Below are positions 1 through 64,000 of a stretch of 64,000 bases of DNA, piece by piece. Origin of the DNA: Gemmatimonadaceae bacterium (GTDB lineage: Bacteria; Gemmatimonadota; Gemmatimonadetes; Gemmatimonadales; Gemmatimonadaceae); NCBI GenBank assembly GCA_016742275.1, contig JACVCD010000001.1:310001-374000 (forward strand), in the 5' to 3' direction. Numbering within the stretch: position 1 is the stretch's first letter; each line of letters begins with the position of its first letter. The translations under genes and the position numbers were made by a program. The notes under the pieces are model-generated. The model did no database searches. It was not told the origin of the DNA and saw nothing but the letters and a program-made list of their open reading frames with translations.

Positions 1-555
1 TGTTCGCACAGCATGATTCTGTATGGCGAAGATCGGTTCACGCCCGCCAAGAAAGTCGCACTGGCCCTGACCCATCTCATTCGCACGCAGTTTCCTGGCG
101 ACACCATTCGTGTGGTGCTCTTCCACGACAGCGCGGAGGAGATCCCCATGGCCACGCTGGCCGGGTCACAGGTGGGACCGTATCACACCAATACAGCTGA
201 AGGACTCAAGCTCGCTCGTCGCCTGCTGCTCGCGCAGAAGAAGGACATGCGCCAGATCATCATGATCACGGATGGCAAGCCGAGCGCGCTGACCATGCCC
301 GACGGGCAGATCTACAAGAACTCCATGGGTCTCGACGGCTACGTGATTGCCGAAACACTGCGTGAGGTGGCCGCCTGCCGGAAGAGTGGCATCATGATCA
401 ACACCTTCATGCTGGCCCGCGACCGGGCGCTCGTGGAGTTCGTGAAGCGCGTAAGTGAGATCAGCCGCGGCAAGGCGTACTTCACCAATACCATGAGCCT
501 CGGGCAGTTCGTGCTCATGGATTTTCTCAAGCGAAAGACGAAGCGGGTGAGCTGA
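1..555 (+). CDS. VWA domain protein, 3' part (5' end outside window)
   Basis: The reading frame is open from the first base, so the start lies to the left; the first ATG (base 13) is internal. The visible part is most of a von Willebrand factor type A domain. The MIDAS metal site can be followed: the tail of a DxSxS loop (CSHSM, bases 1-15), a threonine loop (HTNTAEG, near residue 58 counted from base 13) and an aspartate loop (MITDGKPSA). The C-terminus is basic ([10 protein letters not shown]). Cytoplasmic VWA proteins of this type are often encoded with MoxR/AAA ATPases and work as metal-dependent protein-binding modules; no partner gene is inside the window. The last 30 bases of the gene recur at 3810-3839, which suggests an insertion just downstream. 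Confidence 0.85.
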
Positions 556-556
556 C
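527..556 (+). repeat. Direct repeat, left copy (end of VWA gene)
   Basis: The 30 bases covering the last codons and stop of the VWA gene match 3810-3839 at 27 of 30 positions, with an 18-base identical core CGAAGCGGGTGAGCTGAC (539-556). The two copies lie 3,283 bases apart and enclose two genes. Duplication of a gene's 3' end on both sides of an insert is the usual footprint of site-specific integration, although no integrase gene lies between the copies. Confidence 0.8.
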
Positions 557-695
557 GACTTGCACCCTCCCTTGCTTGCCCTTTGGAGCATGAGTGCACA
601 TTCTAGACGCGATGGTCGATGAAAAGCAATTCGTATTGCAGGTGTTGATCTCTCCGGAATAGAACCCGGCCGACCGATTCCCCTTGAGGTTTGCC

Positions 696-2849
696 ATGGA
701 CGCAGCCCATTCCCGCACGCCGATCGAGGGCGATTCGGTAAAGCATTTCTTCCAAACCATCCATCTGGCCCGCGTACGCGGCGCTACGCTTGACTGCGAA
801 GGCTACGAAATTTGCGCGCCCTTGTTACGCGAATATCTCGTTGGTGCTCGCGAGTTGTCGGATGAGCTACAGAAGTGGTCGGGCCATCTGCAATACTCAC
901 TTCCAATCCGATTGAGTGGCCTATGGATCGAAGGGGATCTCGACCTCAGAGGGTGCCTAGACGTCCCGGCGTTTTCACTTGAATGCTGCATTATTAACGG
1001 GAGTCTACGGCTCGAGGCGGCGAAACTCAAATCCGTTTGGCTAGATGGTAGCATCGTTCATGCAGTCAGGGGAACCCGATGTGATGTCGACGGCACCCTA
1101 TATTTTCGCGGAGTCGTCAGGGATGTCGGAAGCAGGATAGTCAGAGACCTGCAAGAGAGGAAAGACGACGAAGGTCCTTTCACTGCGCTGAATGGCATTG
1201 ACCTTTCAGGAGCTTGGATTCGAGGATCTGTCTCGCTGCGAGGTGCCATCCTACACGATGGATCTGCGGCATCGTGGAGTACTTCACCTAAAACCGAAGA
1301 ACTGCTTCAGAAGTACCAAACATTGAAGTCTGCGAACAAGATCGGCCCCAGTGCTCTGCGACTTGTGGAGACAGAAATCAAGGGTCGACTGATTATGAGC
1401 GGCGGCAATGAGCACAGGCGCGGCACCGTCGATGAGAGGCCACGTGAATTGCGCTTACTCTACAAGGAGGTATCCAGCACCGCAGCAATAGCGGCGCCGG
1501 AGGAACGGACTGCGCCATATAAGGAGCACCCTTCTATGTTTCTACCTTCGACCAAACCTGCAGAGTTGATTGGTTCTGTCGAGCTACGAGCAATGCAAAC
1601 GACCGAACTACTTGATGTACCGACGAACTATCTTCACATCACGAAGCAGAGCTCTAGCTGGCACCTTTCACTGGAGAGCATGGTATACTCTCGCCTGGCG
1701 CCGGAATCCTTGGCGGACATTGAATTCAGGTTCAATCATTGGCTCCCCAAGCCAGACCTGAAGCTGCCCCCATTTTGCGGAGGGAAAAGCAAGGATGTTC
1801 CGTCGCCTCGAACGAAGCCGTTTTCTCCACAGCCATACGCACAACTCGCACGTGTTCTCAGAGAACAAGGATTCGAAGCCGAAGCACGTCGAGTACAGGT
1901 TTTGCGAGGGAAGTACGAACACCGCACTCGAATTACAAGACGAAACTTGGCAGTTTCGGCGAAGACGAATCTTCGGGGTATGCGAGGAAGTCCACGGCGC
2001 GAAAGAATACGTTTTCTGCGTGCCACATTCGTTCGCTACTACATTTGGTGGCACAATGCCCTGTCAAAGACCCGCCAGCAGCTCATTGCAGTACAGAGGG
2101 GCATGTCAGCAATACTGTTGCAAGTGACGCGACACTTTGGCCATGGGTCATCCGATCAGGTCAACGGCGACACTCCGAATCATTCAATCCAAGGCGATGG
2201 TACGTCACCGAAGAATGAAACAAGAAATACCGTTAGACGAAATGCCTGTCTTCTATTCCAACAGGTTCTTGATAGTTGTGTAGGTGAGCTCATGGTGGAC
2301 ACGCCAGCTAGCATTGGGTCCTTCTTGTATGCAATAGAGGTCCGAATTCTGCTGGTGATTGACAGTGTACTAAGGGGCCTTACAGGATACGGGTACAATA
2401 CGAGACATCTGCATATGATTGCGGCGATACTTATCGTCGGTGGTGTCATTGGCTCAAAGGCGCTCTTCGTTGTTGGCAGTATGACGCCCGCCCATGATGG
2501 AGCCACCGCGACGACTGGGTGGAAAGACTGCGCCGCGCGCCATATCCCAGGTGACCCTGTAGCGTTCCGCTCAATTCTGAGTGTGAAACCCACGGCACTC
2601 GAAAAGTGCCTGGCCATTGGCGATGGCTCATCGGAGTTTCCGAGCTTCTATGCTATTCCTTGGGCTCTCGATGCATTCCTTCCGGTCATAGACCTGCAAC
2701 AAACCGAATATTGGATCCCGGCAGAGAATCGTAAATTCGGGAAACTCGGTGGGCTGATGCTGGTCGTCTACCGAATTGCCGGGTGGATCTATGCGTCACT
2801 GGCGCTTGGTGCCATTGCGGCACGATTTGCAAAGCGCAGCGAGGAGTAA
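696..2849 (+). CDS. Membrane-anchored repeat protein of unknown function
   Basis: I do not recognise a characterised homologue. ATG 696 is chosen because GAGG lies six bases upstream; an in-frame TTG at 684 is the alternative. The product is 717 residues. The N-terminal third has a loosely repeated pattern of the form L-x-G-x-x-I-x-G-x-L-x-L (for example LSGLWIEGDLDLRG, LSGAWIRGSVSLRG, LVETEIKGRLIMSG), which suggests a pentapeptide-like or short beta-helix fold. The middle is basic and low in motifs. Near the C-terminus are two likely membrane segments (around AAILIVGGVIGSKALFVVG and GGLMLVVYRIAGWIYASLAL). Base composition is less GC-rich than the neighbours. It converges with the TauE gene with a 9-base gap, and both lie inside the 30-bp direct repeats, so horizontal arrival is likely. 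Confidence 0.75.
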   Translation: MDAAHSRTPIEGDSVKHFFQTIHLARVRGATLDCEGYEICAPLLREYLVGARELSDELQKWSGHLQYSLPIRLSGLWIEGDLDLRGCLDVPAFSLECCIINGSLRLEAAKLKSVWLDGSIVHAVRGTRCDVDGTLYFRGVVRDVGSRIVRDLQERKDDEGPFTALNGIDLSGAWIRGSVSLRGAILHDGSAASWSTSPKTEELLQKYQTLKSANKIGPSALRLVETEIKGRLIMSGGNEHRRGTVDERPRELRLLYKEVSSTAAIAAPEERTAPYKEHPSMFLPSTKPAELIGSVELRAMQTTELLDVPTNYLHITKQSSSWHLSLESMVYSRLAPESLADIEFRFNHWLPKPDLKLPPFCGGKSKDVPSPRTKPFSPQPYAQLARVLREQGFEAEARRVQVLRGKYEHRTRITRRNLAVSAKTNLRGMRGSPRRERIRFLRATFVRYYIWWHNALSKTRQQLIAVQRGMSAILLQVTRHFGHGSSDQVNGDTPNHSIQGDGTSPKNETRNTVRRNACLLFQQVLDSCVGELMVDTPASIGSFLYAIEVRILLVIDSVLRGLTGYGYNTRHLHMIAAILIVGGVIGSKALFVVGSMTPAHDGATATTGWKDCAARHIPGDPVAFRSILSVKPTALEKCLAIGDGSSEFPSFYAIPWALDAFLPVIDLQQTEYWIPAENRKFGKLGGLMLVVYRIAGWIYASLALGAIAARFAKRSEE

Positions 2850-2858
2850 GCCAGTCGT

Positions 2859-3635
2859 TCAGCGCCGTGTCACCAAGATCAGACTGTCCAGCAGAATCCA
2901 CGCGCTGGTGAGACAGAGCATACCCGCGAGGACTTTGCGGTATCGCTTTTCGTCGACTTTAAGAAGCATTCGGCTGCCCGCGAGCGTCCCGACGGCTGCC
3001 GCAACAGTGACCACGAGAATGGCCCCGAAATACGAGAATACCGAAATGCCGATGAGACCGAATGCGACAATTTTGAAAAGATGCTGAAAGGCCAGGCAGG
3101 TGGAGAACGTGCCGGACAAACGCAGGCGATCCGGCACGTGGTCCTGCATCAGCACCATGAGTAGGGGTCCCGTTGCACCGATGATCACGCTGGCGAAACC
3201 GGTCAGCAATCCTTCCCACCAAGGATAAGGTCGAGCGAAACGGACTCTAAGCCCCTTGCCGGTCAACTCGTAGATCGATGTGGAAAGGATGTATACGGCA
3301 ACGATGACTTGCAGCTCCGGAATTTGAATTCGCGAGTACGCGCCAACGACCAGCAACGCCCCCACGGCAGATGCCGGAACGAATCGACCGACATATCCCC
3401 AATCGATATGGGCACGAAGCGTCAGTGCCCGGAACAGCGCAGAAAAGCCGGTCGTCCACGCGTGGATGGGAATGACAGCCGGTCCTGGTACTACTGCAGC
3501 GGTCGCGGCGAGCTGCATTCCCCCGGTTGGACCAGCCGCTGCAACCAGAAAAGAAACCAGAAGCGTTGCGCCACCAAGAATCGCGAGGTCCAAGGCGGTA
3601 ATACCGCCCCCGAGGAAGAACTGTGGCAGGGACAT
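2859..3635 (-). CDS. TauE/SafE-family membrane permease
   Basis: The product is 258 residues and almost wholly hydrophobic, with about eight predicted membrane segments and the two-fold repeat layout of the TauE/SafE (sulfite exporter, DUF81) family. An N-terminal half begins ILGGATLLVSFLVAAAGPTGG and a second half contains GLLTGFASVIIGATGPLLMVL, each with the family's glycine/proline-rich re-entrant motif. Members export sulfite, sulfoacetate or related organic anions; the substrate cannot be read from the sequence. The gene is alone on its strand and converges with the unknown membrane protein. It lies within the repeat-bounded segment, so it may have arrived with that gene. Confidence 0.8.
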   Translation of the reverse strand: MSLPQFFLGGGITALDLAILGGATLLVSFLVAAAGPTGGMQLAATAAVVPGPAVIPIHAWTTGFSALFRALTLRAHIDWGYVGRFVPASAVGALLVVGAYSRIQIPELQVIVAVYILSTSIYELTGKGLRVRFARPYPWWEGLLTGFASVIIGATGPLLMVLMQDHVPDRLRLSGTFSTCLAFQHLFKIVAFGLIGISVFSYFGAILVVTVAAAVGTLAGSRMLLKVDEKRYRKVLAGMLCLTSAWILLDSLILVTRR

Positions 3636-3809
3636 ATCTGATGATTCTCGAATGTCCAGACAGAGTCAACGACCGTCAGGAATCGCCAGCCACGGAGTTC
3701 ATATGCTCCACATTCATGCGAGTGAACAGTGCGCATGCAGTGGAACGAACAGGACGCCATTACTGGACTTCTTCATTAGCGCTCACTTCAAAAAGGAAAT
3801 TCGCTGTGA

Positions 3810-3839
3810 TCAAGCAAAAACCGAAGCGGGTGAGCTGAC
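3810..3839 (+). repeat. Direct repeat, right copy
   Basis: This is the second copy of the 30-base end of the VWA gene (27/30 identical to 527-556; mismatches at positions 7, 11 and 12). Read in the matching frame it still encodes KPKRVS followed by a stop, but nothing upstream resembles the VWA gene. It is best read as the displaced original gene end, that is, the right attachment-like site of the 3.3 kb insert. Confidence 0.75.
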
Positions 3840-3907
3840 AACCAGTTGCCCGGAAGTCTGCCCACCCACTCGATATGTCGTCTGCCCTGCTCGTGGTTCT
3901 TTCGGTC

Positions 3908-4690
3908 TTACCAGCCACCGATGCGAAGGACCATTACAGGGACCGTCTTGAGCATGATGCGAATGTCTTCGCCGAGTGACTGCCGACGCATGTAGATGAT
4001 GTCGAACTCCACCTTGCGGCGGACGTCATCGATGGTCTGGTCGTACGGGTTGGAGACCTGCGCGAGGCCGGTAATACCGGGGCGGACGCGCTGACGCACG
4101 GGATACTCGTCAATCTGTTCGCGGAGACGCACGAAGATAGACGGACGCTCCGGGCGGGGGCCCACGATGTTCATGTCGCCCTTGAGCACATTGAAGAGCT
4201 GGGGCAGCTCGTCGATGCGGGTGGCGCGGAGGATCTTGCCGAAGCCGGTCACGCGATCGTCGTTCTTCTTGGCCCAGACTGCCTGGCCATTGGCCTCGGC
4301 GTCCACGCGCATCGAGCGGAACTTGTAGATCGTGAACGGCGCCCCGCCCAGGTCTTCGCGGCGACGCTCATTGAGCGCGCGAGTGCGATTCCAGCGGCGG
4401 TCGAGGCCGACCCGCTCCTGCATGTACAGGATTGGGCCACGCGAGGTCACCCGGATGATCAGGGCGGCCACCAGCATGATCGGGGCGGCGACCACCAGCA
4501 TGAGCCCGGCGATGATGACATTAAAGACCCGCATGGCCAGCTCAGAGCGGGGGCGCGGTTCAAAGTCGTCAAACGGGCTCTTGGGGACGACCGCAAGCGG
4601 GCGCACGGCATCACGCGATCGGGGAGTAGCCCGACGCGGAGCAGGTCGCTGGCCGCCAGTGAGGGAGGAGATGGGATTTATGCCGGACAT
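3908..4690 (-). CDS. Bacterial sugar transferase (polyprenyl-phosphate sugar-1-P transferase)
   Basis: This is an initiating sugar-phosphate transferase of the WcaJ/PssA/PglC type. It moves a sugar-1-phosphate from a nucleotide sugar to undecaprenyl phosphate, the first step of a lipid-linked repeat unit. The product is about 260 residues from ATG 4690. The frame extends upstream to a TTG at 4789, but that stretch is low-complexity and no start has a clear Shine-Dalgarno. After a proline/arginine-rich leader there is one membrane segment (VFNVIIAGLMLVVAAPIMLVA) and the catalytic domain. Visible family motifs are GPILYMQERVG, FTIYKFRSMRVDAE, KILRATRIDELPQLFNVLKG, VGPRPERP and RVRPGITGLAQV. This is the short form, with no CoA-binding-like N-terminal domain. 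The location at the edge of the glycan locus fits a priming enzyme. Confidence 0.9.
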   Translation of the reverse strand: MSGINPISSLTGGQRPAPRRATPRSRDAVRPLAVVPKSPFDDFEPRPRSELAMRVFNVIIAGLMLVVAAPIMLVAALIIRVTSRGPILYMQERVGLDRRWNRTRALNERRREDLGGAPFTIYKFRSMRVDAEANGQAVWAKKNDDRVTGFGKILRATRIDELPQLFNVLKGDMNIVGPRPERPSIFVRLREQIDEYPVRQRVRPGITGLAQVSNPYDQTIDDVRRKVEFDIIYMRRQSLGEDIRIMLKTVPVMVLRIGGW

Positions 4691-4951
4691 TGGGGAACCG
4701 GAGAGTGGCGTATTCCGGGGGTACGTGCAAGACGTCGGAACGTCGGTCGGTGTCACATCCAGCAAGAAGTTGGCCAGCGAACGGCCCAAGGAAAGCAGCC
4801 CTAGAAGTGCGGCTCAGTCCGTATATGAGCGAAACGTCATCAAACGAACCTGTTTTTTCAGTTTTTGGACTCTCCAGTCCGATGGGCCAGCACAACGCCT
4901 GCGGCGGTGGCCCGACAGCAACAATTGTCTATTCTGAAGTGAATTGTGATG

Positions 4952-6424
4952 CTACCAAAGGCTCAGAGCCGATTCGGGAAGCCAACGCGCTGCCATGACA
5001 AGGAGGACTGCAAGCACGGCCAACCCACGGCTCACACGATTGGTAGCTGCCCAGATGACCGGATCGCCAATCACTTCCCGCCGCTGCGCGTTCAACCAAA
5101 ACTTGCTTATCCAATAGAGCAGGACGAGGCACAACGCCCACAACAATTCCGGATGCCGGTATTGTCCTGGCTCTAGACCGCTGTGGATATAGAGCGCCAA
5201 TACGACCACTGCAGCACAGCCCGTAGCATTTCCCTGTGCCAGCAAAGTTTGCAGGTCTTCAGGGCGATACTCTCTCCCAGGGATCGCCTTGGCAGTGCCC
5301 GCTGACTCAAGCTCTACAAGTTCGGCATATCGCTTTCCCAGGGCCAAGCTCATAAAAAAGAAGACGGAAAATGCGAGTAACCAAAAGGAAGGAATGACGG
5401 CGATGGCAGCGGCACCACCAATGATCCGTAGCGTATAGAGGGAGGCGAGTACAATGGAATCCAGAATGGGAACGCGTTTCAGCTTGACCATGTAGATGCC
5501 CGTTGCAAGCACATATGCACCAAGCACAGCGACGAATCTCTGCTCCAACTGCCAGCCAATACCAAACCCGCCGACCAGGAGCCCAAGAGCGCCAAGAACC
5601 GCGATTGGTACAGACAATGTGCCAGCAGCCAGCGGGCGACCACGCTTCCGCGGATGTCGCCGATCAGCTTCGAGATCCATCAAGTCGTTCGCGAGATAGA
5701 CGCTCGACGCCACCAGACTGAAAGAGAGAAACGCAAGCAGGGCGGCGAGGAGTCCACGTGCTTGTTCGACTCCAGTCGCCGTCAAAAGTGGTGCGAAAAC
5801 GAGGATATTCTTCAACCACTGATGCGGTCGCATAGCACTCAACAGTGCGTTGAGCGCGGCGGGTCCTCGCACTTCTTGCTCCGAGAGATTTCCGATCTCT
5901 GAGATCCTTCGAAGCAACGCTGATGCCGGATTTGCGACTACCGCATGTCGCGCTTGCCGAAAGACCGGCATGTCAGCGATGGAGTTCCCTACATAGTCAA
6001 ACCCTCGTTCACCGAACAACTGCACCAAGCGCGAGGCCTTGGCCTCCCCTGTCAAATTGGACGTTCCATCCGATCCGATCACAAGATCGAAAGCGCCGAT
6101 ATGCGCAGCAACATCGTCGGCGATTCGCTGATTCGCACCAGTGCATAACACAACACGGCGACGCCCTGCGGCTTCTCTGATACGGCGGAGGACCCATTCA
6201 TTGTACGGAAGGGTCCTCACATCCAATTGCGATTGACCAGCCACAAACTGCTTGAAAGGTGCTTTGCCTGAGCTCAAGGCGTATGGCAATCCTGCGAGCG
6301 AAAGCGGTCGCGCTCGCGCCATCAACCACAGGCTATCATGCAGTGTGTCGCAGTAGACCAGTGTGCCATCGAGATCCACGACCAATGGCACATCATCGTA
6401 CAAGGGCGATTCTGGTGATGACAT
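4952..6424 (-). CDS. HAD phosphatase-UbiA prenyltransferase fusion (DPPR synthase-like)
   Basis: This is a two-domain protein of 490 residues. Residues 12-190 form a HAD-like hydrolase with the nucleophile motif VVDLDGTL (D17, D19) and GNSIADMPVF as the acidic motif. Residues 205-490 form a UbiA-type intramembrane prenyltransferase, with the polyprenyl-diphosphate/Mg motif NDLMDLEADRRHPRKRGRP starting at N246 and about eight membrane segments. UbiA proteins of this subgroup include decaprenyl-phosphate 5-phosphoribosyltransferase, which joins PRPP to a polyprenyl phosphate; the HAD part could then remove the 5-phosphate. It starts two bases after the stop of the DprE1-like gene, whose mycobacterial homologue acts on the very product expected here. 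The substrate is inferred from that pairing. Confidence 0.85.
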   Translation of the reverse strand: MSSPESPLYDDVPLVVDLDGTLVYCDTLHDSLWLMARARPLSLAGLPYALSSGKAPFKQFVAGQSQLDVRTLPYNEWVLRRIREAAGRRRVVLCTGANQRIADDVAAHIGAFDLVIGSDGTSNLTGEAKASRLVQLFGERGFDYVGNSIADMPVFRQARHAVVANPASALLRRISEIGNLSEQEVRGPAALNALLSAMRPHQWLKNILVFAPLLTATGVEQARGLLAALLAFLSFSLVASSVYLANDLMDLEADRRHPRKRGRPLAAGTLSVPIAVLGALGLLVGGFGIGWQLEQRFVAVLGAYVLATGIYMVKLKRVPILDSIVLASLYTLRIIGGAAAIAVIPSFWLLAFSVFFFMSLALGKRYAELVELESAGTAKAIPGREYRPEDLQTLLAQGNATGCAAVVVLALYIHSGLEPGQYRHPELLWALCLVLLYWISKFWLNAQRREVIGDPVIWAATNRVSRGLAVLAVLLVMAARWLPESALSLW

Positions 6425-6426
6425 GG

Positions 6427-7788
6427 CTATCCCTCGTGCATGGTCAGTCGGCGCGACATATCCGACTGCATTAGCCGCTGAGGATCCACTCGCTCCAACA
6501 GGCGGGCGAACTCCCCAGCTTCCTCATACATCGTCCGGTATTCCTCGGGTCGGAGACAGGCGTCCTTTGCCAGGTACACCGTGCCCTGTGCGCGAACCAC
6601 CAATTGCTGAAGACGATGAATGAGCGCCACCGTAGCGCTGCCCCCTGGGAAATCCATCGCCAACGAAAGACCGGGTCTGGTGAAAGACAGAGTACCTGCA
6701 CCACGCTTACCGACCCACTTCATGACGGCCAGCGTGGAACCAATACCTGCTCGCACCAGCTCATCGCGCATCTGCATAAAGGTAGACACCGCCCCGACTG
6801 TCGGCACACAGCACTGGAACTGAAACAGCCCGCGCTTGCCGTACGCTCTGTGCCATTCACCTAGTGCGTCGAGTGGAAATACCAGCTGATTGCGATGCAG
6901 AACGCGCACGCGCCCGCCGGACGCTATACGGTGATACACAAGTGCATTGAACACACGCATACTGATTCCATTGATGGCAAATTCGGGGAACCGGAAAGGC
7001 AAATCGATAGTGCCCCGAAGCCGTACATCAGAAACGGGTGAATCGACTGGCTCCGCGAATTCCAGTATCCCGCGCCCCGGGCCTTCCGACATTAGATCCA
7101 GCCAGGCAACCATACTTGGATAGCGGGATGCGCCAGATTCGAGTGCAGACGCGATGGATTCTATGTCCGAGCACCGGCGTTCCTCAACGCGTATCGCATG
7201 GCTCTCCACGGCGGCCAACTGTATGGCGGCGCGAAGGATAATCCCTGTCAACCCAACACCACCTACGGTGGCCGCAAACAGCTCCGCATCATCAGCGGTG
7301 GATACACGACGTATCAACCCGTCGGGTGTTAGTAGATCGATCCACAGTACATGATGCCCGAAAGTTCCGGCGACATGTTGCTCCTTTCCGTGGATGTCAT
7401 TGGCAATGGCTCCACCAACCGTGACAAACCCCGTTCCCGGGTAGACGGGCAGACGCCATCCATGATGATGCGCAATACTCGCGAGTTGTCGAAGGGAAAC
7501 TCCGGCCTCGCATACGACGCGGCCCTGACGGCCGTCGATCTCGAGTACCCGATCATGAGAAACCATATCCACCATTGCTGCACCATCATTGATACAGCAA
7601 TCCCCATAACTCCGTCCAAGCCCTCGGGCCACAATTGTTGATCCCTTCAGGCTGCCGAAGATTTCGGCAACATGGTCGGCCGTACGCGCGGTGAAGACTT
7701 GCCCTTCGCCATATCGGGTATGCCCCCATGACGTCACGCGTCGGCGCTCGTATACCAGATCGCGGACGACCGTGCGCTGTTCAGTCAT
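6427..7788 (-). CDS. FAD-binding oxidoreductase, DprE1-like
   Basis: The 453-residue product is a vanillyl-alcohol-oxidase-type flavoprotein. The PP-loop that binds FAD is visible (ARGLGRSYGDCCINDGAAM, about residues 54-73), followed by the FAD_binding_4 core (YPGTGFVTVGGAIANDIHGKEQH) and an ALO-like C-terminal half. The sequence pattern is that of decaprenylphosphoryl-beta-D-ribose 2-oxidase (DprE1), which oxidises the 2-OH of a lipid-linked ribose so that a partner reductase (DprE2) can produce arabinose. The gene sits between the GT-C transferase and the UbiA fusion with two-base gaps on both sides, as in a single operon. No SDR-type DprE2 gene is present in the window, so the second half-reaction must be encoded elsewhere. 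Confidence 0.85.
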   Translation of the reverse strand: MTEQRTVVRDLVYERRRVTSWGHTRYGEGQVFTARTADHVAEIFGSLKGSTIVARGLGRSYGDCCINDGAAMVDMVSHDRVLEIDGRQGRVVCEAGVSLRQLASIAHHHGWRLPVYPGTGFVTVGGAIANDIHGKEQHVAGTFGHHVLWIDLLTPDGLIRRVSTADDAELFAATVGGVGLTGIILRAAIQLAAVESHAIRVEERRCSDIESIASALESGASRYPSMVAWLDLMSEGPGRGILEFAEPVDSPVSDVRLRGTIDLPFRFPEFAINGISMRVFNALVYHRIASGGRVRVLHRNQLVFPLDALGEWHRAYGKRGLFQFQCCVPTVGAVSTFMQMRDELVRAGIGSTLAVMKWVGKRGAGTLSFTRPGLSLAMDFPGGSATVALIHRLQQLVVRAQGTVYLAKDACLRPEEYRTMYEEAGEFARLLERVDPQRLMQSDMSRRLTMHEG

Positions 7789-7790
7789 GG

Positions 7791-9227
7791 TTAGGGAGTT
7801 AGCGGCGCACCGGTGCGCTCACACTTGTAGAGGGTGTGTGTCAGGTGCGCCATCTCTTCACATGCAATCCCGAGACGAGCTTCCGCCATTCGGCGGACAG
7901 ACATTGACTGCTGAAGCGCTGCCAGCGACTCAGGAGAACGTAGCATCCGATTGATGGGCGAAGGCGACCAGGTATCCAGCAGATAGAGGTCAACACCGTC
8001 CAAGGATGGCCATGGTCCGACATCGGTCGTCAGATCGTACATCTGTTTGAACAGGGGGTCTTTCTCTGGAATGCTGTTCACAGCGGTACGACCGAAGTGT
8101 GTCATGGCAATAGCGACATCCCAGTCCGTGATCATCACGGCAGCTTTGCCAACAATATGGGTTTGCGCAATTCTCTTCAATTCGTCTGCATAGCCCTTGT
8201 TGTGCTCGCCGCTGAATAGCATTCCGGCGCGCAGGTAGAGCCCAAGATGTAGCACCAGCGGGACCGGAGCGAGCCAACGAAAACGGCGATCGCGAACCAA
8301 CACAAAAGCACCGAGTGCCATCCACGCGCAAATGAAAGCATCCGCATTCAGCAGGAACGTATGATCTTCCGTCGTGAGCTTGGCGACGATATAGAGATGC
8401 GGCAGAACCGTGGCCAACGAGATCCAGGCGAAACGCCGCTGTTCGCGCCAATGGATGACGGCTGGTATCATCAATAACCACAGGGCCGTGTAGTGCTTGA
8501 ACTGATATTTAAGTGTATTGACCGCGAGCAGTGACAGATCCATCCGTGCGGCCTCCCGTACCACCAGCAGGCCGCGACGTCCCCAGAAGAGCTCGCGCCA
8601 GCAGGTCAGCAGATACGGAGCATAGACTAGCGTCCCCGCCAATACGAACACGCCGAATGTCTTCCACTGCACACCATCTTTTCTGGTGAGCTCCCACGCG
8701 GGAAAGAACAGGAAGGCAAATGCGCTGAGCGGTGAGACTAGCAGCGCTATACCTGCCGAGATACCCGCGCTGAATGGACGGCTGCGCGCATAGCAGAGCA
8801 TCGAGAGCAGCACGAATACCGTCTGCATCATGTAGATCTCGCTGCTCGTTGCATTCATGATGACACGACCGGACACCATGAACAGCACCGCCGCGGCCAC
8901 ACTCACAGCACGATTGCCAATCAGCTCCTCAATGAGCCGAAACACCAGAACGGTACCAATGGCTCCAAACAGGACATTCACCCAAGCCAGTGTTTCATGT
9001 ACCGGTATGCCGAGCGGATGCGCCAACCAGCGTTGCACGGCATACATGAGGAAGTAGTAGCCGTTGTGAAGCGTGATATCATCAAACTTGCCGAGCAGCG
9101 CATATGTGGCGTAGGTCGTAGCATCCCCACGCATCAAGAAGTCGATATTCAGCGCGAAGAACGCCAACGACAGCAGCGCCAAGCCCAGCGCAAGCATGTG
9201 AGCCTGAGGCCGCGTCGTCGTCTCCAT
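7791..9227 (-). CDS. GT-C fold membrane glycosyltransferase-like protein
   Basis: The 478-residue polytopic membrane protein has roughly ten hydrophobic segments and a C-terminal soluble tail of about 130 residues. Its first periplasmic loop carries an acidic motif after the first membrane segment (FLMRGDATTYATYALLG), as in GT-C enzymes that use polyprenyl-phosphate sugars (GT39, ArnT and DUF2723 relatives). It is not close enough to any named family for a specific call. Its ATG overlaps the stop of the upstream methyltransferase/reductase gene (ATGA), and the DprE1-like and UbiA genes follow directly. The inferred job is transfer of the lipid-linked pentose made by those two enzymes to an extracytoplasmic glycan or protein. 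Confidence 0.75.
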   Translation of the reverse strand: METTTRPQAHMLALGLALLSLAFFALNIDFLMRGDATTYATYALLGKFDDITLHNGYYFLMYAVQRWLAHPLGIPVHETLAWVNVLFGAIGTVLVFRLIEELIGNRAVSVAAAVLFMVSGRVIMNATSSEIYMMQTVFVLLSMLCYARSRPFSAGISAGIALLVSPLSAFAFLFFPAWELTRKDGVQWKTFGVFVLAGTLVYAPYLLTCWRELFWGRRGLLVVREAARMDLSLLAVNTLKYQFKHYTALWLLMIPAVIHWREQRRFAWISLATVLPHLYIVAKLTTEDHTFLLNADAFICAWMALGAFVLVRDRRFRWLAPVPLVLHLGLYLRAGMLFSGEHNKGYADELKRIAQTHIVGKAAVMITDWDVAIAMTHFGRTAVNSIPEKDPLFKQMYDLTTDVGPWPSLDGVDLYLLDTWSPSPINRMLRSPESLAALQQSMSVRRMAEARLGIACEEMAHLTHTLYKCERTGAPLTP

Positions 9228-11131
9228 CAGGCGAACACCTGCATCGCCAACTCCGCTTTCCCGAACGGCGCACTCACCTGGACTCCCTGCACCGCTCCTC
9301 GTACGCGCTCAAGTGCCTCGCGGGCAATCGCAATACCCTCGGCGACCGCGTGTTCTTTGCTCTTTTCGTTTGCGCGCCGCATACGATCTAGCACCTCCTG
9401 CGGCACGGTGACCCCAGGTACTTCATTGGCCAAAAACTCGGCGTTGCGCGCGCTCACCAGCGGCCAGATGCCGGCAATGACCGGGATGCGTACATCATGA
9501 ATTGAGTCGAGGAACTGCTCGAGCTGCGCCGGATCGAACACGGGCTGTGTGATTGCATACTCCGCTCCCGCTTCCACCTTCCAGTGGAATCGCTTGAGCT
9601 CGTGGTCCGGATCTATCGCGACTGGATTCACACCGACGCCGATCACGAATCGCGTGGGCTCTCCAATAGGATTGCGCCCTGGATCGAGACCGCGATTGAG
9701 CTTGGCCACCAGGTTGGTAAGACCAATGGCATCGATATCGAATACCGCCGTCGCATCGGGATAGGGGCCCATCTTGGGCGGATCACCGGTAATGAGCAGC
9801 ATGTTGCGCAACCCGAGCGCGCCTGCGCCCAACAGGTCACTCAGCATGCCCAGCAGATTGCGGTCCCGGCAGGCGTAGTGCGTCACCGCTTCGATACCAT
9901 GGCGCTCGATGATCAAGCTCGTCGCGATTGCCCCCATGCGACTCTGCGCGCGCGGGCCGTCGGGCACATTGATCGCATCCACACCAGCCTTGGCCAGCGT
10001 TGCTGCATCCTGCTCGAGCTTGGACGTGTCGATACCACGCGGCGGCACGATCTCCACGCTGGTGACAAATTGGCCCGACGCCAGTTTGGCACCGAGTCGC
10101 GAGCGTTCGGCCAATGGCACCGGGTCCTTCCCTGGCACGGCCTGTCCAGCGGCTAGCAACTCACGGGTAGTGCCTACCACGGCGCGTGTACGCGGAGCAA
10201 GCGGACGGATGCCCTCGACCATCGACTTGATATGGTCTGGCGTGGTACCACAGCACCCTCCAACGACCTTCGCACCAGCCTGCACCAGGTGCCGTGCATA
10301 CGTGGCCATGTACTCAGGACTCGCCATGTACATGCTGCGCCCGCCCACTTCGCGCGGCATACCGGCATTGGGCTGCGCAGACAGCTTGCAATCCGTGACT
10401 TCAGCCATGCGCTCGATGGCCTCGAGAATGGTCTGTGGACCCACCGAGCAATTGAGGCCAATGATGTCCACTCCCCACCGCTCCAGCACCCGTGCTACAT
10501 CCTCAGGCGTGGCACCATACGCCGTGCGCAGATCAGGGCCGATAGTCGCCTGCGCGATCACCGGCATGGCCGCATTTACCTCACGCGCTGCGAGCACGGC
10601 CTGCTGCAGTTCTTCCAGATCGCCAAAGGTCTCGAGGATGAAGCAGTCGGCGCCGCCCTCCATGAGGGCCTGCATCTGTTCCACGAAGTGGGCTCGCGCT
10701 TCTTCGCGACTGGTCGGGCCATAGGGCTCGAGGCGCACGCCAAGTGGCCCCACGGCTCCCGCGACCAGACGACGATCGCCTGCAGCCTCACGCGCTACTT
10801 CCGCCGCCCGACGATTGATAAGCCCCACCTGACCGTCGAGTCCGTACTGGGCCAACTTTGTCCGGTTGGCACCGAAGGTGTTCGTTTCCAACACCTCGGC
10901 ACCCGCCTTCACATAAGCGGCATGCACGTCCCGCACGAGGTCGGGGCTCCGCAGTACCAATTCGTCGTAGCACTGATTGATGAAGACACCGCGATTGTAC
11001 AGCATGGTGCCCATGGCGCCATCGAACACAATCACCTGCTCCGGATCCAACAGGCGCTCGATAAGGGCGGCGCGTGGCGAAGACTCCGGGATTGCGGAGG
11101 TCGAGGGGTGCTGCTCGGCGGGTGTCGTCAT
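9227..11131 (-). CDS. Bifunctional homocysteine S-methyltransferase / methylenetetrahydrofolate reductase
   Basis: This is a fusion of two methionine-cycle enzymes in about 634 residues, as in YitJ. The N-terminal half is a homocysteine S-methyltransferase barrel ([15 protein letters not shown]; zinc ligands in LNCSVG and [11 protein letters not shown]). The C-terminal half is a MetF-type 5,10-methylene-THF reductase (SVEIVPPRGID, HYACRDRN, LLITGDPPKMG, YAITQPVFDP). ATG 11131 is chosen over an in-frame TTG at 11143. It lies divergent to metH with only 15 bases between the two start codons, so the promoters must overlap coding DNA. The downstream GT-C gene overlaps its stop by four bases, so the glycan genes are probably co-transcribed with it. 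Confidence 0.93.
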   Translation of the reverse strand: MTTPAEQHPSTSAIPESSPRAALIERLLDPEQVIVFDGAMGTMLYNRGVFINQCYDELVLRSPDLVRDVHAAYVKAGAEVLETNTFGANRTKLAQYGLDGQVGLINRRAAEVAREAAGDRRLVAGAVGPLGVRLEPYGPTSREEARAHFVEQMQALMEGGADCFILETFGDLEELQQAVLAAREVNAAMPVIAQATIGPDLRTAYGATPEDVARVLERWGVDIIGLNCSVGPQTILEAIERMAEVTDCKLSAQPNAGMPREVGGRSMYMASPEYMATYARHLVQAGAKVVGGCCGTTPDHIKSMVEGIRPLAPRTRAVVGTTRELLAAGQAVPGKDPVPLAERSRLGAKLASGQFVTSVEIVPPRGIDTSKLEQDAATLAKAGVDAINVPDGPRAQSRMGAIATSLIIERHGIEAVTHYACRDRNLLGMLSDLLGAGALGLRNMLLITGDPPKMGPYPDATAVFDIDAIGLTNLVAKLNRGLDPGRNPIGEPTRFVIGVGVNPVAIDPDHELKRFHWKVEAGAEYAITQPVFDPAQLEQFLDSIHDVRIPVIAGIWPLVSARNAEFLANEVPGVTVPQEVLDRMRRANEKSKEHAVAEGIAIAREALERVRGAVQGVQVSAPFGKAELAMQVFA

Positions 11132-11146
11132 AGATAGTTTCAAGAT

Positions 11147-14100
11147 ATGCCAGAATCCGCTGCTGCCGAACGGTCCGCCAGTCCAGAAGCCCGCATTCGC
11201 GGTCGCGACCGTCGGATCGCGTTGCTTCCTGAATCATTGGCCTCCCGCATCCTCATCATCGACGGCGCTATGGGCACCATGCTCCAGCGTCATCGATTGA
11301 CAGAGACTGACTACCGGGGAGCCGGTCAGACCGAACGCTTCCTGGACTGGCCGCACGACCTCAAAGGCAACAACGATCTCCTCGTGCTCACGCAACCCGA
11401 CCTCGTGGCGGGCGTCCACCGTGAGTATCTCGAGGCTGGTGCAGACATTCTGGAGACCAACACCTTCAATGCCAATGCCATCTCCATGGCGGACTATGGC
11501 ATGGAGGCCCTGTCATACGAATTGAATGTGGCTGGGGCAGCGCTTGCACGCCGAGTGGCCGACGAATTCGAGGCACGGGATCCAGCCCGCCCACGATTCG
11601 TGGCTGGCGTACTGGGCCCCACCAATCGCACAGCCTCCATCTCCCCCGATGTAGAGAACCCAGGCGCCAGAAACGTATCCTGGACCGCGCTAGTCGATGC
11701 ATATACCGAAGCAACTCGGGGCTTGGTTGACGGTGGTGCCGACATTCTGTTGGTCGAGACCATCTTCGACACGCTGAACGCCAAGGCCGCGCTTTTTGCG
11801 ATCGAGGCATATGCCGAGTCCACCGGCGTGCGGCTGCCGGTGATGATCTCCGGCACCATCACGGATGCCTCAGGACGTACGTTGTCCGGCCAGACGGCCG
11901 AGGCCTTCTGGCATTCGGTGTCGCATGTGCGCCCGATCAGCATTGGCCTCAACTGCGCCCTTGGTGCTGATCAGCTCCGCCAATACGTGCAGGAGCTCTC
12001 ACGCATCGCCGACTGCCTGGTAAGTGCCCACCCGAACGCCGGTTTGCCGAATGCGTTTGGTGGATACGACGAGAGCCCGGAGCGCATGGCCGAGCAGATT
12101 GGCGAGTGGGCGCAGCATGGTTTGCTGAACATGGTGGGTGGCTGCTGCGGCACCACACCGGAACACATCGCGGCCATTGCCAGCGCCGTGCGCGGCGTCG
12201 CTCCGCGTGCCATTCCCGACATTCCGCCTCGACTAAGACTCAGCGGACTCGAACCGTTCATCGTGGGACCCACCACGAACTATGTGAATGTGGGTGAGCG
12301 CACGAACGTGACGGGATCTGCGCGCTTTGCCAAGCTCATTCTCGAAGGGAACTACACGGAAGCATTGGCCGTAGCCCGTCAGCAGGTCGAGAACGGTGCG
12401 CAGGTCATCGATGTGAACATGGATGAGGGCCTGCTCGACGCGCAGAAGGCCATGGTCACGTTCCTCAATCTCGTGGCGAGCGAACCGGATATTGCACGTG
12501 TGCCGGTGATGGTGGACTCCAGCAAGTGGAGTGTCATCGAAATGGGGCTGCAATGCCTGCAGGGCAAAGGCATTGTGAACTCCATCTCGCTCAAGGAAGG
12601 CGAAGCGGAGTTTTTGCGTCAGGCGCGACTGGTGAAGCAGTATGGCGCCGCCGTGATCGTCATGGCTTTCGATGAAGAAGGCCAGGCCGATACGGTGGAA
12701 CGCAAAGTGGCCATCTGTACACGCGCATATCATCTGTTGGTGGAGAAGGCAGGACTCGCGCCGCAGGACATCATCTTCGATCCCAATATCTTTGCCATTG
12801 GCACCGGCATTGAAGAGCACGCGGGATACGCCATCGCGTTCTTTGAGGCAACTCGTCAGATCAAGGCCACGCTTCCGGAGGCACGGATCAGCGGTGGTGT
12901 GAGCAACGTGAGCTTTTCTTTCCGCGGCAACAATCCGCTGCGCGAAGCCATTCACGCCGTGTTTCTGTACCATGCCATTCGTGCCGGCATGGATATGGGC
13001 ATCGTGAATGCCGGGCAGCTGGTGCCCTATGAAGACATCCCGCTCGAACTCCGCGAACGCGTAGAGGACCTGGTCCTCAATCGCCGCCCCGATGCGACCG
13101 AGCGGCTCATGGAAGTAGCCGAGCAGGTGAAGGGTCGCGCTGCCAAGGTGGTGGAAGATGCCGCGTGGCGTAGTCTTCCCGTCGGTGATCGGATCTCCCA
13201 CGCACTCGTGCACGGCATCGACACGTTTGTTGTCGAAGACACCGAAGAAGCGCGTCAGCAGGTTGCGCATCCGATCGAGGTGATCGAAGGGCCACTCATG
13301 CAGGGCATGAATGTGGTCGGCGATCTGTTCGGTGCTGGCAAGTTGTTCCTGCCTCAGGTGGTGAAGAGCGCACGCGTGATGAAGAAAGCCGTGGCGCATC
13401 TCATTCCCTTCATTGAAGCGCTCAAGACAGCGACCAGCAAGCCGGCCGGCCGTGTGCTCATGGCCACCGTGAAGGGTGACGTGCACGACATTGGCAAGAA
13501 CATCGTAGGCGTGGTGCTCCAGTGTAACGGCTACGAGATCATCGACCTCGGCGTGATGCAATCATGCGCCACGATTCTCGACAAGGCACGCGAGCTGAAC
13601 GTGGATGCGATTGGTCTCTCGGGACTCATCACGCCAAGTCTCGAAGAGATGGCATTTGTGGCCAGCGAGATGGAGCGACAGGGCTTCACCATTCCGTTGC
13701 TCATTGGCGGCGCCACGACAAGCAAGGCACATACGGCCCTCAAGATCGAACCGGTGTACCGTGGACCGGTGGTGCATGTGCTCGACGCTTCACGCGCCGT
13801 GGGCGTGACCGGCAATCTGCTCAGCGACGAACGGCGCGATCCTTTTGTGGCCAATATCCGGCGCGAGTACAAGGGTATACGTGAGGCGCGCGAGGCACGC
13901 GGCGGCGCTGAGCGACTGGTTTCGATCGAAGCGGCGCGCGCTAATCCCGCGCGTATCGATCTTTCGGTACCTGTACCCGTTCCCACGTTCACTGGCGCGC
14001 GCACACTGGCACCGTATCCACTCGAAGATCTGGCGCCGTTCATCGACTGGACCCCGTTCTTCCAGACGTGGGAGTTGGCGGGTCACTTCCCGGCCATCCT

Positions 14101-14845
14101 GGACGATGAGGTCGTGGGTGAAGCAGCACGCACCCTGTACGCCGACGCCCAGACCATGCTGCACAAGCTGGTGACCGAAGGGCGTATCGAGGCTCGCGCG
14201 GCCTTTGGTTTCTGGCCGGCCAATCGGGTTGGTGACGATATCGTGCTGTGGACGGACGCTGGTGTCACCACGCCGCACGCCACGCTGCACATGCTCAGGC
14301 AACAGCTCGACAAGAAAGGCGATGGGCGCCCGAACTACTGCCTTGCCGACTTCGTAGCGCCTGCGGACAGCGGCATTGTGGACTATGTGGGCGCGTTTGC
14401 CGTGACCACGGGACATGGCGTTGAGGCGTTGGCCGCCGAGTACCGGGCGGCGCACGACGACTTCAATGCCATTCTGGTGCAAGCCCTCGCCGACCGACTG
14501 GCCGAAGCATTTGCCGAGCGGCTGCATCAGCGCGTACGCAAAGAGTTCTGGGGCTATGCGCCCGCAGAGAGTTTGGACAACGAGGCACTCATCAAGGAGC
14601 GCTACCAGGGTATTCGCCCGGCCCCTGGCTACCCAGCCTGCCCTGACCACACGGAGAAGGGTACGCTGTTTTCGTTGCTCGATGTGCCGGAACGCGCTGG
14701 TATTCGTCTGACGGAGAGCTATGCCATGACCCCGGCAGCGGCTGTCAGCGGTTGGTATTTCTGGCGACCGGAGTGCCGGTACTTTGGTGTGGGGACGGTG
14801 GCCCCTGATCAGCGCGAAGACTACGACGCAAGAAAGGCAAAATGA
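11147..14845 (+). CDS. metH: Cobalamin-dependent methionine synthase
   Basis: The 1,232-residue product is full-length MetH, close to the usual ~1,230. It transfers the methyl group of 5-methyl-THF to homocysteine through B12. Domains in order: a homocysteine-binding barrel ([10 protein letters not shown]; zinc cysteines C333-C334 in [11 protein letters not shown]), a folate-binding pterin domain ([13 protein letters not shown]), a cobalamin module with the DxHxxG axial-histidine motif at D778-H780-G783 (DVHDIGKN), and a C-terminal SAM-binding activation domain ([16 protein letters not shown]). ATG 11147 gives a leader of about 25 extra residues before the conserved start; no better start is visible. 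No cobalamin or SAM riboswitch fits in the 15-base gap to the divergent gene. Confidence 0.97.
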
Positions 14846-14884
14846 CAGACGGTCTGCAGCAGTCTTCTTCAACCAGGAACTGAT

Positions 14885-16822
14885 ATGTGTGGGATCGCCG
14901 GATTTTGGCGAGCTGGCGGGATGCGGGAAGAAGCAGCCCGGGAAGCTTTGCTCGCCATGACGCGGTGCATTCAGCACCGTGGGCCGGACGATGGTGGGAT
15001 TTTTCTGGACCCACAGGCTGGGGTAGCGCTGGGATTCCGTCGTCTCGCCATCATCGATCTCACACCGCTGGGCCATCAGCCCATGAGCAGCCCCAGCGGC
15101 CGCTATTGGCTCACATTCAATGGCGAGATCTATAACCATCATACCTTGCGACGCATGCTGCAGGACGCCGGCGTGCAGTTCCGGGGTCGATCGGACACGG
15201 AAGTACTATGCGCCGGGTTCGAGGTGTGGGGCATTCGAGAAACGCTGTCGCGAGCTGCCGGCATGTTCGGTATTGCACTATGGGATACTCAGGAACGCAC
15301 CCTGACGCTTGCCCGGGATCGCATTGGCATCAAGCCCGTGCACGTAGCTCAGTGCAACGGTGTCGTGTCATATGGTTCCGAACTCAAGAGCATTGTTGCA
15401 GCGCCAGAGTTTCAGCGCGCACTCGATGAAGAAGCCATCCGCGAATATGCAGCGCTGCTGTATGTGCCCGGCCCACGCACGGTCTTCCGGAATACTATCA
15501 AGCTACCGCCGGGCTCATTCCTGACCATTCGGAATCCAGCCGCACCGCTTCCTGAGGCAGAGCCATTCTGGTCTGTTCAGGAGACTGCGCGAAATGGCCG
15601 ACTGACCGGCAAGGTACTGGACGCACAAGAGGGCCAGCGTGCTCTCGAGTCCATGCTATTGCGGGTGACGGAGGAGCACCTCGAGTCGGACGTCCCCCTC
15701 GGCGCGTTCCTGTCCGGAGGCATTGATTCGTCGCTGGTAGTGGCATTGATGACACGCGTAAGCCGCTCCCCGGTGCGCACGTTCACCATTGCGTTCGACA
15801 GCGCAGAGCATGATGAGTCTGCACATGCCGAAGCGGTGGCGAGGCACCTTGGCACGGAGCATACCACGATCCCTTTACGTGGTGCCGATGCTCTGGACGA
15901 GGTCAAAACGTTGGTCGAGTCATACGACGAACCTTTTGCTGATTCCTCTCAACTGCCGTCGCTTCTGGTGTGCCGCGCTGCAAGGCGACATGTCACTGTC
16001 GTTTTGACTGGCGATGGAGGTGATGAGCTCTTCGCCGGATACAATCGCTATCGCTATTCCGAGCAACTGTTCCCGAAGCTGGACCGCATGCCTCGGGCGC
16101 TGCGTGGTCTGGGCGGAGCCGCGTTGACTTCGCTTCCCGATGCCATGTTGCAAGCGGCATACGCCATGGCGCGCGCCTTGTCCGGCAGTGTTCCAGATGA
16201 GCGGCTCGTCGTAGGCAAGTTGCGCAAGCTTGGACGATTGATGTCGTCCGACTCGGATGTGGCTCGTTATTTGTTGCTTGTTGCGACCGAGCGAGCCGGT
16301 GGACAGAACACCCCAATGCCGGAGGCGCTGGCCGCCGCCTTTTCAGCCGAAGCGCCTGCCACGCGACTCGATCGGATGCTATTGGCCGACCAGCTTTCGT
16401 ACCTGCCGGACAATCAGATGACCAAGGTGGATCGAGCCAGTATGGCGGCCAGTATCGAAGCGCGCGTTCCCCTACTCGACCACCGCGTCATTGAGCTGAG
16501 CTGGCGATTGCCCGCATCGTCCATACTGGAAGGTGGACAGTCGAAGGCCCCTTTACGCAAACTTCTCTATCAGTTGGTTCCGCGCGAGCTCATCGAACGT
16601 CCAAAGACAGGATTTTCCGTGCCGCTGGTCGACTGGCTACGTGGACCACTGCGCCCGTGGGCTGAGGAGCTGTTCCGCGCACCGTCACTTGAGGGCTCAC
16701 CACTCGATACACGAATTGTGCGTGATACCTGGACACAATTCGTGAACGGCCACGATGGCTACGCCTCTTCGGTGTGGACATCGCTCATGTTCGAAAGTTG
16801 GCGCGCGCGCTGGCTTGCCTGA
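14885..16822 (+). CDS. asnB: Asparagine synthase-type amidotransferase (likely exosortase-A-locus amidotransferase)
   Basis: The 645-residue product is a class-II glutamine amidotransferase fused to an ATP-pyrophosphatase synthetase domain. Cys2 (MCGIAGF) is the nucleophile that releases ammonia from glutamine. The PP-loop is FLSGGIDSS (S277-S283), followed by LTGDGGDELFAGYNRY and the DNQMTKVDRASMAASIEARVP block typical of AsnB. A clean AGGAA precedes the ATG. It could be a plain asparagine synthase, but paralogues of this length are regular members of exosortase-A exopolysaccharide loci, where they are thought to amidate a uronic acid or sugar. The glycosyltransferases immediately downstream favour that role. 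Spacing to metH is 39 bases. Confidence 0.85.
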   Translation: MCGIAGFWRAGGMREEAAREALLAMTRCIQHRGPDDGGIFLDPQAGVALGFRRLAIIDLTPLGHQPMSSPSGRYWLTFNGEIYNHHTLRRMLQDAGVQFRGRSDTEVLCAGFEVWGIRETLSRAAGMFGIALWDTQERTLTLARDRIGIKPVHVAQCNGVVSYGSELKSIVAAPEFQRALDEEAIREYAALLYVPGPRTVFRNTIKLPPGSFLTIRNPAAPLPEAEPFWSVQETARNGRLTGKVLDAQEGQRALESMLLRVTEEHLESDVPLGAFLSGGIDSSLVVALMTRVSRSPVRTFTIAFDSAEHDESAHAEAVARHLGTEHTTIPLRGADALDEVKTLVESYDEPFADSSQLPSLLVCRAARRHVTVVLTGDGGDELFAGYNRYRYSEQLFPKLDRMPRALRGLGGAALTSLPDAMLQAAYAMARALSGSVPDERLVVGKLRKLGRLMSSDSDVARYLLLVATERAGGQNTPMPEALAAAFSAEAPATRLDRMLLADQLSYLPDNQMTKVDRASMAASIEARVPLLDHRVIELSWRLPASSILEGGQSKAPLRKLLYQLVPRELIERPKTGFSVPLVDWLRGPLRPWAEELFRAPSLEGSPLDTRIVRDTWTQFVNGHDGYASSVWTSLMFESWRARWLA

Positions 16823-16841
16823 CATCATCCCTACACTTCTG

Positions 16842-17795
16842 ATGAGCAGCTCAGATCAGGCGCCGGAGTCACAGCACTCCAACAACTCCATTTGCATTGT
16901 CGTGCCAACACACAATCGCATTGGACTTGCAGCTCCAGTTTTCACCGCACTCAAGCAGGAATTGGCGGTTGATGGGAACACCGAAGTAGTCGTTGTCGAT
17001 CAACACAGTAACGACGGCGTCGATGCGATGGCTGCCGAATGCGGGTTCACGGTCATCCGTTCGAACGCCGCTACAGCGGGCGGACTGCGCAACGAGGGTG
17101 TCGCTGCTTCGCAATCGCACTGGGTGGTTTTTATCGATAGCGACGTTCTCATTTCTCATGGCTATCTCATGCGCCTTCGAAGTCGCCTCACGACGAACAA
17201 AGACGCTATTATTGGCTGCAATTATGGACTTCCTCAGTCTACGACTTGGACAGAACGAAATTGGCATGCTTTGACATATACCTCAGGAACCGGAGAACGG
17301 CGATGGCTGAATGCCGGCAATATGGCATTGTCGCGCAAGCTGTTCATGGAATTGGGAGGTTTCAACGGTTCGCTCTCGAGCGGTGAAGACACGGACCTGT
17401 GCAGTCGTGCTATCGATCGAGGAGCACGTGTCCTTCAATTCGAAGATGTAACGGCTGCGCATCTCGGGAACCCAAAGTCCATCGTGAGCTTCTTTCAGAA
17501 GCAACTCTGGCACGGGCAGGGGGCCCATATCGGGAATCGAAATTCGCTCGCAGCAATCGCGCATATGGGTTTGGTCATTATTGGACTCTATTTCTCTTTC
17601 CGTAGCACGAAATCACCACTGCTAACGATCGCCATTGTGTTGGTGCTGACCCAGATCATCCCAACAGCGGCCTACTTCGTAGCAATCAAGAATAAGAGCA
17701 TATTGCCAAACCCATTCCAGAGCATCGCGAATCTACACGCCTACTTCTTTGCAAGATTTATGGCTCTAGTCTATCGGTCTGGAGTTCAACGCTGA
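16842..17795 (+). CDS. Glycosyltransferase family 2
   Basis: The 317-residue GT-A enzyme starts at ATG 16842, just after the amidotransferase stop; an upstream in-frame extension to 16755 would overlap that gene and is not needed. It opens with SICIVVPTHNRIGLAAPVFTAL, the nucleotide-sugar-binding edge, then VVVVDQHSNDG and the metal-binding DSD-like motif VFIDSDVLISHGY. The acceptor region has FNGSLSSGEDTDLCSRAIDRG. Two hydrophobic stretches near the C-terminus may anchor it to the membrane. The donor sugar cannot be told. Its 3' end overlaps the convergent GT4 gene by ten bases. Confidence 0.88.
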   Translation: MSSSDQAPESQHSNNSICIVVPTHNRIGLAAPVFTALKQELAVDGNTEVVVVDQHSNDGVDAMAAECGFTVIRSNAATAGGLRNEGVAASQSHWVVFIDSDVLISHGYLMRLRSRLTTNKDAIIGCNYGLPQSTTWTERNWHALTYTSGTGERRWLNAGNMALSRKLFMELGGFNGSLSSGEDTDLCSRAIDRGARVLQFEDVTAAHLGNPKSIVSFFQKQLWHGQGAHIGNRNSLAAIAHMGLVIIGLYFSFRSTKSPLLTIAIVLVLTQIIPTAAYFVAIKNKSILPNPFQSIANLHAYFFARFMALVYRSGVQR

Positions 17796-18910
17796 CCTTT
17801 GGCAGCGAGCGCGCTGCGATACACTTGCTCGTGCTTGGCTATCCACGCCTCCAGCGAATACGATCTGGCCAAGGTTGCCCCGGCGGCTTCCGCCTGTGCC
17901 ATTCCTGTTGCCCCGTGCATTGTCAGCCTCACAATCGCCGCGCTGAGCGCTCGAACATCTCCGGCGTTGCATAGCTGTACGTCTCCCCCTTCGAACATCG
18001 AAGCCACGCCACCAACCGCGAATGCTGCAATCGGCGTTCCTACGGCCATGGCTTCAAGAAGCGTCATGGGCGTTCCTTCCGTTCGCGAGGTCAGCGCGAG
18101 TACATCAAAAGCGCGCAGGAATCTGCTAGCCCGATCAATTGATCCACCAAAATGCAATCGTTCCTGAGCACCATGCACCTTGGCAAGTGCTTCCAATGCT
18201 GCACGCTCGGGACCGTCGCCTATGATGGCTCCATGGATCGCGGGGGGCGCCAAAACCAGTGCCTCAATGAATTGATCCGCACCCTTTTCGTGACTTAGTC
18301 GTCCCACCCAGCCCACAACTGGTACGTCAGAAGGAAGCCGGAGGAGAGTTCTGGCTTCATCGCGAGAGAGTATGTTGGATGGCAAAGCGATTGCATTGCG
18401 TACCAGGTGAACGCGCTCGCGGATGTTGTAACGCGCAAGCCTGTCCACAATCGGTCCCGAGACTGCGACAACCGCATCCGCTCGCCTCGCAGCGCCGATC
18501 TGCATCCTTTCATAAAATCGGTCTCTCAGGGATCCGGAAACGAATCCATGAAGTGTCAGGACGTGGGCCATCCCTGATGATCGAGCACTGAATCCGTGTA
18601 CGATGTCTGACCTATACCCGTGGGTGTGCACAACATCAGCACGGAACTCCCTGGCAATTCTTCCGATGGCCGCTCGCTCTGCCAGATAGGCACGAGAGCC
18701 GAGCACCACGGACAGCACTTCTACGTTCGAAGCACGTAGAGCAGCTACCAGCGGGTGATCATGCTCATCTCCTGGTGTCAGAACCAGCGCGACCTTCACC
18801 TGGTGCCCTCTCAGGTGAAGGGCAGCTGAAAGCTGCTCAAGCACGGTCTCCAATCCGCCCATGCGCGCTGGTGCCGCAACCTGCAGAACGCGAAGCGGGC
18901 CGGAACTCAT
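17786..18910 (-). CDS. Glycosyltransferase family 4
   Basis: The 374-residue GT-B enzyme opens with a glycine-rich loop (VLQVAAPARMGGLETVLEQL) and carries the GT4 donor-binding half: VVGWVGRLSHEKGADQFIEAL, then TSRTEGTPMTLLEAMAVGTPIAAFAVGG with the E-x7-E motif. It probably adds an internal sugar to the lipid-linked repeat unit in the cytoplasm. Its start overlaps the stop of the upstream GT2 gene, so translation is coupled with that gene and the ATP-grasp gene in one minus-strand operon (21316 to 17786). Confidence 0.9.
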   Translation of the reverse strand: MSSGPLRVLQVAAPARMGGLETVLEQLSAALHLRGHQVKVALVLTPGDEHDHPLVAALRASNVEVLSVVLGSRAYLAERAAIGRIAREFRADVVHTHGYRSDIVHGFSARSSGMAHVLTLHGFVSGSLRDRFYERMQIGAARRADAVVAVSGPIVDRLARYNIRERVHLVRNAIALPSNILSRDEARTLLRLPSDVPVVGWVGRLSHEKGADQFIEALVLAPPAIHGAIIGDGPERAALEALAKVHGAQERLHFGGSIDRASRFLRAFDVLALTSRTEGTPMTLLEAMAVGTPIAAFAVGGVASMFEGGDVQLCNAGDVRALSAAIVRLTMHGATGMAQAEAAGATLARSYSLEAWIAKHEQVYRSALAAKGQR

Positions 18911-20118
18911 CCCGGCGCAGGCATATCAGAGACAGGTCGCTGCGTCGGCTCCCACATGGCGGCCTTTTCGTTACGCAGCAAATGCAACCATGCACGCCAA
19001 CCCGCCACGATACTGATAAAGATGTATCCCGAAAATGCGATCAGGCGCGGCAGACGACGATTGTCCGGCCAGGTGATCACCAATCGCGCGAGTACCAAGC
19101 CCACGATCATGCCGAAAGTGAGAACCAGCGTATACGGCGCGGAATTGACCAGGAACAGCGGGCCGATGAGCCAACCGAGAAACCCCGGGAACAGCATCCA
19201 TCGCACCAGTTTGTGCGAGAACATCATGAGGGCGTAACTGCCATAGCGGAACGGATTCATCGTCCGCTTGAGATACATCAGTGTGGCGAGACCTCGCCCC
19301 ATCGTTCGGCTCTTCCGACGAAGTTCCGCCTTGAGCGTTGGGGTACGCGGGACAAGACATGTCGCGGCGTCCACTGATACCGCGCGATAGCCCTCGAGGC
19401 GAGCCACGCTGGCGGCGGCAAAGTCACGTGCCAACTCCGGCGGCAACTGCACCATTTGCAAGTGACGTCGATTGGCGTAGAAGCACCCACTCGCACCAAC
19501 AATGCTGTGTACGCGCGTTTCCCAGGAACGCAGCGTCATCTCCATGCCGACATAACTCGACTCGGCCTTGTTCCCCTCGCGCACTTCGTCGCCAATGCTG
19601 ATATCGCGGCCGGATGCCAAACCGACTGCCGGATCGAGCAATGCCTGAACCAGCGGCTTGAGGGAGTCGCGCGGAATCAGAATGGACGCGTCGATGGAAA
19701 CCACAATTTCGCCGCGCAGGTGCGGGCCCGCTGCATTCTCGCCCGCCGGCTTGCCGCTGCGCTCGGGCATACGGAACAGACGAACACGGGGATCGCCATA
19801 GTTCTCAACCAAAGCGTCCGTTCCATCACTCGAGCAGTCCGATACCACCAGCACATTCAAACGATGGGCCGGATAGTCGGTGGCCAACGCGTGATCGAGC
19901 GTCTTGCGAAGACGCTTTTCCTCGTTGTACGCCACAATGAGAATGGAAATCTCTGGCCATGCGTCGTCAGACGCGGGAGCCGGGGGCGGCGAGTATGCAG
20001 GGCGGAGCTTGGACCAGCCCCATACGAGTGCCGGGTACGCAACGAATGCGTAGCCACCCAGAACGAGGGGGGCCAGCACGAGTATCCAACCGATCCACTC
20101 CATGACACTCACATCCAT
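18907..20118 (-). CDS. Membrane glycosyltransferase family 2
   Basis: The 403-residue product starts at ATG 20118, with GGGAGG and GGAG just upstream; the frame stays open further upstream but overlaps the ATP-grasp gene. It has an N-terminal membrane segment (WIGWILVLAPLVLGGYAFVAYPALVW), a GT-A domain with ISILIVAYNEEKRLRKTL, VLVVSDCSSDGTD and VSIDASILI (DxD-like), and a C-terminal cluster of three or four membrane helices. The layout is that of processive or membrane GT2 enzymes in exopolysaccharide loci. A QxxRW motif of cellulose-synthase type is not seen; the equivalent region reads RRKSRTMGRGLATLMY. Confidence 0.88.
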   Translation of the reverse strand: MDVSVMEWIGWILVLAPLVLGGYAFVAYPALVWGWSKLRPAYSPPPAPASDDAWPEISILIVAYNEEKRLRKTLDHALATDYPAHRLNVLVVSDCSSDGTDALVENYGDPRVRLFRMPERSGKPAGENAAGPHLRGEIVVSIDASILIPRDSLKPLVQALLDPAVGLASGRDISIGDEVREGNKAESSYVGMEMTLRSWETRVHSIVGASGCFYANRRHLQMVQLPPELARDFAAASVARLEGYRAVSVDAATCLVPRTPTLKAELRRKSRTMGRGLATLMYLKRTMNPFRYGSYALMMFSHKLVRWMLFPGFLGWLIGPLFLVNSAPYTLVLTFGMIVGLVLARLVITWPDNRRLPRLIAFSGYIFISIVAGWRAWLHLLRNEKAAMWEPTQRPVSDMPAPG

Positions 20119-20137
20119 CTCCGTCCTCCCAGCATCG

Positions 20138-21316
20138 TCACTGGCGTGTGATCCAACGCAGTATTTCCCCCATGAATGGCATCGGATCGCTGACTCGGAA
20201 GACCTCCGCGCGGTCCGACCAGCGCCGATCCAGCAGCGCTCGCAAGGCCGCCATAGCTCCCAACGCCATTCCTGGAGGCGCAGCCAACTCCGCCGCGCTC
20301 TTTCGCCAAATGGCAAGCGCGTGATCGAGTTCGCCGATTTCCCAGTATGTCCTTACTCCCTGACGCGCGGGACGCGGCGCAGGTATCGGCAGCCCCAGAG
20401 TTGCGGCTATCAGGACACTGGGGAAATCCACGCCCGCGTCGATGGCCAGTTGTACTGAGCCCCACAGCCTCGCGTTGATCTCCATCAGGACGGCTTCACC
20501 CGAACGACTATCCTCCTTGAACTCGATCATGGCCGGGCCCTCGTAGTCCAGCTGATCCAGCAGGGCCTCGCAGCGACGAATCAATTTCTCGGGAGGAATC
20601 AAGGCCTCGCGGTACGTGCTCACCCCACCAGCCGGCGGCTTTTCCCGCAAGCGACGATGACCGAACTGCAGCAATGTGGATCGGGCTCGGCGCAGGAGAA
20701 ACACGCCAATCCCGTCCCCTATCACCCGCTCCTGCACCATGATCGGGTACGCCTGGGACGGATACTTCGCCAATTGCGTTCCGACATCGGTCCAACTCTC
20801 AGCGAAGCGCACCTGCAGTGAGGTGGGCCTCCCGTCGATCTCGACGACAGAGCGCGCGGGCTTAAGTACCCAGGCCCCCGTCTCCGATGTGGGTAGGCCC
20901 CCGATTTCAGCCGCCGAGTCGAGAACGAATTGCCGCGGCACGCGAATACCCACACCCGGTGCCATTTGCATGAGAGTGGCTTTGTCACTAGCCCGGGCGT
21001 ATGCAGCGGGCTGAGGACCTGCCACACGTGCTGGCAGTCCATCCAACGCCAGCAGCACGCGAGATGCTTTGTCTGTAACCGGAAGCACCACGTCTATCTG
21101 ATGCTTGGCAACCAATTCTCGAACCGTAGCCGACATTGCTGCCGGTTCATGCCAATCGGCCCGTGAGAGGCCGACGTGCAGATTCGTGGCCCGAGACCAA
21201 CCAGCCAGCCCTCGATGCACGCCAACGGTAATAACGCGCCACTTGCTCCGGGCGAGCGACCGCACCGCCGCCAGCGCGGCACGCTGCTCTGGATCCGTGA
21301 CGAGAACCGTTACCAT
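20138..21316 (-). CDS. ATP-grasp domain protein
   Basis: The 392-residue product has a PreATP-grasp N-terminus (VTVLVTDPEQRAALAAVRSLA) and an ATP-grasp core with WVLKPARSV (ATP lysine), YPIMVQERVIGDGIGVFLL and the Mg-binding block AMIEFKEDSRSGEAVLMEINARLWGS. Such stand-alone ATP-grasp proteins make an amide or ester bond through an acyl-phosphate and occur regularly beside exosortase-A genes, where the substrate is unknown. It starts 79 bases from the divergent exosortase gene, and the two share that short gap as a promoter region. It leads the minus-strand operon with the GT2 and GT4 genes. Confidence 0.87.
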   Translation of the reverse strand: MVTVLVTDPEQRAALAAVRSLARSKWRVITVGVHRGLAGWSRATNLHVGLSRADWHEPAAMSATVRELVAKHQIDVVLPVTDKASRVLLALDGLPARVAGPQPAAYARASDKATLMQMAPGVGIRVPRQFVLDSAAEIGGLPTSETGAWVLKPARSVVEIDGRPTSLQVRFAESWTDVGTQLAKYPSQAYPIMVQERVIGDGIGVFLLRRARSTLLQFGHRRLREKPPAGGVSTYREALIPPEKLIRRCEALLDQLDYEGPAMIEFKEDSRSGEAVLMEINARLWGSVQLAIDAGVDFPSVLIAATLGLPIPAPRPARQGVRTYWEIGELDHALAIWRKSAAELAAPPGMALGAMAALRALLDRRWSDRAEVFRVSDPMPFMGEILRWITRQ

Positions 21317-21395
21317 GTGGTCTTGGAAGGTGAAAGCGCGGGCGGGCCGCTGCAGGTGCTCGCCAACCGGCGCACGTTCAATTTATCGTTCTCTC

Positions 21396-22946
21396 ATGCC
21401 AACTGCCTCCACCGCCGTGCTCGAATCGTCGGGTCCACATGCTCGGACCGAGATTCGCGCCCTCGCTATTGGATTGGTTCTCGTTGCGGCGGCCTTTGCG
21501 GCCACATGGCCAACATTTCCGGCCGTATGGCTGGAAAATCGGTCGCATGGCTTTCTCGCCGCGGCACTGGCGGGCTGGTTTGTGTGGACGCGTCGGTCTG
21601 ACATCGGTCACGTCAATCGACCACTGCCGGTGCTGCTGCCAGTAGTTGCCGCATTGTCGTTTCTCTGGTTGGCTGGTCAGATCATGTCGGCACAAGTGGT
21701 CAGCCAGTTTGCCTTGCTTGCCTTGCTTGGCACCTTCGTGGTGACCGTGAATGGCTCGCTCGCTGGCCGCGCTCTTGGCCCCGCAGCTGCAGCACTCGCA
21801 CTCGCCCTGCCCATCTGGGAAGTTCTGACCTGGCCGCTCCAACTCATTGCCACGGTGATTGGCGGCACTGTCGTCAAGCTCCTGGGCGTTGACGCGGTCA
21901 TCAAGGACGAGACCATTACCGTGCAGTGGGGTCAGTTTGTAGTTGCGGACAGCTGCTCCGGGCTGGGCTTCTTCCTTACCGCAGTCACGCTCGGTCTGAG
22001 CTACGCGCTCATGTTCACCAAGAGCTCGCGGGCTCGCTGGCGCATTGTAGCCTTGGCGGCATTATCCGCGCTCGTTGCCAATTGGATTCGCGTAATCGGT
22101 CTGGTCTTGATCGGTAACGCCACGCGCATGCAGTCATCACTGATGCAGGACCATGAATTGTTTGGCTGGGTGATTTTCGGTGCGGCCATGATGGTGTTCT
22201 TTATGCTCGCATCGCGCATCGAGCGCCGATATCCGCAGGATACCGGCGCGCAGACAACCACATTGCCCCACACATCTGAGCGCCGTCCTTCCTGGCTCGT
22301 CCCTGTCGCCACAGTATGTGCGGTCGCAGGGCCACTGTTGCTCTATGGTGTTCGTCTTCAGACAAATGCTCCAGTATTCGCTCCGGTAATCGGCGGCATT
22401 GTCGCTGATGCGCGATGGATCGCATTGCCGACCGTGCCTTCGTCCAACGACGCACGTGGCGCGGTGGACAGCAACAAGTGGGAGCCACAATTCGTGGGAC
22501 AATCGAGTCACGAGGTTCACTTGTGGCATCAGGGTGTCGATACGATTCGCGTTGACCGCGTGGTGTACACGAGTGAACGACAGGGGGCCGAACTCGTAGG
22601 CGCCGGAAGCCAGGTTGCGGCGGATTCTATCGTGCTCGCTCAACGACTGGTTGGTCCACTGGATCAAACGGCTCGCACGGCTCGCCAGGTGGTTGTTCGA
22701 GAAGGCAAGCGCGCGCGTGTGATTTGGGGATGGTATCGAGTAGCAGGAATGGAAACATCCTCCGCAGGCAAGGCAAAACTGATGTCGCTCTTGGCCTTTC
22801 TGAAACGACAGGAGGGGGGGGAAGGCGTATTTGTTTCAACACCGTGTGATGCTGGTGATTGCAGCAAGGCCAGTGCGCGCCTCTTTCAGTTTGTAACTGG
22901 TCGAGAGCTACCGAGCGCCGAGGTCAAGCCCCAAGGCGCTTCGTGA
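21396..22946 (+). CDS. xrtA: Exosortase A with fused EpsI domain
   Basis: The 516-residue product is the membrane transpeptidase that cuts PEP-CTERM proteins and hands them to an acceptor at the outer face of the inner membrane. About eight membrane segments span residues 20-300. The catalytic triad is complete: C187 in VVADSCSGLGFF, R232 in ANWIRVIG and H253 in MQDHELFGW. After the last helix comes an EpsI (DUF3485) domain, about residues 310-510, typical of the A-type fusion. ATG 21396 is the first start after the divergent gene; the frame is open much further upstream but over non-conserved residues. The FemAB-like gene overlaps its stop as GTGA. Confidence 0.95.
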   Translation: MPTASTAVLESSGPHARTEIRALAIGLVLVAAAFAATWPTFPAVWLENRSHGFLAAALAGWFVWTRRSDIGHVNRPLPVLLPVVAALSFLWLAGQIMSAQVVSQFALLALLGTFVVTVNGSLAGRALGPAAAALALALPIWEVLTWPLQLIATVIGGTVVKLLGVDAVIKDETITVQWGQFVVADSCSGLGFFLTAVTLGLSYALMFTKSSRARWRIVALAALSALVANWIRVIGLVLIGNATRMQSSLMQDHELFGWVIFGAAMMVFFMLASRIERRYPQDTGAQTTTLPHTSERRPSWLVPVATVCAVAGPLLLYGVRLQTNAPVFAPVIGGIVADARWIALPTVPSSNDARGAVDSNKWEPQFVGQSSHEVHLWHQGVDTIRVDRVVYTSERQGAELVGAGSQVAADSIVLAQRLVGPLDQTARTARQVVVREGKRARVIWGWYRVAGMETSSAGKAKLMSLLAFLKRQEGGEGVFVSTPCDAGDCSKASARLFQFVTGRELPSAEVKPQGAS

Positions 22947-24082
22947 GTTCCACCGAAGCGCCACTTCAGCTCGTTGCCGTTACCACGTGGAGTGAGCTGT
23001 CAGGCCATCTCGACGCATGGAACGGATTGCTGGGAAAGGCTGACATTGGTGACTGGTTTGCCTCGCCTCACTGGGTCGTTCCCTGGATGCGCGCCTTTGG
23101 TGAGAATTCGCCATGGCATCTCATACTTGGCTATCGCAATGGAGAATTGGTGGGCGCACTGCCACTCATAGGGCCCGTACCTGCGCCTTGGGGACTCGGC
23201 ACACTGCGCCAGCCGGTGAATGTACAAGTCAGGCGGGTCGGCATGTTGGCTGTTTCAGCCACGATGGGCGACTTCTGCAATCAGGCATTGCAGGCGGCCA
23301 TTGCCGGTGCACCGAATCACTGCGTGGAACTTGCTCGCTTGGAGCGGCGTGGGTGGTTCGACCGAACAACAGCGCGGATTACCGAGGAGAACAACTGGCG
23401 CCACCTGGAGTGGGATGAACAGCCAAGCGCGATCGTTGACCTCACCCAGGGTTGGGAGCACTACCTGACAACCCGAGACGGAAAACTTCTACGCAACCTG
23501 CGAAGCCGGCGGCGGAAGATCGAGACAGACAGCGCATGGGAAATTCACTCGATCGACAATGCGAGCGCATTCGAGGGATTTTGGCAGGCTGTGCTCCGGA
23601 TCGAACAGGATAGTTGGAAGCACGATGCGCAGTCCGCTCTGACCAACGAACCTCATGTTGCAGCGTTCTATCACGATGTGCTGGAACAAGTAGGCCAGAA
23701 TGGATTTCTGCGAAGCCATCTGTTGACGCATGCTGGTGAACCGGTGGCTTACACTGCCGCCGTCGCGATAGGCCGGACCTGCTACCTGCTCAAGAATTCT
23801 TACCGTGCCGAGTATCGTTCGTGGTCGCCTGGCATGGTCCTGACCTGGCATTCGATCGAGGCAGGCGCACACGCCGGGGCCACACGTTATGACTTTCTCG
23901 GCGATGTGCTACCCTGGAAGCAGGATCTTGCCACGGAATTGCCAGCCTATTTCTCTCGGACGGTTTTCCCGCGATATCAGGTGAGCCCACAGTTGCGTCG
24001 GTTCGTCGAACACGGAGTTAAGCCATTGGTTCGTCGCAGTGGAGTTCTTGCGGCGCTAAGGAACAAGGGGTCTCGTGACTGA
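22943..24082 (+). CDS. GNAT/FemAB-like acyltransferase
   Basis: The product is about 379 residues from GTG 22943, whose last two bases begin the exosortase stop (GTGA), a sign of translational coupling. It has a BioF2-like/FemAB-related GNAT fold: an N-terminal half with WFASPHWVVPWMRAFGE and GALPLIGPVPAPWG, and a C-terminal half with FWQAVLRIEQDSWK and the cofactor-side segment LTHAGEPVAYTAAVAIGRTCYLLKNSY. Such proteins transfer an aminoacyl or acyl group and are standard members of exosortase loci. The acceptor may be an exopolysaccharide sugar. The next gene overlaps its stop by eight bases. Confidence 0.82.
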   Translation: MSSTEAPLQLVAVTTWSELSGHLDAWNGLLGKADIGDWFASPHWVVPWMRAFGENSPWHLILGYRNGELVGALPLIGPVPAPWGLGTLRQPVNVQVRRVGMLAVSATMGDFCNQALQAAIAGAPNHCVELARLERRGWFDRTTARITEENNWRHLEWDEQPSAIVDLTQGWEHYLTTRDGKLLRNLRSRRRKIETDSAWEIHSIDNASAFEGFWQAVLRIEQDSWKHDAQSALTNEPHVAAFYHDVLEQVGQNGFLRSHLLTHAGEPVAYTAAVAIGRTCYLLKNSYRAEYRSWSPGMVLTWHSIEAGAHAGATRYDFLGDVLPWKQDLATELPAYFSRTVFPRYQVSPQLRRFVEHGVKPLVRRSGVLAALRNKGSRD

Positions 24083-25196
24083 GCAGCCACTGCGCATCCT
24101 TCAAGTCATTGAAACCGGCGGCCCGGGTGGTGCAGAGACGGTGTTTGCCCGTTTGTCGGGATCGCTTGCCGAACGTGGGCATGCTGTGCAATGCCTGATT
24201 CGCAAAGGCAGCTGGCTGCCAGACGAACTGGATCGCCGTGGCCTCCCCGTCAGCTACATCACGAGCCGTGGTGCTTTTGATCTGGCGCTCATTCGCTTCA
24301 TTCGTGAGTTGATTCGAGAGCATCGTATTCAACTCGTGCACGGCCACCTGTTCGACGGCGCGCTCTATGCGGCCATTGCGGCGCGCAGTCTCGGTATTCC
24401 CAGCGTAGTCACCTTGCACGGTCAGGTCGATGTGGGGCGCAGCGGCTGGCGCATGGCAATCAAGCGCGCGCTGTTTGCGAGATGTGTAGATCGTGTTGTG
24501 CTAGTATCCAGGGCTTTACAACAGGAGCTGGCAACTTCTCTGCCAATGCCAGTGGTCCGACAGTTGATTCTGCACAACGGCGTGCCGATTCCTGATAATC
24601 TGGACGCACAGGATGCAGTCCAATTGGCTGCGCGGACGCGTAGCTCAAGCGATATGGCTCGAGTCGTAGCGATCGGCAATATTCGGGCGCCGAAGAACTA
24701 CCCACTCCTTCTTCAATCAATCGAGTTGGTGCGTAGGCTCATTCCCAACATTCATCTCGATATCGTTGGCGAGCCGGATCGTGGCGGATTGCAGCAGCAG
24801 CTTGAGCGCGAAGTCGCGGCGAGAGATCTGCAGCACGCCGTCACCTTTCGCGGTTTCGTCCCTGAGCCTGGAGAGCTGCTGCGTGGAGCGGATGCCTTCG
24901 TTCTGGCGTCGAGTCAGGAGGGATTTTCGCTGGCCACCATTGAGGCGATGCTGCAGGGAGTCCCAGTTGTCTGCTCCAGGAGTGGCGGACCGGAAGAAAT
25001 CGTCAGCGATGGCCATACCGGAAGACTGGTCCCGGTCAACGATGCGGAAGCGCTGGCCAACGCCCTGATTGACACGCTACGCGATCGCGAATCTGCGCAT
25101 CAGATGGCTCAACGCGCGAGGCGCCATGCTATTGAGCAGTTCAGTCTCAACACCATGGTTGAACGATATGAGCACCTGTACCGATCGCTGGTCTGA
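24075..25196 (+). CDS. Glycosyltransferase family 4
   Basis: The 373-residue GT-B enzyme starts at GTG 24075 after an AAGGGG Shine-Dalgarno and overlaps the previous gene's stop. The N-terminal half has ILQVIETGGPGGAETVFARL and VHGHLFDGALYAAIAARSL. The donor half has VVAIGNIRAPKNYPLLLQSI and SSQEGFSLATIEAMLQGVPVV, with the E-x7-E type glutamates. It forms a three-gene unit with exosortase and the FemAB-like gene (21396 to 25196), so it probably acts on the same exopolysaccharide. The sugar specificity is not visible. Confidence 0.92.
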   Translation: MTEQPLRILQVIETGGPGGAETVFARLSGSLAERGHAVQCLIRKGSWLPDELDRRGLPVSYITSRGAFDLALIRFIRELIREHRIQLVHGHLFDGALYAAIAARSLGIPSVVTLHGQVDVGRSGWRMAIKRALFARCVDRVVLVSRALQQELATSLPMPVVRQLILHNGVPIPDNLDAQDAVQLAARTRSSSDMARVVAIGNIRAPKNYPLLLQSIELVRRLIPNIHLDIVGEPDRGGLQQQLEREVAARDLQHAVTFRGFVPEPGELLRGADAFVLASSQEGFSLATIEAMLQGVPVVCSRSGGPEEIVSDGHTGRLVPVNDAEALANALIDTLRDRESAHQMAQRARRHAIEQFSLNTMVERYEHLYRSLV

Positions 25197-25216
25197 TACT
25201 ACTACCCTCTGTTTCA

Positions 25217-26449
25217 CTAGCTGGAGACCGACACAAGGGCGATCAATCGATTAACGATGGCACGTTGAACGGTCGACGAAATCCGGGAGTGCGTTGGTAA
25301 CGTGAATACACTTCGTGCGAGTTGCCGAGCGCCTGGCCATGCGTGCGATGGATTGTCCAATACGTCGGCGATTTGCGGGTAGTCTGCGAGCGTGCGAGGA
25401 TATGACTGCACGACTCCAAGGTGTTCCAACTCGCGATCTGGAGGAGTGTGAAGTTTTATCGGGAATCGCAGCGCCCCTTGCTCCTCATCGCTTGCGGTTG
25501 GCGCGAAGAGCACGTCTGGGAATCGCTGCAACGCATCACGATAGTACGACGCCACTTCTCGCCGATGCCGGAGCAGTGTCGATTCCTGCGCCAAAGCATC
25601 CAACAGAAGCGTGCAAGCGGTGAGCGGCGCGACGTGGATCCCACTCAGTGGATGAAACTCCGTAGCCCCCACACCCAACCCGGGCATAGTCTTCACCATA
25701 CCAAACCAGAGCGGATGAGAGAGCACTTCGGTGGCAGCGACGCGCGCCAATCCGAGCATGCCCGACACTGCAGGCGTCACACCAAGCGCTTCCAAGGAAG
25801 CGGCAGATTCCATTTGGGGTATCAGCAGAGCGCCGCCTCCACCCGCGTTGATTCCTTTCCCGCGCCCAAAACTCAGCACACCCCAATCAGCTTGCCCGCC
25901 ACCACGCACGCCATCCAACGAGCCACCGGCATGCTGAGCGGCATCTTCGATCACTTGAGCTCCCGTTCGCTTCGCCTCGTGCATTACGGCTTCTAGATCC
26001 ACGATGCGCCCGTAGAGGTGCGTAACAACCACGTGGGAGCAGCCCAATGCGAGAGCATGGCGGAGCGATTGGAGTTCAGGCTCCAATGTTTGCGGGTCGA
26101 GATCGTACAGAACCACCCGGTGGCCAGAGAACAGCGCGGCGCTAAGCAGGTCGGGACAGCCGTATGCAGGTAGTGCAACACGTGGGCTATTGCTGGCCGA
26201 TCGAACACCCGACAAACGGAGAGCAAGTGCCAAGGCACTCGTCCCGCTGTCGGTGACCACCGCCGTTTTCCCAGGATATCTGACTTCCAATGCGCGAATG
26301 ACCTCCGCTCGGTAGTCCTGAGCAGCCGGACTCACCAAGGTTGAGATCGCTTTCAGGACCGAGTGGAACCGGACCTGCGAATAGACCGGGGGATAGGCGC
26401 GCACGATTGTCACAAGGTATCCAAGGCTTCGGAAAGCCGCGAAGGCCAT
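25217..26449 (-). CDS. DegT/DnrJ/EryC1/StrS-type PLP aminotransferase
   Basis: The 410-residue product has the fold-type-I layout of sugar aminotransferases: TAVVTDSGTSALALALRL (PLP phosphate loop), RVALPAYGCPDLLSAALFSG, IEDAAQHAGGSLDGV (the aspartate that contacts the pyridine nitrogen) and SFGRGKGINAGGGG, which carries the probable Schiff-base lysine. The usual motif is SF..xKxxxxGEGG; GRGKGINAGGGG is a deviation, so it may act on an unusual keto-sugar or not be a canonical transaminase. It would make an amino-sugar for the repeat unit. It converges with the GT4 gene after 20 bases. Confidence 0.8.
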   Translation of the reverse strand: MAFAAFRSLGYLVTIVRAYPPVYSQVRFHSVLKAISTLVSPAAQDYRAEVIRALEVRYPGKTAVVTDSGTSALALALRLSGVRSASNSPRVALPAYGCPDLLSAALFSGHRVVLYDLDPQTLEPELQSLRHALALGCSHVVVTHLYGRIVDLEAVMHEAKRTGAQVIEDAAQHAGGSLDGVRGGGQADWGVLSFGRGKGINAGGGGALLIPQMESAASLEALGVTPAVSGMLGLARVAATEVLSHPLWFGMVKTMPGLGVGATEFHPLSGIHVAPLTACTLLLDALAQESTLLRHRREVASYYRDALQRFPDVLFAPTASDEEQGALRFPIKLHTPPDRELEHLGVVQSYPRTLADYPQIADVLDNPSHAWPGARQLARSVFTLPTHSRISSTVQRAIVNRLIALVSVSS

Positions 26450-26688
26450 TCCAGCTCAGCTCGCCAAACTTTTGTGAAGTGTGGGAAATGTGCTGCGATC
26501 GCTGCTGGCGGGCCGCACCATGATGCTTCTATGCAACACCCAAGAATCTTGTACATTCCTGCAACAGGCCCCTCTGGACATGCAGCCGACCTACTGCACA
26601 GCTCGGAACCGCTTTTATTGCATTGACTTAATGGATTTTTGGCTGTAACATTTCGGCGTTCGATGAGATGAAGTTCACGCTCAGGGTT
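26450..26688. other. Intergenic region upstream of the PEP-CTERM gene
   Basis: This is the divergent gap between the aminotransferase and the PEP-CTERM gene. It is AT-richer than its flanks and has no convincing gene. A sigma-54 activator would be expected to bind here, since a -24/-12 promoter starts at 26689. A short dyad (CATT-gactt-AATG, about 26620-26632) is present but too small to call as an operator. Confidence 0.5.
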
Positions 26689-26704
26689 CGGCATGGAGCT
26701 TGCT
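26689..26704 (+). promoter_or_regulatory. Sigma-54 (-24/-12) promoter of the PEP-CTERM gene
   Basis: The sequence CGGCATGGAGCTTGCT matches the RpoN consensus TGGCACGNNNNTTGCW at every defined position except the first T and the second C. The GG and GC dinucleotides have the required ten-base spacing. Transcription should start near 26715, giving an ~80-base leader before ATG 26796. PEP-CTERM genes are known in other bacteria to depend on RpoN and the response regulator PrsR, and an NtrC-type activator is encoded at 33286. Confidence 0.72.
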
Positions 26705-26795
26705 CATGTACTTTGGTGAAGCGGAGAGCGACCCAAATGGCCTTCCATCGGACTTCCGCTGTGCCGTCACCACTTTTCCATTTCAGGGGCAAGCT

Positions 26796-27452
26796 ATGAA
26801 GCGTTTCTTTGGGGCTCTCGCGGGTGCAGCGATGATGCTGGCGCCTATGACTATGCAGGCACAGGCGCCTATCGATCCGACCGTTTCTTTGACGATCACG
26901 TCTAATCCGTACGGCACTGGAGCGACAGGATATTCTGGCGGCGGCGGCGGCTACTTGGCCAATTTCGCAGTTGATTTCCCTTCACCGGTTGGTACTCGGA
27001 CATTTACTGATTATCTGGTTTGGTGCATCGATGGTGGTCGCGGTATTGGATTCAACGAGCCGACCAACTTCCAGATTTACACCGTTGCCGACTTTGCAGC
27101 CAACCTTGCTCTGAAGGCCACCACTGGTCATCACCCTGATCAGGGTGACATGAATCGAATCGCTTCTCTCCAGGCTGCGCTCTATGCCGCATGGGCACTC
27201 CCAGGTACTAACCATGCCAATTACCAGGGAAGCATCTGGTCGGAATTCGACGGGTTCACGGGCTACAACAATAACTCGGCCCCGAACATCATCGCTGGCG
27301 ATTCTTACTTTGACACGACCGAGTACTACGTTCTGTGGAACGGGGACAATCAGACTTTCCTGACGAAGATTTCGGAACCGTCTTCAGCAGTCCTCGCATT
27401 TGCCGGAATGGGTGCACTTCTCGTCGCAGTGCGTCGCCGTCGTCAAGCGTAG
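26796..27452 (+). CDS. PEP-CTERM sorting-domain protein
   Basis: This is a secreted 218-residue exosortase substrate. The signal peptide is MKRFFGALAGAAMMLAPMTMQAQA, with cleavage likely after AQA. The mature part is rich in Gly, Tyr, Asn and Thr. The C-terminal sorting signal is SEPSSAVLAFAGMGALLVAV followed by RRRRQA: an EP-containing motif, one membrane segment and an arginine cluster. The motif is SEP, not PEP, and is a variant still expected to be read by XrtA. ATG 26796 has AGGGGC upstream; an upstream in-frame ATG at 26706 lies before the expected transcription start and is rejected. It is the only PEP-CTERM gene in the window. Confidence 0.9.
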   Translation: MKRFFGALAGAAMMLAPMTMQAQAPIDPTVSLTITSNPYGTGATGYSGGGGGYLANFAVDFPSPVGTRTFTDYLVWCIDGGRGIGFNEPTNFQIYTVADFAANLALKATTGHHPDQGDMNRIASLQAALYAAWALPGTNHANYQGSIWSEFDGFTGYNNNSAPNIIAGDSYFDTTEYYVLWNGDNQTFLTKISEPSSAVLAFAGMGALLVAVRRRRQA

Positions 27453-27470
27453 TATTTTAGATTATGCAAG

Positions 27471-27508
27471 AAGAAGGGCTCGGCGCTAAGCCGAGCCCTT
27501 CTTCTTTT
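27471..27508 (+). terminator. Rho-independent terminator
   Basis: A perfect 14-bp stem (27471-27484 with 27490-27503) with a five-base loop is followed by TTCTTCTTTT. It lies 18 bases after the PEP-CTERM stop. It also covers the last codons of the convergent FemAB-like gene. Confidence 0.9.
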
Positions 27509-28601
27509 GGTTCAGCAGTTTTGCGGCACGCGACAGCAATCCCGTTAGCTGCGCCAACCACGGTCGCGGTTCAAATACAAGATCACATCCGACACGCTCC
27601 ACTACCCCTCCAAATTGCAACTTGAATCGAGAGATGCCACCAACGACGGAGTACTGCGGATGGTTCTCATGCACAACTCCGCCGAAATCGAATTGGCGTG
27701 CCCCCAAAGAATGGGCCCATGAAAAGACGTCGAGTATGATCGATGGCATCATTGGTATTGAGCCGCCTGCCTCTTCGACTCGCGTAGAAGCAGCCAGTAG
27801 GTCGTACCCGAATTGCCCTGAGACCCCACACCAGCGAAATGCCATAAGAGACTCAGGCTCGCCTTCACCGCGCTGAAACAGTCCACTCACCCGAAAACTC
27901 TCGGGAAAGTTCTTGGCGCTTCGTAGCACTTCCTTCATGTCGACAGCACACAATTCGGCACCAGTTCGCTCCATAGTCTCATTGTATAGTGTACCCATAC
28001 GTTCCGCATAGCGCGGATCGGTCAATGCTCGGACTATGTGCCCAGCATTAACCGACTTTCGAACGTTCTTGAGGACGGAGCGATGAAACTGCCGAGCTCC
28101 ATCTTCGACAGAGTACGGGATTGGTGATATGAGGGTGAATTCGTACTCCAAGGGAGACTGGGACCAATATCCCAATTGAATCGCTCGACCACAAATCAGC
28201 TCTAAATCTTCTGGTCTCTCTAGCTGCGTGACCTCGATGCGCACACGCACCACCCGCTTCCAACGCCACGCTATATGCCTCAGCGCCGCGAGTGCAATTG
28301 TACTCATTTTTCGATCAAGCCCCACTCCGAATTTTGGGACTCGAATGTACAGACTTCCTGGTAATGCGCGCAGTTGATTGACCAAGAGGCCAACACAAAT
28401 AGTCGACTCTTGTTTCTTCGATGGAACGATACGAAGCATGCGCCATGCTTCAGGTCCTCGGACCGATGGCCAGATGCTACGCTGATGCAACGGGAAGTCG
28501 GGATAACTGCTCCACCATTCCGTCTCAGCACCGACCTTGTGCGCTTCTGCCTTCGAAAGCAGCTCCACAACATATTCCTGGCCGTCGAAGCTCCATCGCA
28601 T
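27486..28601 (-). CDS. FemAB-like acyl/aminoacyltransferase
   Basis: The product is 371 residues from ATG 28601; a GTG at 28610 is an alternative three codons upstream. It has the double-GNAT pattern of FemAB/BioF2-like proteins: QFHRSVLKNVRKSVNAGHIVRAL in the middle, then ESLMAFRWCGVSGQFGYDLLAAS and the C-terminal signature ARQFDFGG...ISRFKLQFGG. Family members move aminoacyl or acyl groups to cell-surface polymers. It is the last gene of the minus-strand operon BY-kinase, Wza-like exporter, deacetylase, FemAB. Its 3' end lies in the terminator shared with the PEP-CTERM gene. Confidence 0.82.
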   Translation of the reverse strand: MRWSFDGQEYVVELLSKAEAHKVGAETEWWSSYPDFPLHQRSIWPSVRGPEAWRMLRIVPSKKQESTICVGLLVNQLRALPGSLYIRVPKFGVGLDRKMSTIALAALRHIAWRWKRVVRVRIEVTQLERPEDLELICGRAIQLGYWSQSPLEYEFTLISPIPYSVEDGARQFHRSVLKNVRKSVNAGHIVRALTDPRYAERMGTLYNETMERTGAELCAVDMKEVLRSAKNFPESFRVSGLFQRGEGEPESLMAFRWCGVSGQFGYDLLAASTRVEEAGGSIPMMPSIILDVFSWAHSLGARQFDFGGVVHENHPQYSVVGGISRFKLQFGGVVERVGCDLVFEPRPWLAQLTGLLSRAAKLLNQKKKGSA

Positions 28602-28625
28602 AGAGTGCACGATAGCAGCTGAGAG

Positions 28626-29642
28626 CTAGGACAAGAGCAATTGACGAAGGGTCATTCCCCTCCTGCCATCGAAGGAGAATCGCGGAATCCGCCAATGGGC
28701 ATCCTCAACTTCGGAAGTTTGGAGTACCTCTCGATCTATTCGCCCAGGTAGCGCACTCACTGCGAAGTTTATCCCGTAGCCGCGAAGAATATCTATCTCG
28801 CGCCGACCAAAATCCGACTCCAACCCGTAGGGGTAACAGAATACCGTAGATGGTAACCGCACTTCACTGCGCAGCCGCTCGATGGATCCAATCATTTGCG
28901 CACGCACATCCTCTGGCGTGCACTGACTCAAGACTGGGTGTGACATAGAATGTGCTCCAAATCTCGTTCCTCGAAGTTCGGAGTTCCTGATTTCATCCCA
29001 AGTCATTACGCGGTACTCATCAGGAACCGTTTCTGGTGGACAAACTCCAGTGCGCTCCTGTAGCGCGCCCAAAAACTCCGCGCGGAATTCCTCTGAGCGA
29101 CGCTTTAGCATAGCCACGAGGGGCCTTTGCCATGCGAACTCAGAGCTACTCCGACGGACTTCGAACTGCTCATCTCCTACGGTCAACTCCAGGCTTTCCA
29201 TAGGGAGGCGCCGCAAGACAAAATCTAGGCGATCCCACCAAAACCAAGTTTTTCCGTCAATAACATCAGGCACGACGAAGCAAGTCACCGGGCAGGAAAA
29301 CTCTTCGAAGGCAGGCAATGCTACGCTCAGAAAGTCCCTGTACCCATCATCAACAGTAAAGGCAACAGCCGGCCTCCCGCCACTCCGTGTTGACGCTCCG
29401 CTAGAGTATTCCTGCAGCGCTTCATCGAGGCTGAGCAACCGAACGCCGCAAGCTCGCAATTGCGCAAGAGTCGCTCGCAGCTCGTTGACACTGTGTCCCC
29501 TTGTACTCTCACGTGAGACAGCGAAGCGATGAAGCATGAGCACCGCCAATCGATCTGGGACAGCCCGTGCAAGCATCGCCCCGACCTTGGGATGCGACAG
29601 AACTCCCAGTGCCGCATGAGACAGCGCCGATTTTACTGACAT
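28626..29642 (-). CDS. Polysaccharide deacetylase (NodB family)
   Basis: The 338-residue product starts at ATG 29642, after a purine-rich GAGAGAA; the frame extends upstream into the export gene but that part is not conserved. The carbohydrate-esterase 4 motifs are intact: VAFTVDDGYRDF (catalytic base and metal aspartates) and GAHSMSHPVLSQ (metal histidines). The family removes N-acetyl groups from amino-sugars. There is no signal peptide, so action is either cytoplasmic on lipid-linked intermediates or at the membrane through the N-terminal hydrophobic stretch. It is the third gene in the BY-kinase operon. Confidence 0.9.
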   Translation of the reverse strand: MSVKSALSHAALGVLSHPKVGAMLARAVPDRLAVLMLHRFAVSRESTRGHSVNELRATLAQLRACGVRLLSLDEALQEYSSGASTRSGGRPAVAFTVDDGYRDFLSVALPAFEEFSCPVTCFVVPDVIDGKTWFWWDRLDFVLRRLPMESLELTVGDEQFEVRRSSSEFAWQRPLVAMLKRRSEEFRAEFLGALQERTGVCPPETVPDEYRVMTWDEIRNSELRGTRFGAHSMSHPVLSQCTPEDVRAQMIGSIERLRSEVRLPSTVFCYPYGLESDFGRREIDILRGYGINFAVSALPGRIDREVLQTSEVEDAHWRIPRFSFDGRRGMTLRQLLLS

Positions 29643-29667
29643 CGTTCTCTCTACGAACAGAGAAGCA

Positions 29668-30489
29668 TCACTGATCTTCCCGCCCATAGTACCACTGCAA
29701 AAACTGAAACACAGCAAAGAACAATGAGGAGAGAATGAAGAACAGTTGAATAATCAACTGCCAATTCATCTTGCGCTTCATCGGAATGCGGAACTCATCA
29801 CCGCTCTGCACGTCCAGTTGCTCAAGGGTGCGACCTGACTCCAACAGCTGCTTCGACTGCTTCGGAGTCAAAAGCGTTATTGTACCGCGGCGTAGCTCAA
29901 ACTGCCCGAGGTTTGCTTCAGGCGCGGGACCACCGGCAAGCATCAGAATGTCACTGACTGGCCGATCTGGTGAGGCATAGTAAAACCCAGGCGCGCGGAC
30001 AGCTCCCAGAATTGAGATACGAGTCAAAACACTGCTGCGAATAGAAGCGTTGCGAATGTATCGTGCCACATGCTGAGTGAGCTTTTCATCAAGCTCAGAA
30101 CGCAGCACTCCTCGTACGCTGAAATCTGGCAGGTTGAGAATCGACACAACAAGACTGTCTCGAACCGAAGCAGTGTCAACCCTGCTTGAATCGAATCGGA
30201 CCGTCATCACAAACCGATCACCGACTTTGAAGTCCCCACTTTCAAGTCTCGATCGAACTGCGTCTCGTTCTGCAGTCAAGCGTGCACGCTGATCGCCCTT
30301 GAGTCCACTCGCGCCCAACTGAGATTCAATCTGCTGAAGTCTGCCTGCCAAGTCTGCACGACTGGCCCGCTGCACTCCAGCAACGGGCGCTGTCTGCGAA
30401 TGAACGGCTGTAGCCGGTAGAACAAGCAAGATTGCGCTCAAGCCAACCCACGCGAGGTTGGAGAGCAGTGATCTATGGATGTGCGACAT
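29668..30489 (-). CDS. Wza-like polysaccharide export protein with C-terminal membrane helix
   Basis: The product is 273 residues from ATG 30489; a GTG at 30492 is equally possible. After a signal peptide (LAWVGLSAILLVLPATAVHSQ) comes a coiled-coil-like Lys/Arg/Glu segment, then a Poly_export domain (GDRFVMTVRF, LSILNLPDFSVRGVLRSELDEKLTQHVARYIRN) and one SLBB domain (ISILGAVRAPGFYYASPDRPVSDILMLAGG). It ends with a hydrophobic helix (IIQLFFILSSLFFAVFQFLQWYY). It has no lipobox cysteine, unlike E. coli Wza, and only one SLBB. It overlaps the kinase stop (GTGATG), so the two are coupled. It should form or anchor the export channel. Confidence 0.85.
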   Translation of the reverse strand: MSHIHRSLLSNLAWVGLSAILLVLPATAVHSQTAPVAGVQRASRADLAGRLQQIESQLGASGLKGDQRARLTAERDAVRSRLESGDFKVGDRFVMTVRFDSSRVDTASVRDSLVVSILNLPDFSVRGVLRSELDEKLTQHVARYIRNASIRSSVLTRISILGAVRAPGFYYASPDRPVSDILMLAGGPAPEANLGQFELRRGTITLLTPKQSKQLLESGRTLEQLDVQSGDEFRIPMKRKMNWQLIIQLFFILSSLFFAVFQFLQWYYGREDQ

Positions 30490-32957
30490 CACCCGACGTC
30501 CTTTCCGCTCGTTAATGAAACATTCTTTCGCGTCTTATCGGGAATACGGGCTGGCAGCTCCTCGTCTCGCGCCGCGTATTCCTGATAGTATGAGTAGTAC
30601 TCATACGCGCCCTTGAGTTCGATGCCGTTGAGCACCGCACCCATGATTCGGACGGGAAGCGTACGTACCGTTGCCAACTTGGCATCTGCCATCTTACGAT
30701 CAGTGACTCCCGCGCGCATTACTACGGCCATATTGCCGGTCGCTGTCGCCAATGCAAACGCATCAAATCCGGCTCCCAGAGGCGGCGAATCAACGATGAC
30801 AACATCATACTCTGCCACCATCTGCTGGATGAGCTGAGTCAGCCGTGGAGTGGCAAGTAGCTCTGGCCCTCGACGCTTACGTGCACCGCCGGGCAGCAAG
30901 GTAAGGTTTTCGTGAGCTGGGACAGGCTGGAGAACCTCTGCAATTAGCGCCGTTCCTTCAAGGTACTCCACCAGCCCTGGTTTAGAGTTTACTCCAAATG
31001 TGTTGCCCAACGCACCTCGCCGAATGTCGCCATCTATAAGCAGTGTGCGAGCTCCCGATTCCGCGAATGAAAGAGCTAGGTTGCTGGAAATTAGGGACTT
31101 GCCATCGTTTGGACCCGGAGATGTCACTGTAACGGCAAGCGGCCTAGACGGATCGGCTGCATAGCGCACGTTCATGCGAATTGTGCGAAATGCTTCGACA
31201 ACCTGAGCTGCAGTGTCGCTAGTACGCCTACGCCCCTTTTTAGTATCAATAACAGGTACTACGCCCAACACATACAAACCCAGCTCGCGAGTCACCTGCT
31301 CCGGATAGCGGAAACGTTTATCAATCTGGTCTAGAAGAATCGCTAGAGCCAAACCGACAAAAAGGAAAGCAGCGAATACGCCGGCGATGATGACCGGGGC
31401 CGTGTTTTGCGTTGGGAAAAGCGGCGGAACAGCAGGATCCTGCACAGATACGTCGGGGACGGTCTGCGCTTCAGCTAGCTTCGCCTTGGCCGCTTCCAAG
31501 TTGAGATTGCGGTACATCTCAGCCGCGACTTCAACCTGCCGCTTTAGGCGCTGCTCCTCGATCGTACGAACGGGTATCGAACGTAGGTCTCGACTACTCT
31601 GTGTCACCGTTGCGTTCAGCGTTTCTTCGCGCAATCGAAGTTCACGCAGGTATAGCTGCATGGCGTTCGGAATCGACACAATGCGGAGCTGCCGGAGGGC
31701 CTCTGTCTCTTCACGCACGCGCGGGAATTCATCTGTGTAGGATTCCCTCAGGCGCCTAAGTACGGCATCACGCTCAGCTTGTTCCGCCAACAGCTTCCGG
31801 AGGTTCTCTGCAGCCGGATCCGCGTTGACCATTGGTACAGAGAGCACGGCCTCGCGCGTAATTCCGCCACCAGCGTTTGCGCCAGCAAGTATTCGCTCAA
31901 GGGTTTCTCGATCTCTCTTATAGTTGTCCGCCATGATTCGATCGCGGAAGTAGCTATCGAATACGGGGCTGTTGGTCATCTCGATTCCGGGAGCGATGGT
32001 TTGACGCTCCGTTGGTTCGGTGACCGTACGAACACGGAACTCCTCAAGCGCTGACTCTGCGCTTGCAAGATTTCCGGCTGCGTAGGCCAATTGACCATCA
32101 AGAATTACTGCGACATTGGTGACGTTTTTTTTCTTCGTTGCTGTAGCAATAGTGACAAACTGCTCGACCCACGCATTCAGGGTAGATGCGGTCAACCGAG
32201 CATCCCTTCCGGTTAACCGGAGGAACAAAAAGGGGCTACTTGGCTGCACATCAACTTTTAGCTTCCCAATTAGAGTCTTCGATGCTTCTCGTGGGGTCTG
32301 CACGTTGAATTCAAGTTCACTGCGCCCTCCAAGCGAAGCACGTGCTGGCATCCATTGAAAGCCAACAGCGCGACCAATTGAATCGCCCAATGCCCCAGCG
32401 TCCACAGAGACCCCTTCTGCGGTTTCTACTCCTGAACGCAAGCGAAGATCAAAGCGACCACCCGCGAGCAAGAGTCTATAGTTGCCAGGTCGAAGCCTTT
32501 GTTGATCTACTCGAAAGTCCCGAAACAAGACACTATCAGCTCGATCTTTGGGTGAAACAAAAAGCCCGAGATTGGTCACTATTGGATCAACGATCTGGTA
32601 GGAGCGCAACAGGTCTTGCCAGCCGGATCCTTGAAGGAATTCGGCACCTTGAATGGGCCCGCCGTTTCGACGTTCCTGAACGCCAGTTCCCTGTTCAAGA
32701 AGAATCGTCGCATTGACTTCATACTCCGGCTCGATGAACCGGCTGGCCGCCACACCGCCGCCCAAACCGACGACTGCGCAGGCCAGAATGAGCCACTTGA
32801 AGCGCCGAATGGCCGCGACATAACGCGACAGATTCGGACCGCCTTCTTCTTCCGGCTCTGGTTGTTGCCCACCACCCCAATCGGCCGGTGGGCCTTCTTG
32901 ATAAAGGTCCACCGCCGTCTCTCGCGGCGTCGCGGGCTGGATGTTGGAACCGGTCAT
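30489..32957 (-). CDS. Polysaccharide co-polymerase / BY-kinase (Wzc-like)
   Basis: The 822-residue single-chain Wzc-type protein carries a Wzz domain (first membrane helix FKWLILACAVVGLGGGVAAS; periplasmic coiled coil to ~residue 500; second helix IIAGVFAAFLFVGLALAILL). The cytoplasmic tyrosine-kinase domain follows, with Walker A GPNDGKSLISSN (K620), Walker A' LLIDGDIRRG and Walker B VVIVDSPPLG. A tyrosine cluster (YEYYSYYQEY) near the C-terminus is the usual autophosphorylation site. It sets chain length and gates export through the Wza-like partner. A likely reversing phosphatase is encoded at 58533-59165. Confidence 0.95.
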   Translation of the reverse strand: MTGSNIQPATPRETAVDLYQEGPPADWGGGQQPEPEEEGGPNLSRYVAAIRRFKWLILACAVVGLGGGVAASRFIEPEYEVNATILLEQGTGVQERRNGGPIQGAEFLQGSGWQDLLRSYQIVDPIVTNLGLFVSPKDRADSVLFRDFRVDQQRLRPGNYRLLLAGGRFDLRLRSGVETAEGVSVDAGALGDSIGRAVGFQWMPARASLGGRSELEFNVQTPREASKTLIGKLKVDVQPSSPFLFLRLTGRDARLTASTLNAWVEQFVTIATATKKKNVTNVAVILDGQLAYAAGNLASAESALEEFRVRTVTEPTERQTIAPGIEMTNSPVFDSYFRDRIMADNYKRDRETLERILAGANAGGGITREAVLSVPMVNADPAAENLRKLLAEQAERDAVLRRLRESYTDEFPRVREETEALRQLRIVSIPNAMQLYLRELRLREETLNATVTQSSRDLRSIPVRTIEEQRLKRQVEVAAEMYRNLNLEAAKAKLAEAQTVPDVSVQDPAVPPLFPTQNTAPVIIAGVFAAFLFVGLALAILLDQIDKRFRYPEQVTRELGLYVLGVVPVIDTKKGRRRTSDTAAQVVEAFRTIRMNVRYAADPSRPLAVTVTSPGPNDGKSLISSNLALSFAESGARTLLIDGDIRRGALGNTFGVNSKPGLVEYLEGTALIAEVLQPVPAHENLTLLPGGARKRRGPELLATPRLTQLIQQMVAEYDVVIVDSPPLGAGFDAFALATATGNMAVVMRAGVTDRKMADAKLATVRTLPVRIMGAVLNGIELKGAYEYYSYYQEYAARDEELPARIPDKTRKNVSLTSGKDVG

Positions 32958-33285
32958 TCGAAATCAGGGCTGAGGATCGGATTAATGCCGGGAGTATGAC
33001 GGTCCAGCGGTGGTCCGGGCAACACGACATTATCGCGCTTACGCTTGCGATGCACAATCGCAACAGGGTGGTTACTTCTTTGCCACTGTTGCAGTCATGG
33101 GACAGAATTGTAGTCCTCGTTCCACGATACACCCTTGACTCTCGGCATCTCCTGCCGTAATTCCGCAAGGGCTTGGGGAATATCGAAGCGAGCGCGCTAC
33201 AGCTTTTTCGCGATCTGTCACCTCATTGCCTCACCGTTGAACCAATGCCGCAGCCTGTCGCAGCGCCGCCGCAACCGACTAGCCG
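32958..33285. promoter_or_regulatory. Divergent control region between BY-kinase operon and NtrC-type regulator
   Basis: This 328-base gap has no supported gene. It contains a 19-base dyad, TTGCGAT-gcaca-ATCGCAA (33045-33063), of a size typical of NtrC-type or two-component activator sites. On the minus strand a weak sigma-70 candidate is TTGCCC (33017-33022) 18 bases before CATACT (32993-32998). No good sigma-54 promoter was seen in either direction. Confidence 0.45.
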
Positions 33286-34788
33286 ATGACCGATCCCTTC
33301 CTCACCGAAGCTCCTAACGCCGCGGTCCCTGACAAGGGAACGGGGCTCCGCATCCTCGTCGTCGACGACGACCGGACGCTCCGGGAAGGGTGTGCCTCCG
33401 TGCTCCAGATGGATGGCCATCAGGTCTCGTCCACCGGGCGGGGTGACGAAGCGCTCGATTTGGTCCGGCGCCGCAAGTTCGATCTGGTGCTGGTGGACCT
33501 CTATATGACGCCCATCTCCGGAATGGAGGTGCTCAAGGCGGCCGTAGAAGCTCATAAGAGTGTGATAGTGGTCATTATGACCGGCAATCCCACGGTGGCC
33601 AGCAGCATCGAAGCCCTACGCGCCGGCGCCTGGGACTATCTGCCCAAGCCATTCAGCGCGAGCCATCTGCAGGTGCTGGTAGGCCGTGCAGCACACGCCT
33701 CAGTCGCGTCCCGGGAGCCACGGGAGGCCATCAAGCCCTCGTCGCTACTGACACCGAGCTCAAATGGCGGAGCTGAATCATTCAGCCTGCTCGGCGTATC
33801 CCCCGCCTTCCGCAAGGCTGTGGATTTGGCCCAGAAGGTGGCCGGTACCGATGCCAGTGTGATGATCAGCGGTGAAAGCGGGACCGGTAAGGAAATGATC
33901 GCGCAATTCATCCACAAACACAGCCGGCGCACTCAGCGCAAGCTGGTGCCAGTGAACTGCGCGGCTTTGCCGGACAACCTGCTCGAGTCGGAAATGTTCG
34001 GCTATCGGAAAGGCGCCTTCACTGGTGCCGATCGCGATAAGCCCGGCCTGCTCGAAGTAGCCAATGGTGGCACGTTGTTCCTCGACGAGCTTACCGAAAT
34101 GCAGTTGCCGCTCCAGGCCAAGCTGCTGCGTGTGCTGCAAGACGGTGTGGTCCGCCGACTCGGCAGCGAAACGCAGGATGCAGTGGTGGATGTGCGCTTC
34201 ATCTCAGCCACCAATCGTGACCCGCAGGAAGCCGTACAGCAGGGCATTCTCCGCGAAGACCTGTTCTACCGCCTGCGTGTTGTGCCAATCAAGCTGCCAC
34301 CGCTTCGCAAGCGCGTGGAAGACATCCCGCTACTCGCCGATTTCTTCCTCAAGCGCTCGTGGGAACGCCACCGCGCCAGCGGCGCACTTGCTCCGGGCTT
34401 TGAGCCGGAGACGATGGCGTTTCTCCAGTCGCGCCCATGGCGCGGCAACGTACGTGAACTGCAGAATGTCATCGAACACGTAGCGGTGATCGCCGACGCC
34501 ACCCGGCCGATCACTCCGGACGACATTCCCGTCTATGACGACGGTCCACTGGAAGGAGGCGCCGCAGAATCAGGGCTGCCCGCGAGCATCATGAATGACT
34601 CGTTCCATGTGGCCAAGGACAACCTGATCGCGCACTTCGAGAAGGAATACCTTTCACGTCTCACCACGCGCGCCGGCGGCAACATGTCCAAGGCCGCGCG
34701 ATTGGCCGGCATCGATCGCACGACATTGTATCGTCTCATGGAGAAGCATGGCTTCCGTCGGGACGCTCTTTCCGGCGCCAACGACTGA
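33286..34788 (+). CDS. Sigma-54-dependent response regulator (NtrC/PrsR-like)
   Basis: The 500-residue product has a receiver domain (phosphoacceptor D71 in LVLVDLYMTP; K at DYLPKPF), a AAA+ sigma-54 interaction domain and a Fis-type helix-turn-helix. Walker A is GESGTGKE (196-203), the RpoN-contacting loop GAFTGA is intact at 243-248, Walker B is GGTLFLDE, and the HTH is NMSKAARLAGIDRTTLYRLM. In exosortase-A loci the regulator of this type is PrsR, which drives PEP-CTERM genes with RpoN. The sigma-54 promoter found at 26689 makes that role likely here. The kinase gene follows after three bases. Confidence 0.9.
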   Translation: MTDPFLTEAPNAAVPDKGTGLRILVVDDDRTLREGCASVLQMDGHQVSSTGRGDEALDLVRRRKFDLVLVDLYMTPISGMEVLKAAVEAHKSVIVVIMTGNPTVASSIEALRAGAWDYLPKPFSASHLQVLVGRAAHASVASREPREAIKPSSLLTPSSNGGAESFSLLGVSPAFRKAVDLAQKVAGTDASVMISGESGTGKEMIAQFIHKHSRRTQRKLVPVNCAALPDNLLESEMFGYRKGAFTGADRDKPGLLEVANGGTLFLDELTEMQLPLQAKLLRVLQDGVVRRLGSETQDAVVDVRFISATNRDPQEAVQQGILREDLFYRLRVVPIKLPPLRKRVEDIPLLADFFLKRSWERHRASGALAPGFEPETMAFLQSRPWRGNVRELQNVIEHVAVIADATRPITPDDIPVYDDGPLEGGAAESGLPASIMNDSFHVAKDNLIAHFEKEYLSRLTTRAGGNMSKAARLAGIDRTTLYRLMEKHGFRRDALSGAND

Positions 34789-34791
34789 TCC

Positions 34792-35604
34792 GTGCCTAAA
34801 ACCAGGAGCCGCGACGCTGCGGCTGACCAGGAACAGCGAGTAGATGTCAGTCCCGAAGCACTGGCCGGGCTGATTGCGCGCGGCACACTTGCTGTAGCCG
34901 AGGACGTTGAAGCGTCCGATGCGCACGCGCTGTTGGTGTCGGTGACGCATGATCTCCGGTCGCCGCTTGGGGCAATGCTCATGCTGATAGAGCGGTTGCG
35001 CAGCGGCCAGAGTGGCCCGCTTACACCACAGCAGGAGCGCCAGCTAGGTCTGCTCTACGAGGCCGCGTTTGGTGTGATGACGCTGACCACCGATGCGTTG
35101 GATACGGCGCGCGGCCACACACCCAGCACTCCGACCGATCGGCCCATCGAGTTTTCGCTGGGCCAGGTCTGGCATGAAGTCCGCTCCCTTGTGCATCCGA
35201 TCGCCGAGGAACGCGGATTGGTTCTGCGCTGGGGTGGTCCTGTTCAGGACCGGCGGCTTGGGCATCCCGCTGTGCTCAATCGGGTGCTCTTGAATCTCGT
35301 GACCAACGCTCTCAAGTACACGGAGCGAGGTGGGGTCACGGTACAGGCCGTTGATGGAGAGGGCGAGATCGTGCATTTCAGTGTGCAGGACACCGGCTCC
35401 GGTCTTCCCGCTGAGGTGCAGCAGGTACTGATCCACGACGGTGCTGGTTCCGCTCCCCTCGTTGTGCCGGGGAGAGCCAGTGGTCTTGGGCTTTCGCTCT
35501 GCCGTCAGTGGCTGGCGGCGCATGGAAGCCGCCTGGAATTCCGAGCCGCGCACCCGGTGGGATCACGTCTGGAATTTGCCCTCAAACTGCCCTGCCCCAG
35601 GTGA
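34792..35604 (+). CDS. Small soluble sensor histidine kinase
   Basis: The 270-residue product starts at GTG 34792, three bases after the regulator's stop. The HisKA box is SVTHDLRSPLGAMLML with H53 as the phosphorylated residue. The ATPase domain shows the N box (NLVTNALKYTERGG), G1 (VQDTGSGLP) and a G2-like ASGLGLSLC. It has no membrane segment and no recognisable sensor domain beyond ~50 N-terminal residues, whereas PrsK kinases of exosortase loci are large membrane proteins. It therefore probably senses through a partner, or serves as a relay. Confidence 0.88.
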   Translation: MPKTRSRDAAADQEQRVDVSPEALAGLIARGTLAVAEDVEASDAHALLVSVTHDLRSPLGAMLMLIERLRSGQSGPLTPQQERQLGLLYEAAFGVMTLTTDALDTARGHTPSTPTDRPIEFSLGQVWHEVRSLVHPIAEERGLVLRWGGPVQDRRLGHPAVLNRVLLNLVTNALKYTERGGVTVQAVDGEGEIVHFSVQDTGSGLPAEVQQVLIHDGAGSAPLVVPGRASGLGLSLCRQWLAAHGSRLEFRAAHPVGSRLEFALKLPCPR

Positions 35605-35614
35605 TGCATCACCT
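35599..35614 (+). terminator. Palindrome at the kinase stop, possible weak terminator
   Basis: AGGTGATGCATCACCT is a perfect 16-base palindrome that includes the kinase stop codon and is followed by TAACTTTT. It could fold as a six-bp stem with a TGCA loop and act as a weak terminator, or be an operator for the citrate synthase gene. A second hairpin, GCCGGC-atg-GCCGGC, follows at 35631-35645 without a T-run. Confidence 0.35.
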
Positions 35615-35680
35615 TAACTTTTGTGGACGTGCCGGCATGGCCGGCAACTGCCTAGAGCCACTCCCAGATAGCCGTACATC

Positions 35681-37048
<1,368 letters not shown>

Positions 37049-37060
37049 GCCGCTGATGGA

Positions 37061-37939
37061 ATGGCATCCGTGAACGCCGATCAGCAAAGCCGTCCGCCCG
37101 GATTCGGGCGGGCGGTGCCGGTGTTCACGGTAGATGTGGAGGATTGGTTCCAGGTCAACGCGTTCGAGTCCCATGTGACGCGAGATCGATGGGACACATT
37201 CGAATCCCGCGTGGAGCGCAACACCGATCGTTTGCTGCAGCTGTGCGCCGACACGGGCGCGCGCGGCACGTTCTTCACACTGGGTTGGGTCGCCGAGCGC
37301 TATCCCACTCTTGTGCGACGCATCGCCGAGCAGGGGCATGAAGTGGCCTCGCATGGGTATTGGCATCAGCGCATACCTACCATCTCCGAAGCAGCGTTCC
37401 GCGAAGATGTGCGAAAGGCGCGGCAGGCACTGGAGGATGCGAGCGGGACGTCCGTGACCGGCTATCGCGCACCAAGTTTTTCGCTCACGGATGACGTGCC
37501 CTGGGCGGCGCGCATTCTCGTAGAAGAAGGGCATACGTACGACTCGAGCCGGTTTCCCATCTCGCGCCCTGGATATGGTACAGCGAGTGGTGAGAGGGCA
37601 CCGCATGTGCTGCAGACCGAGGCGGGGCCACTACACGAGTATCCGCCAGCTGTCGTTTCTGTCGCTGGTCAGCAGGTGCCCGTGGCTGGAGGCGGATGGT
37701 TTCGCCAATTCCCGGCATGGGTTACCACATCGGGGCTTTCGCGTGTGTTACGTGAAGGCCGTCCTGCGGTCTTCTATTTGCACCCGTGGGAAGTGGATCC
37801 AACACAACCTCGTCTGCCCGTTGGGGCTGTGACGCGGATACGCCACTATCGCGGACTCGACGTCTGTGCGGATCGGCTGGAACAGCTGATGCGCCGTTTT
37901 GCTTTCCAGTCGTTTCAGAACCTCTTTGCCGCGGCATGA
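37061..37939 (+). CDS. Exosortase-A-system polysaccharide deacetylase
   Basis: The 292-residue product is of the XrtA/PEP-CTERM-associated deacetylase type, with a DUF3473 tail. Motifs: FTVDVEDWFQVNAF (metal-binding aspartates), GHEVASHGYWHQRI (metal histidines), GYRAPSFSL and the C-terminal VFYLHPWEVDPTQPRL. It should remove acetyl groups from the exopolysaccharide or its lipid-linked precursor. Its stop overlaps the start of the FemAB gene (ATGA), matching the pairing seen in other exosortase-A loci. Confidence 0.93.
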   Translation: MASVNADQQSRPPGFGRAVPVFTVDVEDWFQVNAFESHVTRDRWDTFESRVERNTDRLLQLCADTGARGTFFTLGWVAERYPTLVRRIAEQGHEVASHGYWHQRIPTISEAAFREDVRKARQALEDASGTSVTGYRAPSFSLTDDVPWAARILVEEGHTYDSSRFPISRPGYGTASGERAPHVLQTEAGPLHEYPPAVVSVAGQQVPVAGGGWFRQFPAWVTTSGLSRVLREGRPAVFYLHPWEVDPTQPRLPVGAVTRIRHYRGLDVCADRLEQLMRRFAFQSFQNLFAAA

Positions 37940-38967
37940 GTGATCAGGCGTTGCAGATCAGTGAGGCGCAGGAATCGGATGCATTCGCATGGAATGCATT
38001 CGTGGAAGCGCATGAGCATGGCAGCACATTTCATCGCTGGGAGTGGCGGGATGTGTATGCCGGTGTTTACGGTCATGCCTGCCCCTATCTGATCGCGCGC
38101 CGCGGCGGCGCCATAGTTGGCGTGCTGCCGCTGGTGCGGGTCAAATCACTGGTATTCGGGCACTATCTCGTGTCGCTGCCGTACGTGAGTTACGGTGGTC
38201 CATTGTCGGACGCCGAAGGTGAGGCCGCATTGACGGACGCCGCGGCAAATCTGGCCCACGGTGCAAAGCTGGTAGAACTGCGATCGCGTATTGCCATCAG
38301 CACCACACTCACGCCGGTGAATCGGAAGATCACCGTGCTGCTGGATTTGGTCCCGGGCGACTACGACGCCACCTTCAAGCGCTTCGATAGCAAACTCCGA
38401 AGCCAGGTTCGGCGCGGTGAAAAAGAAGGCATTGTGGTGAAGTTTGGACGTGAGCACGCTGCCGCGTATCACCAAGTGTTCGTAGAACACATGCGAGATC
38501 TTGGTTCGCCCGCGCACGGCCTCAGGTTCTTCGAGCGACTTGCAGATTCCCTGGGTGATAGAGCTTGGATCGGTGTGGCCTATCTTGGCGATACGCCCGT
38601 TGCTGCTGGTTTTGCCATCGAGAACGGTCGTGAAGTCGAGATCTCATGGGCTTCAGCACTGAGACGCTACCAGAAGATTTCGCCGAACATGGCACTATAC
38701 GGTGCTTTTATTCGACGTGCGTGTGAGCGCGGATTTGATGTGTTCAACTTCGGTCGCTGCACCGAAGGGTCTGGCACACACAAGTTCAAGAAACAATGGG
38801 GCAGCCAAGATGAACCACTGCAGTGGTATTTTGGTGCTGCAACAGGTCTGTTGGATATCCCGACATCCGAATCGCCAGGATACCGCTCTGCCGTCCGGGT
38901 ATGGCAGGCGTTGCCGTTAGCGATAGCGAGAGTCCTCGGTTCGCATCTGATTGCCGGCATCCCATGA
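37936..38967 (+). CDS. FemAB-family protein, XrtA/PEP-CTERM-associated
   Basis: The 343-residue product starts at ATG 37936, which overlaps the deacetylase stop. The sequence follows the exosortase-associated FemAB type: TFHRWEWRDVYAGVYGH, AIVGVLPLVRVKSLVFGHYLVSLPYVSYGG split across the first GNAT half, KLRSQVRRGEKEGIVVKFG, and FDVFNFGRCTEGSGTHKFKKQWG near the C-terminus. A likely role is aminoacyl or acyl transfer to an amino-sugar freed by the adjacent deacetylase. The next deacetylase overlaps its stop in the same way. Confidence 0.92.
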   Translation: MSDQALQISEAQESDAFAWNAFVEAHEHGSTFHRWEWRDVYAGVYGHACPYLIARRGGAIVGVLPLVRVKSLVFGHYLVSLPYVSYGGPLSDAEGEAALTDAAANLAHGAKLVELRSRIAISTTLTPVNRKITVLLDLVPGDYDATFKRFDSKLRSQVRRGEKEGIVVKFGREHAAAYHQVFVEHMRDLGSPAHGLRFFERLADSLGDRAWIGVAYLGDTPVAAGFAIENGREVEISWASALRRYQKISPNMALYGAFIRRACERGFDVFNFGRCTEGSGTHKFKKQWGSQDEPLQWYFGAATGLLDIPTSESPGYRSAVRVWQALPLAIARVLGSHLIAGIP

Positions 38968-39845
38968 GCGCGCTTCGGTCATCTATTCGGTCGGCAATCA
39001 CCTCGGCTGCGTTGCACCTTCCTTCGCGGGTGAAGACGGGAGATTGCTTGGTGCTTTCCTATCACAACATTGTTCCGGATGATTCGCCAATAGGCGGAGA
39101 TGTGTCGCTACACCTTAGACTTTCCTCGTTTAGGCGACAGCTAGAAATAGTGTCAGGTTGCATGCCGATTGTGCCTGTCTCGACACTCTTTGACGATGGT
39201 CAGCCGGAAAGGCCTTGTGCGGCAATCACCTTTGACGACGCGTACCATGGTGCGGTCACCCTCGGCCTGCATGCATGTGCCGAAGCCGGTGCTCCTGCGA
39301 CAGTATTCATTTCACCAGCTCTTTTGGGCCAAGTTCCGCACTGGGATGTTCGTGCAGGACTTGGGAGTTGGACAGCATTAGATCGAAAGGCATTTTTGGA
39401 AGACGATCGCGGGATCGCGAGTCCGAGCTTACCTGGCACCGTTCCGCAAGGTGCGTTAATGCGGATTGCCAACTTTGAGGAGCTAAGGCTCATTGCAGTC
39501 AAGGAAAATGTTAGCTTCGGCAATCATACATTTCACCACGCGAACTTACAGGCTCTCGACCTTGCCGAGGCGGTTGCGGAGGTTCGGTCCACGCAAGAAT
39601 GGTTGGACATGAACTTCTCGGAAGCTTCAGTTCCTTTTCTTGCGTATCCTTATGGGTTGGCGCCCGATTTCGCTGAGGCGCTAGCTGCTAGCACGCGAAT
39701 TCGTGGTGCATTCCGAGTCGAGGGTGGCTGGCTCAATAGGAAACGCCTTGTGGCGCGGGCCTCACTTCCTCGCTGGAACGTGCCTTCGTCAATCAATGAA
39801 GACTCTTTCCGATTGCGCCTAAACGGCTACCTATGCCAACGGTAG
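38964..39845 (+). CDS. Polysaccharide deacetylase (NodB family)
   Basis: The product is 293 residues from ATG 38964, overlapping the FemAB stop. CE4 motifs are CAAITFDDAYHGAV and FGNHTFHHANLQAL, plus a YHNIVPDD start typical of the IcaB/PgaB-like branch. There is no clear signal peptide. It is the third deacetylase in the window. Base composition begins to fall here relative to the genes upstream, and the GT4 gene that follows starts inside its last codons (13-base overlap). Confidence 0.88.
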   Translation: MSALRSSIRSAITSAALHLPSRVKTGDCLVLSYHNIVPDDSPIGGDVSLHLRLSSFRRQLEIVSGCMPIVPVSTLFDDGQPERPCAAITFDDAYHGAVTLGLHACAEAGAPATVFISPALLGQVPHWDVRAGLGSWTALDRKAFLEDDRGIASPSLPGTVPQGALMRIANFEELRLIAVKENVSFGNHTFHHANLQALDLAEAVAEVRSTQEWLDMNFSEASVPFLAYPYGLAPDFAEALAASTRIRGAFRVEGGWLNRKRLVARASLPRWNVPSSINEDSFRLRLNGYLCQR

Positions 39846-41005
39846 TGCGATCACCTCTCAACTCATCGCTCTTGATGGTGGCCAACTTCCCCCCTGATGT
39901 TGGCTATGCATGGTGGTTAATGGAGGCGTTCTGGATTTCGATCGCGGAAGCGGAAAGAGAGAATTACGACTCAATTCTCGCATACCCATCGAAAGGGATT
40001 GTACCTACGGCAGTCTTGTCTTCGCCACTCACAATCGCCTATGTCGACTTCACATCAACCCATCCAAGGGCAGTCCTTCATCAGATTGGTTTTATTAGAG
40101 CAAACAATGTAAGAGTCCTGTATCTCACAGACCAGCCCGCCATCTCTCTGAAATACTTGGCATACAAGTTGGCGGGTGTGAGGAGAATCATTGTTCATGA
40201 CCACGCCCCAGGAGATCGATCGGTTCCGCCTTGGGCAAAAGGGTTGCTCAAGGCAATAGTGGCGCGACTACCGTTGGTGTCGGCCGATGCGCTATTTGGC
40301 ACATCGGCCTTTACCACGAAGCGCCATCAGTTGGTCTATCGCTATCCGGCCCGTCGCTTGTACACAGTCGCCAACGGAATCCCAGCGGCCCCCATAGCGA
40401 ATCCGACTGACACCTATTCAGCATTTCGCATTCCTCGCGATCGACTAGTCGTTGTCTCTGCTTCTAGGGCTCACAGAGTCAAACGAATCGACGCGATCCT
40501 TTATGCTATCGCGGAGCTCATTCACACCGCACGGCGAACGGATCTGCACTTTCTCCATTTGGGCGATGGCCCAGAACTCGAGTCGCTTCTTCAACTAGCG
40601 GAGACTCTCTCGATTTCGGAGTATGTCACCTTCGCGGGCCGAGTGAACGAACCATCCCAGTATTTTCCAAGTTGCTCGGTTGGACTTCATCTCTCGTCTG
40701 CTGAGGTTGGCTACAGCCTATCTACGCTTGAAATGATGCGAGGTAGGCTCCCCATGATCGTCGCGGATGATCGCTCGGTGTGCGGTGCAACGATCGACGG
40801 GGAGACCGGGTTTTTGGTACCCGCTAGCGATCCTGTGTCTGTATCCAAAGCAATCGCCACTCTTCTGGACTCTGAGGAACTCCGGCGCAGTATGGGGTTG
40901 GCGGGATATCGACTACAGCAGTCGACATTCACGATCTCCTCGACTCTGTGTTCCCTCACTCGAGCTGTCCACCAAGTGATTTCTTCTCAACCAGTAGCAC
41001 GATGA
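39833..41005 (+). CDS. Glycosyltransferase family 4
   Basis: The 390-residue GT-B enzyme has a first half starting LLMVANFPPDVGYAWWLMEAFW with IIVHDHAPGDRSVPP. The GT4 donor half has LVVVSASRAHRVKRIDAIL, FLHLGDGPELESLLQLAETL, and SSAEVGYSLSTLEMMRGRLPMIV carrying the conserved glutamates. The gene is visibly richer in A+T than the housekeeping genes. It is coupled on both sides by overlaps, so it belongs to the 37061-41943 operon. Confidence 0.88.
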   Translation: MPTVVRSPLNSSLLMVANFPPDVGYAWWLMEAFWISIAEAERENYDSILAYPSKGIVPTAVLSSPLTIAYVDFTSTHPRAVLHQIGFIRANNVRVLYLTDQPAISLKYLAYKLAGVRRIIVHDHAPGDRSVPPWAKGLLKAIVARLPLVSADALFGTSAFTTKRHQLVYRYPARRLYTVANGIPAAPIANPTDTYSAFRIPRDRLVVVSASRAHRVKRIDAILYAIAELIHTARRTDLHFLHLGDGPELESLLQLAETLSISEYVTFAGRVNEPSQYFPSCSVGLHLSSAEVGYSLSTLEMMRGRLPMIVADDRSVCGATIDGETGFLVPASDPVSVSKAIATLLDSEELRRSMGLAGYRLQQSTFTISSTLCSLTRAVHQVISSQPVAR

Positions 41006-41943
41006 CTGTTCAACAGAAGCCAAGCGACCGGCCCGTATGTGTAATTGCAGCCTACTTCGGCCCGTTGCCAATCTGGTTTCCGGCCTTTCTGCTCTCATGC
41101 CAGTACAACTCCGAAATTTCGTTTCTATTAGTCACGGATCAACAATACGAAGGCCTCCCTCCGAACGTTCGAGTTCACGGTACGACGTTAGCCGAGTTAG
41201 CAGCTAAGGCGAGTTCAATACTGTCGACTAGTATCAGCTTTGATCGTCCTTACAAGTTGTGCGACCTAAGGCCGCTCTTTGGGGTGCTATTCCGTGAGCA
41301 CCTTCATGGCTATGCCTACTGGGGGCATGCAGATATTGATGTCATTTGGGGCGACATTATGTCATTCGTTGGCGAGGAGGTTCGATCCGGCGCTGATGTT
41401 ATCTCGGCCAGGAAGAATCACACCTGCGGACACTTCACTCTGTATAGAAATCGCGAAGAGCTAAACACGTTGTTCACTCTGGACGCGCGATACCCGCAGC
41501 TGTTGTCGCACTCCTCCCCCGCCTACTACGACGAAGTAGGTATGACAGCTCTACTGAGACAACATTCCCCCCAGCTCGGCCTGTCCCTCGCATGGGGAAA
41601 ATGGCGTTTCAACACTCCTGGTCAAGGAGACACGATTCTCGGTCGGTCGTATGTGTGGCCGCGTGTGAACGGATGGCGTTGGCACTCTGGAACACTTTCC
41701 CATCGCACGTTCCTTGGACACCAACAAGACGTCATGTATTTGCACTTCATGACATGGAAAACCTCGCTCCGGCGATGTGATCTGTCGACTTTGGCGGAGA
41801 CACCCGAGTTTTGGATTTCATTTAACTCCATCAACACACAACCGGCGTCTCTCGTGCACAGCTTTGATGGCCATTCGCTCATTGATGGCTATCGAATTGC
41901 GCGTCAGAACACAGGAATTCTGCTGCGAGGCATTCTTAGGTAA
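41002..41943 (+). CDS. DUF6625 glycosyltransferase-like protein
   Basis: The product is 313 residues from ATG 41002 (ATGA overlap with the GT4 stop). It matches the DUF6625 pattern: NSEISFLLVTDQQYEG, FDRPYKLCDLRPLFGVLFREHL, then YAYWGHADIDVIWGDIMSF, whose DID resembles the metal-binding DxD of GT-A enzymes, followed by DVISARKNHTCGHFTLYRNREE. No biochemical role is known for the family. Context and the DxD suggest sugar transfer. Confidence 0.82.
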   Translation: MTVQQKPSDRPVCVIAAYFGPLPIWFPAFLLSCQYNSEISFLLVTDQQYEGLPPNVRVHGTTLAELAAKASSILSTSISFDRPYKLCDLRPLFGVLFREHLHGYAYWGHADIDVIWGDIMSFVGEEVRSGADVISARKNHTCGHFTLYRNREELNTLFTLDARYPQLLSHSSPAYYDEVGMTALLRQHSPQLGLSLAWGKWRFNTPGQGDTILGRSYVWPRVNGWRWHSGTLSHRTFLGHQQDVMYLHFMTWKTSLRRCDLSTLAETPEFWISFNSINTQPASLVHSFDGHSLIDGYRIARQNTGILLRGILR

Positions 41944-42066
41944 ACGGCTTTCGAGAGCCTCCGCGCGCTGTCACAACCGGTCCGCAGCGATTCCGGCGCA
42001 CCACTCTCCACTTCGTAGCGTGAGAGTGTACAACACGACAAACATCGCAACTTGGTCACACGAGAA

Positions 42067-43878
42067 ATGAGTAACCCGAGCCTGATGGAAACCTACTCGC
42101 TGCTCTACGGAATGCTTGATGGACACGAGCGCCGGAGAGCATTCCTCGTTGGGGCCATAATGCTAGTAGTTTCTGCGAGCGAGGTCGCAGGTGTAGCAGC
42201 AGTTCTCCCTTTTTTGTCGGCGCTAGCAAACCCCGCCGCTTTCTCTCAAAACAAAGTAGTCATTGCGCTTGGCCTTGATCGATTCTCCAGTCATCCGTCG
42301 TTTATGCTCTGGCTCGGCACGGCCTTTTTGGCCGTCCTGATCCTTTCGCTGATCTTGCGAGGCATCGGCGCTTGGGCTTTGCTGAGATTTGCAAGCAATC
42401 GAAACGTTAGCTGGAGTAGCCGCCTTCTTGAGCGCCACCTGCACCAAACCTACCCATGGTATATTCAGCAAAATTCTTCAGAACTGACTGCCTCGGTAAT
42501 ATCAGAAGTGGACGCTGCTGTTACTGAAGGATTGATGCCCTCATTGCAGGTGATTTCTCAAGCACTGGTTTCTGCATTCATCGTCACGACTTTGATTCTC
42601 GCCAACCCGGTGTTGGCGTTCGCAGTAGCCGCCACCATGGGCTTTGCATTTTGGCTGGTTTCTGCGGGCTTTCGCAACAGGCTGCTTCTGCTAGGCAAGG
42701 ATCGCATCGAAACCTACAACGAGCGATTGCGGATGGCTCAAGATTCGTTCGTTTCCTTTAAGGAGATTCGATTAGCAGGACTTGAATCAATGACGGTCGC
42801 TAGGTTCTTGGTACCTTCAGAGCGTAGAGCACAACTTCAAGTGCAAGCGGGAATGTTGGGTCAGATTCCGGCGCTCGCAATGCAAGCACTGCTATTCGGT
42901 GGATTGCTCGGCCTGACTCTCTTCTTGCTTGCAACAGAGGGTTCGATTTCATCTGCTCTCCCAATTATCGGATTATACGCTTTTGCGGCATATCGTTTGA
43001 TGCCTGCATTGCAGCGGCTTTTTGATGAATTGGCTAAGCTGCGGGCTGCACACCATGCTATAGCTAGGGTTTCGGAGAGCCTCCGCTCAACAACGATAGA
43101 CCCTGACGACAATAGAGCGTTGGCAGCATCGACCTTCGAACATGCACTTGACCTGCGCTCGGTCACTCTCGTCTATCCCGGCAAGGTAAATCCCGCCGTC
43201 CTGGACATAAGCTTGCAGATACCTGCGGGGAGCTTTGTCGGAATCGTCGGCGCCACGGGCTCGGGGAAGTCAACGCTAATGGACATAATCCTTGGTCTAC
43301 TTCCACCAACGCGAGGAGAGATTCTAGTCGATGGGCGCCCTCTCGACTCACTCGCGAAGTGCCGCGCGTGGCAGCGAAACATTGGCTACGTTCCTCAGCA
43401 AATCTTCCTGTCCGATGAGTCGATCGCTGCAAATATATCGTTTGATTCGACGGGCAATTCGGTAGATACGGAAAAGCTCGAACGCGCAGCTTCACTCTCC
43501 TGCGCGAACGAGTTCATCGAGGCCTTACCGGAACGTTACGAAACTGGCGTTGGCGATCGTGGAATTCGCCTATCCGGAGGACAGCGCCAGAGGATTGGAA
43601 TCGCAAGAGCACTCTATCATGACCCCCATGTGCTAGTGCTAGACGAAGCGACCAGCGCATTGGACAACGTCACTGAAGGTGCCGTTATGAGCTCAATCCG
43701 CCACGCGCGTGCCAATAGGACAGTTATCCTTATTGCGCATCGCCTTTCGACCGTGCGCTCGTGTGACGTCATCTTTGTAATGGAGGGTGGTCGCCTGGTG
43801 GCGTCTGGAAGCTACGATGATCTGGCGACTTCCTGCGGCGCATTTCAATTGCTCTTGCGGGGCGGTCAAGAACGTTAG
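42067..43878 (+). CDS. PglK-type ABC lipid-linked oligosaccharide flippase
   Basis: The product is 603 residues from ATG 42067; a TTG at 42052 is the alternative. It is a half-size ABC exporter with six membrane helices (for example LVGAIMLVVSASEVAGVAAVLPFL) and one nucleotide-binding domain: Walker A GATGSGKST, Q-loop YVPQQIFLSD, signature RLSGGQRQRIGIARAL, Walker B VLVLDEATSAL, and the H-loop in IAHRLSTV. The N-terminal pattern is that of PglK, which flips lipid-linked oligosaccharide. No Wzx-type flippase is present in the window, so this is the best candidate for moving the repeat unit. Confidence 0.88.
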   Translation: MSNPSLMETYSLLYGMLDGHERRRAFLVGAIMLVVSASEVAGVAAVLPFLSALANPAAFSQNKVVIALGLDRFSSHPSFMLWLGTAFLAVLILSLILRGIGAWALLRFASNRNVSWSSRLLERHLHQTYPWYIQQNSSELTASVISEVDAAVTEGLMPSLQVISQALVSAFIVTTLILANPVLAFAVAATMGFAFWLVSAGFRNRLLLLGKDRIETYNERLRMAQDSFVSFKEIRLAGLESMTVARFLVPSERRAQLQVQAGMLGQIPALAMQALLFGGLLGLTLFLLATEGSISSALPIIGLYAFAAYRLMPALQRLFDELAKLRAAHHAIARVSESLRSTTIDPDDNRALAASTFEHALDLRSVTLVYPGKVNPAVLDISLQIPAGSFVGIVGATGSGKSTLMDIILGLLPPTRGEILVDGRPLDSLAKCRAWQRNIGYVPQQIFLSDESIAANISFDSTGNSVDTEKLERAASLSCANEFIEALPERYETGVGDRGIRLSGGQRQRIGIARALYHDPHVLVLDEATSALDNVTEGAVMSSIRHARANRTVILIAHRLSTVRSCDVIFVMEGGRLVASGSYDDLATSCGAFQLLLRGGQER

Positions 43879-43973
43879 ACGCTTTCTCTCAGAGCCTCCC
43901 GCCCCTCAATCTGATCACGAGTAGGCGAAATGCGATTCTCTCGCACTCGGTATACAAGGCATCCCACTGCTTC

Positions 43974-45245
43974 ATGAAAGATCCGACTAGCAAGACAGAA
44001 GTTCTTGTAGTTGCGTCAAGCTATCCGTCTGTGAGCCAGCCCTGGATTGAGTCCCACCTTAGGCAGCTCGATCAAGCGGGTATTGATTTCCGCATCTTGA
44101 GCTTCTCGTCCCCGCCGATTGATGACTCGCAGCCTTCACTCTCTAGGTTCCTTAACAAGGCGACTTTTCTGTCGTGGGAGACGATAGACGTCGTGCGATC
44201 CGCAATCATGGGGGTCGTCCGCAATCCCCTGCCCGCAATACCGGCCTTTATAGCTGCTCTTCGGACCTCACAAGGAATCGCGATGGGTGTGAAATCTCGA
44301 CTTCGCATCGCGCTCTTCACCTTGCACCTACGGAACTCGATTGGTCCGGTTCCGAACGCTCGCGTATTGCACGTTCATTTTGACCAAGATGCTGCCCTTT
44401 TGATTCCCTGGGCACTCGCCGGGTCTGTGCCACTCATCTCTACCTATCACGGCCTGAACCCGTACGGTGTTAGTAGGAATGACCTAGGATATCGCGAGGT
44501 CGCCTATCGTCATTCAGCCGCAATTCTTGCCAATACGGGATTTGCCGGTGATCAAGCAACGCAACTTGGCTGTCCTGAAAGAAAAGTCCGGATCATTCCT
44601 CAACCGATTCACCTAGAAGACTTTCCTTTCAGACCACTTCCTCCGCCTGAGCCAGGCCAGCCTCTACGCATTCTCACTGTTGGTCGCCTGCAGCGCGACA
44701 AGGGACAAGCATATGCCGTACTTGCAGCGGCGAGAATGCACCAAGCGAGAATTCCGTTTGTATGGACGTTCGTGGGAACCGGTCCTGATCGAGATCGATT
44801 GTTGCATCTCGTATCAAGATTTGGGCTTGGAGACACAATCTCATTTGTCGACCGCATGACCCAGAGCGATCTAAAAGATGAGTACCATCGATCGCATGTT
44901 CTCGTGCTTCCCAGCGTATCCAACAAGCACGGCCACTTGATTGAGACTCAAGGTGTAGTCCTTCAAGAGGCGCAAGCGAGCGGTTGCCTAGTCGTATCAA
45001 CAAGGGTTGGAGGGATTCCGGACTGCGTCTCTGATGATATCGATGGCATTCTTGTCGCAGAGCGCGATTCGTCTGCTATCTTTTCCGCACTAAGACGTCT
45101 CTATTCGTCCACCGACAATTGGGAGCGGATCCGCCAGAATGGTAGGACTAGAGTGATCGAGCAGTTCGATGCCACAATTGTTGGCGATAAGATTCGTCGA
45201 CTTTACCAGTTACTCGTTGGCAGCCCTCAATCGAGGAGCGCTTAA
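43974..45245 (+). CDS. Glycosyltransferase family 4
   Basis: The 423-residue GT-B enzyme resembles the WcaL/AmsK group: VLVVASSYPSVSQPWIESHLRQL at the N-terminus, STYHGLNPYGVSRND, and a donor half with RILTVGRLQRDKGQAYAVLAA and LPSVSNKHGHLIETQGVVLQEAQASGCLVV split over the sugar-nucleotide site with the E-x7-E glutamates. A 95-base gap separates it from the flippase. Composition is AT-rich relative to the chromosome average, as for its neighbours. Confidence 0.9.
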   Translation: MKDPTSKTEVLVVASSYPSVSQPWIESHLRQLDQAGIDFRILSFSSPPIDDSQPSLSRFLNKATFLSWETIDVVRSAIMGVVRNPLPAIPAFIAALRTSQGIAMGVKSRLRIALFTLHLRNSIGPVPNARVLHVHFDQDAALLIPWALAGSVPLISTYHGLNPYGVSRNDLGYREVAYRHSAAILANTGFAGDQATQLGCPERKVRIIPQPIHLEDFPFRPLPPPEPGQPLRILTVGRLQRDKGQAYAVLAAARMHQARIPFVWTFVGTGPDRDRLLHLVSRFGLGDTISFVDRMTQSDLKDEYHRSHVLVLPSVSNKHGHLIETQGVVLQEAQASGCLVVSTRVGGIPDCVSDDIDGILVAERDSSAIFSALRRLYSSTDNWERIRQNGRTRVIEQFDATIVGDKIRRLYQLLVGSPQSRSA

Positions 45246-45297
45246 GCTCAATGAGGTATACTACTCGTAGATTCGTATTCGAGTCACCGAAGGTTTC

Positions 45298-46119
45298 ATG
45301 ATCGCAGAAGATCGTTCCAAGCATGCTATCATAGTCCTGTGTCATCGGTTGCCCGATCAGGTAAGAGCCTTGCAAGAATCGCTCAGCGGACCACGAATAC
45401 TGACCTTTCTGCATGTGGACGCACGAGTTAACTACAACAAATTTGTCGCGCAATCCAGTGTACTTGTGCAGAAGCGAGAGGAATGTCAATGGGGAAGCCT
45501 CGGGACTGTTCTAGCAACACTCAACGCATTTCGCCAGATCGTTCAGTCAGATCAAATAAAGACCGTAAGCCTCATTTCAGGCCAGGACATATCTCTGCGT
45601 TCTTCACAAGACCTTGCACTAGCTCTCGACGAGTGCAAGGTGCCGTGGATGGATTTCGATTGGACAGAAGATCGTCGAAGATATCGATATAGGTATCACC
45701 ACATCATGGTCGAGGGTAAAATTGCGCGCCTCCTCTCGCGTATTCGGATTGGGTTTCGGATCAACGATAGAAACCCGAGGACGCTACCTGCGGGACTCTC
45801 GTTTAAATGCGGATCCGCGTGGTGGACTCTTCCAATCGAAATTGTTAGGAACATCCTTCAATATTGCGATTCCCATCCCGAGGTTCTGTCTTTCTTTCGT
45901 TCAACGTCCATTCCCGATGAGATGTTCTTTCAAATCATCGTGTCGGCAGTATACGATGGACCTATCTCATCTTCCCGCCGCTATATCGACTGGTCTAGGG
46001 GCGGTGCGCATCCTGCGGTCTTAGACTATACAGACATTCAGCGAGCCCGCAGTTCGTCAGCGATCTTCGCGAGAAAGGTAGACATCGCAATAACCCCTGA
46101 CATTTTCTTACAGCGCTAA
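45298..46119 (+). CDS. GT14-type (core-2/I-branching-like) glycosyltransferase
   Basis: The 273-residue product matches the Branch/GT14 fold: KHAIIVLCHRLPDQVRALQ, FLHVDARVNYNKF, CQWGSLGTVLATLNAF, SLISGQDISLRSSQDL, and GSAWWTLPIEIVRNIL with IPDEMFFQ. Eukaryotic members add beta-1,6-GlcNAc or xylose; bacterial ones occur in surface-glycan loci with undefined donors. Enzymes of this family do not need a DxD motif, and none is seen. It is separated from the previous GT4 by 52 bases. Confidence 0.85.
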   Translation: MIAEDRSKHAIIVLCHRLPDQVRALQESLSGPRILTFLHVDARVNYNKFVAQSSVLVQKREECQWGSLGTVLATLNAFRQIVQSDQIKTVSLISGQDISLRSSQDLALALDECKVPWMDFDWTEDRRRYRYRYHHIMVEGKIARLLSRIRIGFRINDRNPRTLPAGLSFKCGSAWWTLPIEIVRNILQYCDSHPEVLSFFRSTSIPDEMFFQIIVSAVYDGPISSSRRYIDWSRGGAHPAVLDYTDIQRARSSSAIFARKVDIAITPDIFLQR

Positions 46120-46396
46120 TAGTTGGGACTTCCGCTTGCCATAGAACTCTTCTGATATTTGCACCAAACGGTAATCGAGACTGATCTCATCGCCGCATCT
46201 TCTTCTCGCTGGCGATGGTGACGCAAAGCGAACAAGGGCCCGCAATTGCAAAGCTGCGTTGCGCAATAGTCCTATTTGGGATCGGCCAGAACGGCTAAGT
46301 CAAATGACCTGAGTCGTATGGACTGGAACCGGTTACTGTGGCAATTTCCGACAGAATCCTTTGCTCAGCGAAACCTAGAATTCAACCCGACTACCG
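46120..46396 (+). promoter_or_regulatory. 277-base leader of the FkbM methyltransferase gene, structured
   Basis: No gene is supported here. A hairpin CATCGCC...GGCGATG (about 46187-46217) is directly followed by GTGACGCAAAGC (46218-46229). GACGCAAAGC also occurs in cyclic-di-GMP class-I riboswitches after a hairpin, but the GCAAACC strand and GAAA loop of that aptamer are missing. The function is unknown; a degenerate or different RNA element is possible. Confidence 0.3.
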
Positions 46397-47200
46397 ATGA
46401 TCAAGCGACTCTATAGGTTGCCTGAGAGACTAAGAATCCTTCTGCTTGATTTGAGGCTATTTATTCGCACCTTCGGCTGGACACAAGGAATTCCGGCAAA
46501 GGTTAAAGCCATGGTATGTGAGCGCTTCCTCCCTCGGGGAGAAACATACTTGCTACGATGGGACCGCTCATCACATTTTGTCTCATTGCGCGCAGGCACC
46601 TCGGACCTGCGTGTTTTTAAGCAGCTCCGATTGCGCAACGAACTTGCAGGGCTCCTTTCCCAAGATTCCGCGAGGTTCGTCCTTGACGGAGGAGCCAATA
46701 TCGGACTATCGACACTCTTGTTCGCCGAGAGATACAACGCGGCAAGGATCCTTTGTGTCGAGCCCGACCCGGAAAACGTTCGAATGCTTCGTAAGAACGT
46801 GATGCACCTCGGTAGCAGGGTTCGGATTGTTGAGGGAGCGATCTGGAATCGCTCGACAAATTTGGAGATTGAGAATCCAGGTGATGAGTCTTGGGCATTT
46901 CGTGTCAAGGAATCTCCATCTGGCAGCATTGTTGCGTATGGAATCACGGACCTTGTTTCGGCGGCTGATGACTCAACAGGGTTCGATCTGGTCAAGCTAG
47001 ATATTGAAGGGTCAGAGAGGTCTGTATTCCTTGGCAATCTTGACTGGTTGGAGTCCGTCTCGCTTCTCGGGATTGAGCTTCACGACTGGCTGATTCCTGG
47101 CTGTCGCGATTCCGTTGCACGAGTGTTGACGCCGGCGGTGTGGCAAGAGATCCAAAGCGGTGAATACACTGTGTTCACTAGAACTACCATCACTTCCTAA
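46397..47200 (+). CDS. FkbM-family methyltransferase
   Basis: The 267-residue product has a SAM-binding Rossmann domain typical of FkbM: FVLDGGANIGLSTLLFAERY (motif I), ILCVEPDPENVRMLRKNV (motif II acidic residue), VEGAIWNRSTNLEI and FDLVKLDIEGSERSVF. The family O-methylates sugars or glycolipids, so it probably caps or decorates the repeat unit. It stands alone between two non-coding gaps of 277 and 381 bases, unlike the tightly packed genes before it. Confidence 0.9.
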   Translation: MIKRLYRLPERLRILLLDLRLFIRTFGWTQGIPAKVKAMVCERFLPRGETYLLRWDRSSHFVSLRAGTSDLRVFKQLRLRNELAGLLSQDSARFVLDGGANIGLSTLLFAERYNAARILCVEPDPENVRMLRKNVMHLGSRVRIVEGAIWNRSTNLEIENPGDESWAFRVKESPSGSIVAYGITDLVSAADDSTGFDLVKLDIEGSERSVFLGNLDWLESVSLLGIELHDWLIPGCRDSVARVLTPAVWQEIQSGEYTVFTRTTITS

Positions 47201-47581
47201 GAGGCGCTTCGCAGTCCTTGGAGTTAGGGCAGCGTACGAGGCATGCATTGGGGTGAGGTTTTCCCAGTTTCGCCTTTGGCACAGATTGTACGGTATGGCC
47301 TGACGAAGTCAGGAGAAATCTTACCACTTGCGACACCTGACCGGCTGACACTGTCACTTTCGAATGACTTCTCAATTGCCAGTCAGCTAAACGATTCAGC
47401 GTCCGCATTCCTTCGGTTCTCGCTCTATTGGCGATAGCAGAACCGAAGGATCACAAAATGCTAGAAATCGCCATTTCGCTACTTAGATTTGAGCGGTTAT
47501 TTGTCACCGAAGAACATGGATGGCTTCTTAGTCTGAGACCTTCTGACTTGGGAAGTCTCGAACACATAAGCCGAGGAGCTT
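47201..47581. other. 381-base non-coding gap with a long hairpin
   Basis: There is no convincing gene; short open frames (for example 47243-47437) show no motif or ribosome-binding site. It contains a perfect 12-bp inverted repeat, 47409-47420 with 47439-47450 and an 18-base loop, not followed by a T-run. The start of the next gene, GTG 47582, has GAGGAG just upstream. Confidence 0.5.
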
Positions 47582-48634
47582 GTGCCGAACGTCTTGATGC
47601 TCTTTCCACATCCCACCGAGAAGCTTCTTGCAGACGTCCTCGCCGGCATCGAACCGCGCGAACGTATGTACGGACTTGTCGAACTTCGTGAGCGGGGTTG
47701 GGAAGTCGCCACTGACGATAGTCGCTTGGAGGGTTTTGCTGGATGGGTAAGAAGGCACTTTAATTGGATGATGAACCCTTTGAGCATTCGAACCATTCGA
47801 AAGCTCAGGAATTTCGACATACTCATTGTAAAAGATGACTTCTCTCTAAGCGCTGCACTCGCAGCCTGGGTTTTCGGAAAGCGAATCGTCTTTCTTGATT
47901 CAATGTTCCTTCCGCCCAGAAGGTTCTGGAGGCGGTGGTCGGCCTGTTGGTGCATCAAACTAGCCGATCGCACAATTGCCTTTTCTGACACCCAAGTAAC
48001 CGAGTGGGTCAACCGCTATGACCTACCAAGAAACAAGTTCTCCTCAAGCATCTTTTCTTTGGATATCCCGTTCTACACTAGGCGGGAACCGCTTCGTCAT
48101 AAGGGTAGCATCCTTCTTGCCATTGGAAGGGATTTGGGCCGCGACTACTCGACTCTACTTAGTGCAATCCGGCACTCTGGTACTCCTCTTGAGTTGGTCA
48201 CTCTTCCTTATCTCTCTTCTAGACTGGATACCCAGGGAGTGAAAATAGGAATACACCAATCCTTAACGTATGAAGCTCTATTCGACCGGTATGACCAATG
48301 CCTTGCGGCGGTGGTACCATTGCGTGCCGGAACTAGCTACCCATCTGGCATCAGGGCCGTACTTGAAGCAATGGTTCGTGGGACACCTGTGATTGCCACA
48401 AGGACGCCGATTCTTGAAGAACATTTTCAGCATGGCGTGCACTTACTGTTTGCGGAGGCAGAGGACGTCGGATCCCTGCGTGAGCAGATCAATAGTCTTC
48501 AGTCCCTAGCAGATGGTGGACTCGCAATGGCGCAGCGGGCTCGGCAGACCGTCATCAGCAATTTTGGCATGGATCAATATCTTTCCAAACTGGAATCGGT
48601 CCTTTCTTCGGTGCTTGACCCCGCTGCTAGTTAG
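47582..48634 (+). CDS. Glycosyltransferase family 4-like
   Basis: The 350-residue product starts at GTG 47582 with GAGGAG about six bases upstream. It is a divergent GT-B enzyme: VLMLFPHPTEKLLADVLAG at the N-terminus, DILIVKDDFSLSAALAAWVFG, then a donor half with GSILLAIGRDLGRDYSTLLSAI and VVPLRAGTSYPSGIRAVLEAMVRGTPVI. The usual glutamate pair is weak; the segment reads SGIRAVLEAM. It converges with the ligase gene across a 163-base gap with no clear terminator. Confidence 0.8.
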   Translation: MPNVLMLFPHPTEKLLADVLAGIEPRERMYGLVELRERGWEVATDDSRLEGFAGWVRRHFNWMMNPLSIRTIRKLRNFDILIVKDDFSLSAALAAWVFGKRIVFLDSMFLPPRRFWRRWSACWCIKLADRTIAFSDTQVTEWVNRYDLPRNKFSSSIFSLDIPFYTRREPLRHKGSILLAIGRDLGRDYSTLLSAIRHSGTPLELVTLPYLSSRLDTQGVKIGIHQSLTYEALFDRYDQCLAAVVPLRAGTSYPSGIRAVLEAMVRGTPVIATRTPILEEHFQHGVHLLFAEAEDVGSLREQINSLQSLADGGLAMAQRARQTVISNFGMDQYLSKLESVLSSVLDPAAS

Positions 48635-48797
48635 CATGTGAAATTATTGTGGCAGATGACTTGTAGATCCACAGCATTAACGCGTGACCAGAGCCGCCTG
48701 CTTCTTCGTCAATATTGAAAGAAAAATCTTGATTGCAGGCGTGGCCGATCACAGCAAACGGGAAAGCATTCAAAAGCTGAGACAGGGAAGCGCTTGG

Positions 48798-50147
48798 TCA
48801 AACCCGCGCGATGGAGGTACTCCTGCGGGGGATCCGACTTGGCGGAAGGGTGTGCGCGACTCTGGCCAGGGCCATACAAAGTGCGAGATTCATCCAGTAG
48901 AACGGATAGTAGAGCACTGTTACGAAGAAGCCGCTTGACAGGAAGCCAATCATCGCACCATCCAGGCCATAGGTCATCGCCCATAGCAGCCTATCCGGGG
49001 AGCGAGAATCCTCGGCCAACTTTCGTCGCGTGCGCGCGTTCTGCCAGAAAAACACGCCAGTCATTGTGACAAACACGGCGAGGCCAGTGAAACCAAGTTC
49101 CGAAGCTGCCTCAATCAAGTAGTTGTGAGGAACTTCACCTTCTGGATTGTAGTTCTGCCGATAGTATGGGATCCAGTTTCGATACCCAATACCAAGAAGC
49201 GGGAAGTCCTTAGCAATTTCAATTCCGTCGGTCCAGTATGTCAGTCGGCGCACTGAATCTGGGTCATCTCCTGCTTGGCGCCATCTTGCCTTGTTTCCCT
49301 CAGGAAGCACAATCCACGTCAATGCCAAAAGCGGAACGATAATCGCGATAGCTCTAACGCGATAAGGGCTGCGCCAAGCAACCCATGCACCGACGCATAC
49401 AGCGCCAAGGAGAGCTCCTCGCGATGAACTCGCGACAATGCTTATCATGGCGCTAGCAAAAATGGCAAGCATGACAATCTTTCTGTTCTTCGACAGATAG
49501 GGCCATACACCGAATGTTAGATACCCAACAATCGGCAAAAAAACACACATCTCGATGCCGAACTCGCCAGAATTGTGAAACCAACCCGGTCCACCGGTGG
49601 CACCCCAAGACACAAATGAGAAGCCGGACAGAAACCACCCCTGCACACCATGCTGGGACATCTTGAGGTTCCACAGAATGAACCCCAGAAGATGTAACAG
49701 ATACTCCGTCCTAGTCCTTACGCCGGCACCGACAATCAGCATCAGAAGTAACCAGTTAATCCAAAAGTCTTTATTCTGCCATGAATAAGACGGGAACTGA
49801 GCTGTCAATGATGAAGCCACAATTACTGCGGTGAAAATGCAGACCGCAATCCAGAGTGCCCGCGTCGTGAACTTTATCCTTCCTTCTAGAAGTGTTAAGG
49901 TCACCGCGCTAAAAAGAAAGATCTTCGCCCAAGGCGCGAAGTCCAACCACTTGTAGATCATCTGCGGGCGTACATACTCAAAGAATATGTAGAGCCAAGT
50001 CGCCCAGAATGCCGGCGACTGTCGGAACATTGTTCGTAATATTGCGCGCAGCTTGAGCGAACGAACGCCAAGCGGAATCCCTCCCCCGGAGACCGACGCC
50101 TCGGGAAGCCGCGATGGGTTGTGTGCGGATTGGTAGGCTAGTTGCAC
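48798..50147 (-). CDS. O-antigen ligase/polymerase-like protein (exosortase-A-associated type)
   Basis: The product is 449 residues from GTG 50147; ATG 50030 would remove 39 poorly conserved residues and is a fair alternative. It has about ten membrane segments. The long periplasmic loop before the last helices holds WTDGIEIAKDFPLLGIGYRNWIPYY and VPHNYLIEAASELGFTGL, the Wzy_C signature (HN...E) of O-antigen ligases and polymerases. An early segment (WATWLYIFFEYVRPQMIY) is the pattern of the putative O-glycosylation ligases found with exosortase A. It would polymerise the repeat unit or attach it to protein or lipid. Confidence 0.87.
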   Translation of the reverse strand: MQLAYQSAHNPSRLPEASVSGGGIPLGVRSLKLRAILRTMFRQSPAFWATWLYIFFEYVRPQMIYKWLDFAPWAKIFLFSAVTLTLLEGRIKFTTRALWIAVCIFTAVIVASSLTAQFPSYSWQNKDFWINWLLLMLIVGAGVRTRTEYLLHLLGFILWNLKMSQHGVQGWFLSGFSFVSWGATGGPGWFHNSGEFGIEMCVFLPIVGYLTFGVWPYLSKNRKIVMLAIFASAMISIVASSSRGALLGAVCVGAWVAWRSPYRVRAIAIIVPLLALTWIVLPEGNKARWRQAGDDPDSVRRLTYWTDGIEIAKDFPLLGIGYRNWIPYYRQNYNPEGEVPHNYLIEAASELGFTGLAVFVTMTGVFFWQNARTRRKLAEDSRSPDRLLWAMTYGLDGAMIGFLSSGFFVTVLYYPFYWMNLALCMALARVAHTLPPSRIPRRSTSIARV

Positions 50148-50368
50148 AGACGACCGCGTGTTCTTGTGGGGGGTTTGGGGCGATGCGACACTGATAGGAT
50201 GACGTCGAACCCAAACGTTCGGTTACATTGTCAGTAAGTTACGCTCGATGACCTCTTTCGTCATTACTCATCCTTGTACTGTTTTTGCCCTCTCGATCCC
50301 AAGATTTTGCTTGCAGTTAGGTCCCTAGAGCTGCACAGGGACGTTACGATCCCAAGGAGATGATAGAA

Positions 50369-51526
50369 GTGAGGAACACCGGACCTTCACTTTTGGAGGA
50401 GCTCCTGGAAGCGCAGATAGTTAGAGAAACGGAAAGCGGCTCCGATCTGCTATCTCACGCGTGTTTGGTGGCTTGGCAACTCGAAAGAATGGCTTTGATT
50501 GGTCAACGTTTGAACCGTGAGGCCGAATTTTCTAGTCATTGGTACCGCATTCATCCATTGATTAAGAGCGCTCGAACGCAGCGCCTCCGTTCTCTGGAGC
50601 ACTCGGCTGGGCTGCCTGGACACAAGGCAGGACCTTTCAGCTCGTTCTGGGCTACCGTTTCGCCAGATAGGCAACCAAGTCGCCTAAGCTACCCGGATTT
50701 AATCGAGTACGAGGCAGTCGTAACAGTTGGTGAGCCAGTTTCTATTGGCAGGAACAATGCCTCTGGCGCCATCCGGAGAATTTTCAGGGATGCAGGGAAT
50801 GCCTTTGTAGCCATAGGGGTACACGGATCCCTCGGCGATGGGACATTTGTGGACGGTCTCAGCGACGTGGATCTGGTCGCCGTGCTCAACGATGCGTGTC
50901 TCTTGAATCGCCGATCTCTTAATCTTGCAGAGCGAGCGATTCAAGCCCTTAACGCGCTTGCAAAGAAGATTGACCCCACGCAACACCACGGGGTGTTCGT
51001 AATTCCTGAGTCTTTTTTGGGGTTCTACCCGCAACACTATCTCCCTATCACCGTCCTTCAGCATACCGCTTGGGTTTGCAGCTCGCGCGAGCAGTTTCAT
51101 GCGAGCACGGTTCGCTCGACTCTCATTGCCAAACTCCGATTGTATCACATGACTCGATACATCGACTGGCACTCACTCAGACTTCAGCATCTGAGCTATT
51201 ACAAGTTTCGAGAACTGTTGCAAGTCGTACAACTTGCACCTTGCATCCTTGCCGACGCGATCGCATCTCCAATGGCAAAGGAGGTGGCCATTCCCTGGCT
51301 ACTCTCTCGGGACTCGAGTGAGTTACTAGTGCTGCGAGCGGTAAGCGATCAGAGGAAAAGGTGGCCTAGCCTTGGCTTTGCGCACGATGGTACGCCACTA
51401 CGGCCAACAAGCTTGTACGACTCGCTAATAAGAGATCTTGGAGGGCACGAGTCAATTCGAGACATGCTTGCGGCATATACAGAGTTTCTGCGCAACCTGA
51501 TTCAACTACCAGACACCAAGACGTAA
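50369..51526 (+). CDS. Nucleotidyltransferase-fold protein, first of a tandem pair
   Basis: GTG 50369 is chosen because AAGGAG ends ten bases before it; the in-frame ATG at 50360 abuts that Shine-Dalgarno. The product is 385 residues. The DNA-polymerase-beta-type signature is clear: HGSLGDGTFVDGLSDVDLVAVL, with G153-S154 and the metal-binding D166 and D168 followed by a hydrophobic strand. The ~150 residues before it and ~200 after are mostly helical, with no domain I recognise. It is not a LicD, CCA-adding or aminoglycoside enzyme by motif. A second protein with the same active site starts two bases after its stop. The function is unknown. Confidence 0.78.
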   Translation: MRNTGPSLLEELLEAQIVRETESGSDLLSHACLVAWQLERMALIGQRLNREAEFSSHWYRIHPLIKSARTQRLRSLEHSAGLPGHKAGPFSSFWATVSPDRQPSRLSYPDLIEYEAVVTVGEPVSIGRNNASGAIRRIFRDAGNAFVAIGVHGSLGDGTFVDGLSDVDLVAVLNDACLLNRRSLNLAERAIQALNALAKKIDPTQHHGVFVIPESFLGFYPQHYLPITVLQHTAWVCSSREQFHASTVRSTLIAKLRLYHMTRYIDWHSLRLQHLSYYKFRELLQVVQLAPCILADAIASPMAKEVAIPWLLSRDSSELLVLRAVSDQRKRWPSLGFAHDGTPLRPTSLYDSLIRDLGGHESIRDMLAAYTEFLRNLIQLPDTKT

Positions 51527-51527
51527 C

Positions 51528-52613
51528 GTGCAGCGCTTTAGATTCTACAACTTTCCGCGCATTCTTGGTCGAGAGGCCTATCAGATTGCGCAAGAAGAAT
51601 TCATCGCAACAGTCTCTGCGCACTCTGCAGTTCGCTCAATCGTCCGATTTGGCTCTGTTGGCTATCCTGGCTTGTCTGATCTGGACCTCGTCGTAGTCTT
51701 TGATAAAGATGCGACGGACGTTCCTGTCGACATCAATGAAATTTCGCGGTTTTCTAGCGAAACCCAGTACATTCTTTACCATCCTCAGTTCGTACTGCGG
51801 GAGGACCTTGCGACGAAAATGGCTTGGCTAGTTCCGGTCTTTGAGCGAGAGATCGTTTTCGGCAGTTCTATCGAGTTTGATCTCCCTTCAGAAAACGATC
51901 AACGGACCCTCAACTTTTCCTTCGTACTTCAGTCTGTTCTCACAGACCTGTCATGGGTCTTTCGAGGCATGGCGGGCGGAGGGGAAATTGATGTGAGGAT
52001 GGCTCAGGCAAAGCTCAACCTGCTTGCGCGGAACCTCCAGCTGGCAGCCAGCGTCGATGCGCGCTTTGGCGAAGGTAGTTTTCCCAAATCGGTATCTGAA
52101 CTTCGTTCACAATGGTTTCAGTACGATCTCGGCGAGCTGACGATGCAGCTGTCCAGTGCGATCATTGGCGCAAAAGCGGAACTGCAAAGACTCTCTGAAT
52201 GGCTTGGACACTTTGCGCAGACCGAACTGCGACTGGATGGGCACTTGCCCGGAAAGTTTGTGAATGCTGGCGTAACAACAGAGTTTCGCAATGCAAATCA
52301 GTTTTCGTCAGCTGATTATCTATCCTCTCATCTACTCCCACTACTCTCACCTGCTCTATTCGGCAGAGGAAGAATCGCGGACTGGGTAAAGTTTCATTCA
52401 ATTTTAGACGATCCAACGATTGAGCACGCGGTACTCTCGCCAGTTCGTCGACGGTTTCAGATTGCAGAGGAGCACGTGCAATACATTGAGGGGTTGGGTT
52501 TGCGATCTGGCATTTTTAATTACATGGGATACCCTGTCGGCTATCGAGCCGGACTGCGAAGCATAGTCCGCCGTACGTTTTGGCTTGCCCAATGGCGACT
52601 GACTCGGCAGTGA
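51528..52613 (+). CDS. Nucleotidyltransferase-fold protein, second of a tandem pair
   Basis: The 361-residue product starts at GTG 51528, one base after the upstream stop, so it is almost certainly co-translated. The signature lies near the N-terminus: VRFGSVGYPGLSDLDLVVVF with G42-S43 and D51/D53. The spacing is shorter than in its neighbour, so the two are not recent duplicates. The rest is helical with a possible second acidic patch (FGSSIEFDLPSENDQ). The C-terminus is basic. An IS256-family element has inserted 17 bases after the stop without harming the gene. The role is unknown; a two-subunit NMP-transferring enzyme is one possibility. Confidence 0.78.
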   Translation: MQRFRFYNFPRILGREAYQIAQEEFIATVSAHSAVRSIVRFGSVGYPGLSDLDLVVVFDKDATDVPVDINEISRFSSETQYILYHPQFVLREDLATKMAWLVPVFEREIVFGSSIEFDLPSENDQRTLNFSFVLQSVLTDLSWVFRGMAGGGEIDVRMAQAKLNLLARNLQLAASVDARFGEGSFPKSVSELRSQWFQYDLGELTMQLSSAIIGAKAELQRLSEWLGHFAQTELRLDGHLPGKFVNAGVTTEFRNANQFSSADYLSSHLLPLLSPALFGRGRIADWVKFHSILDDPTIEHAVLSPVRRRFQIAEEHVQYIEGLGLRSGIFNYMGYPVGYRAGLRSIVRRTFWLAQWRLTRQ

Positions 52614-52621
52614 TGATACTT

Positions 52622-52629
52622 CTATACAC
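52622..52629 (+). repeat. Target-site duplication, left copy
   Basis: CTATACAC directly abuts the left inverted repeat of the IS256-family element and is repeated at 55154-55161. Confidence 0.88.
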
Positions 52630-52664
52630 GGACGTATCAGGATTTTTGTGTGTGAGGCGTGAGA

Positions 52665-53081
52665 CTACGAGGCGCGTCGGGTGAAGCGGTCCCCATAGAA
52701 GATCGCAAATTGGTTCATCGCCTCCCGCCAGGCTTTCGCGGTGCGGGTGGTGTGACCCTGCTGGTGCTGCAGGGCGAGCCACAGCCGTTTGATCGCCGCG
52801 TCATCGCTCGGGAAGTGACTGCGCGATTTGATGATCTTGCGGAGGCGCATGTGTAGACTCTCGATCGCATTCGTCGTGTAGATCACCCGCCGCACGGCCG
52901 GTGGAAACGCGAAAAAGGGGATCACCTGCGGCCAGTGGCGTTCCCATTGGCTGACGATCGTCGGATAGCGCTGCCCCCAGGGGCCCGCCGCAAACGCCGT
53001 GAGCGCGTCCCGCGCCGCGTCAGCAGAGACGGCGGAGTAGATGGGCCGCAGCGCCGCCGCGAGCGCTTTGCGGTCCTTCCG
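52665..53081 (-). pseudogene. IS256-family transposase, C-terminal fragment
   Basis: This is the 3' part of the Mutator-type transposase, from KDRKALAAALRPIYSAV to the stop. It includes QWERHWPQVIPFF and the conserved RRVIYTTNAIESLHMRLRK block, whose glutamate completes the DDE triad. It joins in frame with the fragment at 54279-55097 if the IS3 element is removed, but about ten residues normally found between CIVH and KDRK are missing. Confidence 0.88.
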
Positions 53082-53093
53082 TAAGCTTCCCCG

Positions 53094-53957
53094 TCAAGCA
53101 CACAGATTGATATTAGACAAATCAGGTGTGGTGTTCCTTGGCAGAAAGAGGGAGGGCGGCGCATCGCCAAGGCTTTGATGCGGGCGCTCGGTGTTGTACA
53201 TCTGCCGCCAGTCCTCGCTCAGCGCGCGGACTTCAGCAAGCGACGTGAAGACCCACACATCGAGGATTTCGGCGCGGTAGGTGCGATTGAAGCGTTCGAT
53301 ATAGGCGTTCTGATTGGGGTTCCCCGGTTGAATGAATTGCAACAGGATACCGTGGTGGTCACACCAGCTCCGCAGCGCCTCGGCGATGAATTCGGGGCCG
53401 TTATCACAACGCAGGCGACGCGGCTTGCCATGCAAGGCGACGAGTTGATCGAGTACCGCCGTCACGCGCACACTCGGTAACGACGTCGCCACTTCGATCG
53501 CAAGACATTCGCGATTGCCTTCGTCGAGCACGTTGAAAATGCGATACTTGCGTCCGTCATAGAGCGTGTCGCGCATGAAATCCATGGCCCACGTGTCGTT
53601 GAGCACGGGCGCCGCGTCCAGCGGCACGCGCACGCGCGTCAACACCCGCTTCTTGGTGCGACGGACTTGATTGAGGCGAAGGGCGCAATAGACGCGATAC
53701 ACGCGCTTGTGATTCCATCGATGGCCCAGGGCGCGCAGGCGCTTGAAGCACAACCAGAAGCCCCAGCGCGCCTTCGTCGCCACCAGCGCTAACAATGCGT
53801 CGATCACCGGCGCATCGCGCTCCGCCAATCGATTGCTCGAGCGATAGTACGCCGTCCGCGAGAGTCGCACCAACTGACACGCGCGCACAATCGATACCTG
53901 ATGCACGGTGACCAATTCGGTGGCGACGGCTCGGCGCGCAGACGGCGTTACAGTTTT
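53094..53957 (-). CDS. IS3-family transposase OrfB
   Basis: The integrase-type catalytic domain is made by -1 frameshifting from OrfA near 53955 (minus-strand CGAAAACTG). An HTH_21-like linker (IVRACQLVRLSRTAYY) is followed by the rve core. DDE residues are visible: D in DTWAMDFMRDTLYDG, D in LRCDNGPEFIAEAL and E in NQNAYIERFNRTYR. The stop codon lies within the inner part of the terminal repeat region. The enzyme looks intact. Confidence 0.9.
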   Translation of the reverse strand, partial: KTVTPSARRAVATELVTVHQVSIVRACQLVRLSRTAYYRSSNRLAERDAPVIDALLALVATKARWGFWLCFKRLRALGHRWNHKRVYRVYCALRLNQVRRTKKRVLTRVRVPLDAAPVLNDTWAMDFMRDTLYDGRKYRIFNVLDEGNRECLAIEVATSLPSVRVTAVLDQLVALHGKPRRLRCDNGPEFIAEALRSWCDHHGILLQFIQPGNPNQNAYIERFNRTYRAEILDVWVFTSLAEVRALSEDWRQMYNTERPHQSLGDAPPSLFLPRNTTPDLSNINLCA

Positions 53958-54214
53958 CGGTGCAGCACATCCTTGATCGCCGCGTTTTCCAACGCCATCT
54001 CCGCGTACATGCGTTTGAGCTGCGCATTTTCCTGCTCCAACTGTTTCAATCGCTGCAGCTCCGGCACACTCGTCCCGCCATACTTCTGCTTCCACAGGTA
54101 GTACGTCGGCCGACTCACCCCGTGCTTTCGCAGCAACTCCGCCACGGGCACGCCCGCTTCGCCCTCCCGCAACATCGCGACGATCTGCGCTTCGGTAAAT
54201 CTCGACTTCCGCAT
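53948..54214 (-). CDS. IS3-family transposase OrfA
   Basis: The 88-residue DNA-binding subunit opens with RKSRFTEAQIVAMLREGEAG and the helix-turn-helix VAELLRKHGVSRPTYYLWK. A leucine-zipper coiled coil follows (LQRLKQLEQENAQLKRMYAEM). It overlaps OrfB in the -1 frame, giving an OrfAB fusion by ribosomal frameshift as in other IS3 elements. Confidence 0.9.
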   Translation of the reverse strand: MRKSRFTEAQIVAMLREGEAGVPVAELLRKHGVSRPTYYLWKQKYGGTSVPELQRLKQLEQENAQLKRMYAEMALENAAIKDVLHRKL

Positions 54215-54278
54215 CGGTGATCCTCCTAAAAGCCCGATTGAAGTCTAATTATCGCTGTGTCCGATCAGGGGAAGCTTA

Positions 54279-55097
<819 letters not shown>

Positions 55098-55153
55098 ACC
55101 GACTCCAGTCAGGTGTCATGATATGCCTCACACACAAAATTCCGGATAGGTCC

Positions 55154-55161
55154 CTATACAC
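55154..55161 (+). repeat. Target-site duplication, right copy
   Basis: CTATACAC abuts the right inverted repeat of the IS256-family element and is identical to 52622-52629. Confidence 0.88.
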
Positions 55162-55219
55162 TGCGCCGATAGCGGCGGAGGGCATCGCCGCAATAGTCAA
55201 AACCCTAGAGACGACTACA

Positions 55220-56299
55220 TCATACAGACCGAATTAGGATTGCGTGTTCATGGCACCAATTTACTAGCGAGAAGTCTTTTGTCGCCTTGACCCTCGCTCT
55301 GCGTCCATATTCATCGCGACGGCTCGGATTGTCTAATAGGTCCCCAATAGCCTCGGCAAGCGACGTGTGATCTCCTGGAGGAACAAGCACACCACAACCC
55401 TCAGCGAGTAGCTCAGGGATCGCACCTACGTTCGAGGCAACAATTGCCCTTCCCGACAGCATCGCTTCCACTATCGTGAGGCCGAACGCCTCGCCCCAAA
55501 CGGCAGGGTGAACAACAGCAGCACAGTTGCCCACGATTTCCTGAACGTCGCTGCGCAGACCGAGAAACTCGATCCTAGACGCAATTTGCAGCTTCGCCGC
55601 CAGCCTTTCTAGCTCGACTCGCATTGGTCCATCTCCAACAATGCAGAGCGAGGTGTATTGAAGCCGCGAAGTTGCCATTGCTTGGATAAGGTATTGTACA
55701 CCTTTTTCAGGTATTAACGCCGCCACACACACCACACGGCTGCTATCCGATGGCGCCGATCGACTCAAGAACCGTTCGGAGTCAACACCATTGTATATTG
55801 TCGAAAGTTTTGGGCTCGATATTCCAAATCGACGTGCAAGTCGCTTCGAAACAAACTCTGACACTCCAACAACGTGTCTCGTCCGCGCAAAAGTAACCCT
55901 GTCAAGAAACTCAGAGATTCGACCAACCTTCTCTGAATTTACAGGTGTAGAAAAGCAATCTTGGAAGATAACCTTTGTTGAAAGTACGGATTGAGCCGCC
56001 AAGACTAGACTGTCTCTTGGTGCAAAGAGGCTAAAGTGACAGACATCCGCGTTAGACTTGATCCAATGTCTTGAAGCTTGAATGCTCGACTCAATCCTCG
56101 ACAGTTCGGCCCACCGAACACCTGCGGAACGCAATCGCTCCGAAAATTCCGAGTGACACGGCGAATAGGTTACGACGGTCACTGTGCAATCACGCGCAAG
56201 CTCAACTGCGAGTGCCACAATCCAGTCTTCAAAAGAGCCAAGCTTGTTGGGAACGATCTTTACAAGAATTGCAACGCGTCTTTTCGACTGATTACTCAT
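55220..56299 (-). CDS. Glycosyltransferase family 4
   Basis: The product is 359 residues from ATG 56299; the frame is open to 56377 but the extra residues are not conserved. GT-B motifs: RVAILVKIVPNKLGSFEDW at the N-terminus, KVIFQDCFSTPVNSE, then VVCVAALIPEKGVQYLIQAM, LCIVGDGPMRVELERLAAKL and the donor-site glutamates in GEAFGLTIVEAMLSGRAIV. It lies between the insertion sequence and the lipoprotein gene on the low-GC side of the locus. Confidence 0.9.
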   Translation of the reverse strand: MSNQSKRRVAILVKIVPNKLGSFEDWIVALAVELARDCTVTVVTYSPCHSEFSERLRSAGVRWAELSRIESSIQASRHWIKSNADVCHFSLFAPRDSLVLAAQSVLSTKVIFQDCFSTPVNSEKVGRISEFLDRVTFARTRHVVGVSEFVSKRLARRFGISSPKLSTIYNGVDSERFLSRSAPSDSSRVVCVAALIPEKGVQYLIQAMATSRLQYTSLCIVGDGPMRVELERLAAKLQIASRIEFLGLRSDVQEIVGNCAAVVHPAVWGEAFGLTIVEAMLSGRAIVASNVGAIPELLAEGCGVLVPPGDHTSLAEAIGDLLDNPSRRDEYGRRARVKATKDFSLVNWCHEHAILIRSV

Positions 56300-56466
56300 C
56301 GCGCGATCGTCCTTGCCTATCGAAGAAGGAACTCGCTCCAAGCGCTTGCTAGAGCAACTCTGTAAGTTAAGTACCATACATCGGCCATTCTATAACAACC
56401 AGCGTTCTCACTGTACTCAAGACGTTTTCCGTTGCGAGTGACTCATCAGAACCTGATGCAAAGCAA

Positions 56467-56509
56467 GACCTGCGACTCCAAGCACGTTATGCATTTGGAA
56501 TCGCAGGTC
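56467..56509 (-). terminator. Hairpin terminator after the lipoprotein gene
   Basis: GACCTGCGACTCCAA (56467-56481) pairs with TTGGAATCGCAGGTC (56495-56509) with one mismatch. On the minus strand it is followed by TTGCTTTGC. It lies 28 bases beyond the lipoprotein stop at 56537 and should end that transcript before the GT4 gene. Confidence 0.7.
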
Positions 56510-56536
56510 GGTACTCAGCTCCGGTTTTCCGCCCTA

Positions 56537-58198
56537 CTACTGCCCGCTTGAGACTGAAACTCGAGCGCGACTCATGTAGATAAACTGATCTGATGGGATT
56601 GGGGTGCCACCGGAGCCGCCGTAGTACATGTTATAGTCCCATGATGTCCAGTGCCCTGATCCAGTGGCCGTCATCATTACGTCGCTATAGCTGCCGTTCA
56701 GCACGGGGGCGTTCCATCCTGACCCATTCCATTCGCTAGTCCACCACCGCAGGACGCTATTCTGTCCCCCTACGGTGTTACTGACAGCCAAGAATTCAAG
56801 TCGATACCACTTTCCGTTCGACATCGGAGCGTTTGCCATGTTGCTGGGGCGTAGCCCACTGACACGATCACCCGAGAACATCTCAATCATCCACTGAAAC
56901 TTGCCTGACGTTGTTCCATCGACCGGCAGCATCGCAAATTGAAACGGACGCTGATAGCCGCTAGCCGTCGATACAAACGGGTAGATGAACTTTGTTCCTG
57001 ATGGATGCTCGACATAATTCTCAGAACGCTTGAAAACGATACAGCTATATACTGCCCGCGGCGCACTCGTTAGATCGAGAGTGTTGAAGTAACCGAGCTG
57101 GCCCGCTGCTGTTCCGGCCGGCTTTCTCCATGCCAATACCGAACTGCCACCCGGAGCCGTCGCATCGTTTACGACGCTCTTGTTTTCACCCCAGTAGGAG
57201 AATCCGGTGGGCGCCAGCAGGCTACTTAGGGCGCCATCTGCGTACTGCTGATATCCGCTGGGCTCATTTGGACATGCTACGGACCCACTCGGCGGCGGAA
57301 CCGGCGGAGGCGTGGTGGTCGCAGTCACGGTAACCACCGCCGTATCCCGCGCCGTGCCACCCGTATGCGCCAAGATCACGCGGTACGTACCAGCTGTAGC
57401 CGGTGCCGTATAGAGGCCCGCGGACGTCACTGAACCCGCCGTCGCACTCCAAGTCACCGGGGGCAACGTGGTCGCACCGGTGCTCCACAACGCGCTTGCC
57501 GCGAACTGCTGCGTCGCACCGGCCGTCAATGAAACCGTCTTCGGGCTCACCGTGACACGCGTCAGCTGCGCCGGCAGCTCAACGGTCACGAACGCCGTAT
57601 CCAGCGCGCCGCAGAGGCAGTTCGCAATAACCATGAACGAACCGGCCACGTTGCCCGCCGTAAACAACCCACTGCTGCTGATGGTGCCTCCGGTCGCCGT
57701 ATACGTCACACCGTAGTTCCGCGTCTGGCCATCTGACCACGTCTGTGTCGTAGAAAACTGCCGAGTCTGCGCCGGGGCAAGGGCGGTGCCCGTCATCGGC
57801 GAAACCGCGAAGCCCGTCAGACGGAATGCCGGGGTTACCGTGACCAGATAGGTCTCATCGACGGCGAAGCCGCTGGCGGTCACATAGGTCGAACCAGCCG
57901 CCCGACCCGTCACCGTACCGGTGCTGTTCACCGAAGCGGCGTTCGAATTCGAGCTCGTCCACTTCACACTACCCCGGCTACGCGACGAGGTGCGCACCGT
58001 GAGCTTGGTGCTCGACCCGACCAGGAGATTCACCTCGCCGGAGAGCGTGGCACTTGCATAGTTGCTGCTGCTGCGCGCGCTGCTGACTTCTGCCAGATCC
58101 AGCGATGACGTTACAGACTGATCGGGCGAGCACGCGCCGACCAGGACCAGCGTGATAGCGGCGGTGGTCTTGGACCACCGGTTGAACAGGGGGTGCAC
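56537..58198 (-). CDS. Ig-like-repeat lipoprotein with lectin/lyase-like C-terminal domain, c-di-GMP controlled
   Basis: GTG 58198 is chosen because GGAGG lies seven bases upstream; earlier in-frame ATGs fall inside the riboswitch. The product is 553 residues. A signal peptide ends in a lipobox (ITLVLVGAC), so it is probably anchored to the outer membrane. Residues ~50-290 carry three bacterial Ig-like (BIG2-type) repeats with the K-W-T-S-S-N/V-T-W-S-A pattern. A proline linker (TTPPPVPPPSG) joins a C-terminal ~240-residue domain with a jelly-roll look (FSYWGENKS, NGKWYRLEFLAVSN, WTSWDYNMYYGG), resembling concanavalin-like glycan-binding or polysaccharide-lyase folds. Adhesion to, or trimming of, the matrix polysaccharide is inferred. 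Confidence 0.82.
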   Translation of the reverse strand: MHPLFNRWSKTTAAITLVLVGACSPDQSVTSSLDLAEVSSARSSSNYASATLSGEVNLLVGSSTKLTVRTSSRSRGSVKWTSSNSNAASVNSTGTVTGRAAGSTYVTASGFAVDETYLVTVTPAFRLTGFAVSPMTGTALAPAQTRQFSTTQTWSDGQTRNYGVTYTATGGTISSSGLFTAGNVAGSFMVIANCLCGALDTAFVTVELPAQLTRVTVSPKTVSLTAGATQQFAASALWSTGATTLPPVTWSATAGSVTSAGLYTAPATAGTYRVILAHTGGTARDTAVVTVTATTTPPPVPPPSGSVACPNEPSGYQQYADGALSSLLAPTGFSYWGENKSVVNDATAPGGSSVLAWRKPAGTAAGQLGYFNTLDLTSAPRAVYSCIVFKRSENYVEHPSGTKFIYPFVSTASGYQRPFQFAMLPVDGTTSGKFQWMIEMFSGDRVSGLRPSNMANAPMSNGKWYRLEFLAVSNTVGGQNSVLRWWTSEWNGSGWNAPVLNGSYSDVMMTATGSGHWTSWDYNMYYGGSGGTPIPSDQFIYMSRARVSVSSGQ

Positions 58199-58200
58199 TA

Positions 58201-58216
58201 GGGCCTCCAAAGGTCC
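58201..58216 (-). promoter_or_regulatory. Hairpin enclosing the lipoprotein gene's Shine-Dalgarno
   Basis: On the minus strand GGACCT-TTGG-AGGCCC can form a short stem with one mismatch that holds part of the GGAGG ribosome-binding site for GTG 58198. It sits directly after the riboswitch aptamer and is a plausible translational on/off platform (inference). Confidence 0.5.
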
Positions 58217-58220
58217 ATAT

Positions 58221-58319
58221 GCGTTCGGTAGCTCAGCCGGCATAGCCCGCACACCTTCGTGCGGAGCGGTAGCCCTGGAGCTTTGCGTCCCCGTCTTTCA
58301 ACGGGTTTGCCTTTGTCGC
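58221..58319 (-). promoter_or_regulatory. Cyclic-di-GMP class I (GEMM-I) riboswitch
   Basis: Reading the minus strand, the aptamer core is all present and in order: AGGCAAACC, a short stem capped by a GAAA tetraloop (CCCGTT-GAAA-GACGGGG), GACGCAAAGC, the receptor strand CAGGGCTACCG, a variable hairpin, GGGCTATGCCGGCT, and the closing GCTACCG. GCG and CGC at the two ends can form the outer stem. It ends 22 bases before the GTG start. This matches the well-studied c-di-GMP-I family. Whether ligand binding turns translation up or down cannot be told from sequence. Confidence 0.9.
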
Positions 58320-58450
58320 TTCCCTGCTTCGACGTCGAAACGGATTGGCAGACTCGGCACTGCTGACAACTGAGGACTCGTCATGGTGACGAGCGCGCAC
58401 GAGGTCGGCAACGCGATTTCGCACGCCCAAGTGACCCCAATCACAACCCA

Positions 58451-58471
58451 CAGTGTCACGCTGTGACACTG
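58451..58471. promoter_or_regulatory. Palindromic operator candidate upstream of the riboswitch
   Basis: CAGTGTCAC and GTGACACTG form a perfect 9-bp inverted repeat around GCT, 132 bases upstream of the aptamer. A second, smaller dyad (CTCGTCA-tgg-TGACGAG) is at 58377-58393. Both lie in the expected promoter region of the lipoprotein transcript. The size suits a dimeric repressor or activator. The rest of 58320-58532 has no gene. Confidence 0.5.
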
Positions 58472-58532
58472 CGACCATAACACATGACAAACGCTGTTTT
58501 TCTGCTCAGAAAGTGAACAGGAGATGAACAAT

Positions 58533-59165
58533 TCAGCGGATTGCGCCTCGCGCCGCTGAATAACGCTTTCCCCACAGCTCCCCTATGGAGCGAACCCCCC
58601 TGAAAGCCGTCTGCGTAACGGTTTCGCCTTTCCCGTAAGGGTCCGCAATCTCTCGCGAAACACGTGCCACAATGGCCTCATTGCCCGTTTCATCAGTGGC
58701 AATGTCTCCCACGAGGAAGACACGACCACCGTGACCCAGGTGCATCAATACATGTGCCTCATTGAAGCGATCCATGCACACCACGAGATCGCGATCCGTG
58801 AGCTCCAATGACGCAAGCGGACTTGATCGATGCGCCTCGAGATCGACACCGAACTGGCGCGCCACGGCCGCTGCCGTCTGTTCTGCAGGACTGCCGTCAC
58901 TGGCGTGAGTGCCCGCGCTCAGAATGAAATCGGAGTAGAGCGGACTAGCAGCGCGCGCCACTTCCGATGCAAACGCACTGCGCATGATGTTGCCATGGCA
59001 GACAAACACCAGGCGACCATCAGCATGACTCAGCGCCTCATCGAGGCGATGTCGCCGACTTGCCGGTGACTCGAGCAGCCGGCGCACCACCCACACGGCA
59101 CCAGACGGAGGCAAGGTTCGCAGCAACCACAGCACACGTCGCGAACGGGCGAGAAAACTGCTCAC
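58533..59165 (-). CDS. Low-molecular-weight protein tyrosine phosphatase
   Basis: The product is 210 residues from GTG 59165. The phosphate-binding loop is VFVCHGNIMRS with C56 and R62 (C-x5-R), and the general-acid aspartate is in IADPYGKG. About 50 residues precede the usual LMW-PTP start, including a basic stretch (FLARSRRVLWLLR). Wzb-type enzymes of this family dephosphorylate BY-kinases, so the Wzc-like protein encoded at 30489-32957 is the likely partner even though it lies 25 kb away. The loop differs from the common CxGNICRS by Met in place of the second Cys. Confidence 0.92.
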   Translation of the reverse strand: MSSFLARSRRVLWLLRTLPPSGAVWVVRRLLESPASRRHRLDEALSHADGRLVFVCHGNIMRSAFASEVARAASPLYSDFILSAGTHASDGSPAEQTAAAVARQFGVDLEAHRSSPLASLELTDRDLVVCMDRFNEAHVLMHLGHGGRVFLVGDIATDETGNEAIVARVSREIADPYGKGETVTQTAFRGVRSIGELWGKRYSAARGAIR

Positions 59166-59219
59166 GCAACCCGCTCCACAGCCGCGAGCATGGTGCGAAC
59201 GACGAGGACCCGCCCGCGA

Positions 59220-61262
59220 TTACTGAACGCGCGCAACCGCGAGCCGAAGGACGTGCTGTCCTGACGGCGTCGTAAGGGAAAGCAGTTGGCTACCGCGCTG
59301 TATGCCATCGACGGCAATGTAATGCGTGGTCATGGGCAGCACCTCATGTGTCAACGCAGATAGTGTACCAAACCCTACCCGCGTCACACGCAACGGAGAC
59401 TCGGCGTATGCCCCCGGCAACTGCCGAGCCAGCCCCTGCATCACATCGCGCATGTCCCAGGTGGCGGAGGCCGAGCCGGACTGCCCATGAGCGGCGCCAT
59501 CAAACGCACCGGCCAGATCGGCCATCCACCCGGTCACCAGCGACTCGGCATCACGGCCAGTCAGCGCCGCCATGCCATCGAGTCCACGGCCATTGGTGCC
59601 AGCCACCAGTGCGCGCAGAGCAGTCGTCTCATCCGACTGCCCATCCAACACCCAGCGCACGAAGGCCCAGCCGCTGGCATAGGTCATGGCATTGAGCTGC
59701 GTGGCACCCAAGGCCGGCACGGCATCCACCCGACGCAGGAAGTCGTGCAGAGCCGAGAAGTGCTTGAACATCACGAGGGGACGGTCGTCGCACTGGGTGA
59801 TTTCGCAACCCACGCTCGCGGCATAGCCCATCTGGCCCCGGAACGCCGCACCCGCCTGTGTCTTTACGAACGTGCGGGCATAGAGTTCTTCGGCCACACG
59901 CGCCGTGGCTTCCTCGAGCCACACCTCTTCAAAGCCCGCACCGCGCGCCAGACGCTCGGCGTAGCTGGCCAGGTGCTTGGTCTCGTGCACCACGGTGGAG
60001 CGCATGCTGCGGCGCCAATCCGATGGCGACTCAGTGGCTGACGGCACGCGTCCGTATAGTACGGCGTCCTGGTTGCTGCCAGCAAAGGTGGAGCGGGGAT
60101 AGAAGTTGCACGCGCTCACAAAACCGGCCGTACCGGGCATGGAGTCGTTCACCACGCGGGTGAACAGCATGGTCACACGCCCATCGCCTCCCATGGCGCC
60201 GTCAAGCGCCAGCGGATTGCCGACCTGAGCGATCATGAGCGGATACACCACGCGATCGAACTCTTCTCCAACCTGCGCGTAGGTGGCATCCATCCGGCCT
60301 GCGCGCGGCGCACGCAGATCTTCGAGCACCACGCCATGTGAGCCCACGTAAACCACACGGGCCTGTACCGACGGTCCGGCGGAGCAGCCCGACACCAGAG
60401 CACTCATGGTCACGGTATCTCCGATATTGCGTGTGGCCTTGGCCGCGGCCATTGAAGCGCGCAAACCGGCCTTGGCATTGCTGGCCTGCCAGGCAGTGCC
60501 AAATGACGGCGCAGCAGCCACCAGAGAGGTCTGAGAGGCCAACTGATGCGCGTGCTGATCATTGCCTCCCTGCGCCGCAACTTCAGCACCAGCGGGAGAA
60601 GCTGCGAACGCCGAGCGCAGGGTGCTCACTGCGCCGGCCAGATCGCCGGTCCCAGTGCCACTGAGCGAGAAGCTCGCACGCTTCGACTGATCGCTGCTGG
60701 TGTTGACCACGGCCAGCATGTAGCGGGTGTAGCTGCTGTCGGCCGAGGCCACCAGCTCCACACAGCCAGCCATCGCAGCCGGAAGCTGCACCGCGTCCTG
60801 ACCGACCTGCGGTGCCAAACGATGCGCCACACGCACCGCGCGGGTAACCTCGAATGTCTTGCCAGCCATACGCACGACAACCGGCTTGTCGGCAATAGGA
60901 GCACAGGCCAGTGCTCCGGCCTCGATTCGGACTTCCATGCGATCCGTCGCCTGGGCCACAACCGTGGCCGCGACGCCGTCCACCGTGACCTGCGCAGAAC
61001 CCAACGCGGTCGGGAAATGCGCGCCGGTTACGACAAAAGACTCACCAACCACCAGCGTATCGGAGCCAATAGTCGAAATTTCCGGCGAGGCCACGACCGA
61101 CGGCTGCGGGACCGAAGCGACAGTTTCGGGAGCCAGTGCGTCGGCACCGCTGCAACCCTGCAACACCCCCAAAGCGCATGCCATCACCACTCCGGCCAAC
61201 GAGCGACGCCCGATAGCCGTAAAGGATTCGTAAGTGGTTGAATTGCTGGCGGTTGCGGTCAT
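59220..61262 (-). CDS. IPT/TIG-domain lipoprotein with M30-like metallopeptidase domain
   Basis: The product is 680 residues from ATG 61262; the frame is open to 61343. The signal peptide ends in a lipobox (LGVLQGC). Residues ~55-145 look like an IPT/TIG Ig-like domain (ISTIGSDTLVVGESFVVTGAHFP). Further on is a zinc-peptidase core, VVHETKHLASY with H426, E427 and H430, followed by EEVWLEEATARVAEELY, whose glutamate is the likely third ligand. This arrangement is that of the M30 hyicolysin-like group. A substrate is not evident. It would act outside the cell or in the periplasm. It runs in the same direction as the phosphatase, 54 bases upstream of it. Confidence 0.85.
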   Translation of the reverse strand: MTATASNSTTYESFTAIGRRSLAGVVMACALGVLQGCSGADALAPETVASVPQPSVVASPEISTIGSDTLVVGESFVVTGAHFPTALGSAQVTVDGVAATVVAQATDRMEVRIEAGALACAPIADKPVVVRMAGKTFEVTRAVRVAHRLAPQVGQDAVQLPAAMAGCVELVASADSSYTRYMLAVVNTSSDQSKRASFSLSGTGTGDLAGAVSTLRSAFAASPAGAEVAAQGGNDQHAHQLASQTSLVAAAPSFGTAWQASNAKAGLRASMAAAKATRNIGDTVTMSALVSGCSAGPSVQARVVYVGSHGVVLEDLRAPRAGRMDATYAQVGEEFDRVVYPLMIAQVGNPLALDGAMGGDGRVTMLFTRVVNDSMPGTAGFVSACNFYPRSTFAGSNQDAVLYGRVPSATESPSDWRRSMRSTVVHETKHLASYAERLARGAGFEEVWLEEATARVAEELYARTFVKTQAGAAFRGQMGYAASVGCEITQCDDRPLVMFKHFSALHDFLRRVDAVPALGATQLNAMTYASGWAFVRWVLDGQSDETTALRALVAGTNGRGLDGMAALTGRDAESLVTGWMADLAGAFDGAAHGQSGSASATWDMRDVMQGLARQLPGAYAESPLRVTRVGFGTLSALTHEVLPMTTHYIAVDGIQRGSQLLSLTTPSGQHVLRLAVARVQ

Positions 61263-61453
61263 CTGGTCCAATGTCACCGGGTTGGCATCGTCTCTCACGC
61301 TGCCATACTGGGTGCAACCGCTGTGCCGGACTCGGCCATTCAATCACTTTTGGCATGAGGTTGAGCACGTTCGGTGGGACCAATTGCCTAGGAAATGCGG
61401 GCTTCCGGCTTTAAATCGTTCAGCATACTCCCCCCTCTCCCCTCACCTCGACC

Positions 61454-62623
61454 ATGTCTTCGACCGTGTCCGATTCTGTTCGCCCGCCCCTGACCCTGCT
61501 GTCGGAAGAAGAAGAGCTGTTTCGCGCAGCCGTGGCTGAACTCGCTGAGTCGGAAGTGCGCCCGCGGGTGCACGCGATGGAAGCCGCCGGAAAGGTCGAC
61601 CCGGCCCTGACCGCCAAGTTTTTCGAACTGGGTCTCATGGGCATCGAATTGCCCGAGCAGTACGGCGGCGCGCAGGGCTCGCTCATGATGGTCACCATTG
61701 CCGTGGAAGAGCTGAGCAAGGTGGACGCGAGCGCAGCGATTCAGGTGGATGTACAGAACACGCTCGTCAACTATCCGCTCAACCGGTACGGCACTGACGA
61801 CCAGCGCGCGCGCATTCTGCCGCGCATGACGTCCGACACCATCGGCGCCTACGCGCTCTCCGAGCCGGGATCGGGATCCGATGCCTTTGGTCTGGCCACA
61901 CGCGCCGAAAAGGCCGATGGCGGCTGGGTCCTGAATGGCAGCAAGGCGTGGATCACCAATGGCGGTGAAGCCAGTGTGTTCGTGGTGTTCGCCAACACGC
62001 GCCCCGACATGGGTTACAAGGGCATCACGGCGTACATCGTGGAGAAGGACATGAAGGGCTTCACGGTGGGCAAGAAGGAAGACAAGCTCGGTATTCGCGC
62101 GTCGAGCACGACCAGTCTCCACTTCGAAAACGTGTTCGTGCCGGACGCCAACGTGCTGGGTGAAGTGGGCACGGGTTACAAGATCGCCATCGAGACGTTG
62201 AACGAAGGCCGCATTGGCATCGGTGCGCAGATGCTGGGCGTGGCGCAGGGCGCGCTGAATGCTGCCGTGGGCTACCTCAAGGAACGCAAGCAGTTCGGCA
62301 AGTCACTGGCCGAGTTCCAGGGCATTCAGTTCCAGGTCGCACAGGCGGCTACGGAACTCGAAGCGGCACGACTCATGGTGTACAACGCGGCACGTCTCAA
62401 GGACGCGGGTCAGGATATCGCGCGCGAAGGCGCGATGGCCAAGCTCTATGCGTCACAAATGGCCGAGCGTGTCACGTCGCTGTGCGTGGAGCTGTTTGGT
62501 GGATACGGATACACGCGCGAGTACCCGGTGGAGAAGTTCTATCGTGACGCCAAGATCGGCACGATTTATGAGGGAACGAGCAACATGCAGTTGCAGACGA
62601 TTGCGAAGGCGGTACTTCGGTAA
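61454..62623 (+). CDS. Acyl-CoA dehydrogenase
   Basis: The 389-residue product is a flavin-dependent alpha,beta-dehydrogenase of acyl-CoA thioesters. It shows the expected N-terminal helical domain, the FAD/substrate segment AYALSEPGSGSDAFGL, WITNGGEASVFVVFA, the Arg/Gly block RIGIGAQMLGVAQGAL and ERKQFGKSLAEFQGIQF. The C-terminal YGYTREYPVEKFYRDAKIGTIYEGTSNMQ contains the catalytic-glutamate position of short- and branched-chain enzymes. It is a housekeeping gene with high GC, divergent from the metallopeptidase gene by 191 bases. The VanZ-family gene follows after two bases. Confidence 0.95.
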   Translation: MSSTVSDSVRPPLTLLSEEEELFRAAVAELAESEVRPRVHAMEAAGKVDPALTAKFFELGLMGIELPEQYGGAQGSLMMVTIAVEELSKVDASAAIQVDVQNTLVNYPLNRYGTDDQRARILPRMTSDTIGAYALSEPGSGSDAFGLATRAEKADGGWVLNGSKAWITNGGEASVFVVFANTRPDMGYKGITAYIVEKDMKGFTVGKKEDKLGIRASSTTSLHFENVFVPDANVLGEVGTGYKIAIETLNEGRIGIGAQMLGVAQGALNAAVGYLKERKQFGKSLAEFQGIQFQVAQAATELEAARLMVYNAARLKDAGQDIAREGAMAKLYASQMAERVTSLCVELFGGYGYTREYPVEKFYRDAKIGTIYEGTSNMQLQTIAKAVLR

Positions 62624-62625
62624 CT

Positions 62626-63927
62626 GTGAGGTTCCTCAGAATCCTCACACTGATCTGCAGCGTGGCCGTGATCATCACGGCCACGCTGTTGCCATTCAAT
62701 CCCATTGTTTCTGAACAAATCCCGCCTGCCTGGTGCCTGCGCTGCGGTGGACTGTGGCTGACGGATGCAGTGAGCAATGTGCTGCTGTTCGTTCCGTTTG
62801 GTGCGGCACTGGCATTGCGCGGCACCCGCGTCTGGGTTGCTATCCTGCTCGGCCTATTCGGTTCATTCACGATCGAGTGGCTGCAGTCGAAGGGAATTCC
62901 CTCTGCGCGTTCGGCAGCACTCGCCGATGTGCTGACAAACACTCTCGGCACCGCACTGGGTGCCTTGCTAGCGGCCTACGCGAGTTGGCTGCGAAATCCT
63001 GGTGCACGCGCAGCCCGTTGGCTGACCGCATCATGGACCGTCGCGGTGAGTGCGGTCGCAGCGCTCACTGCCATGGCCATGGGACCACGCATGGTGATGG
63101 TACCGCATGCACAGGTTGGTACGACGCTCAGCACATACCCACATGTGCCCGGCCAGGCGTGGTACGGCGGGGTGAACGAATCAGCCACCATCGATGACCG
63201 CTCCACGTTCCGCAAAGGCTGGGCAGGTCCGATCATCGTGCAGCTGGACGCCGAACCTGACACACTGCACGTGATGAGCGTGGTGCGAGGACGCGAAGCG
63301 GAGCCCTTCGCCGTACCCATCGTGTTCCTGCATTTACCGGCCGATTCATCACCGGTATTGCAGGTGCGAGTCAACAAGGACGCCGCGGAATTGGATGTCA
63401 CCCGGCGTGCCTGGGACTGGGGAATGGCGTTCCCTGGCGTACGCGTGGCGAATGCATTTGCCGGGCGTACGCTCGATGACTCGCGGGCTCTCACACTGCA
63501 TGCGCAGAGCACACGCTACCGACTGGAGCTTTCCGCGACTGAAGGCGAGCGACGGGAACAGGCGGTCGTTCTGCTGACCCCTGCCGTGGGCTGGGCCATG
63601 CTGCAGAACCTGGTCGACGTGCAATCGTCCTGGGCACCCGTGGTGCTGGTGGCATGGTTAGGTGTGCTGATAGTCCCGATCGGATGGTGGGCGTACGGGA
63701 GTCGCCATGGCGCTCCAAGTGGACCCGCTTCTGACACATTTCTCAGGCGCGAAACATGGATCCCCTATGCCGCCGTTGTGTTATTGGTCTGGGTGTCGCT
63801 GGCGGTCATGGGTATGACGGCTCAGCCAACGACGCTCGAGTGGGTATTGGTGCTGGTGTGGAGCAAGATTGGTCACATCGCTGCATCACATTGGTCAGAA
63901 ACCGGCTCGACAGCTTCGCCACGGTAA
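62626..63927 (+). CDS. VanZ-family membrane protein
   Basis: The product is 433 residues from GTG 62626. The first ~125 residues are a VanZ domain: IITATLLPFNPI, LTDAVSNVLLFVPFGAALAL, SFTIEWLQSKGIPSARSAALADVLTNTLGTALGALL. A periplasmic beta-rich segment follows (ADARWIAL-free; SATIDDRSTFRKGWAGP, LHVMSVVRGREAEPF) that may be a concanavalin-like domain, and then further membrane helices at the C-terminus. VanZ proteins are linked to glycopeptide tolerance and to surface-polymer loci; the biochemical role is unsettled. The fusion with an exported domain is longer than the usual ~150-residue VanZ. Confidence 0.85.
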   Translation: MRFLRILTLICSVAVIITATLLPFNPIVSEQIPPAWCLRCGGLWLTDAVSNVLLFVPFGAALALRGTRVWVAILLGLFGSFTIEWLQSKGIPSARSAALADVLTNTLGTALGALLAAYASWLRNPGARAARWLTASWTVAVSAVAALTAMAMGPRMVMVPHAQVGTTLSTYPHVPGQAWYGGVNESATIDDRSTFRKGWAGPIIVQLDAEPDTLHVMSVVRGREAEPFAVPIVFLHLPADSSPVLQVRVNKDAAELDVTRRAWDWGMAFPGVRVANAFAGRTLDDSRALTLHAQSTRYRLELSATEGERREQAVVLLTPAVGWAMLQNLVDVQSSWAPVVLVAWLGVLIVPIGWWAYGSRHGAPSGPASDTFLRRETWIPYAAVVLLVWVSLAVMGMTAQPTTLEWVLVLVWSKIGHIAASHWSETGSTASPR

Positions 63928-63946
63928 AACAGGAGTACATTCCAGC

Positions 63947-64000
63947 ATGATCGGATTGATCGTCGGAGCCATCGACACGTTGCTGCTCTTTTTGCGCCCC
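63947..64000 (+). CDS. Start of a membrane protein gene (truncated by window end)
   Basis: An ATG at 63947 is preceded by AGGAG (63931-63935) and opens a frame reading MIGLIVGAIDTLLLFLRP up to the last base. The residues are hydrophobic, which suggests a membrane segment or signal anchor. Too little is present to name it. It follows the VanZ gene after 19 bases and may be in the same operon. Confidence 0.6.
   Translation, partial: MIGLIVGAIDTLLLFLRP

Follow-up and report, generated by a model that had tools for sequence, protein, structure and literature searches.

The window (the whole stretch of DNA analysed, 64 kb) contains a lipoprotein gene with a riboswitch aptamer in front of it and the exosortase of an exopolysaccharide (EPS) cluster.

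21534–22217, plus strand: exosortase of the neighbouring EPS cluster (TIGR02602, 139.8 bits).
56537–58198, minus strand: gene for a 553-aa lipoprotein with a signal peptide and lipobox (C23), a Big_2 stalk and a PL14/PL20-like C-terminal domain.
56540–57265, minus strand: the polysaccharide-lyase-like C-terminal domain of this protein, called the tip (profile A3 compared with the PDB).
58195–58222, minus strand: predicted hairpin with the Shine-Dalgarno sequence GGAGG (58208–58204) and GTG (58198–58196), a possible expression platform (MFE folds).
58224–58321, minus strand: aptamer of a c-di-GMP-I (GEMM-I) riboswitch (RF01051, 76 bits, E 3.8e-13).
58448–58474, minus strand: terminator-like element in the gap that separates the phosphatase gene from the riboswitch, a perfect 12-bp inverted repeat with a T-rich tail (17-bp core GTGTCACNNNGTGACAC).

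When the whole window was searched against Rfam using cmscan, RF01051 was the only match at gathering level. The match, at 58321–58224 on the minus strand, covered the full length of the model (1–87) and scored 76 bits against a gathering cut-off of 35 bits. The original prediction had placed a GEMM-I aptamer at 58221–58319 and proposed a covariance search for it; the two sets of coordinates differ by 3 nt at most. No non-standard pairs were marked in the alignment, and the aptamer has all conserved elements of the Rfam class, from which it departs only in a P3 longer than the RF01051 consensus; its P2 loop is GAAA. Furthermore, the pairs of P2 and P3 covary, with compensatory changes, among six genus-level homologues. 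These features speak against a degenerate or non-functional RNA that has simply travelled with the gene, a reading that we consider highly improbable. The aptamer is absent at one homologue (G133) and the P1 extension is weak in the query, but across 30 of the 35 genera of the family the aptamer has been retained in front of unrelated lipoproteins. The riboswitch is thus an ordinary, well-supported representative of a known class.

The ligand contacts were assigned in Vc2 numbering by our own mapping; on this assignment, the query has G at G20, AAA at A47 and ACCGAA at C92, as in the c-di-GMP type. Because these positions read G, A and C, the aptamer is predicted to bind c-di-GMP. All 98 mappable aptamers of the family have contact positions of this type. 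That the aptamer instead recognises a different cyclic dinucleotide, cGAMP, like GEMM-Ib RNAs, is very unlikely. Such a variant does exist in these bacteria, since A occupies the G20 position in relatives within the phylum (L117, L134 and nine loci outside the family). The model RF03167 (c-di-GMP-I-GGC variant) also scores close relatives of the query, reaching 66.2 bits in G121. However, the query itself combines G at G20 with the GAAA loop and the long P3, and it reads GACGCAAAGC where RF03167 needs a G at A47.

The aptamer ends 25 nt upstream of GTG 58198 and thus lies in the predicted 5′ leader of the lipoprotein gene, as it does in the relatives. In G121, G138, G115, G391 and the Gemmatimonadetes MAG L141, an M-H-P start stands at the equivalent place, and the start codon of the relatives is GTG or ATG followed by HP. 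Given this gap and these equivalent starts, the start that had been predicted at GTG 58198 can be regarded as settled. The encoded protein carries a lipobox, LVGA-C with Cys23 (MHPLFNRWSKTTAAITLVLVGAC; by the pattern rule only), and one Big_2 domain (45.9 bits), as expected for the Ig-domain lipoprotein that had been proposed. The protein ends in ...SRARVSVSSGQ without a PEP-CTERM match; because this tail is absent, we read the lipoprotein itself as one that is not an exosortase substrate.

The C-terminal domain had been described as lectin-like. The query tip alone gave no significant match in Pfam or the PDB and did not pass the curated cut-off for PL14 or PL20, and its AlphaFold prediction, with a pLDDT of 40, was of too low quality to be drawn on; the class assignment comes from a profile of relatives only. 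This profile, A3, built from the tips of 18 relatives, matched the PL14 alginate lyases 6kcv and 6kzk (best E 1.9e-8) and the PL20 glucuronan lyase 2zzj (E 5.6e-8) in the PDB. In addition, 14 of the 18 tips matched PF14099 and 10 matched PF21294, both polysaccharide-lyase families of Pfam. On account of these matches, we replaced 'lectin-like' with 'lyase-like': the tip is better read as a PL14/PL20-lyase-like domain, which would bind or cut polysaccharide, than as a recognised lectin. Compared with these enzymes, the predicted tip has very low identity and is joined to an Ig stalk and a lipid anchor. Between the query and G121, the stalk region is about 56% identical, whereas the aligned tips share 17% identity and do not match at E 0.001. 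Across the genus, the tips follow a common broad lyase-like pattern at 16–25% identity. The stalk is conserved and the tip strongly variable, possibly through replacement or very fast divergence. The stalk homologue in G133 that has no detectable riboswitch (L033/L195, 5842–8019, minus strand) adjoins a phosphatase similar to the one encoded at 58533–59165 in the window.

The original prediction derived translational control from a hairpin that holds the Shine-Dalgarno sequence. Such a hairpin is predicted in the query, where MFE folds pair part of GGAGG and GTG, but it is not unusually stable (z −1.05), and in the family as a whole the spacer hairpins do not exceed shuffled sequences in stability (mean z −0.18); a family-wide Shine-Dalgarno hairpin as the switch was rejected for this reason. 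The pattern GG-N-CC...GG-CC is kept in the homologues, and since their sequence is mostly unchanged it contains little covariation information. What favours translational control is the fixed short spacing together with the finding that no terminator-like site was predicted on the coding strand between the aptamer and GTG, and control at translation is likely on these grounds. Transcription termination, or Rho action or decay of the leader, in place of ribosome access is an unlikely mode of control, although GEMM-I RNAs of Bacillus thuringiensis and Clostridioides difficile do use terminators or act at the transcript level (PMC4933901, PMC6200980, PMC9262584); the start lies within 15–29 nt of the aptamer in nearly all relatives, which leaves little room for such a device. 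A T5 run near the start was found at only 8 of 100 family loci.

The sign of control cannot be borrowed from known systems, because GEMM-I riboswitches go both ways. The Bc2 RNA upstream of a collagen adhesion protein gene of B. thuringiensis turns expression ON with c-di-GMP via an anti-terminator (PMC4933901), while the class I riboswitches of C. difficile are OFF switches and its adhesins are ON under class II (PMC6200980). Bc2 resembles the query in being a GEMM-I leader ahead of one surface adhesin-type protein, but it differs in the anti-terminator and in serving a Gram-positive cell-wall protein rather than a predicted outer lipoprotein; several class I riboswitches of C. difficile control surface proteins, as proposed for the query. 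Folding of 87 leaders with and without the aptamer core was discarded as a guide to ON or OFF (Shine-Dalgarno accessibility 16 up, 13 down, and swapped tails behaved alike). Pairing of the P1 flanks in the family stood at 55%, versus 22% with re-dealt flanks, and 16 of 29 cases showed overlap with the hairpin. A P1 strand-exchange ON model was nevertheless rejected for the query gene, which has almost no P1 extension. We lean slightly towards ON. Two other elements were considered and dropped: the inverted repeat at 58448–58474 as a regulon operator, since no second perfect copy of its core exists in the genome and a control pattern was equally frequent, and a sigma-54 promoter, for which no convincing site was seen in the leader and matches were abundant across the window.

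The search of related genomes, also proposed originally, showed that the aptamer recurs ahead of lipoprotein genes in relatives; of the stalk homologues, one (G133) lacks it. RF01051 was detected in 104 of the 148 family genomes and in 150 of the 298 genomes of the phylum sample. The downstream gene was read at 108 family loci; by a strict lipobox rule it encodes a lipoprotein at 78 of them, compared to 18 of 242 control ORFs (Fisher p 3e-35, with loci taken as independent despite their relatedness). A further 14 loci were called by eye, and in 89 of the resulting 92 calls (14 by eye) the start lies 15–29 nt downstream of the aptamer. When 93 otherwise unrelated downstream proteins were aligned, the start Met, the lipobox Cys and one Gly were the nearly invariant columns. 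Big_2 was found in 51 of the 93 and subtilase (S8) in 11; PKD, beta-helix, ricin lectin, lyase and GH6 domains also occur. Thus, the view that c-di-GMP is linked to one extracellular protein holds for this genome but not for the relatives, in which the aptamer precedes many different lipoproteins. The association is weaker outside the family: at 40 loci there, the strict rule called 11 lipoproteins and inspection by eye about 18, and several other kinds of secreted protein were also seen. The strong, spacing-constrained association of riboswitch and lipoprotein in the family is the more interesting result, and no earlier description of such a regulon was found in the literature searched.

The lipoprotein had also been placed beside an exosortase/EPS system. 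In the window, the exosortase and the riboswitch are 36 kb apart, and they lie on the same contig at 25 kb in G098 and G069, 7.7 kb in G391 and 6.6 kb in G086, so that the unit is found 7–36 kb from an exosortase in five genomes of the genus. In G391, G098 and G069, gene comparison showed that the EPS region includes the lipoprotein gene. The exosortase-proximal lipoprotein of G086 has no BLAST-detectable similarity to the query, yet it stands downstream of a riboswitch; the only riboswitch of G048 is elsewhere, upstream of a different lipoprotein. As the five genomes are related, the linkage is to be read as conserved synteny, not as five independent events. By title and abstract, no riboswitch tied to an exosortase locus was found in the literature. 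Genes for an MBOAT acyltransferase and an SGNH-like protein adjoin the riboswitch lipoprotein in G098 (L198, 6010–8489, minus strand) and G069, which suggests that the EPS may be acetylated. In the window, the EPS genes are separated from the lipoprotein gene by two transposase genes (53094–55097, minus strand), one of the rve type and one of the Mutator family that is apparently cut short.

We consider it probable that the leader of the gene contains a class I c-di-GMP riboswitch which controls translation of an outer-surface lipoprotein, and that the Ig stalk of this protein displays a PL14/PL20-like polysaccharide domain. Binding of c-di-GMP would most likely alter ribosome access to the Shine-Dalgarno sequence and the start, which follow the aptamer by 16–25 nt. 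The lipoprotein would be anchored by its N-terminal lipid with the Ig-like stalk projecting outward, and the tip displayed at its end would bind or cut polysaccharide, probably the EPS made by the linked exosortase cluster. For Gemmatimonadota more broadly, we somewhat favour a GEMM-I lipoprotein-display regulon with fixed short spacing and translational control, in which Ig-stalk proteins carry evolutionarily exchanged tips (lyase-like, lectin, protease, glycosidase) and one unit is tied to the exosortase EPS cluster. In a soil phylum that is mostly uncultured and little studied, the locus offers a direct, testable link from c-di-GMP to one surface protein. The genome (4.57 Mb, 99.6% complete) encodes 15 GGDEF domains versus one GEMM-I copy, and the family pattern suggests that c-di-GMP mainly selects surface display in these bacteria. 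In addition, hundreds of natural leaders are available for learning how GEMM-I RNAs act on translation. No description of c-di-GMP riboswitches in Gemmatimonadota was found, which is weak evidence of novelty since subscription papers were mostly outside the search.

Several other aptamers of the phylum are also of note. The G20A change accompanies cGAMP binding (PMC6274999). A at G20, resembling GEMM-Ib, is found in L117 (3500–3579) and L134 (3500–3580), both on the minus strand and both with a GCGA loop and a short P3, and also in L158, L162, L165, L168, L171, L173, L181, L189 and L192. Some of these aptamers stand ahead of STAS proteins (L117, L134) or lipoproteins, and the group suggests that cGAMP signalling may operate in Gemmatimonadota. 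GUCGCG replaces GCCGAA in L082, L086, L090, L092, L107, L118 and L129 (GUCGAG in L097), giving U at the presumed C92 position, and several members of the GUCGCG group precede lipoproteins with a protease-like N-terminus. In L010, L015, L016, L017 and L078, GEMM-I lies only 11 nt upstream of the gene for a 312-aa response regulator protein; in the scanned set, five members match Response_reg and five match GGDEF, which suggests a c-di-GMP feedback loop. In another family of the order, GEMM-I aptamers were seen as tandem pairs less than 100 nt apart (L156, L160 and G151:C3:4761–5007), and a SAM_alpha riboswitch (RF00521, 45.2 bits) was detected on the Gemmatimonadota contig L097 (2044–2118, minus strand).
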